From a virus, in IMG/VR virus record IMGVR_UViG_3300013372_004109, positions 1-38,378 of that record: a DNA stretch of 38,378 nucleotides; one strand, given 5' to 3'. The notes under the pieces were generated by a model. It was not told the origin of the DNA. It did not search any database and worked only from the letters and a program-made list of their open reading frames with translations. How positions within the stretch are numbered: position 1 is the stretch's first letter; each line of letters starts with the position of its first letter. A program made the translations under genes and the position numbers. Of this stretch, positions 1 through 38,378 are shown piece after piece.

Positions 1-81
1 ACCTATAACTATTTGTTTTTTTATACTTTCAATATTCGTATAATTGTTTTTTGGTAATATATAAGATTCATCAATATTCAT
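1..81 (-). CDS. Start of an unidentified gene, cut by the window edge
   Basis: An ATG at 81-79 overlaps the stop codon of the upstream membrane-protein gene as TAATG, the same coupling seen at several junctions here. The frame stays open for 27 codons to the edge of the window, starting MNIDESYILPKNNY. The visible part is polar, with no signal peptide or membrane segment. Nothing in it identifies a family, so no function is proposed. Its expression probably depends on the gene before it. Confidence 0.6.
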   Translation of the reverse strand, partial: MNIDESYILPKNNYTNIESIKKQIVIG

Positions 82-1229
82 TATTTACGTTTAAAAAAAA
101 ATTTATTATTGTTACCATCTTTAATTACTTTATTACTACCAATTCTTTCAATAGTATTATTAAGTTTAGGTTGTGGTACATTTACCGAATAACCTCTTTG
201 ACCTTCTTTAATTTCTTTAATATCAGCCAAGGCTATTTTACCTGAAGACATTATTGGATTATTTGTTGGCATTTCAATTGTTGCTTCTGGTATAAAAATA
301 TCAGTTTCTATTGGTGATAATTCTTTTGGGAATATAATTTCTCCAGTTTCAGGATTCATATTTACTCCCTCATTTTCATCTTTTAATTCTTTTAACACTT
401 CTTTTCTTGAATGTTTTTTAGGTTCTAATGGTGTACTTTCACCAACTAAATCAAAAGCTTTATTTGTTGCTAATACTAGCGATATTGCTAATGGGTCAAA
501 TACAAATATCAATAAAAGTATCAAATAATTAACTACCTTAGCCATTGATACTCCTGTAAGTTCAGCAATGTATTTTAATGGCCCAACTTCCCCAGAAACA
601 TCACTACCAGATTTCATTTCTAAAGATTTTACATTATAGTTCCCAATTGAATCTGATAACATAGCGTTTTTATTATTTAAAACATCAATTTCACTTGAAA
701 GTTTTTGAATCTCAGTATTTGCTGATGCAATATCACTTCTTACCGAATTTCTATCTCTATTAGATTTTGAACCATCTATTCTACTTTCTTGAGATGTTCT
801 AAGACCAGATAATTGGTCTAAACGTTTATTTTTACTATCAATTATTTTTTGGTTATCATCAATACTTTTTTGAAATATATTTTTCTTACCATCTAATACA
901 CCCAATTCACCTTCATGAATTTCCAGTTTATTTGCCGTTTTTTGATAAGCATTTGATAGGAAACCATAAATACCAGCCGATGTGATTAACATAAGAATAA
1001 CAACACTTATGGTTAGGTAAAACCTTAATGGTTTTGAAAATTTATCCCAATATGTATGTAAAGCTGTTGTAACAACTAATTTACCTATTTCTAAAACTGA
1101 TGCCATGATAATTACAGCAAAACTAGCACCAGCAAATAATTGACTAAGACCCCAAACGGAGAAATATGCGGCACAACCAGCAACAGCTAGGGCCATCATT
1201 AACATTATATGTCTAAATTTTATTTTCAT
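81..1229 (-). CDS. Membrane-anchored coiled-coil protein of unknown function
   Basis: Numbered from the ATG at 1229, the 382-residue product has three hydrophobic segments near the N-terminus (about residues 9-30, 35-57 and 70-92). A long charged coiled-coil stretch follows (about 97-210), then a fourth hydrophobic segment (about 229-252) and a polar tail rich in Pro, Glu and Lys. I infer an inner-membrane protein with a large coiled domain between TM3 and TM4. The frame extends upstream to a TTG at 1253, but that start lies against the terminator hairpin. A later ATG at 1205 is also possible, because TATAAATA ends exactly where the 1229 ATG begins. The sequence VAGC near residue 19 resembles a lipobox, but the following hydrophobic segments argue for an integral membrane protein. 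No family is assigned. Confidence 0.75.
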   Translation of the reverse strand: MKIKFRHIMLMMALAVAGCAAYFSVWGLSQLFAGASFAVIIMASVLEIGKLVVTTALHTYWDKFSKPLRFYLTISVVILMLITSAGIYGFLSNAYQKTANKLEIHEGELGVLDGKKNIFQKSIDDNQKIIDSKNKRLDQLSGLRTSQESRIDGSKSNRDRNSVRSDIASANTEIQKLSSEIDVLNNKNAMLSDSIGNYNVKSLEMKSGSDVSGEVGPLKYIAELTGVSMAKVVNYLILLLIFVFDPLAISLVLATNKAFDLVGESTPLEPKKHSRKEVLKELKDENEGVNMNPETGEIIFPKELSPIETDIFIPEATIEMPTNNPIMSSGKIALADIKEIKEGQRGYSVNVPQPKLNNTIERIGSNKVIKDGNNNKFFFKRK

Positions 1230-1236
1230 ATTTATA
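1229..1236 (-). promoter_or_regulatory. TATAAATA element, possible T4-like late promoter
   Basis: The minus strand reads TATAAATA inside a perfect 14-bp palindrome (ATATTTATAAATAT, 1227-1240). It lies just downstream of the terminator that follows the sigma gene, where a new promoter would be needed. If it works like a T4 late promoter, transcription would start about six bases downstream and the ATG at 1205 would be the first usable start. The motif is common by chance in DNA this AT-rich. Confidence 0.3.
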
Positions 1237-1251
1237 AATATCATATAAAAC

Positions 1252-1279
1252 AAAAATGGGCATAAAGCCCATCTTTTTT
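1252..1279 (-). terminator. Intrinsic terminator after the sigma gene, possibly bidirectional
   Basis: On the minus strand the stem ATGGGC / GCCCAT (1272-1267 with 1261-1256) closes a five-base loop and is followed by TTTTTGTTTT. It is the only GC-rich hairpin with a T-tract seen in an intergenic gap of this window. On the plus strand the same stem is followed by CTTTTTTTT, so it could stop transcription both ways. It fills the gap between the sigma stop codon and the next gene. Confidence 0.75.
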
Positions 1280-2110
1280 TTATTCATTCATTAAGCTATA
1301 CAACCCATTCGCATTGTGTCTTAATTTTCTAATCGCCTTTTCTTTTATTTGACGTATTCTTTCTTTAGTTAAGTTATGTTTTTCACCAATAGCTTCTAAT
1401 GTCATTGGTTCTAATTCAGTATTTATACCAAAATAATTTTCAATAATTTCTTTCTCCCTTTCGTCTAATATATTTAACGTATTTTGAAGTTCATTTTTGA
1501 CTTTATAGTCAACTTCCATTTTATTTTCCTCTTCTTCACTATTTGGAATTAATTCGATTAATTCATCACCATCTTCATTTATAGTTTCATTTAAAGATAA
1601 ACACTTTGGATAATAAATCAAATCCATAACTTCTTTATCTTTATCAAAAATTTCACCGTAAACTGGTTCTCTTTCATTGATAAATTCAAATTTAGAAATT
1701 TGTTTGTTTAAATATGTTATTTTGTTAATTATGTTAGCAGGTAATCTTACCATTCTAGCATTATCGTTTAGACTTTGTAATATTGATTGTCTAATCCACC
1801 AAACAGCATAAGAAATGAATCTAAACCCTTTTTCATGGTCAAATCTTTTTGCTGCTTTAACAAGACCATAATTACCTTCACTAATTAAATCTGATAAAGG
1901 TAACCCTTGATTTTGATATTCTTTTGCTATTGATATTACGAATTTAAGATTTGCGTTTACTAATAGCTCAACAGCTTTTTCATCACCTTCTTTTATTCTT
2001 TCTGCTAATCTTATTTCCTCACTAGGAGTTAATATTATTGATTTTCTTACATCTTTGAAATATTTTCCGATGTTATCCTCAACATCAAAATTTACATATT
2101 TACGACTCAT
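1280..2110 (-). CDS. RpoD-like sigma-70 family RNA polymerase sigma factor
   Basis: The 276-residue protein has the full layout of a short Bacteroidota-type primary sigma factor: a region 1.2-like segment (about 12-40), region 2 (about 45-122), region 3 (about 125-170) and region 4 (about 215-268). Region 2 includes NANLKFVISIAKEYQNQGL, then RFISYAVWWIRQSILQ. The region 4 helix-turn-helix reads LTKERIRQIKEKAIRKLRH. It should direct core RNA polymerase to promoters. It is not like T4 gp55, which is smaller and diverged. An acidic insert (about 176-200) lies between regions 3 and 4. A promoter-like element stands about 45 bases upstream and an intrinsic terminator follows, so it looks like its own transcription unit. 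I infer capture of a host rpoD-type gene. Confidence 0.93.
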   Translation of the reverse strand: MSRKYVNFDVEDNIGKYFKDVRKSIILTPSEEIRLAERIKEGDEKAVELLVNANLKFVISIAKEYQNQGLPLSDLISEGNYGLVKAAKRFDHEKGFRFISYAVWWIRQSILQSLNDNARMVRLPANIINKITYLNKQISKFEFINEREPVYGEIFDKDKEVMDLIYYPKCLSLNETINEDGDELIELIPNSEEEENKMEVDYKVKNELQNTLNILDEREKEIIENYFGINTELEPMTLEAIGEKHNLTKERIRQIKEKAIRKLRHNANGLYSLMNE

Positions 2111-2153
2111 TTATTTCTTCATATTTATCTTTTTTTCGTTATTTTTATTCTAT

Positions 2154-2184
2154 TAAATATACGACAAAAACCACTAAAAGTCAA
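2154..2184 (-). promoter_or_regulatory. Bacteroidota-type promoter upstream of the sigma gene
   Basis: The minus strand has TTG (2184-2182), 20 bases, then TATATTTA (2161-2154), one base off TAnnTTTG. The same spacing occurs before the 163-residue gene, and the bases before the -7 box are shared (TTTGTCG here, TTTGTTG there). Expected transcription start is near 2150, giving a leader of about 40 bases. Confidence 0.5.
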
Positions 2185-2197
2185 GTGATTTAGCCAA

Positions 2198-2689
2198 TTA
2201 TTTTGCTAAAAATGACATAATTATTTTATCATTTTCGGTAAAATTCTTAGCCCCTTTATCAAGGATTTTATCGAACATTTCTTTTTTTTCGCTCAATGTT
2301 AATTTCATAACATCTTCTATTGTTAATTCTTTAGCTTGATGCTTTTTCATTTTACTGATTGTTTTAGCATCTTCTATTGTATGTAACAAATCTCTAGCCT
2401 TTTCTTCTAAATTAATTTCATCTAAAAATGAAAATAACCCCTCATGAACATCAGTTTTTGTTACATTAAAACCAGAGTTTTCAGTGCTCAAATCAAATAC
2501 TAGAAAACTTCTATTATTATCTTTAAACCAATCAGTTAATTCACATGGTTCAAAATTAGACGAAAAGGTAGCTATTAAAATACCTGTTGCGTCTAAAACA
2601 TTTACTTTAGATTCACTTATTTTTTCAATTTCAGGTAATGCATTTTTAGTATTACCCATAATAACTACACAATAGTTTCTAAACTTCAT
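2198..2689 (-). CDS. Unidentified 163-residue protein
   Basis: I do not recognise this gene. The product is soluble and acidic to neutral, with no signal peptide or membrane segment. The first half (about 1-75) alternates short hydrophobic strands with polar loops, including YCVVIMGN and ILIATFSSN, and could be a small alpha/beta domain. The second half (about 90-163) is mostly charged helix, ending in a Lys-rich segment. It is a single-gene unit, with a good host-type promoter 22 bases upstream and a weak hairpin plus T-run after its stop. Its place between gp46 and the sigma factor suggests an early gene, but no function is proposed. Confidence 0.75.
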   Translation of the reverse strand: MKFRNYCVVIMGNTKNALPEIEKISESKVNVLDATGILIATFSSNFEPCELTDWFKDNNRSFLVFDLSTENSGFNVTKTDVHEGLFSFLDEINLEEKARDLLHTIEDAKTISKMKKHQAKELTIEDVMKLTLSEKKEMFDKILDKGAKNFTENDKIIMSFLAK

Positions 2690-2710
2690 ATCTTTATCTT
2701 TTTATTTTAA

Positions 2711-2742
2711 CAAATATACAACAAACATTTGGATTCACCAAA
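2711..2742 (-). promoter_or_regulatory. Bacteroidota-type promoter upstream of the 163-residue gene
   Basis: The minus strand reads TTTG (2742-2739), 20 bases, then TATATTTG (2718-2711), an exact match to the known TTTG / TAnnTTTG consensus of Bacteroidota primary sigma promoters. Transcription should start near 2707, giving a leader of about 18 bases before the ATG at 2689. It starts just past the stop codon of the gp46 C-terminal gene. Confidence 0.7.
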
Positions 2743-4980
2743 TTATTTTATCGTTATTTTTGACACATTATCTGTTTTACTGACAGTCACTATGTTAGTT
2801 CCCCAATCCTTCACCAAGTCATTGTGCGTAATGAAAAATACTATCTCATACATGTCTTTAATCTTATCAAATAGTACTTTAAGCTTCTCTAAGTTGTCTG
2901 GTGCTACTTTACCTAATACTTCATCAAAAGTGATGAAATTAGGCATAGGTAATGTCGACATCTTACCTAATACACATCTTAACGCAAGACTAGCTGCTGT
3001 TTTTTCAAATCCACTACCAGCTTTCAAACGTTTTGTTGTGTCATCTTTTAACATTAAAAATTGAACTTCGTTTTTGTCATCCATGGATATTTCAACATCA
3101 AAATCACAAACATCCTCTAAAAGTCTTTGAACCTCCGAATTTATTATTGGTAAAACTGAACGTAAAACTAATTTACTAATACCTTTCTTACCAACTAAAT
3201 CAATATATATTTTGTAAATTTTATCAACTTCTTCTTCTTTTTTGATAGCTTCAATTAATTTCTCTTTAACATCAATATTGTTAGTGTTTGATTCAATATC
3301 AGAAGTAACTCTACCTATTTTAGACATAGTTTCTGTTTTTGTAACTTCAGCAACTTTAATATCTGTTTTTACCTTAGCAACTTCAGAATCAATTTTTCGA
3401 TTTAACTCAATCGCTTCTAGATTTAAATTATATTTTTTTAAATCATTTGTTTTTGAAGAAAAACTATTTCTTAAAGAACCAATTTCAACTTCAGCCCTAT
3501 CTTTATCTAATTCAAGTCTATTCTTTTCATCAACCAAAACTTTAATTTTATTTAAAGCATCTATTTCATTACCTATAGTTTTAAGGTTATTATCAATTAT
3601 AAATATCTCATCATTTAGTTTTTTGACATCTGATTCATGTTTTGCTATGTGTTCTGAGTTATCTACATCATCTAATTTTCTATTACAGGATTGACATATA
3701 CCGCCAGCTATTAAACCAGTAATAACTTTTTTAATCCTATCAACATCACTTTCTTTTATTGCTTTATCAGTTGTTTGTTTATTTAAATCTTTGGTTAATA
3801 GATAGTGTTTATCTTCATCGAAATCAACTTCACCAATATTAGTAATCTTAAGTTCGATACCAATTTTCTTTTCTTTTAAAGCAACACCTTTAACTTTTAA
3901 ATCAGCAATATCATCTTCTAATTTAGATGGGTTTAATTCAAAGATAGTAACATCAACATTTTCTTTACTGTTAAGTAATCTATCATTTTCAATACTAAGG
4001 TCAGCCATTTCTTTAATAGCATCAGCAAGTGTTTTTTCTAATGTACCTTTTAATTCAGTATTTAATACAATTTTTTCTTTATGGTCAGCAATTTCTTCAC
4101 CCAAAGTTATTACATCATAATTATTTGATTTCTTTTTCTTAGCAAACTCATTATACATACCTCTAACGGCAGCTTCTTTAAGTTCTAGTATCTCTAGACC
4201 TATAAGTCTAGTTAGTACCTTACCAGACTCCGTAGTAGTTAACCCTATTAAATCATCTAAGTTTTTCTCAGTAGCTAATACAAGCATTTCGAAATCTTTC
4301 TCTGTACCTATTGTTTCTCTAAGTTTTTTAGTTGTTTGTTTAGCATCTTCTTCATTCTGCAATTCTTCAGTATCATCTGGAAGTAGCTTATAATAATTTA
4401 ACTTATTAGTAACAGTCCACCCACCACCTTTTTTAGCTGAACGTTTCATTTTACGTTCAATGATAGTTTCCTCACCTTCAATATCAATCATTCCACGTAC
4501 AATCAATTCATTTCTATCAGTATATAAATTGAAGACTTCTTCATTTCTATCTGTTTTTGTAGTAGTACCATGCAACAAAAACTTAATAGCGTCAATAGTA
4601 AGTGTTGTATTATGTGATACAATACCATTGGTATAATATTGATGAACTTCAGCTACTTGAATATCATATAATGTATCTTTAAAATCCATTAAACCTATAG
4701 ATTTTATTTTACTAACACCATCAATTGTTTGTATTGGTAAACCAACATTAGCTTCTTTTAAATGAATAAATTCATCATTTTCATGTTTTAATTTATGATA
4801 ATCAGCACCTTCAACATACATACCATTTTCAAGTTCACATCTATAAACATCAGCATTTTCTTCAGTGATACCACACCACTCAATATCTTTAAAACCGTAA
4901 GGTGTATCAACTTTAAACCCTAAATCTCCGTATTTTTGGTAAATCTCATGTAATTCACCAATTGTAATTTCTTTTATCAT
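2743..4980 (-). CDS. C-terminal split-intein fragment fused to the C-terminal part of gp46/SbcC-like recombination ATPase
   Basis: Residues 1-124 are a C-terminal intein fragment and residues 125-745 are the main body of a Rad50/SbcC/gp46-type ATPase. The body opens TTLTIDAIKFLLHG, completing a P-loop begun in the gene at 6480-7052. Long coiled coils flank a CQSC zinc hook near residue 427. An ABC signature (SGFEKTAASLALR, about 653-666), a Walker B segment (FITFDEVL, about 680) and an H-loop (ITHND, about 718) follow. gp46 works with gp47 in resecting DNA ends during phage recombination. This half lacks the Walker A Lys, so it should need trans-splicing to become an active ATPase. Predicted spliced length is 782 residues against 560 for T4 gp46. 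The start is the only ATG that gives a complete C-intein. Confidence 0.95.
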   Translation of the reverse strand: MIKEITIGELHEIYQKYGDLGFKVDTPYGFKDIEWCGITEENADVYRCELENGMYVEGADYHKLKHENDEFIHLKEANVGLPIQTIDGVSKIKSIGLMDFKDTLYDIQVAEVHQYYTNGIVSHNTTLTIDAIKFLLHGTTTKTDRNEEVFNLYTDRNELIVRGMIDIEGEETIIERKMKRSAKKGGGWTVTNKLNYYKLLPDDTEELQNEEDAKQTTKKLRETIGTEKDFEMLVLATEKNLDDLIGLTTTESGKVLTRLIGLEILELKEAAVRGMYNEFAKKKKSNNYDVITLGEEIADHKEKIVLNTELKGTLEKTLADAIKEMADLSIENDRLLNSKENVDVTIFELNPSKLEDDIADLKVKGVALKEKKIGIELKITNIGEVDFDEDKHYLLTKDLNKQTTDKAIKESDVDRIKKVITGLIAGGICQSCNRKLDDVDNSEHIAKHESDVKKLNDEIFIIDNNLKTIGNEIDALNKIKVLVDEKNRLELDKDRAEVEIGSLRNSFSSKTNDLKKYNLNLEAIELNRKIDSEVAKVKTDIKVAEVTKTETMSKIGRVTSDIESNTNNIDVKEKLIEAIKKEEEVDKIYKIYIDLVGKKGISKLVLRSVLPIINSEVQRLLEDVCDFDVEISMDDKNEVQFLMLKDDTTKRLKAGSGFEKTAASLALRCVLGKMSTLPMPNFITFDEVLGKVAPDNLEKLKVLFDKIKDMYEIVFFITHNDLVKDWGTNIVTVSKTDNVSKITIK
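4609..4980 (-). other. C-terminal split intein fragment (124 residues)
   Basis: Residues 1-124 carry the later intein blocks. A block-B-like segment, GMYVEGADYHKL, lies near residues 53-64. A block-F-like segment, LYDIQVAEVHQYYTNG, precedes block G, VSHN, whose last Asn is residue 124. The next residue is Thr, a permitted +1 nucleophile. The penultimate His and terminal Asn needed for Asn cyclisation are present. The segment VDTPYGFKDIEWCG resembles the start of known C-fragments of atypically split phage inteins such as AceL-TerL. No endonuclease domain is inserted. Confidence 0.93.
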
Positions 4981-4984
4981 TTAG

Positions 4985-5164
4985 TTATTTTTTATGGTAT
5001 TTTGTTTTAATTTTAAATATTTCCCCAGCTTTTTCATATTGTTCCTCTTCAACAAATAGTTTTTCAGCTTCATCACAAATCATTTTTAAACGATTAATTA
5101 TAAATTCTCTAATTTCATCTTGTGTTTTACCTTTAATTTCTTCCAATATTTCTAATTTATTCAT
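4985..5164 (-). CDS. Small 59-residue ORF between the gp46 halves
   Basis: A 59-codon frame starts MNKLEILEEIKGKTQDEIRE and ends KTKYHKK four bases before the ATG of the gp46 C-terminal gene. Its ATG overlaps the TGA of the 76-residue ORF as ATGA, so translation is probably coupled. The product is almost wholly charged and helical. It shows no recognisable domain. The tight coupling on both sides supports it as real. It may be a passenger gene of the homing cassette or a leftover of the insertion. Confidence 0.65.
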   Translation of the reverse strand: MNKLEILEEIKGKTQDEIREFIINRLKMICDEAEKLFVEEEQYEKAGEIFKIKTKYHKK

Positions 5165-5391
5165 ATATTTAAAAATTTTATAAAATCTTGTTTTAATTTT
5201 TCAGCAATTAATATATTTAAATCACTATCTTTAATATAAGAATTAATATTAGCATCACACTCTGGATTAATTCTAAAACTAATTTCTTTACTAAAAATTC
5301 CGTTATCTTCTTTAATAACACCATCTAATACTTTAAAAATAAAATCACCTTGTAATTCTATTTCACCGTTTTTTAATTCTACTTTAATCAT
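5161..5391 (-). CDS. Small 76-residue ORF between the gp46 halves
   Basis: Its ATG (5391) lies inside the last codons of the homing endonuclease gene (8-base overlap), and its stop overlaps the next ATG as ATGA. The first part looks like short beta strands (IKVELKNGEIEL, FIFKVLDG) and the end is helical. There is no membrane segment or known motif. It is either a passenger protein travelling with the endonuclease or a diverged accessory factor. I do not recognise it. Confidence 0.65.
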   Translation of the reverse strand: MIKVELKNGEIELQGDFIFKVLDGVIKEDNGIFSKEISFRINPECDANINSYIKDSDLNILIAEKLKQDFIKFLNI

Positions 5392-6403
5392 ATTTTTTTT
5401 TATTTAAAAAATTTTTACATTTATTTATTATTTCTTCTTTATTTTTTTTATATTCTGAATCCCAAACAACAAATACTTCAAAACCATTATTATTGGCTAT
5501 TAGTGTTTTTTGGTTATCTTTATTCCAGATATCCTTAGCGGTTAAGTCTTTCCTAAACGGATTAGGAAAATCATCAGCATTATACTTATTAGGGTTACCA
5601 TGATAATCATCTCCGTTGTATTCAATAATTCTTTTATTTTTTAAATCAGTGAAATCATATCGATAAAAACTATTATCACCATTCAACACAAATTCGCCAC
5701 CCTTTTTAGCAAACAAGAAATAGTTAGATTCATTAATTTCAATATCTTCTATCAATTTATAAAATAATTCTTGACTTACTTCTGAATAACCAGATTTTAA
5801 TTTACCATTTTTATAAAGGGTTTTTTGCCATTTTACTTGTCTTTCATTAAATTTAACTAATCCTTCTTCTGGTCCATATTTTTCAATACAGGTTTTTAAA
5901 CTAAATGTTCGTTGTCTTTTAGAAACCATTTCTTTACTTTCTTTTTCATCAAAACCTTTATTTAACCAATATTGAATGTTGGCACTTCCAAGTTTACCAG
6001 CGGCACTTCTTTTACCTTCTCGTTCTTCCCATTTATTAACACCTTCTTTTTCACCAAATCTAGTTATACAACCTCTTAAAGAAACCATTTTTTGACCTTC
6101 AATTTGTAGTATCGCTTCTTCTTCGGTATAACCATTTTTAACCCAATATTCAATATTTACTGGTCTTAAAGTTCTAATGTGGTCTTCAATTTTGTTTTCG
6201 TTTAAACCTCTATCTATCCAATATTGTTTTGAATAAGGTGAACCTTTTGGTATTACAATCCCTAAATTTTTTAACCTACTAGTTATAACACTAGGGTCAA
6301 CATTAAATCTTAGTGCTATCTTATTAGTAGATTCAAATTTCTCATTATATAATTTTACCATTGTTTTAATTTCATCATCAGTAAATTGTTTTTTATTACC
6401 CAT
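5384..6403 (-). CDS. Vsr-like (EDxHD-type) homing endonuclease
   Basis: The 339-residue product lies between the two gp46 gene halves. Residues 6-50 look like a helix-turn-helix DNA-binding segment (DDEIKTMVKLYNEKF, then VDPSVITSRLKNLGI). Residues 58-205 contain repeated units built on YWxxxGxxExE and on a segment like SLRGCITRFGEKEG or SLKTCIEKYGPEEG, probably DNA-contacting repeats. The C-terminus is a Vsr-type nuclease fold: YRYDFTDLKNKRIIEYNGDDYH, broken here as YRYDFTDL then KRIIEYNGDDYH, followed by IWNKDNQKTL and FEVFVVWDSE. The E..DxH and WNKD residues fit the EDxHD active site. The family was described with split inteins in 'fractured' phage genes. It probably cuts intein-free or intact gp46 alleles so that the cassette is copied in. 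A TATAAATA element and a 12-bp inverted repeat precede it. Confidence 0.88.
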   Translation of the reverse strand: MGNKKQFTDDEIKTMVKLYNEKFESTNKIALRFNVDPSVITSRLKNLGIVIPKGSPYSKQYWIDRGLNENKIEDHIRTLRPVNIEYWVKNGYTEEEAILQIEGQKMVSLRGCITRFGEKEGVNKWEEREGKRSAAGKLGSANIQYWLNKGFDEKESKEMVSKRQRTFSLKTCIEKYGPEEGLVKFNERQVKWQKTLYKNGKLKSGYSEVSQELFYKLIEDIEINESNYFLFAKKGGEFVLNGDNSFYRYDFTDLKNKRIIEYNGDDYHGNPNKYNADDFPNPFRKDLTAKDIWNKDNQKTLIANNNGFEVFVVWDSEYKKNKEEIINKCKNFLNKKKYD

Positions 6404-6410
6404 TTTAATT

Positions 6411-6446
6411 GTTATATTTATAATTATTATTTACTATAAATATAAC
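6411..6446. repeat. 12-bp perfect inverted repeat before the homing endonuclease gene
   Basis: GTTATATTTATA (6411-6422) and TATAAATATAAC (6435-6446) are perfect reverse complements separated by 12 bases. In RNA this would be an AU-rich hairpin ending about eight bases before the endonuclease ATG, so it could limit translation. Each arm also contains TATAAATA, one on each strand. It lies in the 76-base gap between the N-terminal gp46 gene and the endonuclease, where nothing else is seen. Confidence 0.7.
6415..6422 (-). promoter_or_regulatory. TATAAATA, possible late promoter of the homing endonuclease
   Basis: The minus strand reads TATAAATA 11 bases before the endonuclease ATG at 6403, matching the T4 late promoter core. 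Several T4 homing endonucleases are restricted to late transcription, so the position makes sense. The motif sits in an AT-rich inverted repeat and could be incidental. Confidence 0.35.
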
Positions 6447-6479
6447 CGTTTAATCAAAAAGGTAAAGACAAAGAAATAA

Positions 6480-7052
6480 TTATTTTAGTTCATCTGGTAA
6501 AAACCCTAATTTTTTAATTATTTCATCTTTGTTAAATTGTATATTAACCTTAGTATCAGCTCTAACGCATTTTCCACCCTGGTTTGCTGGAATTGAATTT
6601 ACGATTGTTAACCCTCTCAATTTACTGAATGGGGCATAATTATTTTCACCAAACGATAAAAAATTATCTACCATAACCCATTTGATTGACCATGAACGAT
6701 GTTGTGATTCATTTAAATCAATATTTAATTCACCATTAACTTTATCATCCAACGCTAATATGCGGTTAAAGTCAACTACTTTACCATCTCTATCAATAAC
6801 TTCTTTCATCAAGGCTCTTTGATAGTTAACATCCATAATATTTTCTATACCAGCACCAGATACTTCAATGATATCACCATTGGCATTCTTTTTAATTGCT
6901 TTAAATGTAACGCTAATATTTGTTTTAGGTATTCCATACTTATTTGCAAAGTGATTGATTACTCTTGTTTGATTTGCTCTACTATAATTTTCTGACCTAT
7001 CTAACCATTCTACTTTTACTCTAGAATATGGTGGTATTGTACTATTCGCCAT
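6480..7052 (-). CDS. N-terminal part of gp46/SbcC-like ATPase fused to an N-terminal split-intein fragment
   Basis: The 190-residue product has three parts. Residues 1-121 are an N-terminal extension I do not recognise, rich in charged and polar residues. Residues 122-161 are the start of the gp46/SbcC ATPase head: WSIKWVMVDNFLSFGENN, then LTIVNSIPANQGGK, ending at the Walker A Lys (K161). Residues 162-190 begin with the intein Cys in CVRADTKV. It starts 11 bases inside the coiled-coil gene upstream. Alone it has neither a complete P-loop nor a Walker B. Joining K161 to T125 of the 745-residue protein gives PANQGGKTTLT, a gp46-type P-loop. Intein-type Cys and Asn borders on both halves argue against simple gene decay. 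Confidence 0.94.
   Translation of the reverse strand: MANSTIPPYSRVKVEWLDRSENYSRANQTRVINHFANKYGIPKTNISVTFKAIKKNANGDIIEVSGAGIENIMDVNYQRALMKEVIDRDGKVVDFNRILALDDKVNGELNIDLNESQHRSWSIKWVMVDNFLSFGENNYAPFSKLRGLTIVNSIPANQGGKCVRADTKVNIQFNKDEIIKKLGFLPDELK
6483..6569 (-). other. N-terminal split intein fragment (29 residues)
   Basis: The last 29 residues begin with Cys in a block-A-type motif (CVRADTKVNI) and end FLPDELK. Typical split inteins have about 100 residues here and include block B, whereas this piece stops before it. Block B lies instead in the C-fragment. Together the two fragments make 153 residues, a normal mini-intein size. The layout matches the atypical class with N-fragments of about 25-40 residues. 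Confidence 0.92.
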
Positions 7053-7482
7053 AAATGTCTCTTTTCTTTTTGTTTTTTTCTTCTGTTAATTCTTTTTCAA
7101 GTTCTTTGATTTTTGCATCTAAGAAACCATTTTTTTCAGTTTCAGCTTTAAGTTTTTCATTATTATCCTTATCCAATTGAGTTAATCTAGCAATCTCATC
7201 AGTTAATTTCTTGTTACCTTTATTATCTGAAACCATAACTTTCTTTTCAACCACTTTTTCAACTTCGATAATTTTCTCAACTTCGACTATCTTTTCAACC
7301 TCGACTATTTTCTCAACTTCCACTACTTTTTCAATTACATTTGGTGTGGCACCAAATTTTTCCACAGTAAATCCTTGTTTAATTAGATTTACTGTGAATT
7401 CATCAATATTGGTAATTTTATTGGCTCTGCAATAATCCCAAATATCATCTTGTATTTTACTCGGTATCTCCATCTTCATCAA
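7042..7482 (-). CDS. Coiled-coil protein with VEKIVE repeats
   Basis: The 146-residue product begins with a small helical segment (about 5-45, IPSKIQDDIWDYCRANKIT), followed by five copies of a six-residue repeat close to VEKIVE (residues 50-79). A long charged coiled coil (about 92-140) ends in a Lys-rich tail. It has no signal peptide. The gene overlaps the 85-residue ORF before it and the gp46 N-terminal gene after it, so the three are probably co-translated with gp47. It could be a scaffold or DNA-associated protein, but that is only a guess. The starts at 7482, 7479 and 7473 are all possible. Confidence 0.8.
   Translation of the reverse strand: MMKMEIPSKIQDDIWDYCRANKITNIDEFTVNLIKQGFTVEKFGATPNVIEKVVEVEKIVEVEKIVEVEKIIEVEKVVEKKVMVSDNKGNKKLTDEIARLTQLDKDNNEKLKAETEKNGFLDAKIKELEKELTEEKNKKKRDIYGE
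7246..7335 (-). repeat. Five 18-bp units encoding VEKIVE
   Basis: Five in-frame 18-base units encode IEKVVE, VEKIVE, VEKIVE, VEKIIE and VEKVVE. Units differ mostly at synonymous or Ile/Val positions, which suggests old duplication held by selection. Slippage could change the copy number without breaking the frame. Confidence 0.85.
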
Positions 7483-7714
7483 AGTTTAATTGTTCCAAAT
7501 CTCCTAACAAAATATTTTTCACATCTTCGTCAGTTTGATGAAGAAATTGCACATCATTGGTTTTCTGGTCAACATAAATAGTCATAATTGAATTATTTTT
7601 CATTATGAATGTATTTCCATCTTTATCCAAACAAAACTCACCATTTACCGCTTCAAAATGGTCCATGTCTTCAGGTATTGAATTTACAAATACTTTTAAT
7701 TCTTTTAGTGTCAT
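7457..7714 (-). CDS. Unidentified small acidic protein (85 residues)
   Basis: It starts at the stop of the gp47-like gene as TAATG, which implies coupled translation. The product is acidic, ending DEDGDTE, and seems to form an alpha/beta fold, with strands such as NTFIMKNNSIMTIYVD in its middle. No known domain is evident. It is probably a small accessory protein of the recombination operon, but the sequence does not show its role. Confidence 0.75.
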   Translation of the reverse strand: MTLKELKVFVNSIPEDMDHFEAVNGEFCLDKDGNTFIMKNNSIMTIYVDQKTNDVQFLHQTDEDVKNILLGDLEQLNFDEDGDTE

Positions 7715-8526
7715 TATAAATTTGTTATTATTTCTTTCCCTTCTTCTAAATCTTCAAGGGAACTTATTTTAAATTTGTAGAACGGTGAATCATTTTCAAC
7801 ATCATGTTCTGTAAATGTTTTTGTTTCAATATCCCATAGTAAAAAACCATGTTTGGTAACGTTTTCACCAAAGTTTTGTTGAATCAAAGAACTAGGATAT
7901 GCAATTATTGTGCCTTTGTGATTAAATGTTTGTCTTTTGTGAATATCACCAAGCATTACCATATCGCACCCTTCAAATATCTCCAAACCTGCTCCATGGT
8001 CAATTTCATACCCAATGTCTGTCTTAGCGTTTATAAGGGCAGCATGGTATAATCCAATATATGACTTGTCATCACCAAATTGTGCTCTAGCCGCTTCAAT
8101 ATTAGGTCTTTCATTCTCTTCAAAGATTGAATAAACACACCAGACAATATTATTATCCAAATAACACTTAGATTCTTTGAAATAATTAATTTCTTTATCT
8201 GGTAAGAATTGAACCATCGGTGTTATTGAATCCATACGGTCTTTATTATTCTCTAAAAGGTCATGATTACCTGCAATAACAACCACACAACCAAATTCTT
8301 CTAATTTACGTAAAAACCATGTCCCTAACAATAATTGTTCGTTAGAGATAACTATTTTTTGATGAACCAAGTCACCAGCAACAACTATTCTAACTTCTTC
8401 CCTTTTATACTCAGCTAACAAATCAGTTAGGTCTGAAAACAACTTGATGAATACAGTTTTGTATTCATCATGAAGTCTCATTGTTCTGATGTGTATATCA
8501 GCTAAATGTACTATTTTTCTTATCAT
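7714..8526 (-). CDS. gp47/SbcD/Mre11-like nuclease subunit
   Basis: The 270-residue protein carries the calcineurin-type phosphoesterase motifs of Mre11/SbcD in order: LADIHIR (Asp10, His12), AGDLVHQ (about 50-56), AGNHDLLE (Asn87, His88) and LGDIHKRQ (about 193-200). These residues bind two metal ions for DNA exonuclease and endonuclease activity. Its length is slightly less than T4 gp47 (339), with a short C-terminal capping region. It should pair with the gp46-like ATPase encoded downstream, to resect ends and start recombination-dependent replication. It begins at the stop codon of the Dda-like helicase gene as TAATG, so both are likely made from one mRNA. Confidence 0.93.
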   Translation of the reverse strand: MIRKIVHLADIHIRTMRLHDEYKTVFIKLFSDLTDLLAEYKREEVRIVVAGDLVHQKIVISNEQLLLGTWFLRKLEEFGCVVVIAGNHDLLENNKDRMDSITPMVQFLPDKEINYFKESKCYLDNNIVWCVYSIFEENERPNIEAARAQFGDDKSYIGLYHAALINAKTDIGYEIDHGAGLEIFEGCDMVMLGDIHKRQTFNHKGTIIAYPSSLIQQNFGENVTKHGFLLWDIETKTFTEHDVENDSPFYKFKISSLEDLEEGKEIITNL

Positions 8527-9905
8527 TATATTACAAATAATTTATTTTTTGCTCTTGTTACAGCAGTATACAATAGCTTATTTCTTTCTTTTTTATCTTG
8601 TACACGTTTGATATCACAATTGATTACAATAGCATTATCAAATGTACTACCTTGTGATTTATGTACTGTTAATGCGTAATTATACTTAACATCAGCATAC
8701 TTACCCAATAGATTAAAATATTTAACCCATGCGTTTCTTCTCAACATGGGAGAAGCGTTACTTGCTTTATCTTTTAAAATTTTTAATTCTTTTTGAAAAT
8801 CTGATTCTGATTTTTCTGCAAGTAATTTAATTGTTTGTGTTTTACCGTTACATAAAACCTTAACTGCATAATAAGAAAACTTATAAGCAGTTGTTTCAGT
8901 TTTTATTTCATATGAAAGAACTTCAAACTCATCATTGTTATTTAATAGTATTCTTTTTCTACTATCAGTAATTGGTTTGTTACAAACCATTTTTTCACCA
9001 ATATTTAATAGACCACATTTTTCACCATAAATCATTCCTCTGATTTTATCATTGTAATAATCTACCGCTCTATTTGTCCATGCCAATACCTTAACAAAAT
9101 TAGGGTTTTTATTGAAGTTTTCAGATTTGAAGTATTTTTCCAATAAAGGCATTTCAGTATTTATCTTTAAAAAGATAACACCATTATTTTCTTCATCAAC
9201 CATTGTTTCTTCTTTAATCTCTTCATTGGTTCTAATCTTTTGTGCGATTTGGATAATTGGATTACCCCCAGCTTGTCGGATAATTTTGGTAAGATTAAAA
9301 CTATTTTCCAATTCTTCAGTGAATAATCTAGATTCACCTCCATTTACTGGTGGTATTTGACCTCTATCACCAATGAATAACAATAATATATTATTATACT
9401 CAGCACTATCTAATAATTGCTCATATAATTCATTATCTAGCATTGAAACTTCATCAACCAATACAATATTAAATTCACCTATTTCACCACCACCGAATTC
9501 TGCTTTATATTCTTCTTTACCTTCAGAAGTTATAACTCTTTTCAATCCAAGTAATGAGTGAAGCGTATTAAATTCCACTCTGGAATGTGTTTCACAAATT
9601 GATGATAGGTTCTTCAATACCCTTACTGCTTTATTTGTTGGTGCTGTAATGGCTATTCTAACGCCTTTGTTTTGATAAAGAATCTCTTCAATTATCTTTG
9701 TAACTAAAAAGGTTTTGCCAGTACCAGAATAACCAGTTAAAAGACTTTGAGAGAAAGTATGCAGTTTGATAGTTGTTATCTTATCAAATATTTCTTTCTG
9801 TTCTTCATTCAACATTGAAACATCTGGTTTAACAATACTATTGGTAACCTTTTCGATTCGTTCTTCTTTAATTAATTTTGGTAACACTAAAAATTGTTCA
9901 TTCAT
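8526..9905 (-). CDS. Dda/RecD-like SF1B DNA helicase
   Basis: The 459-residue protein has the SF1 helicase motifs: Walker A GYSGTGKT (58-65), motif Ia TAPTNKAV (about 87-94), Walker B LVDEVSMLD (149-157), motif III GDRGQIPPV (179-187), motif V-like VHKSQGSTF and motif VI YTAVTRAKNKL near the C-terminus. This matches T4 Dda (439 residues), a 5'-to-3' helicase used in origin firing, bypass of bound proteins and branch migration. It ends directly at the gp47 start. A run of TAAA/TAGA tetranucleotides precedes the ATG, with no clear promoter of its own, so it is probably read through from the nuclease gene. Confidence 0.93.
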   Translation of the reverse strand: MNEQFLVLPKLIKEERIEKVTNSIVKPDVSMLNEEQKEIFDKITTIKLHTFSQSLLTGYSGTGKTFLVTKIIEEILYQNKGVRIAITAPTNKAVRVLKNLSSICETHSRVEFNTLHSLLGLKRVITSEGKEEYKAEFGGGEIGEFNIVLVDEVSMLDNELYEQLLDSAEYNNILLLFIGDRGQIPPVNGGESRLFTEELENSFNLTKIIRQAGGNPIIQIAQKIRTNEEIKEETMVDEENNGVIFLKINTEMPLLEKYFKSENFNKNPNFVKVLAWTNRAVDYYNDKIRGMIYGEKCGLLNIGEKMVCNKPITDSRKRILLNNNDEFEVLSYEIKTETTAYKFSYYAVKVLCNGKTQTIKLLAEKSESDFQKELKILKDKASNASPMLRRNAWVKYFNLLGKYADVKYNYALTVHKSQGSTFDNAIVINCDIKRVQDKKERNKLLYTAVTRAKNKLFVI

Positions 9906-9919
9906 ATCTATCTATTTAT

Positions 9920-10702
9920 TTATTTATTTTTCATTAAATTATAATGGTGCATCTCAATAAGCTTTTTAGCTTCATGTTTCAAATACATCACGTGAATCTT
10001 TTCAAAAGATTCTTTTATTTTATCCCAATATAAAATGACGATTTGACGACATTTACGTTTTGGGAATTCTAGTTCATACATATAAGCATAAACACTTAAT
10101 TGTAACGTATAAATTGACCATTGACATGATTGTAAGTGGTCAAATGGTTTATATAGGGTTTCATACCCATAAGGATTAAAGAAATTGAATACTCTATTGG
10201 TTTTGTGGTCAAGAACATCGAAATAAACATCATCAATATCGATAATTAAATCCGACATACCAGCCAATTCATATTCTTCAGAAAAAAGAATACGTTCTGG
10301 CCATACAGCAATACCCTCATCAATTTCTAAAGAGTTATAAGCATCAATTACTTTTTGTTCAAAAATACCTTCATCATTGTTTGGTGGGAAATACCATTTA
10401 TTAGCCAATAAATAACGTTCAACAATATCATGTACCATAGTACCATAAACGTTAGCTTCATCATTAAGCATTTGCCAATAATCAAGTATTTGTTGTTGAT
10501 TCATACCAATATATCTTTCTTGTTTATTGGCATCTTGTTGTTGTACAATAGCTGCGGAAACAGCTTCAGAATCAAAGTGTGGTTCTATTGATGATAGGGT
10601 AGTAGTAACTGATTTATATATTTTACCAGTTTCTCTATGATGGTATTTATGTTCAATGGGTTCCAGATATACTGGTCCAACCCACAATTTTGCTTCACTC
10701 AT
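9920..10702 (-). CDS. PD-(D/E)XK (RecB/Cas4-like) nuclease
   Basis: Motifs of the RecB-type nuclease family are visible. Residues 15-40 have the opening seen in phage exonucleases (PIEHKYHHRETGKIYKSVT). GTMVHDIVERYL (87-98) gives the motif I His91. SEEYELAGMSDLIID (141-155) gives Glu145 and Asp151. DVLDHKTN (162-169) gives the DxK pair Asp165 and Lys167. QLSVYAYMYE (201-210) is the QxxxY motif. The protein should cut or resect DNA next to the primase, Dda and gp46/gp47 set. No Cys cluster for a Cas4-type iron-sulfur centre is seen. The gene has its own host-type promoter 12 bases before the ATG. The exact polarity of the nuclease cannot be told from sequence. Confidence 0.88.
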   Translation of the reverse strand: MSEAKLWVGPVYLEPIEHKYHHRETGKIYKSVTTTLSSIEPHFDSEAVSAAIVQQQDANKQERYIGMNQQQILDYWQMLNDEANVYGTMVHDIVERYLLANKWYFPPNNDEGIFEQKVIDAYNSLEIDEGIAVWPERILFSEEYELAGMSDLIIDIDDVYFDVLDHKTNRVFNFFNPYGYETLYKPFDHLQSCQWSIYTLQLSVYAYMYELEFPKRKCRQIVILYWDKIKESFEKIHVMYLKHEAKKLIEMHHYNLMKNK

Positions 10703-10713
10703 ATTTTTTATTG

Positions 10714-10744
10714 CAAACTTACTAAATAATTACTAATATAACAA
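10714..10744 (-). promoter_or_regulatory. Bacteroidota-type promoter upstream of the nuclease gene
   Basis: The minus strand has TTG (10744-10742), 20 bases, then TAAGTTTG (10721-10714), an exact TAnnTTTG match. It lies in the 49-base gap after the primase gene. The start site should fall a few bases before the ATG at 10702, giving a very short leader. Confidence 0.68.
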
Positions 10745-10751
10745 GTTAAAA

Positions 10752-11708
10752 TCAATAAAAATCCATAGGGCCTAATTTATATGAACTTTTTAGTAGTTTA
10801 ATAATACCTTTATTACCTAATCTTTCAAATATCTTTGATGGGTCATAATCCTCTGGTGGTACACAAATACGAATTCTCCCAAGTAAGTCACCAAAACTTA
10901 ATTTCCTATAAAGTATTTTAGCATCTTCATAAGCATCACCATCCAAAACTATAACAATAAGACTTTGTGCTTTATCATGAAGTTCTTCTAATAATTTATC
11001 TGATATTATTTTACCTAATAATGGTATTGAATTTGGTATCACTATATGGTCGGTAACCCCTTCAACAATATAAATGGTTGAATCCCAATTAATTTTATTT
11101 TCATTAAAGATTATTTGTTGTTTTTCAGCGGTAGGGTTGAGGTATTTTAATTTATTGTAGTCTTTAGGGAACCATCTAGCAATAAAATAATTTAGTTTAT
11201 CTTCAATATCATAAGATGGTATTATTATTCTATTAAAAAAGGCACCCTTGGTTGTGAAACCTATATTGAACTCTTTTATTATCCAATCAGTGATACCTCT
11301 ACTTTTTAAATAATTCATAGCAGAATAATAATTATATTCTTTTCCAGTACATTCTGATAGTTTTTTATAACCTTCTGGTAGTGTAACAATTATTTCCTCA
11401 CGTTCATGATTAGCAATAACGTCAGCATCTGGTTTTACTAATAGATAATCTCTAAGGTTTTTAGGTGTTGCGTGTTTTTTAAGTAATTTTACTACTGGGC
11501 CATGCATGTAGTTAGTATCAGGACATGACCAACATTTAAACATATTTCTATTATAGTTAATTTCTAAGTTTCCTTTTCCATCACCATTAGGTAAGTTCTT
11601 TTCAGCAGAACACACGGGACAATCAAACGCAATTTGTCCTGTGTCTTGGTTGTGTTTCCTATGGTCACCTAAAAAGGATTCTAATATACTAACTAATAGA
11701 TTATTCAT
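10752..11708 (-). CDS. DnaG-like DNA primase
   Basis: The 318-residue protein has an N-terminal zinc ribbon with Cys30, Cys33, Cys59 and Cys62 (CPVC, then CWSC). A TOPRIM domain follows, with the catalytic Glu216 in YIVEGVTDH and the Asp pair in VLDGDAYED (256-258). This fits a single-subunit primase that makes RNA primers for lagging-strand synthesis, about the size of T4 gp61 (342 residues). No helicase-loader or DnaB domain is fused. A strong host-type promoter is placed so that transcription would begin at or next to the ATG, and the upstream RuvC gene ends just 24 bases before. Confidence 0.93.
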   Translation of the reverse strand: MNNLLVSILESFLGDHRKHNQDTGQIAFDCPVCSAEKNLPNGDGKGNLEINYNRNMFKCWSCPDTNYMHGPVVKLLKKHATPKNLRDYLLVKPDADVIANHEREEIIVTLPEGYKKLSECTGKEYNYYSAMNYLKSRGITDWIIKEFNIGFTTKGAFFNRIIIPSYDIEDKLNYFIARWFPKDYNKLKYLNPTAEKQQIIFNENKINWDSTIYIVEGVTDHIVIPNSIPLLGKIISDKLLEELHDKAQSLIVIVLDGDAYEDAKILYRKLSFGDLLGRIRICVPPEDYDPSKIFERLGNKGIIKLLKSSYKLGPMDFY

Positions 11709-11712
11709 TTCG

Positions 11713-11745
11713 CAAAGATACGAATAAATAATTTATTTTTCCAAA
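11713..11745 (-). promoter_or_regulatory. Bacteroidota-type promoter abutting the primase start codon
   Basis: The minus strand reads TTTG (11745-11742), 21 bases, then TATCTTTGC (11720-11712), the strongest consensus match in this window. Only four bases separate the -7 box from the ATG at 11708. With the usual start position, the mRNA would begin at or very near the ATG. The -33 element lies in the end of the RuvC gene. Confidence 0.72.
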
Positions 11746-12377
11746 TTTCTTTTATTAAAATATGCCAACCCACATACATAGGCATCTGACATATCGAATG
11801 TTTCTTTTTTTAATTTGTTTTTCTTATCAAAAAACCATGTAATTTGTGGTTCAAGTTCAGCAACTTTTTCCCAAAGAACATATTTTTTATCTAAATCAAA
11901 TGGATAACCACCAAAAAGTACTGGTGTGTTTTTAGCTATTGCTTTTGCATCTAATGCTGTCCCATCTTTTTTAAAGGTCCTTACAGCCATCAATTCTGGA
12001 AAAGCATACTTACGAGCATCATAAGAAGAAATGAACGTAGGAACGACTCCTAATGTGTCGTACACTGATTTGGATATCATTCCATTGAATCGTAAAAGAG
12101 TTGCGATTGTATAAACGTTATTTGATTGTAAAAGGGGTTCTTCAATAACGACAGTGGTAATATTAAAATTAGAATAATTTTTAAGGAATTCTTCTTCAAA
12201 TATTTCTACTTTACGAAATAATTCTTCCATTTTACTAGTTGGAAGGGGTTTAACTTTAGGGCTAACGTGGTGGAGTAATTTCAAAACACCTTTGGTTCCA
12301 TCATCTTCAAATAATGCAATACCTATTGTTGAAGTTGATACGTCTAATGCTAATAAAAATTCTGGTTCTTTTTTCAT
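11733..12377 (-). CDS. RuvC-like Holliday junction resolvase (RNase H fold)
   Basis: The 214-residue product begins LLALDVSTSTIGIALFEDDG, the typical first strand of the RuvC/RNase H fold with Asp12. A second acidic site sits in TTVVIEEPLLQ (Glu79/Glu80), and the C-terminal pair Asp195 and Asp198 lies in FDMSDAYVCGLAY. A DDE-type set of catalytic acids is therefore present. T4 itself uses endonuclease VII for this job, but many T4-like phages of other hosts carry RuvC-like proteins. It should cut branched DNA before packaging. It follows the tail fibre genes by 46 bases and precedes the primase, so it marks the change from structural to replication genes. Confidence 0.87.
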   Translation of the reverse strand: MKKEPEFLLALDVSTSTIGIALFEDDGTKGVLKLLHHVSPKVKPLPTSKMEELFRKVEIFEEEFLKNYSNFNITTVVIEEPLLQSNNVYTIATLLRFNGMISKSVYDTLGVVPTFISSYDARKYAFPELMAVRTFKKDGTALDAKAIAKNTPVLFGGYPFDLDKKYVLWEKVAELEPQITWFFDKKNKLKKETFDMSDAYVCGLAYFNKRNLEK

Positions 12378-12423
12378 ATAAAAATTTTATATAAATCTAA
12401 ACCAGAATTTTAAAAACTAAATA

Positions 12424-13632
12424 CTATAATGAAATCTTAATCCCTAAGGCAACAAATTCATTAACATTTTTAACTATATGACGGTCAGTTTTAGCTATAG
12501 CTATAAGATTACCTAAATTATCATATAACCCAACTTCACTAATTCTTGGATTGTCACCAGAACCTATTGTTGTATTTGTTGATGTACCAAATTCACCTCT
12601 ATCAGCAATACATGTTATACTTTGATAAATATCTGTTGATACATTATCAAAAGTTATTGTAGTACCAGTTGTTTCTCCTGAAGTAATATCACCAATATTA
12701 TCAACAATCATTGGATGAGTTAATACAATCATACCTTTATCTAAATAAGCAACACCAACAATTGTATCAGCTATAATACTTAAATTAGAATTAGTTTGAT
12801 AATTGAATAATTGTTTTCCATTAAGACTAAATGGTTTATGTGTGTTCCAACCAGTTCCCCATGACTTAGTTGAATCACTATTAGGTTTATTTATTTCATC
12901 TGAAAATAAAAATGCTATATTGGTTTCAATAACTTTAGATGTTGTGGATGTATCGTAAATGTTACTATCTTCAACATTTAAAGCAATATTTTTGTTTTGG
13001 AATGTACTGTAAATATTAAAAGTACCAGCACTTGTTGGTACTGTCATGTTAATACTTTTACCATCTATTGATTCACCATATGTTGAATTATCAATTGCGA
13101 ATACGGCAATTTTATTATTTGCTAAACCACTATATGCTGTGTCGCTATAACCACCATTTAAATTCGTAACACCTGTAAACGTATTATCATTATTTGAATT
13201 TAAGGGTAAACCAAATGAATAAAATAAATTAACATAATTGTTGGTTTCATAAGTATTTCTATCAATAAGTAGTCTAGTTATATTATTACCACTAATACTT
13301 GCAAAACCATTAGATACCATTTCAGTTATAATATTAAATGATTGGGCTTCAACACTTTTTTTAGTGACACCATTTTTATTCACATATAATAAACTTTTTA
13401 GTAGGACGTTATCAGTTACGCTATTACTTACTGAATTCATTGGTCCAATATCACCAGCTAAACTTGGTACTTCACCACTATTCAAAGGGTAAGCTGCATA
13501 ATAATTTGCATCTGAATCACCAAGACTAAATGTTGATATCAAAGCATTATTTGTAGAAACTAATCTTTTTCTACCTAAAGGTGTTAACTTAGCTACTAAG
13601 TTAATTGACGGTGTTACACTATTAAAGCCCAT
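12424..13632 (-). CDS. Tail fibre or collar-type protein with gpH-like C-terminus
   Basis: The 402-residue protein begins SINLVAKLTPLGRKRLVSTN followed by ISTFSLGDSDANYY. It ends with ISEVGLYDNLGNLIAIAKTD, a segment characteristic of phage tail-collar fibre (gpH-like) proteins. Both ends are shared with the 712-residue protein encoded just before it, so the two are paralogues with different middles. The middle is Ser, Thr and Asn rich, as in beta-structured fibres. It probably sits at the baseplate or fibre base. The start lies one base after the stop of the 712-residue gene. Confidence 0.75.
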   Translation of the reverse strand: MGFNSVTPSINLVAKLTPLGRKRLVSTNNALISTFSLGDSDANYYAAYPLNSGEVPSLAGDIGPMNSVSNSVTDNVLLKSLLYVNKNGVTKKSVEAQSFNIITEMVSNGFASISGNNITRLLIDRNTYETNNYVNLFYSFGLPLNSNNDNTFTGVTNLNGGYSDTAYSGLANNKIAVFAIDNSTYGESIDGKSINMTVPTSAGTFNIYSTFQNKNIALNVEDSNIYDTSTTSKVIETNIAFLFSDEINKPNSDSTKSWGTGWNTHKPFSLNGKQLFNYQTNSNLSIIADTIVGVAYLDKGMIVLTHPMIVDNIGDITSGETTGTTITFDNVSTDIYQSITCIADRGEFGTSTNTTIGSGDNPRISEVGLYDNLGNLIAIAKTDRHIVKNVNEFVALGIKISL

Positions 13633-13633
13633 A

Positions 13634-15772
13634 TTAAAAATCCATACTTAATTCTAACATTATTGTTCCAAGTAATAAAGCAACTGGTGTGCTAATTTTT
13701 CCGATACAAACAAGATTTTTATTTGTATCATAAATCCCAACTTCACTTACTTTAATGGCTGGTGGGTTTGTTTGTGAATCCTTACTTCTAGTAGGATTTG
13801 ATGTTGTATTAAACTCATTATAATCTACTGTAATATCAAATATTGTTTTATAAATTGTTGCACCAATATAAGTGTTAATATTACCATAAAAAAATCTTTC
13901 ATCACCAAATTGTAACGTTTGTGTTGAATTATTTAAAGTCATTGACATAGATTGTGTAATATCAAATATTGATGCTGATGCGTCTTTTAAAATGTCTAAA
14001 TGGAAGCCATTAACAATTGGTGTTTGATTTTCTAATAATTTAGGGTCAATAGTTTCACCAAAAGAACCAGTTATACTATTTGATGTGAAATCATATGTTT
14101 TCCATGAACCTGAATCTGGTCTAGTATTTACATCAGAAACTTTTTGATACACTAAATTAAACCTACGTGCATGAAAACCTAACCCATCATAATTAGATGA
14201 TTCAATCTTACGCATATACGGTAAATGGTCAGTACCTATTAATCTAAAATCAACATCTTTAGGTGCTGAAGTATTATTTGTGATTTTAACATATGTTTGA
14301 CATGGAATACTAGTGGTTAAACCACTTGGACTATTATAATTATCTAAACTATATGTTAAATAAATTGTTTCATTAACAGCTAAAACACCTGTAGACGTTC
14401 CACCACTAGGGGCTATTAATGTTGCTGATAATTCTGGAAGTGTCCAGTTTCTATTTGATTTATATGATAATGATGAAACAATTTCATCATTATCAAAGAT
14501 TATTATTTTTAGTTGTGGAAATACTTTACCAACAGATACTGGAGTTAAAGCTGGAGATATAAAACTATTATCTTCAATTAAATCAATATATTTAATATCA
14601 CCGATATATTTTGTACTACCTGAAGCTATAAACTTCATACCCATTGTTGTTCCACTACCAGTTTTAAAATCTCTTCTATGGTACATTAATTCTGGAAGAA
14701 ATACTTCAACAATTTTATTTTGTGTTGCATCAACATATAAAAATTCACCATATAAATTAGAAATACTATTATTTGTAAAATGAATAATAGATATAGATTT
14801 TTTAACTTCATCTAAATAACTAGTACCAACTGAATTACAATATTCAGTTATTGTATTTGCTGATACTTCTGAAAGGTATTCTAAATATGGATTCATAAAA
14901 CCTAAAACTGGATATGAACCAAATTTTGTAAAATCTTCATATTGATATAAGCTAGGAGTGGTTAAACCTGTAATACCTGGTGGGTTTTCTCTCCATACAT
15001 TATTCATATTCCATACTGGAATGTCATGACATGTTACATTATTATTAGCTTGAAACGCAAGAGTTCCTGAATCCCAATAAGCGGTAGTTGTACCTGTTGC
15101 TATTGTGTCATAAACTTCACCAGCTTTATATATAATAATTTTAGATTGAGCAGTTTGTAATGAATAATTTGGTAAATTTCTATCTAAGGTTATATTAGTT
15201 GCTGTTTTAGCTTCAATTTTAAACCATAAATTAGGTATTGGCCTAGTAGTTTCATTAACACTAACATTACCTAGTTTTGTGTTAGCAACTTTAAGTAATA
15301 TAAAGTCACCTACAGTAAATGCTGTTGTTGATGTTAAATCTAATTGAGTCCCACCAGTTAATTTATCATTAATAATTGTTTGAAAATAAGGTGTGTATGT
15401 TGAACCAGTAAGTGTTGTATAAACACCACTAGAATTAAGGAAAAACCCTCTTTCTTCTGCTTTATTGTTTACTATTGCTTTAATTACATGTTTATTTCCA
15501 TCAGTTAATGATTGATAAGGATTTAAATCTGATTTAGTAACAAAATATTTTAAATTTGGTTGTTGGTCAAATGGTCTAAGTATTCTAGTCGTTGCTGATA
15601 GTGCGGCAACACTTTGATTAGTGTCAACGATAGCTTCTCTAGTATAATTTATTTCAGAATCTCCAATTCCCCAATAAGAAAAATTTAGCTGTCCTAACGC
15701 TAATTGTTGTCTACCAATTTCTGTTAGTTTTATACTAACAAATGGGTCCGTGCTGTTTATAATGTAACTCAT
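13634..15772 (-). CDS. Large tail fibre or collar-type protein, paralogue of the next gene
   Basis: The 712-residue protein starts PFVSIKLTEIGRQQLALGQL, then FSYWGIGDSEINY, and ends VSEVGIYDTNKNLVCIGK. It shares both segments with the 402-residue protein but has about 300 extra residues in the middle. The central part is beta-rich, with many Thr, Asn and Ser, and includes a hydrophobic strand followed by FILLKVANT that looks like a surface-exposed beta domain. A virion role is inferred from the fibre-like ends and the neighbours. A TTTATAAAC element directly precedes the ATG, close to but not matching TATAAATA. Confidence 0.75.
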   Translation of the reverse strand: MSYIINSTDPFVSIKLTEIGRQQLALGQLNFSYWGIGDSEINYTREAIVDTNQSVAALSATTRILRPFDQQPNLKYFVTKSDLNPYQSLTDGNKHVIKAIVNNKAEERGFFLNSSGVYTTLTGSTYTPYFQTIINDKLTGGTQLDLTSTTAFTVGDFILLKVANTKLGNVSVNETTRPIPNLWFKIEAKTATNITLDRNLPNYSLQTAQSKIIIYKAGEVYDTIATGTTTAYWDSGTLAFQANNNVTCHDIPVWNMNNVWRENPPGITGLTTPSLYQYEDFTKFGSYPVLGFMNPYLEYLSEVSANTITEYCNSVGTSYLDEVKKSISIIHFTNNSISNLYGEFLYVDATQNKIVEVFLPELMYHRRDFKTGSGTTMGMKFIASGSTKYIGDIKYIDLIEDNSFISPALTPVSVGKVFPQLKIIIFDNDEIVSSLSYKSNRNWTLPELSATLIAPSGGTSTGVLAVNETIYLTYSLDNYNSPSGLTTSIPCQTYVKITNNTSAPKDVDFRLIGTDHLPYMRKIESSNYDGLGFHARRFNLVYQKVSDVNTRPDSGSWKTYDFTSNSITGSFGETIDPKLLENQTPIVNGFHLDILKDASASIFDITQSMSMTLNNSTQTLQFGDERFFYGNINTYIGATIYKTIFDITVDYNEFNTTSNPTRSKDSQTNPPAIKVSEVGIYDTNKNLVCIGKISTPVALLLGTIMLELSMDF

Positions 15773-15828
15773 GTTTATAAATATGTTTTATCTTTATTTT
15801 AATTATAAATATACAATAGTAAATAATA

Positions 15829-17301
15829 TTAATAAGTATTAATAGAATTAGTTTGAATTGTTATTGGAATTATATCACTATATGTTGCAGCACTTATTGA
15901 ATTACCGCAAAATGTAATGTAATTTTTTTCATTTTTTACTCTATAATATAATTGAGTACCTGCTTTACCACTAATACTAAGTGGAATACCATACCCTGTA
16001 ATACCAATTGAATAGCTTGTTGACCCTGTATATATGATGCTATCAAATAATATCGTATCACTGATTTCTAATAGAAATGACCCATTTGTTTTTTGTGGTG
16101 GTGTGTTTACTGAAAAACTAACCAATGGGTTAGCCTCTATAATATTATTAACCACAGATGCTTGAGGGAAATAGGCGATAGTAATAATATCTCCAATAAT
16201 TAAATCACCTTCTAATATTATTCTTTTTTTATTAGTAGAAGATTGATAAAAATCTACACCATTAGCTAAAGTTACACCATTAATCATTACAATAATAGAA
16301 TTACCATCACTAGTTTGAACACTAGTGTATATTTCAAACTTATTAGATTCGGTATTGTAAAAATGTTGATTATTACCTTCGGTAGATGTTCCACCACTTA
16401 CTGTTGGTGTATCAATGAATATATTATCAGTCATTAAATTAATTCCTTGTCCATTAGATGTATATACTATTGTAATAATATCATCTGGAAGAATATCATC
16501 GTTAAGCGTAACTACTGTTCCTGAAAAACTATAATCTTCAATAGGTGCTAATACTAAACCATTTAATGTTAAAACAAAATTACCTGAATAACCATTTATT
16601 GCAAAAGTTCTATATGGTTTTGGTGGTAATAAATTACCTTCTTCATCAAATTCATTTAATGGTTCCCTACCTAATATTGTTTGCTGTTGTAAAGTATTAG
16701 AAGGTAAATTATTTGACCCATTTATATAGAATAATGGTTTATCTGGTTGTTTTATCGCTAGAAAATAATAATCAGTCCTTCCATCATATAAAGCATACTC
16801 ATTACCATTTTTATAAAATAAAGTATTAACATTTTTACCTATTCTATTTAAAAAATCAGTAGAAACAGTAAAATCATAATAAGCTTTTATTAAATATTCA
16901 CCATCTAAAGATAAACCGCTTACTGGTATATTTTGTAATGTTGTGTTTGTTCCACTAAATGTTGAATACTGAATGGATTCTGATTTATAAGTAGCTGTTT
17001 TATCAAAATAATTAATATCGTCAGAATATTTATAAATTTCATATTTAAATGACGCATTTGTTGTTGAAAAACTATCAGTATTACCAGTAAATTCAAAAGT
17101 TAAAGGTATTGTAGATGCTGATGTAACTATATATGTTGCACCACTAGTCGTCCCAGTACAATCTATCTTTGTTGCCCCAATTACATTAAATAAAGGTTCT
17201 TTAAATACGGATATATCAGAAGACATGTTAACATTAACATTATTTCTATTTCTTAAACCACTATTATTGTTTTGTATATATATTCTTTCTTGATATCTCA
17301 T
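15829..17301 (-). CDS. Tail-associated protein with two tandem beta domains
   Basis: The 490-residue product has two similar domains. Residues 227-285 contain VLTLNGLVLAPIEDYSFSG followed by LPDDIITIVYTSN. Residues 319-380 contain IIVMINGVTLANGVDFYQSS followed by LIIGDIITIAYFP. This NG-x-x-L-x-x-x-x-D-Y pattern is common in phage fibre and adhesin modules. The N-terminus is polar and the C-terminal 90 residues are again beta-rich. It starts at the stop of the 80-residue gene as TAATG. It probably forms part of a fibre or of an attachment complex. The exact location in the particle is not shown. Confidence 0.72.
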   Translation of the reverse strand: MRYQERIYIQNNNSGLRNRNNVNVNMSSDISVFKEPLFNVIGATKIDCTGTTSGATYIVTSASTIPLTFEFTGNTDSFSTTNASFKYEIYKYSDDINYFDKTATYKSESIQYSTFSGTNTTLQNIPVSGLSLDGEYLIKAYYDFTVSTDFLNRIGKNVNTLFYKNGNEYALYDGRTDYYFLAIKQPDKPLFYINGSNNLPSNTLQQQTILGREPLNEFDEEGNLLPPKPYRTFAINGYSGNFVLTLNGLVLAPIEDYSFSGTVVTLNDDILPDDIITIVYTSNGQGINLMTDNIFIDTPTVSGGTSTEGNNQHFYNTESNKFEIYTSVQTSDGNSIIVMINGVTLANGVDFYQSSTNKKRIILEGDLIIGDIITIAYFPQASVVNNIIEANPLVSFSVNTPPQKTNGSFLLEISDTILFDSIIYTGSTSYSIGITGYGIPLSISGKAGTQLYYRVKNEKNYITFCGNSISAATYSDIIPITIQTNSINTY

Positions 17302-17543
17302 TAGTAATCTATTTGTAACGTAACCATTTCTATCTTATTCGGATTTATTAAACCATAACTTAAAGGTATAGCCAAAGCTTGTGTATATTCTGTTTGACTA
17401 AAATTTTGTAAATATGCAATATAACCGTACATATTAATATAATCTTCTTCTTGAATAACACCATAAATAGATTTTACATAGAAGACATTTCCTGTCAAAT
17501 ATGGTTTTACACTAGCTTCTATTTTTTTTATTAATTGTGGCAT
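17301..17543 (-). CDS. Unidentified 80-residue tail-module protein
   Basis: A compact protein beginning PQLIKKIEASVKPYLTGNVF, with no membrane segment. It is translationally coupled to the 490-residue gene by a TAATG overlap. Aromatic residues are frequent (many Tyr and Phe), as in small structural proteins. It may be a baseplate or fibre adaptor, inferred from position only. A 125-base gap precedes it, holding the TATAAATA element at 17631-17638 and nothing else visible. Confidence 0.7.
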   Translation of the reverse strand: MPQLIKKIEASVKPYLTGNVFYVKSIYGVIQEEDYINMYGYIAYLQNFSQTEYTQALAIPLSYGLINPNKIEMVTLQIDY

Positions 17544-17630
17544 ATTTTATTGTTTATTATAAATACTTAATTTTGTATTATTTTAACTAGTAATCATTGT
17601 TATATCTAATTATCATCTTATATTTATAAT

Positions 17631-17638
17631 GTTAGTAG
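17631..17638 (-). promoter_or_regulatory. TATAAATA, possible late promoter in the 125-base gap
   Basis: The minus strand reads TATAAATA about 88 bases before the ATG of the 80-residue gene. The rest of the gap (17544-17668) is AT-rich with no ORF, GC hairpin or TAnnTTTG box. This is the largest noncoding gap in the window, which makes a promoter here plausible for the genes from 17543 to 12424. Confidence 0.4.
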
Positions 17639-17668
17639 GGTTGTCATTTATTTTTATTTATTTTATAT

Positions 17669-18307
17669 TTAGCATTGATTAATAGTATTGACACCATTCA
17701 TACTTGTGTAATTACTATAGGTATCAGATAGGCCATAGGTTGTACCTTCATAAGTTGTTATGTATCCCTCAAAGTAAAGAGTCATTGCTGCTGATGGGTC
17801 ATCCACTTGGTAAGCGACTATACTTGCTTCACTAATGTATCCCCAATTATTATAGTCCGAAAAGGTCAAATCTCCCGAACCGTCATCAGGAATTGTGGAC
17901 CCACCTCCATAGAGAGTCTCAAAATAAGTTACCCTAACCCAACTGTTCGTTGGGTCTATGCTTTCACCATTGATTTGTGAACTAAAATCTATGTAACCAT
18001 CAATCCTATTTTCAGTATTAGGAGGAGTCATGGGATATACATAGCTTGTCCAATACCCACATAGCGAACCACTTATAATTGGTCCAGCACCAATTGTTGC
18101 AACATGTGAGCTAGTACATTGACCTACAGAAGTTACTTTAATTTCTGTTGTTCCATCAGTAACAGTTGCTGGATATCCTGCTTCTAGTACTGTTTTATTT
18201 ATACCTGAAGCAAATTTTATAAAATTTATTCCATCAGGACTTTCGTATAAATCAAATGTTGGTCCTGCACTACTGTCTACTCCTGATAATGTTATTAATA
18301 CTGTCAT
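17669..18307 (-). CDS. Mosaic tail adhesin-like protein (212 residues)
   Basis: Residues 1-72 (VLITLSGVDSSAGPTFDLYE, then SPDGINFIKFASGI) look like an N-terminal attachment domain and use AT-rich codons like the rest of the phage. From about residue 80 the DNA becomes clearly richer in G+C, encoding Trp, Gly and Tyr-rich segments such as LCGYWTSYVYP and FSDYNNWGYISEASIV. I infer a receptor-binding or exposed C-terminal domain gained from other DNA. No catalytic motif is visible. It follows the FISUMP gene by 18 bases and both show the same change in composition. Confidence 0.72.
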   Translation of the reverse strand: MTVLITLSGVDSSAGPTFDLYESPDGINFIKFASGINKTVLEAGYPATVTDGTTEIKVTSVGQCTSSHVATIGAGPIISGSLCGYWTSYVYPMTPPNTENRIDGYIDFSSQINGESIDPTNSWVRVTYFETLYGGGSTIPDDGSGDLTFSDYNNWGYISEASIVAYQVDDPSAAMTLYFEGYITTYEGTTYGLSDTYSNYTSMNGVNTINQC

Positions 18308-18325
18308 TATTATATTTATTTTTAA

Positions 18326-19033
18326 TTAATTTTTTATTAGTCTTACTGAGAGACCTAAATTATTTACAGAGCCGATGTTCTTCCTCTCGACAATAGTGCT
18401 ATCGTTATGCAGGACTCGCCACCAGTTCTCTGTTGAAGTCCAAAATAAAGCCATTTCGCCCATGTTGGCAAAGGAAGCTACCAAGTCGATTGTGCGATTC
18501 CCTGCTCCAATAGCTGCAAAACCACTGTTTGGGGTTAACACGGTATTAGGGAATAACCAATAACAGTCTCCAATTACTTTAGTTTCTTTCATTTTTCCTC
18601 CAGCAACTGTTAAACCTCCTAAAGAGTTTGTTAAAGTAGTCCATTCGGCATCTGAAGGAACGTGGTAACCAATAGGGGCGATACTTTTTCTCAGACCAGC
18701 ATTTAGTCTTGAGGCTTCGTTATAGATACCTGCTACTGCATACCAATTGTACAATTTACCATAAACAGCTTCATTTCTAGGGTCGTTGTTGTAATGGCAC
18801 CAAGCTCCTGTAGTCCTAGTCTTCCAATCTACGTAGTCTTTTACTTCTGGTATAACTATACCATCACTGTAAGTTGACACATTCAAATTACATTTTGTCC
18901 ATGTTTGAGTTCCAATTGTTACTTCTGCTCCTAGAATACAACCAGGACAAGTTTCTTCAGCAGTTACAACAAATGAACAATTACTTAATATTATATTTTC
19001 TGTTTTAAAGATTTCTTTTTTAAATGCCCACAT
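18326..19033 (-). CDS. FISUMP (Fib_succ_major) domain protein, probable tail-tip adhesin
   Basis: The 235-residue protein matches the Fibrobacter succinogenes major-domain pattern: IGTQTWTKCNLNVSTYSDG (about 40-58), GAWCHYNN (76-83), YGKLYNWYAVAGIYNEASRL (91-110), IGYHVPSDAEWTTLTNSLGG (121-140), GGKMKET, FWTSTENWWR (197-206) and GLSVRLIKN at the end. The domain is abundant on Bacteroidota and Fibrobacteres surface proteins and is thought to have a C-type-lectin-like fold. Here it would be displayed on tail fibres to bind the host. There is no signal peptide. Residues 1-30 are probably the phage attachment part. The central DNA has higher G+C than neighbours. The C-terminal lectin-like region is where diversity-generating retroelements act in related folds. 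Confidence 0.85.
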   Translation of the reverse strand: MWAFKKEIFKTENIILSNCSFVVTAEETCPGCILGAEVTIGTQTWTKCNLNVSTYSDGIVIPEVKDYVDWKTRTTGAWCHYNNDPRNEAVYGKLYNWYAVAGIYNEASRLNAGLRKSIAPIGYHVPSDAEWTTLTNSLGGLTVAGGKMKETKVIGDCYWLFPNTVLTPNSGFAAIGAGNRTIDLVASFANMGEMALFWTSTENWWRVLHNDSTIVERKNIGSVNNLGLSVRLIKN

Positions 19034-19036
19034 AAA

Positions 19037-20305
19037 TTATACTTTTAAATTACCTAATAGTTGATATACATTACTTGCACCTACTTGTTCTATATATGCG
19101 TTATAATTCTGACCCATTATTTTCATCATACTAGATGGTGAATTTATTGTTACACTAGTACCAGCAGAAAAAGTTACATCAGCTGTTCCTTGTTGAATAA
19201 ACCCAAGATTTATTTTACTTAACAATCCTGATGGTATTGTAATTGTAATTGGTGTTGAGTTATTATTAATAATAATACTATACATATTATCAGCACTTGA
19301 TGCTGTGTAATTTGATGTTATTGTTTTTTGTAAATTAATTGGTAAATTTAAATATGTTGTTGCTGATATTGTATTTGATGTTATAGTATTAGCTGTTAAT
19401 CCATTAGTGTAAGTTGTTGTTGCTGATATTGTATTAGCAGTAACACCACCAGTAAAATTAGTTGCATTAGAAACACTACCACCAGTAAAACTTGAACCAC
19501 CCGTACCACCTGTTATAGTAACCACAACACCATTTGAATCAACCCCAATGGCTTGACCTGTACTTGTTGGACTACTACTTGTTAATCTTTCTAACCTTAA
19601 TCCTGATGTATCTGCTGTTTCTGAATATACATGAAGTGTTGTTGTTGGAATAACTTTATTTATACCAATTCTACCGTTTGTTTGTGCTACAATGCTTGGG
19701 TCTCCAGTTGTTGTTGCATATGTATTTGTTCCAAATAAAACACCACCTAAATTAATGCTATTTACTGTTCCTGATTGCAATGATATATTGGTTCCTATAA
19801 TAATATTATTTGACCATACGCTACCTATCACTTCACCATTACCAACATTATATCCAAATAAATTTGAATAACTAGCATTAAATGCACCTTTACCAGCTTG
19901 GAAACCCATAAAATTTGACCCATTAGCATTTGTTGCATTTTTACCAGCGTTACTACCTAAGAAATTTGAATTAGATGCATATGTTGCTACTTGACCAGCT
20001 TGATAACCCAAAAAGTTTGAACTACCAGCATTACTTGCCGTTTGACCAGCTTGAGTACCAAAAAAGTTTGAATATGTTACAGAACCAGCACCAACTCCAG
20101 TACCAACTAAACCAGTTGAAAATAAATTGCTACTATTTACAATAGTAATTGGAGAACTTAAACTCGAAGCCAAAGAAATTATTTGGCCTATTTCTGCTTT
20201 ATATGAACTACCTTGAGGGTCTTGTGAGGTATCATTAGTTAATACAACATGTACAATATCTGTTAGTGTAAGACCCGTTGCTTTTTTTCTTTCTGTTAGT
20301 TTCAT
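19037..20305 (-). CDS. Tail fibre with beta-roll repeats
   Basis: The 422-residue protein has an N-terminal attachment-like part (KLTERKKATGLTLTDIVHVV), then five 17-residue repeats (79-163) based on SNFLGxxAGxxAxNAxx, like the head repeats of trimeric surface adhesins. A segment near 205-225 (DPSIVAQTNGRIGINKVIPT) resembles the fibre and intramolecular-chaperone-type linker found in Bacteroidota fibres. Gly, Ser and Thr-rich repeats (TANTISATTT) follow. The C-terminal 95 residues (ITITIPSGLL, then DVTFSAGTSVTINSPSSM) look like a phage fibre tip domain. It probably trimerises. TATAAATA lies 14 bases before the ATG. Confidence 0.83.
   Translation of the reverse strand: MKLTERKKATGLTLTDIVHVVLTNDTSQDPQGSSYKAEIGQIISLASSLSSPITIVNSSNLFSTGLVGTGVGAGSVTYSNFFGTQAGQTASNAGSSNFLGYQAGQVATYASNSNFLGSNAGKNATNANGSNFMGFQAGKGAFNASYSNLFGYNVGNGEVIGSVWSNNIIIGTNISLQSGTVNSINLGGVLFGTNTYATTTGDPSIVAQTNGRIGINKVIPTTTLHVYSETADTSGLRLERLTSSSPTSTGQAIGVDSNGVVVTITGGTGGSSFTGGSVSNATNFTGGVTANTISATTTYTNGLTANTITSNTISATTYLNLPINLQKTITSNYTASSADNMYSIIINNNSTPITITIPSGLLSKINLGFIQQGTADVTFSAGTSVTINSPSSMMKIMGQNYNAYIEQVGASNVYQLLGNLKV
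19817..20071 (-). repeat. Five 51-bp units encoding 17-residue beta-roll repeats
   Basis: In-frame units encode SNFFGTQAGQTASNAGS, SNFLGYQAGQVATYASN, SNFLGSNAGKNATNANG, SNFMGFQAGKGAFNASY and a degenerate fifth copy. All units are 17 residues, so recombination between them would lengthen or shorten the fibre in frame. Confidence 0.85.
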
Positions 20306-20319
20306 TTTTTTTCTTTCTT

Positions 20320-20327
20320 TATTTATA
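20320..20327 (-). promoter_or_regulatory. TATAAATA, possible late promoter of the fibre gene
   Basis: The minus strand reads TATAAATA, then 14 A/G-rich bases (AAGAAAGAAAAAAA), then ATG at 20305. The position fits a T4-like late promoter with a short leader. The purine-rich tract could also help ribosome binding. The surrounding gap is very AT-rich, which weakens the call. Confidence 0.42.
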
Positions 20328-20361
20328 AATATTATAAAATACTTATTATTTTTATTTTTAT

Positions 20362-22515
20362 TTAAATAATATAATATGGGTTACTATAAGTTGCTACACC
20401 ACCTGAATAACGATATGCTAATTCAAAATCTCCACTATAGTCATAATTAGTTATTGGTTTTCCCCATATTTCATAATCCAGATTATTTGATAAATTAGGT
20501 AATCTAATTTGATATGAAGCTATTCTTTGTATATTGTTTAACGAATTATAATATGGTAAAGAATCAATACTTGAAGAAGTAATTGCAGATAAGGTAGGAA
20601 TCAACGTATTTGAACCAGAATATGGATAGATTTTATTTCCATATGACCTATAAAACACATATGAATCAAATAATGTACTCGCTGTAATTTTATTACTAGA
20701 AACAGGTAATGTTCCATTAACTATCACCCAAAAAGGGTCAATTGTTTTAAGACCAACATTAGTTATATAATTATTAGGTGTAACATCTGTTGTTGAAATA
20801 TTTATTAAATTAATAATTTCATCAATAGCACTCTGACAATTAACTTGACAATTGTCAGGAAATAATATATTTGGTGGTGGTAATTTTTTTTGTACAATAG
20901 TTAATGTATAATTTGATGCATTCATACCACTAGTTACCACCATTGTTGGTGGATGTAACCAAAAATCTTTAGGTTGACTATTATCTCCACATATTGTGAG
21001 AGGAGAATTTATCTTACTATAATGATGTCTAAGGTAAACATGTCTATAATACTCAAGTGTTGTAGGGTCAGTACTACCACTATATATAAACACATCCATT
21101 GCTGAATCATAATAAGATTTAAAATCAAAATAATTAGAAAATTCCATGTAATATGTTGCAGCAGAAGTAGTAGAGTTATATGTTCTATTAAATACTATCG
21201 TATTACCTGTTGCAATGCATGCAGTGCTACCAATATATATCGCAGCATTAGAACATTGAGTCTGACCAACCACATTCATATAACCATAAAAAAATGGTGT
21301 ATTTACTGGGGCAACTTGAGAGTTACCACCCCCCAAATAATCATAAATTTGGGGTAAACTTGGTCCACCTATTAATTTTGCAGTATAAGAAATACGATTA
21401 CATGAAATAGTAGTGTAAGTTATAGTACTGGCACTAATTCTAAATGGGTTATTTTTATATGTTTCAAAACCACCTAATGTTGTGTCAATAGCACTTAAAC
21501 ATTTTAAACTTAAATTCCATGAAGTATCAGGGTTAGTTCCATTCGGTATAACATCAATTATTAAATAATCATCAGGTGTTATAGTTAAACCAGTTAAAAG
21601 TAAAATTTTTGAATAGGTTATTGATGGAATTTGTCTAGGTATTGTTGATGGATTTATATAAGTTCCACCACCGACATTGTTTGTCATATTTTCTAAAACT
21701 ATTGGATTAGAATAATTAAGACCTGAAAATGTTATTTTAATTGTATCTGGTACACTAATACAATTAAAATTTAATGCAAAATATTTTGTTATACCAGTTA
21801 TTGAGAATTTACCCTTTAAAGGTGTTGGTAATACACCATTTGATTTTGCATCAAAATTAATTATATGAGAATATGAACTTGTTGAATTACCATTAGAACA
21901 ATTAAAGTCTTGAACATTCAAATTAGGTAAACAATTTAAATCAGCTAATATTTTACCAGTACCACCAGTGGAGGAAAATGTTAACCCACTTGTTGGTAAG
22001 GCCGTTATACCACTAAGTATTATGTCTTGTAATTTTGGTCTATATACCCCACCCATTGTTAATAAATCAGTTATAGGGTGTTGATATCCGTAAATATATT
22101 TTGTTCCTTTTCCAGAAGTAAAAGCTAAATTTGTTGTGCTATCTGGTCCATACCAATTTATTAAATAATCTGTAATATTTGATTGACAACTACCCGTTAA
22201 ATTACTAACACTAATTTTACCAATACTATTAACATCAGTAAAAGCACTAAAATTTAAATTACAAACATTACATATTTCATCACATGAAATATCAATTACA
22301 ACACAATATAAATTATTAGATACTATTTTAATTTTTTTTGTTCCATCTGGTATATTTGTAATAATCTTTGGGCAATTTGTTCCAGTAATATCAGATAATG
22401 ATAACGGTGAACCAAAACTATCTTTATAGTTATCAGTATCTGAATATACTAATAATGGCTCTGTTAATACATTTGTTCCTATATATGATAAACATGTTTG
22501 TGCTGAAAATGGCAT
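20362..22515 (-). CDS. Large tail-module structural protein (717 residues)
   Basis: A beta-rich protein with many Ser, Thr, Asn and Tyr residues. It has several Cys pairs, such as DEICNVCNLNFS (about 79-90) and NCQVNCQSAIDEI (about 558-570). No transmembrane segment or enzyme motif is visible. The first residues PFSAQTCLSYIGTNVLTEPL do not suggest export. It is probably a fibre or adhesin-like virion component, inferred from composition and neighbours. Five AAAAT units immediately precede its neighbour-facing ATG. Confidence 0.7.
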   Translation of the reverse strand: MPFSAQTCLSYIGTNVLTEPLLVYSDTDNYKDSFGSPLSLSDITGTNCPKIITNIPDGTKKIKIVSNNLYCVVIDISCDEICNVCNLNFSAFTDVNSIGKISVSNLTGSCQSNITDYLINWYGPDSTTNLAFTSGKGTKYIYGYQHPITDLLTMGGVYRPKLQDIILSGITALPTSGLTFSSTGGTGKILADLNCLPNLNVQDFNCSNGNSTSSYSHIINFDAKSNGVLPTPLKGKFSITGITKYFALNFNCISVPDTIKITFSGLNYSNPIVLENMTNNVGGGTYINPSTIPRQIPSITYSKILLLTGLTITPDDYLIIDVIPNGTNPDTSWNLSLKCLSAIDTTLGGFETYKNNPFRISASTITYTTISCNRISYTAKLIGGPSLPQIYDYLGGGNSQVAPVNTPFFYGYMNVVGQTQCSNAAIYIGSTACIATGNTIVFNRTYNSTTSAATYYMEFSNYFDFKSYYDSAMDVFIYSGSTDPTTLEYYRHVYLRHHYSKINSPLTICGDNSQPKDFWLHPPTMVVTSGMNASNYTLTIVQKKLPPPNILFPDNCQVNCQSAIDEIINLINISTTDVTPNNYITNVGLKTIDPFWVIVNGTLPVSSNKITASTLFDSYVFYRSYGNKIYPYSGSNTLIPTLSAITSSSIDSLPYYNSLNNIQRIASYQIRLPNLSNNLDYEIWGKPITNYDYSGDFELAYRYSGGVATYSNPYYII

Positions 22516-22540
22516 ATTTTATTTTATTTTATTTTATTTT
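22516..22540. repeat. (ATTTT)5 simple repeat filling the gap before the 717-residue gene
   Basis: Five perfect ATTTT units (AAAAT on the coding strand) lie between the stop of the 904-residue gene and the ATG at 22515. Slippage would change the spacing directly upstream of the start codon. Confidence 0.9.
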
Positions 22541-22541
22541 A

Positions 22542-25256
22542 TTATGTTGTACAAACCACGTTTGAAAAACTATATCCAGACATATTTCTGTTGTCACACA
22601 ATATTGTTAAATCTAATATATATTTTATATTATCAATTTGTGGACCAAGATAAATACCAGACACAGTGTATGTTTTACCATTTCTTGCCCATGTATATGT
22701 ACGATATTCTATTACTGTTTCTGGTATTGTTATTGATTTAGGTGGTAACATAACCTTACCAATAAATTCAGAACCTGCGTTCATCTGTGCTAAATAAACA
22801 CTATCACATTTTTTGTCATATACTAATTTAGGTTTAAATGCTGTATTATTAGATGACAAATTTGCTATTAAAACGTTAACGTTTTCACCAGAACCACAAA
22901 CTATACCTTTAATATCATTTGTTTTATTTATTTCATTAAAACTATCATCACAAAATAATGATGTGTATTCTTTATATTTAAATTTTTGTTCGTCAAAAAT
23001 TGTATTTGTATATATTTTAACACTACCCCAAATAGCTGTAGATGGAATTACTTGTTCAATAATATCTACCCAATAATTACCAATAAGATTAGAAAACTTA
23101 TCCATAGTAATATAATCAAAAGCTGAACTAGTTGTATTAACGTAATTAGCACTAGCTAAATATCTTTCATATATTGCTCTAAGAGTCCCATAACTAGAAA
23201 TTGTTTGTCTATTCTTAGCATCAATTAGTTCTGAAACCATAAAGTTTTCAAAATTACTAATAGTTTTAATAGTAGATAAATCAGTAGTTATTAATTTAGT
23301 AAAATCTACATTACCATCACCACAACATAATAAATTATTATTATCACTAAGATTACTATCCATAAAATTATATGATGAATCATCCATAAAAACAAAACAT
23401 CTATCATCTTGGAATTCTTTACCAAAATCGTTATCAATGTTTTCACAATTATTACATGTAGTTACACCAGTTAATAATCCATAATTATCATTTAAATAAC
23501 ACCATACATCAGTTTCAATAGCAGAAGCAATACTAATATCTAAATCAATTTCTTTTGAATTTATTACTAATCTTTCATCATTTATATCATAATTAGTTTG
23601 TCTAACAGGGTTTGTTCCATCACTTTTAGCAACTAAAAATTCTCTATTAGTTAAACTAGTAGTATCAACCCATGATTTTTTATTATCAACAATTCTTGTT
23701 AAATCAAAACCTGGATTTTTTGATATAGTAATAATATCATTTTTTTTAAGTGTTTTACAAGATTTATCTAATACAATATTATCTAATAAAAGACAAAAAT
23801 CAATACAAGAATAATTAATTTTAAAACTAATTGTTATTTTTTTATCAGTTATAAGATTAATAATGTTTGGGTCTGTAATTACTGTTGAATATGATAACCA
23901 ATTTGAAGCAAATGCATTTTTTGGTAATGTGGATAAAAATGTTGATTGTTCACTTTCCGCTAACCCTGATTCTATAAATAACTCACTTAATAATTCATCT
24001 AGAAGTAAATCACAACTACTAACATTTGGTGTTTCTTCAAGACCGTTATCTATTGATAAAATTGTACAATCTGATAATCCAATATCAGTATTTGATGGGT
24101 CACCACAAATATAAAAACCACTATCACCACTCGTAGTTAAATATTCATATAAATTACTAGTTAAATTAATTGCTGGAAATGTTGCAGCTGAAAATACACT
24201 AGTAATTTTATTATCATCATCATTAACAAAGTTTAAATGCATTTCTATATCTAAAGCTTCTAACGCTTGAGTTGGTGTTAAACAATCAGAATTACCAATA
24301 GCTATTGTTTCAATTAATTTATTTTGTTCGTTAGTTAATTCTAATTGTGCTGAAGTTAACTCGCTTGTCTTTTTATTTAACTTAACTAATAAATCAGATT
24401 TTGTACCAAATGGAATGTCACAACTATTAATTGCAACACCATTTGGCCAAGTTTGAGTAGCTATTTTGATTACATCATTACATGTATAACCTGGTTTACT
24501 AATATCACCAAGTAAAAATTGTGTATAATTAGTTGTACCCAAAATATTTTCCCATACAGTTAAACCATAATCAGTTAAACAATAAATTACTTTATCATAT
24601 GTTGTTGTGGTATTATCCAATTGAGCATCGGGTTTTGCAACATTTGTAGTATTAAATGCTGTATTTTCAAAATTACTAGTTGTATTAGCAATAGTTGATT
24701 GATTAACAGTTGTTGTTGGGAATGTAAGACATTCAATTGAATATGGTGTACCCGATATTTGTTTTTGTAATGAAACTATACTATTACTTAATGTTTCTAT
24801 TTCAGTGTTTAAATTTTCAATGTTTTGTTGAGTGATATTTATTTGCATTAAATTTTCATCACTAAGTTTATTTGTTGTAACTGTAGGGTTAATTATATTT
24901 AATAAAGTCTCACATTTAATCTTCAATAAATAATCAAAACTAATTTTTAAATCACACGTTCCAGATTCAAACCCATAAACATCAAATAAAACACCATCAT
25001 CACCTTTAGGGTTAACAATAAGATTAATAGGTTCATTAAAACCACATGTTTTTGGTGGAGACAACAAACATTTTTGTGTTTCTAAATCAAAATAATAAGT
25101 AGGGTCTAATGCTTTACAACACGCTAACGTTAATTCTACTGGGTAATTACTGTTATTATGAAATACGCTAACAGTTCCATCGGTAATATTTTCTATAATT
25201 TTACCAATTTTTTTAGTTTCTTCCTTAGTTAAACACTTATTTGTTGTTTCTGCCAT
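22542..25256 (-). CDS. Large Cys-containing tail-module protein (904 residues)
   Basis: The protein contains two helical coiled segments, near residues 140-165 (NITQQNIENLNTEIETLSNS) and 290-315 (KLNKKTSELTSAQLELTNEQ), within an otherwise beta-rich sequence. Cys residues are frequent and often paired, for example CNNCENID and NLLCCGDGN. The C-terminus (YTWARNGKTYTVSGIYLGPQ) resembles a small beta domain. No enzyme motif is recognised. It probably forms a long tail or baseplate fibre, placed here by its location between the gpI-like protein and the fibre genes. Confidence 0.7.
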   Translation of the reverse strand: MAETTNKCLTKEETKKIGKIIENITDGTVSVFHNNSNYPVELTLACCKALDPTYYFDLETQKCLLSPPKTCGFNEPINLIVNPKGDDGVLFDVYGFESGTCDLKISFDYLLKIKCETLLNIINPTVTTNKLSDENLMQINITQQNIENLNTEIETLSNSIVSLQKQISGTPYSIECLTFPTTTVNQSTIANTTSNFENTAFNTTNVAKPDAQLDNTTTTYDKVIYCLTDYGLTVWENILGTTNYTQFLLGDISKPGYTCNDVIKIATQTWPNGVAINSCDIPFGTKSDLLVKLNKKTSELTSAQLELTNEQNKLIETIAIGNSDCLTPTQALEALDIEMHLNFVNDDDNKITSVFSAATFPAINLTSNLYEYLTTSGDSGFYICGDPSNTDIGLSDCTILSIDNGLEETPNVSSCDLLLDELLSELFIESGLAESEQSTFLSTLPKNAFASNWLSYSTVITDPNIINLITDKKITISFKINYSCIDFCLLLDNIVLDKSCKTLKKNDIITISKNPGFDLTRIVDNKKSWVDTTSLTNREFLVAKSDGTNPVRQTNYDINDERLVINSKEIDLDISIASAIETDVWCYLNDNYGLLTGVTTCNNCENIDNDFGKEFQDDRCFVFMDDSSYNFMDSNLSDNNNLLCCGDGNVDFTKLITTDLSTIKTISNFENFMVSELIDAKNRQTISSYGTLRAIYERYLASANYVNTTSSAFDYITMDKFSNLIGNYWVDIIEQVIPSTAIWGSVKIYTNTIFDEQKFKYKEYTSLFCDDSFNEINKTNDIKGIVCGSGENVNVLIANLSSNNTAFKPKLVYDKKCDSVYLAQMNAGSEFIGKVMLPPKSITIPETVIEYRTYTWARNGKTYTVSGIYLGPQIDNIKYILDLTILCDNRNMSGYSFSNVVCTT

Positions 25257-25277
25257 TTTATCTTACTATGTTATTTT

Positions 25278-27920
25278 TTAATTTAATATATCAGTACACT
25301 TTTTTGTACCATCTTTTTTAGCTTTTAGAAAAGTAGCCATAACTCCAGAGTCACCTTTTCTTAAATCTTCTATCCCGTTTTGTGTTAATTTACATGCGTA
25401 ACCTACTTCACCAGTGTATGGGTCAGTAATACCAGGTGTTGGTATTGTAAATCTAGCTTTACCAATTAAACAATTTGAACCGTCTGGAGTTGTTACACCT
25501 AAAGTACCATCTTCTTTAATAAATTCCATGTAGGTAGATTGTCGTGTACTATCTAATGGTAATAATATTGGTTGGTATATCGGTAACCATTTACACGCAA
25601 CATTACAACCACAATTACCACTTGGGTCTTTTGTCATACAACATATATAACCAGTATTTATTAGATTATCATTTTCAATTATACTATAAATAGTTGAAAT
25701 ACCTAGATTTGATTTGCAACATTCTTTAGTTGCGTATATACTAGTATTAGGTGTTGGGAGTTGATTTCCGTTAATATCGTATTTATAATATTCAAAATCT
25801 AAATACCCAAAATCATTTAATTTAGGTGAATTAGCCATATCCTTACAAATAATAGTTTTATCTTCATCTTTAATATCTATACAAATACTTAGAGCATCAT
25901 CATCACTAGCTGGCGAACACCCACATTCATTTGCTGTTGGTTGTGGGTTTGGGTCTGATATTGTTGAAGCTGATACAACAACACATTTATCAATATCTGT
26001 ACCGTTATCATTTTTTGCACCCACATAAGTTTTACCAGTATAATTAGTTATATCACCAACATTATAATTAGTAAATAAAGCTGTAGTTCCAGTTATAAAT
26101 GTTTCCCCAGTTATCGTTACTGCAGAAAAATTAGGTATTAAACCTTTAAATTGATTTATATATGCATAACCTTTATCGTATGGTCCTAAATGAGGATTAT
26201 TACCTGTAAGTATATCATGTGTTGAATTGGCACCACCTGTTTCTCTAAACCAAAGACCATAGTTTTGATAATATAAAGAACCAGTATCAGGTAATGATGA
26301 TGGATACCCATCACCATCAATAGGGTATATAGATAAATCTGTACTATCTAAACCATTTAAATCTAAAACAGTCTTAAATAAATCTATATCTATTGGGGCA
26401 TCGGCTTTATATATGTATTCGTTAAATGTAACCAAACCTAATGGTACACCTATAAATTTAAGTAAAAATTCTATTGATTTACGAGCACCTTTTGATTTCC
26501 ATAACCATGGTGAATTTAATATTATTCTTCTCCATAATTCAACATCAGCTTCAACAGCAGTTAAACCAACTGATTGACCTGCATATGTAGAATTAGATGT
26601 AGTTACATAACTAGATAATAATCCATTTTCAATTATTGAAGATGTTAATTCCCAACCTAAAACTCTAGCTAAGTTTTTGATATAAATATCTGGAATGTTA
26701 TCTTGTTTATTGTAAGAAACTGTATTGGCAAATGAAATACCATCAATAAAATTATTTATTTCATCAAAACTTCTACCATATATTCTAAGTGTTTTAGTTA
26801 CTTTTTGACCTGTTGAATCTTGGTCTAAATCATATAAATTAACTGGTGCGGTATCAAATGATGATATTGAATCAGATACTAAATATCTATTCATTAAATC
26901 ACTAGTTGATAAATCATTATTAGTTGATATATCTAATAATTTAGTAACATAATCAACATAAGCATCAGTATCAAAATCAATATTATAACCATCAGTTGTT
27001 GGCCATGTTACTGAATCAGTAACATATAAAATCATACCAGCATCAGATTTAATTGAGTAATTAAATGTTGCCGTATATTTAGGTATTATTGACCTATTTA
27101 ATAAGTGAAATTCAAAATCTGAAAGTTCATTAAAAAATGTTTCTTCTTTAATTTTATTAGGTTTTATGTGATATGAAATATTAGATGATGATACACCTGA
27201 AAATGGGTCACCTTTAACAGTAAAAAATATATAATCATTTGTCGTATATGTTGCTGCAGTAAAATTTAATACTGAATATTCAACATTATTTATTAAAACA
27301 ACATAAGCTGCATAATTAACCGTAACATTTCTTAAATCATTAGTAGAATTAAAACTATCAATAATATTACCATTTTTAAGTATGTTTAATTGATAATTAT
27401 TTTTAATAAATGTTGTGTTTACTCTAAAATTAGCAGTATCACTTAAATAATCATAAGTATAATTGTCGTAAGTATTTCCTATTAATGTATTATTGTTTAC
27501 ATCTAACGCTACATTACTAAGAAATAAAGATGCTGGCCATTTAGTAATTATATTTTCTAGTGAAACCCTTACGAATTCATTTAAAGAACCAAATTGAGCA
27601 TTGTATTTTAAATTACCTTTATCTAAATTAAGTAAAACACCAGCATTATTAGTTAATAGTTTGTTTGCATCAGCAAGAGTTAAATCTAAATCAGTTAAAG
27701 AAACAAAATTAGAAAATTTATTTGTGATAAAAAATTTATCACTTTTGGGGTCCATGTTAGTAGTAATATTGAAATTACCCATCGTAAACAATGGAGTTCC
27801 ACCTTCACTAGCTATTTGTAAACCAACTAGGTCAGGGCTAAAATTTCTATATTCGATACCGTTACCAAAAAGTTCTCTTTTTGCGTAACCAACTACCTTA
27901 ACTCTAGGATTATCACTCAT
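25278..27920 (-). CDS. Baseplate protein with a P2-gpI-like segment (880 residues)
   Basis: A segment near residues 455-500 reads VELWRRIILNSPWLWKSKGA, followed by RKSIEFLLKFIGVPLGLVTF. The order 'rigid hydrophobic helix, short linker with KG, then SIEFLLKFIG' is the mark of the tail protein I family, which links baseplate to fibres. The N-terminal 400 residues are beta and helix mixed, with Asn/Asp rich loops. The C-terminal quarter is cysteine-rich (NECGCSPASD, KECCKSN, NCGCNVACKW). TATAAATA abuts its ATG. I place it as a baseplate wedge or fibre-connector protein. Confidence 0.75.
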   Translation of the reverse strand: MSDNPRVKVVGYAKRELFGNGIEYRNFSPDLVGLQIASEGGTPLFTMGNFNITTNMDPKSDKFFITNKFSNFVSLTDLDLTLADANKLLTNNAGVLLNLDKGNLKYNAQFGSLNEFVRVSLENIITKWPASLFLSNVALDVNNNTLIGNTYDNYTYDYLSDTANFRVNTTFIKNNYQLNILKNGNIIDSFNSTNDLRNVTVNYAAYVVLINNVEYSVLNFTAATYTTNDYIFFTVKGDPFSGVSSSNISYHIKPNKIKEETFFNELSDFEFHLLNRSIIPKYTATFNYSIKSDAGMILYVTDSVTWPTTDGYNIDFDTDAYVDYVTKLLDISTNNDLSTSDLMNRYLVSDSISSFDTAPVNLYDLDQDSTGQKVTKTLRIYGRSFDEINNFIDGISFANTVSYNKQDNIPDIYIKNLARVLGWELTSSIIENGLLSSYVTTSNSTYAGQSVGLTAVEADVELWRRIILNSPWLWKSKGARKSIEFLLKFIGVPLGLVTFNEYIYKADAPIDIDLFKTVLDLNGLDSTDLSIYPIDGDGYPSSLPDTGSLYYQNYGLWFRETGGANSTHDILTGNNPHLGPYDKGYAYINQFKGLIPNFSAVTITGETFITGTTALFTNYNVGDITNYTGKTYVGAKNDNGTDIDKCVVVSASTISDPNPQPTANECGCSPASDDDALSICIDIKDEDKTIICKDMANSPKLNDFGYLDFEYYKYDINGNQLPTPNTSIYATKECCKSNLGISTIYSIIENDNLINTGYICCMTKDPSGNCGCNVACKWLPIYQPILLPLDSTRQSTYMEFIKEDGTLGVTTPDGSNCLIGKARFTIPTPGITDPYTGEVGYACKLTQNGIEDLRKGDSGVMATFLKAKKDGTKKCTDILN

Positions 27921-27929
27921 TATTTATAC

Positions 27930-28853
27930 TTATATTGTTGTTATTGTATTAAATGTTTTACTAAAATCAACACTTTTTAATGCTTCTCGTACTTCAAATA
28001 ATGGAGTACCAGTATATACGTCTTTTATCTCGTATAAGTTGTATTGTTTATAAATATCATTATTAAAATTATATATAGTATAAATTCCATCATCAAGTGA
28101 TTTTGTTTGATTACCAAACATAGCAAACGCAAGTGTTTCAACATCATGTTGTACCATTTCAATTTCAACCATTAATGGATTAAAAAAAGTGTTGGTAATA
28201 ATCACTTGTTGATTTGGTTGCCCTATAAATGGAAACACATTTGGGTTGACATTTGATGATGAACTTGGTGTTACTGTACAATATGTAAGAGTTGAGTTAT
28301 CATTGAATCTATAACGAATTGCTTTTTGACTTGTATTGGTAAGATTTTGATTAACTGGTTCTGCTCTATTATTAGATGTAATCACTCTAAAAAAATTATT
28401 TATTTTAGCATCATTTGTATTGGTTGTTGTATTTAAATATTCTATTCTATAACCAACCAAACCATTATTTTCAAATCTATTAGCAAAAGCTGTTGGAATG
28501 CTGGAAATATCAAAAACTAAACCTTTGGTATCTGGATAAGCTGACAATACACCTACATCAACAATTCTAGTACGAATTTCAATTGGTTTAATTACTATTG
28601 TATAAAACCCTTTAGTCCCAAATTTATCTGTTGGTAATTTTAGAGTATACATACCACCAAAAACTTCAAATGTAGATACACCTGATTGAACTCTATTTGG
28701 ATTATTTACTTTAATCAAAACTTCATTTGGGTCTAATTTTTGTAAAGTTGTATTACCAATACTATCTCTAGATGCTGAAAAATGATAAAATATCTCTACA
28801 TCATCTGGTGTTATATCTGCTGGTCTTACTATACCGTATGTTCCATTTGCCAT
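27930..28853 (-). CDS. Tail/baseplate structural protein (307 residues)
   Basis: It starts ANGTYGIVRPADITPDDVEI, with no signal peptide. The sequence is beta-rich and includes FEVFGGMYTLKLPTDKFGTK and a Pro-ordered strand, YTIVIKPIEIRTRIVDVGVL. No family is recognised. Its place between the wedge-like genes suggests a baseplate or tail-tip component. Its stop lies nine bases before the ATG of the 880-residue gene, consistent with one operon. Confidence 0.7.
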   Translation of the reverse strand: MANGTYGIVRPADITPDDVEIFYHFSASRDSIGNTTLQKLDPNEVLIKVNNPNRVQSGVSTFEVFGGMYTLKLPTDKFGTKGFYTIVIKPIEIRTRIVDVGVLSAYPDTKGLVFDISSIPTAFANRFENNGLVGYRIEYLNTTTNTNDAKINNFFRVITSNNRAEPVNQNLTNTSQKAIRYRFNDNSTLTYCTVTPSSSSNVNPNVFPFIGQPNQQVIITNTFFNPLMVEIEMVQHDVETLAFAMFGNQTKSLDDGIYTIYNFNNDIYKQYNLYEIKDVYTGTPLFEVREALKSVDFSKTFNTITTI

Positions 28854-28875
28854 TTTATTTCTTTATTAATTTTTA

Positions 28876-29766
28876 TTATTGTTTATTTAATTTATAAAAT
28901 CCATTACCATAACGTGATAATTCATTTAAAGCTTTTATTTCTGATAACCTTAAATGTTTATCCATAACTGAAGTTATACCTCGTTCTATAAATACTTCGC
29001 TTTTCACTTCTGGCGGAAAAATTATTCCAAATAAATATTCTTCTTTTGTTATTGCGGATAATGAACTATTTGACATGTTAATACCCTCACAAACATAATT
29101 AAATTGAGTGATTGGTATTGTAGAGTTAATACCGTTTAATATCACCCGTCTAGTTTGGCCAGTATATTCTATATATTGTAAACCATTAATTTGATTAGTT
29201 GTTCCAAGTGTCGAACCTGTTGGTGTATCAAAAACATAAATTCTGGGTTCACCCATTGAATGGATTCTACTTACACCTGAAATAGCTAAATTAACATAAT
29301 TGTAATAATTAGCTCTTTCCATATCAAAACCAACTTTAAATGGTATCTTAGCATCATATGACCTTAAGTCTTCTAACTTACTGTCAGTATAACCCGTAAT
29401 TTTAAAATTTAAAGAGTTTATTGCTGGATAATTAGTATAACCAGAAAGTGATACTTGTGGTATTCTTAATATTTCTTTATTTGTTAAACTATAAGGGTTT
29501 GTTGTGTATGTCCCACCTGTATAAAAATTAAAATCAATTATATTTAAATTAAATAATTTTTGTTTTAATATTGAATAATCAGGTATTGAACTAGACTCAG
29601 TTTTAGCGGAATATTCAATATCAGCAAAAATACCCATATTATCCATTGATTGGGTTAACATTACATTTACATAGAAAGTATCAGCAGTTAATTTACCCCA
29701 TGTTTTACTATTATAGGTTCTATCAATACTATCTTCTAATAATATTTTTTTTTTAAATACTTCCAT
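28876..29766 (-). CDS. Tail/baseplate structural protein (296 residues)
   Basis: The 296-residue product begins EVFKKKILLEDSIDRTYNSK. It is mainly beta-predicted with scattered Tyr and Asn, and has no membrane segment. The C-terminal 60 residues (GIIFPPEVKSEVFIERGITS, then VMDKHLRLSEIKALNELSRY) are more helical and may be an interaction region. It begins at the stop of the 293-residue gene (shared base), which implies coupled synthesis and perhaps a paired complex. Function is inferred from location only. Confidence 0.7.
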   Translation of the reverse strand: MEVFKKKILLEDSIDRTYNSKTWGKLTADTFYVNVMLTQSMDNMGIFADIEYSAKTESSSIPDYSILKQKLFNLNIIDFNFYTGGTYTTNPYSLTNKEILRIPQVSLSGYTNYPAINSLNFKITGYTDSKLEDLRSYDAKIPFKVGFDMERANYYNYVNLAISGVSRIHSMGEPRIYVFDTPTGSTLGTTNQINGLQYIEYTGQTRRVILNGINSTIPITQFNYVCEGINMSNSSLSAITKEEYLFGIIFPPEVKSEVFIERGITSVMDKHLRLSEIKALNELSRYGNGFYKLNKQ

Positions 29767-30647
29767 TATTTTGCTTGTATTTGATATAGGTTAATTATTA
29801 TATCGTTACCAACATAATTAACATTATTTGATGCAGTAACAACATTTCCAGAAGAATCTAAATTTCCTTGATATAAGGAATCAACAGTATAATAATAACC
29901 TGTAATGTCTCTAGTTAATATGTATCTAGTATATAATTCATTCACTACTTTATCTATTTGTAAGGGTGTTTGTAAATTCTTAACCATAAGATTAGTTGAT
30001 TTACCAGTTTTAGCATTTTTAAAACTAGCTCTCATATATAAATATTTAGATTCACCTATTTTTAACTCATCTCTATAATCATATAAATAATAACCTTCAG
30101 AAAAACCCTTAGGTTTAAGTATAGGATTCATAACAATAAAATGTAATTTAACTTCATTTGCTGGTACTGGTTGTCCAGGAATACCAACAATACGATTATA
30201 GGTATTAAGTTGTTGTGCATCAGTACCCAATAAATCGGTATCATTTAATTTAGAATAAATAGTGTTATAACTAATAAGTCTTTGTGTCATTGGGTTAGGT
30301 GAATCAAAAAATGCCATATAAATAAAACTTTCTTTGAAACAACTTTTTTCATATTTAATATCATCATCAGCAAAACCTATTGCTTTATAATCTAACCCCC
30401 CATTTAAATCTAAATTATATGATATGGTAATTAAGGGTTTAGCCTGTGAATTTAAAGGTAAATATCTAACCTTATCATAATCAGAAATAGGGTTAATTGC
30501 ATTTTCTACTTGTACATCAACAAACACTCTATCTATTAATTCAGATTGACCAATTTCTTGACTTTCTAAACTAATAGGTATGTTTATAGTAGTAGCTGTT
30601 GTACCACTACTTATAGTAGTTAAATTTATTTGATATCTAGCAAACAT
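29766..30647 (-). CDS. Tail/baseplate structural protein (293 residues)
   Basis: It starts FARYQINLTTISSGTTATTI and contains a string of beta segments. No enzyme motif or membrane segment is visible. The central part (ESFIYMAFFDSPNPMTQRLI) has several aromatic residues. Its start overlaps the stop of the 604-residue gene by 11 bases, and its own stop touches the next start, so the 604-, 293- and 296-residue proteins are probably made together in fixed ratio. The role in the particle is inferred. Confidence 0.7.
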   Translation of the reverse strand: MFARYQINLTTISSGTTATTINIPISLESQEIGQSELIDRVFVDVQVENAINPISDYDKVRYLPLNSQAKPLITISYNLDLNGGLDYKAIGFADDDIKYEKSCFKESFIYMAFFDSPNPMTQRLISYNTIYSKLNDTDLLGTDAQQLNTYNRIVGIPGQPVPANEVKLHFIVMNPILKPKGFSEGYYLYDYRDELKIGESKYLYMRASFKNAKTGKSTNLMVKNLQTPLQIDKVVNELYTRYILTRDITGYYYTVDSLYQGNLDSSGNVVTASNNVNYVGNDIIINLYQIQAK

Positions 30648-32451
30648 CTTCTTCTGAATTAATTGTAAATTTATCGGTTATTTTTTCACCTATAGGGTCA
30701 GCTGGGAAATTAGTATAAAATAAATCCCACATATTAAATGGGTCTTGTCTTTTTACATAAAAACAAAAATTATCATATAAATAATGTGTACCATTAAGAA
30801 ATGGATAGTCTAATGGTTTTATATTAGTTTCAGCAAATCCTAAGTCTAATAAATCCCTCCAAATAAATCTACCATCACCCAAATCAATAGCATACGTTGG
30901 CATATCTACAGTTGTAGCATTACCAGTTTCAATATAACTAGAAAAATTTCTAATTTTAATTTGGTGATGTGCTTTATAATAATAACCTTCATATCTAGGT
31001 CCTAATGTTAATGGTTCAGTTATTAATGTCCCACCATTTAATGGGGGTGGTTGGAGTTTATTAACAGCATTTAAAATAGCTGGTGTTTCTCTATTTATTG
31101 TGTTAAACCTATGATGAACATCAGATAAAACTACTTCAATCAAATCATTAGTATTAAACTCAACTAAATCACCATAAAATAAATCACCACTAATTAAAAT
31201 ATTTGATTCTAAAGGTGTGTATGATTGAAACGGTGCTGTCCCACCATTATGAATTTTATTGATAACTGGTAACCCTGTTAAATAACTAAAACTACTTCCA
31301 GCGTTATTAAAGTGTTCAATAAATGGTGTTTCTAAACCTGAAGATACTCTAGTAAATAAACTATTACTATCTGTTTTTATAATAGTTAAAAATATTTCAC
31401 TTAGTGGTCTACCTAAATTATCTGTTAAATCACTAACATCAATATCTTCATTAAAAGCAAATTGTATTATTTTATCATAATAAACATTTTCACTAAAACC
31501 TAAAGCATATGTTTCATAATCATCAGTTTCAATAACTGGTGCGTATTTTGTTTTTATTTTTTTAAATTTTCTAAAATAATATTGAGAATCTTTACCATTT
31601 ACTACTTTAATCATTCTAGTATCAAAATCTATAGTACCTGTGTTTGGTAAATCTAAAACAAAATAAAAATCTTTTAAATCACCATTATCTAATCCTGTTC
31701 TAATAACAACACGTTCTCCATCAAAACCATTACTACCTACAATTCTAACAATATCACCAATTTTAAGGTTGTGTTTACATGCCAAACTAAAAGCAGTCAT
31801 AGGTCTTGTTGCTACAAAACATGAAAGTTTATCAACTATTAATAAACCACCGTTAACCATATAATGTGTTGTATCAGCTGATGCTGGATATGTAATAGTT
31901 AATTCCCAATTTTTTAATTGTGTTGTTTTATCAGCTAATTGTGTATTACTAGGCTGATAAGGAAATGTATCTGGTATAAAAGAAAAACGTTCTCTTTTTG
32001 GTTCCATATCATAAAAATCACAAAAACCTGCAAGTGTTTTATCTGGATTTAAATGACCAAACCACCCATCTATCTCAAGTAGATTATTTTTAAATGATGT
32101 TTGATATGTATAATCGCTTTTATCAGCTACATCGTAATCTTTTGGATATGATGTATCCAAAAATGAAATATCGTTAAATGTAGACCAAGTAAATGCGTTA
32201 TTTTTAAGGTTATCGTTTAAATTGAATAACGCATTAGAAACCGTTGGGTTAATTGACCCAATGACTCTATAAAAACTACTTCTATTTCTTTCAGTATCAA
32301 ATCTATCACCAGCATTAACAGTTTTGTTTTTTTCGTCAGGTGGTAATAATCTTTCTTTAGTGTTTAAATTAATTTTTAAATACGTGTCGTCATTTACATC
32401 TTTTTTTGATGTAAAACCATTAAGCCTTTGTTTTAATCTTTCTATATCCAT
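30637..32451 (-). CDS. Tail/baseplate structural protein (604 residues)
   Basis: It opens with a short charged helix (DIERLKQRLNGFTSKKDVND), followed by a mostly beta-structured sequence. One segment near 220-260 (KHNLKIGDIVRIVGSNGFDG) resembles the small beta-barrel domain found in many tail proteins. No catalytic motif is visible. One base separates its start from the stop of the 1497-residue adhesin gene, and it overlaps the 293-residue gene. A baseplate or tail-tip role is inferred from the neighbours. Confidence 0.7.
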   Translation of the reverse strand: MDIERLKQRLNGFTSKKDVNDDTYLKINLNTKERLLPPDEKNKTVNAGDRFDTERNRSSFYRVIGSINPTVSNALFNLNDNLKNNAFTWSTFNDISFLDTSYPKDYDVADKSDYTYQTSFKNNLLEIDGWFGHLNPDKTLAGFCDFYDMEPKRERFSFIPDTFPYQPSNTQLADKTTQLKNWELTITYPASADTTHYMVNGGLLIVDKLSCFVATRPMTAFSLACKHNLKIGDIVRIVGSNGFDGERVVIRTGLDNGDLKDFYFVLDLPNTGTIDFDTRMIKVVNGKDSQYYFRKFKKIKTKYAPVIETDDYETYALGFSENVYYDKIIQFAFNEDIDVSDLTDNLGRPLSEIFLTIIKTDSNSLFTRVSSGLETPFIEHFNNAGSSFSYLTGLPVINKIHNGGTAPFQSYTPLESNILISGDLFYGDLVEFNTNDLIEVVLSDVHHRFNTINRETPAILNAVNKLQPPPLNGGTLITEPLTLGPRYEGYYYKAHHQIKIRNFSSYIETGNATTVDMPTYAIDLGDGRFIWRDLLDLGFAETNIKPLDYPFLNGTHYLYDNFCFYVKRQDPFNMWDLFYTNFPADPIGEKITDKFTINSEEDVC

Positions 32452-32452
32452 C

Positions 32453-35400
32453 TTATCCTATAATATTAATTACACATCCATTTTTATCAGTTACGGTATT
32501 AACATAAACTAAACTATTGTTATTATATGTATATATTGTTCCAGCAATTATTGTACCCACACCACCAAGTGTTAAAGGAGCCATACCACCATCAACTCTT
32601 AATTTGTGTGCATAATTTCCTGCACCCAAAGCACTTGTGACTATTGTGTGACTCATTGTATCAGATGGTAAAGTAACAGTTGCTTGATGCCAACCACTTG
32701 TTGGATAAACACAACCTTTATTATCAGTTATTTTAACATAAAAATCAACTTTGTTATTAGTGGTACCTACTTTAGTACCTTTAAGTGTTACTAACCCAGT
32801 ATAATGTGTAAGTGTTTGCGATGGTGCTGTTAAACTCTCAACACGATATTCAATAGTATAAGGTGCTCTATAAGTAAATCCTCTATCTAAAGCAGTGATG
32901 CTAAACGTATAAGTTCCATTATTAGAATCACATTGCCTTAAGTTATGATATATAGCTTCTAATGCTGCTGTGTAATTAGTTCCTAAACCATCTTTAATAT
33001 ATGGGTCACTACCAATATCTGGTGGTAATGTCATTTCACTTACTTCATAAACAAGTTCATCTGAATAACATGGTGGAAGTGCAGTACCATCTGTATCATA
33101 ATGAACAATAGCATCAACCCAAAATCTAATTATTACACCATCAGTTGAGTTAACAGAAGTTCTAGGGACATTTAATATATATCTACCACCTGTATATTGT
33201 AATGGGTTAGCAATCCAAGTATCTCCAGTATCCACACTATATTCAACATTCACATTACCTGAAGAAACACCTGCAGTAATATCAAAAGGTATTTTATATT
33301 GAGTAACATCACATTGTGTTGAAATATCTGATTCAATTGTTGGTTTTAATATAATCAATTCTGGATTTTCGTCAATTATATTAACAGTTTGTGTTTTTGC
33401 AGAACCAATAGCATCAACAACAGTTACCGTATATTGACCTGATGGTACACCAGTTGCTAATAACCCAGATGCAGAATAATCTTGACCAACTATTGTTGTT
33501 GTATATGGTGCTACACCACCTTGTATTTTTAAAGCAATTTGACCACTATTTTCACCATAACAATGAACATTCGTTCCAGTATATGAAAGAATTAAAGTGC
33601 TAGGTCCAGTAATTGTTAAACCAGTAGTTGTACATGCTGTTACTGGAACTGATTCATCGTAAATTGTTAATGTATAACCAACAAGGTCATTAGCTAAACC
33701 ACCCAATACTAAATTACTACTTGCCAATGCAGGTCCACTAATTGTTGTACCTTGAGAATTTTTAAGTACATAATTTATTGAACCCTTACCACCACCAACG
33801 TTTGCTATTGTAATTGCACCATCACTATCATAATCATGTGTTAGCATTTTTGAAACATAACTGTAACAATATAATGGTGTTGGACCATTTACAGCAACTG
33901 TATCACTAACTGGTACTCCTAATGCATCTATTGCCGAAATTAAATACGTTCCAGCAAATAAACCACATATCTTGGTATCTAAATTACTTGTACTTACTGT
34001 ACCTGTTTTAGGTGTAATATTTAATGGTTGACCTTGTGGGTCATTTAAGCCTGTAAGTGTATAATTAAATGGTCCTATACCGCCAATAAATGAAAATATG
34101 GTACAACCAGTACCTAGATTTAAATTATCTGGGATTGAATTTGATTCAATTAAAATACCATCTTTTTGTGGTTTAATACAACTAGCAAAGAATTTTTTAT
34201 TCATTTTATCTAAACCAGTATTTCCTGGTTCTAACCCAAAATAAAAATAATATGAATGGTCAGGTTGACCAAATGAATTATCACTTACTGGTGCATGATT
34301 AACACTAACGTTTCTAAAACTTACATAATCAGCACCGTTTTCAGTTGGACTAACTTGATTGTAATCCCCTATAGCTGGATTTTTTGCTAGATTAAAATCT
34401 GTTAAATATCCTCCTGATGGAATTGAAAGACTATTTAGACCAATCCATGGGGTGTTAGATTTATTTAAACCATAAAAAACATCTCTAACCCACTTACCAA
34501 AATTATCATCGATATCTACACTACTTATGATACAATCAGCTTGATTTAATATGGTGTTATTATCAAGCAAAGAGAATTCAGTTTGGTCAACATCAACACC
34601 CATTTCACAAATATGTCTAACATTAATACATTGTCTAGAATCTACATGTAAACCTAAACAATTTATATCAAAGAAATTACCACACGTATTACCCCCAATA
34701 TCAACCATACCAGAAGTTTCAACCACTTTTTGGTCATCAGTTAATTCTTGTGTATCTGGTGGGACTTTAAATGATGTAGGTATTAATTGTTTTTGTATCT
34801 TAGGAATACCTTGCCAATCACATTCAAAAACTGAACCTAAATTAACTAACTCAGTTGCAAATAATCTAAGATTTGTATCTCTTGTAGTTGCAGCATAATA
34901 AAATTCATTATCTACTTTTTTAATAAGCCCCTCATTAATTGAAGCCGACCTAGTGTTTTTATGCGAATCTGGTCCACTTCTGAAACATGTATCCATTAAC
35001 ACACTACCATAACAATTATTATCAGCAATCCCATTACCATTTCCATCAACACCACCACCAGCAATATCATCACAATTTGACTCACAGAATTTTTCTGATT
35101 TATTTTTTCTTTTTTTATATTTTAACAAATAACTAAATAAACTACCATTTACCCAATCATTATAAAAATCAAATTGGAATAGGTTAAGTGTTCTAGCCAT
35201 TTCAAAAGCAACACAATCCCCTAAACCACAATCGATACCGTTATGACCAAAACTATCACCAGGATAATAAGTAGGGCAACTACCTTCATCACATGCAGCA
35301 CCAAATCCTTTACTACTCTTTTCACAACCAGGTGCATAATTATAACCATCATCAAATGGACACGATACAACAATACATGGAATAAAGTTTATACTATCTC

Positions 35401-36946
35401 TTAATTTACACGCCCATTTGAATGGTCTCCATTTCCATATTTTAACACCACAAAGAGTATCAAAAAAATCTTTAACAAGTTTTAAGAAAAAGTTAATGAT
35501 AGGGTAAATAATTTTATTCATAAAATAAATTATCACAATAACAATATACATTATTAAACAAATAATGAAAAATATTGGACTGAGTTCTGTATTAACTCTA
35601 TTATAAGGAAATGCTACTTTACTAGTATTTTCAGTATCTTTAATAGCTGTAGCTGCTCTACTTAAAGCACTTGTAAAACTATTACTTCTTTGAAATCTAC
35701 TAATGAAATTACTTACTGTATATATTTTGTTCCAATGTAAATCTCTAAAACTATAGTCTTTTGTTTTAACCCCAAATTCATAATCAATTTCAGAAGTTAG
35801 CTTAGGGTTATTAGGAACTAAATATCTAGCTCTTGTTCTAAGTCTTCCTTCACCACCATCATTAGTCATTCCAATACTAAACCTTACTCTAGCCCTTGTT
35901 GGTATACCTTTATCAGGGTCTTGTGATAAAATTAAGTTACCATTTTCATCAGTAACCATGTAATCTAAATTCATAGGTACTTGATAGGCCCATGCACCGT
36001 ATTCGTCAATAAGTTCTGAACCATCGACATTAAACTCTTCTATTTTATTATCAAAGGTTCTTCTAATCATACGAATAGTACCTTCGTTGGTCATTTGCTC
36101 TTCTAAAAGACCTAATTTTTTTCTAGGTCTACATCTTTTATTTACACTGTGTTTATCTTTATCACCAAAGATACTACCCATAAAAATAGCCGCTGGTGTT
36201 ATATCATAATTTAAATCTAAATCTAAACGAGTAATTCCAATTTCATAACTTTCTATGTCACCCCAAAATGGTTGTACATTAACACCAGAATCAAGGCTTT
36301 TTATTTGTACCAACTTATCTAAATTTGTACCACTAGAAAATTTAGTTGTTGAATCAAATCTAGAAATACTAGCACCCTTAGAAATCATATCATAAGGTCT
36401 TTGTGATGCAATACCAATATCTGAAATATCAGCATCTAAATGGACAGTATAGTTACCTAATGGCACACCAAATATCATAAAATCCCCAGCATAATTAGTA
36501 GTTGTTGTAAATTTATAATATTTACAATAAACTTCTAACATAGCGTCATTATCTAAAACTTCTCTTTTTGATGGAAATGTACCGACAGGTGTAAAACAAT
36601 CATTTTGTGAATCCGAATCCTGTGTTAGTAAATTATATCTTATACCATCACTATTTTTATCACTTATTTTTTCATAAGGGTATAAAGCCTTTTTAAGTGT
36701 ATCGTTTTTATCTATGTCATCTAAAGGTATAAAAACACTTACTTTAGCATTTGGAACCCCGAATCCATTATTAATAATTACCCTACCAACAATGACACCA
36801 TAATCTGAAGAAAATCGTTTATAAACATCTTCTTGATTTATATTCAATGATAAAACTTCTAGAAAATCAAAATCTTGTTCTAGTTTAATTTTAACATATT
36901 TATCACCACCATTAGGTGTTGTTTTTATTCTTATCGCTTTTGACAT
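32453..36946 (-). CDS. 1497-residue tail adhesin-like protein with membrane segments and SprB-like repeats
   Basis: The N-terminal 180 residues contain carboxypeptidase-regulatory-like beta segments (YGVIVGRVIINNGFGVPNAK, and GDFMIFGVPLGNYTVHLDAD). Residues 455-500 are strongly hydrophobic (FFIICLIMYIVIVIIYFMNK, then IIYPIINFFLKLV). A Cys-rich stretch follows (about 505-680). Residues 945-1205 hold about three SprB-like repeats, the clearest reading CYGENSGQIALKIQGGVAPY and later SGQYTVTVVDAIGSAKTQTV. SprB repeats come from a gliding adhesin of flavobacteria. The C-terminus ends NTVTDKNGCVINIIG. Its place among baseplate genes suggests a virion protein that may contact or enter the host envelope. 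The start shares one base with the stop of the 126-residue gene. Confidence 0.78.
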   Translation of the reverse strand: MSKAIRIKTTPNGGDKYVKIKLEQDFDFLEVLSLNINQEDVYKRFSSDYGVIVGRVIINNGFGVPNAKVSVFIPLDDIDKNDTLKKALYPYEKISDKNSDGIRYNLLTQDSDSQNDCFTPVGTFPSKREVLDNDAMLEVYCKYYKFTTTTNYAGDFMIFGVPLGNYTVHLDADISDIGIASQRPYDMISKGASISRFDSTTKFSSGTNLDKLVQIKSLDSGVNVQPFWGDIESYEIGITRLDLDLNYDITPAAIFMGSIFGDKDKHSVNKRCRPRKKLGLLEEQMTNEGTIRMIRRTFDNKIEEFNVDGSELIDEYGAWAYQVPMNLDYMVTDENGNLILSQDPDKGIPTRARVRFSIGMTNDGGEGRLRTRARYLVPNNPKLTSEIDYEFGVKTKDYSFRDLHWNKIYTVSNFISRFQRSNSFTSALSRAATAIKDTENTSKVAFPYNRVNTELSPIFFIICLIMYIVIVIIYFMNKIIYPIINFFLKLVKDFFDTLCGVKIWKWRPFKWACKLRDSINFIPCIVVSCPFDDGYNYAPGCEKSSKGFGAACDEGSCPTYYPGDSFGHNGIDCGLGDCVAFEMARTLNLFQFDFYNDWVNGSLFSYLLKYKKRKNKSEKFCESNCDDIAGGGVDGNGNGIADNNCYGSVLMDTCFRSGPDSHKNTRSASINEGLIKKVDNEFYYAATTRDTNLRLFATELVNLGSVFECDWQGIPKIQKQLIPTSFKVPPDTQELTDDQKVVETSGMVDIGGNTCGNFFDINCLGLHVDSRQCINVRHICEMGVDVDQTEFSLLDNNTILNQADCIISSVDIDDNFGKWVRDVFYGLNKSNTPWIGLNSLSIPSGGYLTDFNLAKNPAIGDYNQVSPTENGADYVSFRNVSVNHAPVSDNSFGQPDHSYYFYFGLEPGNTGLDKMNKKFFASCIKPQKDGILIESNSIPDNLNLGTGCTIFSFIGGIGPFNYTLTGLNDPQGQPLNITPKTGTVSTSNLDTKICGLFAGTYLISAIDALGVPVSDTVAVNGPTPLYCYSYVSKMLTHDYDSDGAITIANVGGGKGSINYVLKNSQGTTISGPALASSNLVLGGLANDLVGYTLTIYDESVPVTACTTTGLTITGPSTLILSYTGTNVHCYGENSGQIALKIQGGVAPYTTTIVGQDYSASGLLATGVPSGQYTVTVVDAIGSAKTQTVNIIDENPELIILKPTIESDISTQCDVTQYKIPFDITAGVSSGNVNVEYSVDTGDTWIANPLQYTGGRYILNVPRTSVNSTDGVIIRFWVDAIVHYDTDGTALPPCYSDELVYEVSEMTLPPDIGSDPYIKDGLGTNYTAALEAIYHNLRQCDSNNGTYTFSITALDRGFTYRAPYTIEYRVESLTAPSQTLTHYTGLVTLKGTKVGTTNNKVDFYVKITDNKGCVYPTSGWHQATVTLPSDTMSHTIVTSALGAGNYAHKLRVDGGMAPLTLGGVGTIIAGTIYTYNNNSLVYVNTVTDKNGCVINIIG

Positions 36947-37326
36947 TATTTACTATCTTTATTTGTTATATCATCAACACCAACCAACACAAATTCATCT
37001 GAATTAGCTTCTTCCCACTCTGCCTCATCATCGTCATCATCATCGTCATCATCGTCTTCGTCAGCATTATCTTTGGCTACCTTTTTCATAAATTTAGATA
37101 CTGAAACGAATAATGGTTTAATATCTATATCTTTAGTTAATACTATTAATTTAAACATATAGTAAACTATCATTAAAATTATTATAGGTAATAAAACTAA
37201 AGCTATAGCAAATCCTAATAATTTTATTGAATAATGAATTACATCACTTATTATGTTTAATTTAGGTTTATTTTCATCATTAGATGATGAATCAACACTT
37301 TTTTTTGTTTTACAATTACAACCCAT
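36946..37326 (-). CDS. Small membrane protein with acidic tract
   Basis: The 126-residue protein has a Cys-rich N-terminus (GCNCKTKKS), a long hydrophobic segment (about 35-64, including FAIALVLLPIIILMIVYYMF), a basic patch, and a run of about ten Asp residues near 91-100. A signal peptide is not obvious, since the hydrophobic segment is internal. The next gene also has hydrophobic membrane-like segments, and the two overlap by one base. It could anchor a tail component to the membrane or help the adhesin fold. I do not recognise a family. Confidence 0.75.
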   Translation of the reverse strand: MGCNCKTKKSVDSSSNDENKPKLNIISDVIHYSIKLLGFAIALVLLPIIILMIVYYMFKLIVLTKDIDIKPLFVSVSKFMKKVAKDNADEDDDDDDDDDDEAEWEEANSDEFVLVGVDDITNKDSK

Positions 37327-37388
37327 GGTTTTATTATTTAATTTTTATTATTTAGGTTAATATAACTTAAATAATAAATAAGGAAATA

Positions 37389-38378
37389 TTATTTTACCCT
37401 AACAATAATATCAGTAGTTGGGTTTTTAATTTCAAACATACTGATTGGTTCACCAAAAAGAGTATAATCTGAAGAAATATCTACTTCTCTAGTTGTAGCA
37501 TCCGAATAAGGTTGTGAAATTTCATTAAGACTATATTTACCTTGACCTACGTTATTATAAACTCTTAAGTCAATAACATTTAATACACCACCAACATTAT
37601 TAATAGTTTCAATCAATGATGATAAATAAATGTTATCACCCATTTGATATTTATTTATATCCATATATGATTGTACATCTGATATTACTTGGCTAATTAT
37701 TTGACCTTGTGGTTGTTTTTTATCAATCATTAAATCAATTTGAAACCCTATGTTTATAATTCTACCATTAGTAACTTCAACATAATCATTAATCATTCTA
37801 TAATCAGCTAAATAAGTTGAAATATTATCTCTAAGTACGCTAGTTGATTCATTTGTTAATTTCCCATTAGCATCTAAACTAAGTATATAAACTTTAATTT
37901 TATTTTGTTGTTCAAAAACACCACATCTAAATGGAACACCAAAATTACCAGGCATTTGAGCTATTTTAGTGTGATAATCTTTAATAGTAACAGCTCTATT
38001 TTGTGACGCAAAATTATATCTTACAAGATTTCTAATTTCTTCTACACTAGGAGTATCTTTTCCACCTAATGCTGGGAATGCGTTATTAACTTTAATTGAA
38101 TTTTTAACCGCTGCATTTATTGCTGGGTTAGTACCATTAACATTCATATTCATTATACCAACACTAGTTAATACATTTGGTCCAACATTACTATCTGAAC
38201 CACCACCAACTCTATATTTAACGAACATAGTAGTATTTGATGTTGGTGTTATACCTAAAGACATATTATTAATGAAATCACCAATTTGATTAACCAAAGC
38301 AGTATTAGTATCAAAATCACAAAGACTACTAGTATCTTGTGTTCCACCACCTAATATGATTTTAGTAAAACCTAAATC
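37389..38378 (-). CDS. Baseplate wedge protein, gp6/gpJ-like, 5' end beyond the window
   Basis: The frame is open through to base 38378, so the gene starts outside the window; the internal TTG at 38297 is not its start. The 329 visible residues include FPALGGKDTPSVEEIRNLVR, then YNFASQNRAVTIKDYHTKIA. This matches the conserved baseplate J/T4 gp6 segment where a Pro-rich ordered region leads to a conserved 'AVT..DY' motif. Later parts contain YMDINKYQMGDNIYLSSLIE and VGGVLNVIDLRVYNNVGQG, typical of the C-terminal domain. In T4, gp6 forms the inner ring of the baseplate wedges around the central hub. A 62-base AT-rich gap follows its stop. Confidence 0.85.
   Translation of the reverse strand, partial: DLGFTKIILGGGTQDTSSLCDFDTNTALVNQIGDFINNMSLGITPTSNTTMFVKYRVGGGSDSNVGPNVLTSVGIMNMNVNGTNPAINAAVKNSIKVNNAFPALGGKDTPSVEEIRNLVRYNFASQNRAVTIKDYHTKIAQMPGNFGVPFRCGVFEQQNKIKVYILSLDANGKLTNESTSVLRDNISTYLADYRMINDYVEVTNGRIINIGFQIDLMIDKKQPQGQIISQVISDVQSYMDINKYQMGDNIYLSSLIETINNVGGVLNVIDLRVYNNVGQGKYSLNEISQPYSDATTREVDISSDYTLFGEPISMFEIKNPTTDIIVRVK

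What the first reader, a model, noticed from the sequence alone, without database searches (positions are those of the whole stretch)
5384..6403. Vsr-like homing endonuclease placed between the two gene halves
The C-terminal domain has EYNGDDYH and IWNKDNQK, the EDxHD-type active site described for endonucleases that sit in fractured phage genes. As a free-standing gene flanked by split intein halves, it would target gp46 genes lacking the cassette. The internal YWxxxGxxExE units look like a repeat-built DNA reader, which may give long specificity.
Basis: partly seen in the sequence, partly recalled or inferred. Interest (0 to 1): 0.72.

Follow-up and report, generated by a model that had tools for sequence, protein, structure and literature searches.

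The report
Homing endonuclease in fractured phage gp46
A selfish DNA-cutting gene sits inside a phage DNA-repair gene that is cut in two exactly in its ATP-binding loop, flanked by halves of a split intein that should rejoin the protein; dozens of related phages carry the same gene uncut, which points to a mobile element, of an already described general type, that spreads by inserting itself into intact copies.

Summary
Window 5384-6403 (minus) encodes a 339-aa protein: N-terminal helix-turn-helix, two and a half YW..G..E repeats, and a Vsr-type nuclease domain (model vs Vsr Z 11.1, vs I-Bth0305I Z 10.2) with conserved D250/E261/D265/H268/D296. It lies between halves of gp46 (SbcC-like) split between the Walker A Lys and Thr codons; the halves carry a 29-aa IntN and a 124-aa IntC. 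Among 60 distinct gp46 alleles, 45 are empty, 12 have split intein plus endonuclease, 1 a split intein without it, 2 a continuous mini-intein. The window's nearest relative is empty (95% aa). Window and L001 endonucleases differ far less at synonymous sites (dS 0.31) than their gp46 (1.3-2.0): horizontal transfer. The arrangement is known (fractured genes; annotated Vsr gene in split polB of Aeromonas phage Aes517), so this is a new member of a known kind. New here: gp46 as host (none found in the literature searched); relatives in P-loops of ClpB-like, TerL, DnaB and RecA genes with different N-terminal domains and apparently exchanged nuclease domains; and a conserved leader predicted to hide the start codon. 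Cutting and splicing remain unproven.

The parts
6570..7052 (-). gp46 N-terminal extein (residues 1-161, ends ...PANQGGK, Walker A lysine)
   Evidence: 44-95% identical N-terminal part of intact gp46 in related phages
6483..6569 (-). IntN, 29 aa (CVRADTKVNIQFNKDEIIKKLGFLPDELK), followed by stop 6480-6482
   Evidence: Cys1 and length of 29 aa kept in all 13 split alleles
6404..6479 (-). Leader between IntN stop and endonuclease start; conserved TTTACCTTTYTGRTTA..GGTTATATTTAT; predicted hairpin that covers the start codon
   Evidence: no covariation support
5384..6403 (-). Vsr-like homing endonuclease gene, 339 aa
6254..6403 (-). N-terminal helix-turn-helix (residues 1-50), found only in gp46-site copies
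   Evidence: Pfam HTH_7 0.0018 below cut-off; model match to HTH proteins; distribution
5822..6229 (-). Repeat region, residues 59-194: half unit 59-83, full units 84-135 and 143-194
5387..5791 (-). Vsr-type nuclease domain, residues 205-339; D250 5654-5656, E261 5621-5623, D265 5609-5611, H268 5600-5602, D296 5516-5518
5161..5391 (-). Passenger ORF, 76 aa, overlaps the end of the endonuclease gene; no relatives found
4988..5164 (-). Passenger ORF, 59 aa, overlaps the stop of the 76-aa ORF
4609..4980 (-). IntC, 124 aa, ends ...GIVSHN
   Evidence: Pfam Intein_splicing 0.0019, below cut-off; His-Asn end in all 15 intein alleles
2743..4608 (-). gp46 C-terminal extein, starts TTLTIDAIKF (Thr +1)
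   Evidence: phrog_77, 7.6e-35
7714..8526 (-). gp47 (SbcD-like), partner of gp46; context only
   Evidence: phrog_100, 9.4e-22

Best explanation
The ORF is a free-standing Vsr-fold homing endonuclease carried by a mobile cassette (IntN, leader, endonuclease, passenger ORFs, IntC) inserted between the Walker A Lys and Thr codons of gp46. Its helix-turn-helix and repeats are taken to read gp46 P-loop DNA, and its C-terminal domain to cut an uninterrupted allele; repair from the cassette-bearing genome copies the cassette in, and the insertion destroys the target. The two polypeptides should trans-splice through a short-IntN split intein and restore gp46. Shown here: anatomy, fold, exact insertion point, empty alleles, horizontal transfer, purifying selection. 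Inferred: cleavage and where it falls, trans-splicing, delayed expression through the leader hairpin.
For: Fold: residues 205-339 match Vsr 1cw0 (Z 11.1) and I-Bth0305I 3r3p (Z 10.2, 96 of 97 residues); a profile of 25 nuclease domains finds 3hrl (0.001) and 3r3p (0.008) in the PDB; catalytic-type residues conserved. Site: the same codon boundary in all 15 intein-bearing alleles; 45 empty alleles, the nearest at 95% aa. Mobility: at least 12 state changes on the gp46 tree; L041 occupied vs L052 empty dS 0.08-0.09; window vs L001 gp46 dS 1.29-2.04 but endonuclease 0.31, IntN 0.20, IntC 0.59. Selection: endonuclease dN/dS 0.19, gp46 0.04-0.13 against the nearest empty allele. Intein Cys1, block B His, His-Asn end and Thr+1 kept in all 15. 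The helix-turn-helix form of the endonuclease is found only at gp46.
Against: No cutting or splicing data. Single occupied/empty pairs could be losses by recombination rather than gains. Co-conversion next to the site is only suggestive: 9 differences from L010 in the first 51 bases to the right, then almost none, but no donor allele was identified and other stretches vary too. Pfam matches are below cut-offs. The repeat region of the model has low confidence.
Confidence: 0.87

Rival explanations
1. The endonuclease is a passenger that landed between already split gp46 halves and has its target elsewhere; the split intein is independent of it.
For: One allele (L011) has the split intein without the endonuclease and two have a continuous intein without it. 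Related nuclease domains occur outside split genes (L150, L152, L163).
Against: All 12 copies with the helix-turn-helix N-terminus lie in this one site. Cassette parts share low synonymous divergence. L011 keeps part of the conserved leader and its intein groups with that of L001, which fits loss of the endonuclease.
Confidence: 0.07
2. gp46 is inactivated here: a decaying gene with dead intein pieces and a stranded endonuclease gene.
For: Gene split into two ORFs with extra small ORFs between them.
Against: Both halves and the endonuclease are under purifying selection, open reading frames are intact, and intein catalytic residues are invariant in 15 alleles.
Confidence: 0.02
3. The insert is a self-splicing intron with its endonuclease, not an intein.
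For: Homing endonucleases with Vsr-type domains were first characterised from an intron (3r3p is deposited as a mobile intron protein).
Against: No Rfam match in 4500-7600 at E up to 0.5; both sides encode intein pieces that form a continuous mini-intein in L013 and L015.
Confidence: 0.01
4. The protein is a cellular-type Vsr mismatch-repair or anti-phage nuclease rather than a homing enzyme.
For: The top structural match is E. coli Vsr (Z 11.1), although Z differences below 1 from I-Bth0305I are ties.
Against: Sporadic distribution locked to one codon boundary, empty alleles and horizontal transfer. Vsr itself lacks the helix-turn-helix and repeats (family knowledge).
Confidence: 0.03

Closest known systems
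Fractured genes with split inteins and a free-standing endonuclease of a new family (Dassa et al. 2009, NAR 37:2560; known here by title and citations only, paper not held)
   Same: Gene in two ORFs, intein halves at the inner ends, endonuclease gene between them
   Different: Host gene here is gp46, split in the P-loop; IntN is very short; whether gp46 or this split site was in that paper could not be checked
Split polB of Aeromonas phage Aes517 (JN377904), with annotated N-intein, 'putative VSR endonuclease', C-intein
   Same: Same order; its endonuclease is a relative of the window's (38.8% over residues 201-318)
   Different: Different host gene; the related Aes123 PolB1 intein is cysteine-less (PMC11923092), the gp46 intein begins with Cys
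I-Bth0305I (EDxHD family; 3R3P)
   Same: Nuclease fold, Z 10.2 over 96 of 97 residues
   Different: Low identity (19%); deposited as a mobile intron protein; the weak sequence alignment has no His at H268
Vsr mismatch endonuclease (1CW0, 1VSR)
   Same: Nuclease fold, Z 11.1; equivalent Asp and His in the profile alignment
   Different: 14% identity; no helix-turn-helix or repeats; function unrelated to homing
Atypically split inteins with short IntN (AceL-TerL, GOS-TerL)
   Same: Split near the N-terminus with a long IntC; published IntN about 15-25 aa (PMC11923092), here 29
   Different: Terminase hosts there, gp46 here
T4 I-TevI and Aeh1 mobE regulatory hairpins (PMC2988022)
   Same: Predicted RNA hairpin covers the endonuclease start; a late-promoter-like TATAAATA lies within it in the window (6415-6422)
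   Different: Prediction only; different nuclease family; the TATAAATA motif is not kept in all cassettes

Membership tests
Fractured gene with split intein and endonuclease | Gene split into two ORFs whose homologues are single genes | tested here: met
   45 distinct intact gp46 alleles
Fractured gene with split intein and endonuclease | Complementary intein halves at the inner ends | tested here: met
   IntN 29 aa, IntC 124 aa; fused in L013 and L015
Fractured gene with split intein and endonuclease | Free-standing endonuclease gene between the halves | tested here: met
   12 of 13 split alleles
Fractured gene with split intein and endonuclease | Trans-splicing restores the protein | not testable with these tools
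   Catalytic residues conserved; no assay
EDxHD / Vsr-like homing endonuclease (I-Bth0305I) | Vsr-type nuclease fold | tested here: met
   Z 10.2 to 3r3p, 11.1 to 1cw0
EDxHD / Vsr-like homing endonuclease (I-Bth0305I) | Detectable sequence relation to I-Bth0305I | tested here: inconclusive
   Profile E 0.008 to 3r3p; not found with the gp46-only alignment
EDxHD / Vsr-like homing endonuclease (I-Bth0305I) | The family's E, D, H, D catalytic positions | tested here: inconclusive
   E261, D265, H268, D296 conserved, but the defining papers were not readable and 3r3p shows no His in the alignment
EDxHD / Vsr-like homing endonuclease (I-Bth0305I) | Tethered N-terminal DNA-binding region | tested here: met
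   Helix-turn-helix 1-50 and repeats; DNA binding itself not tested
Homing endonuclease (any family) | Empty target alleles and transfer between lineages | tested here: met
Homing endonuclease (any family) | Site-specific double-strand cleavage of the empty allele | not testable with these tools
   Needs purified protein
Homing endonuclease (any family) | Co-conversion of flanking markers | tested here: inconclusive
   Differences clustered next to the right junction against L010, no donor identified
Atypically split intein | Short IntN (about 15-25 aa) and long IntC | tested here: met
   29 and 124 aa; range from PMC11923092, so slightly longer
Start-codon-sequestering hairpin (I-TevI, mobE type) | Conserved structure that occludes the translation start | tested here: inconclusive
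   11 of 12 leaders fold with z -1.8 to -5.2 and the window's start is the least accessible of 28, but no consensus fold or covariation

The most novel reading that the evidence does not exclude
This is one branch of a phage homing-endonuclease family specialised on the Walker A motif of P-loop genes (gp46, ClpB-like, TerL, DnaB, RecA/UvsX), in which target-specific N-terminal readers keep exchanging near-interchangeable Vsr-like nuclease domains, the endonuclease is held back by a start-hiding leader hairpin, and gp46, likely part of the machinery that repairs the cut, is itself made dependent on the element's splicing.
Probability: 0.35. Interest if true: 0.68.

Novelty: new member of a known kind. 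Interest (0 to 1): 0.5.

Why it matters
Empty, split-with-endonuclease, split-without and fused alleles coexist at one codon boundary in related phages, including pairs that differ by a dS of about 0.1, so gain and loss of a split intein can be studied in one gene. The wider family offers material for asking how long-site nucleases change targets, because N-terminal readers and nuclease domains appear to be recombined between endonucleases of different genes. The short IntN is of practical use for protein ligation. The site, the ATP-binding loop of a recombination protein, makes the host gene's activity depend on splicing.

Tried and rejected
A PDB sequence search with the 8 gp46 endonucleases found no nuclease match; a broader nuclease profile was needed. 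Rfam gave nothing. RNAalifold on the leader gave no consensus, and a fixed-register count of TTTACC against GGTAAA gave no covariation; my first impression of a compensatory change in L047 holds only if the helix shifts by one base, so it is not claimed. I first read L011 (split) and L013 (fused) as an in-place conversion because their gp46 are sisters (dS 0.18-0.25); their IntC differ at dS 1.68, so they are separate acquisitions and no direction between split and fused is claimed. Co-conversion: suggestive, not shown. I first equated the match in Pseudomonas phage MIJ3 with the polB intein reported in PMC6892783; it is a different gene, lying between recA-like halves. A genome-contig scan gave one distant relative, not in a split gene. 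The passenger ORF had no relatives among phages. That the inteins are more alike than the exteins in 104 of 105 pairs was not used alone as evidence of transfer, because inteins may simply evolve more slowly; synonymous distances were used instead.

Full report
WHAT IS THERE. On the minus strand the window reads gp47 (7714-8526), two small genes, gp46 N-half (6480-7052), the endonuclease (5384-6403), two small ORFs, gp46 C-half (2743-4980). The C-half matches the phage SbcC-like family phrog_77 at 8e-35, and the upstream gene matches phrog_100, SbcD-like. The N-half ends in ...SIPANQGGK followed by CVRADTKVNIQFNKDEIIKKLGFLPDELK and a stop; the C-half starts with a 124-aa segment ending GIVSHN and continues TTLTIDAIKF. 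The break is therefore between the Walker A lysine and the following threonine.

ALLELES. Scans of IMG/VR gave loci with the N-half and the C-half. After removing duplicates, 60 distinct gp46 alleles were classed by what lies at the junction: 45 nothing, 12 split intein plus endonuclease (window included), 1 split intein with only about 0.1 kb between the halves (L011), 2 continuous inteins of 147 and 151 aa (L013, L015). The nearest relatives of the window's gp46, L010 and L012, are 95% identical in protein and uninterrupted; their DNA shows an insertion exactly at GGAAAA|AC. All intein-bearing alleles keep Cys1, the block B histidine, the His-Asn end and Thr+1.

MOBILITY. On the gp46 tree the empty and occupied states need at least 12 changes. 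L041 (occupied) and L052 (empty) differ by dS 0.08-0.09; window and L010 by 0.22-0.39. Between window and L001 the gp46 parts differ by dS 1.29-2.04, yet the endonuclease by 0.31, IntN by 0.20 and IntC by 0.59, and stretches of the endonuclease DNA are 98-100% identical. The cassette therefore moved between lineages after their gp46 genes had diverged. An endonuclease dN/dS of 0.19 indicates purifying selection. Gain by homing is the simplest reading, but single occupied/empty pairs could also be losses by recombination.

THE ENDONUCLEASE. The AlphaFold2 model, from 8 gp46-site sequences, has mean pLDDT 77; most of residues 10-60 and 250-330 are confident, the repeats are not. Residues 205-339 match Vsr (1cw0, Z 11.1, 112 residues) and I-Bth0305I (3r3p, Z 10.2, 96 of its 97 residues); residues 1-50 match helix-turn-helix proteins. 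A profile of 25 diverse nuclease domains finds 3hrl (E 0.001), 3r3p (0.008) and Vsr (0.065) in the PDB. D250, E261 and H268 are invariant, D265 and D296 nearly so. The middle has two full units of about 52 aa and a half unit.

RELATIVES IN OTHER GENES. The same nuclease module lies between halves of other genes split in the P-loop: a ClpB-like protease (phrog_4871; GVGK|C), terminase large subunit (phrog_5989; GK|C) and DnaB helicase (phrog_19; GK|C), whose C-halves resume after HN at Ser or Thr. In cultured Pseudomonas phage MIJ3 a related gene lies between recA-like halves, GESG|C...HN|SGKS. In Aeromonas phage Aes517 a 'putative VSR endonuclease' is annotated between N-intein and C-intein pieces of polB. 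MIJ3's polB also has a reported split intein (PMC6892783). Insertion between the P-loop Lys and Thr is described as a classic intein site (PMC5050341). The N-terminal part differs by host gene: helix-turn-helix at gp46; a ROS/MUCR-type zinc finger in terminase-associated copies (L127 above the Pfam cut-off); another domain in the ClpB-like ones. The nuclease domain does not follow the host gene: L041 (gp46) is 85% identical there to L125 (ClpB-like) but 51% to the window (gp46), whereas in the repeat region it is 69% identical to the window and 48% to L125; a single clade of gp46 nuclease domains is rejected (AU p 0.0003; groups named by site). This suggests exchange of nuclease domains among endonucleases with different targets. 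The repeats are more alike among most gp46 copies than to those elsewhere, which fits a role in recognition, but as they are shared across host genes they cannot alone define the target.

LEADER. Between the IntN stop and the endonuclease start all 12 cassettes share TTTACCTTTYTGRTTA...GGTTATATTTAT with few changes, although neighbouring coding DNA is highly diverged. An exact copy of the first half occurs nowhere else in the window, and in the loci only in these cassettes. Eleven of 12 leaders fold more stably than most shuffles (z -1.8 to -5.2, window -3.97; L022 is the exception at +1.1) and pair the start-codon region; the endonuclease start is the least accessible of 28 gene starts examined in the window. 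T4 I-TevI and Aeh1 mobE are held back early in infection by such hairpins (PMC2988022). No covariation supports one common pairing, so the element may instead be conserved as a promoter or operator.

VERDICT. A homing endonuclease in a fractured gp46, of a kind already described. The host gene, the allele series at one site, the P-loop family with exchanged nuclease domains, and the leader are what this adds. The defining papers of the family (Dassa 2009; Taylor 2011) could not be read in this library, so priority for gp46 is not certain.

Noticed in passing
L159 2564-5570 (Pseudomonas phage MIJ3, LR588166.1 41986-44992): recA-like gene split inside its P-loop (GESG|C...HN|SGKS) with a 477-aa relative of the window's endonuclease (MIJ3_00050) between the halves; annotated as hypothetical protein and RecA, and not the polB intein that the MIJ3 paper reports. 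Matching records exist in 11 or so Pseudomonas phages.
   Followed up: partly
L122-L125, L128-L130, L144, L145; L004-L007: ClpB-like ATP-dependent protease genes of related phages are split at GVGK|C with the same kind of endonuclease between the halves; in L004-L007 only a 91-aa remnant of the endonuclease is left.
   Followed up: partly
L129 3797-8357 and L151 4337-6502: Signs of a second intein in the same gene: the L129 Clp N-half begins with an IntC-like segment, and the L151 terminase C-half runs into another IntN-like segment after LLFIDEC (Walker B).
   Followed up: no
window 4988-5391; L113 7010-7522; L144 6971-7601; L145 6984-7567: Cassettes carry different small passenger ORFs between the endonuclease and the IntC half; the window's two have no detectable relatives.
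   Followed up: partly
phrog_22677: PHROG family of unknown function that the endonuclease matches at 5e-30; this evidence suggests it is a Vsr-like nuclease family.
   Followed up: no
window, whole: TATAAATA, the T4 late promoter core as recalled, occurs 27 times against 16.9 expected (0 of 100 shuffles as high), on both strands.
   Followed up: no
window 7042-7482 (minus): ORF between gp47 and gp46 with a VEKIVEVEK-type repeat, present in relatives with variable sequence.
   Followed up: no
L001 3395-3613; L013 5872-6087: A second, distant Vsr-like nuclease domain (32-35% identity) upstream of gp46; in L001 it lies where gp47 is interrupted (gp47 pieces at 2024-2641 and 3693-3881).
   Followed up: no
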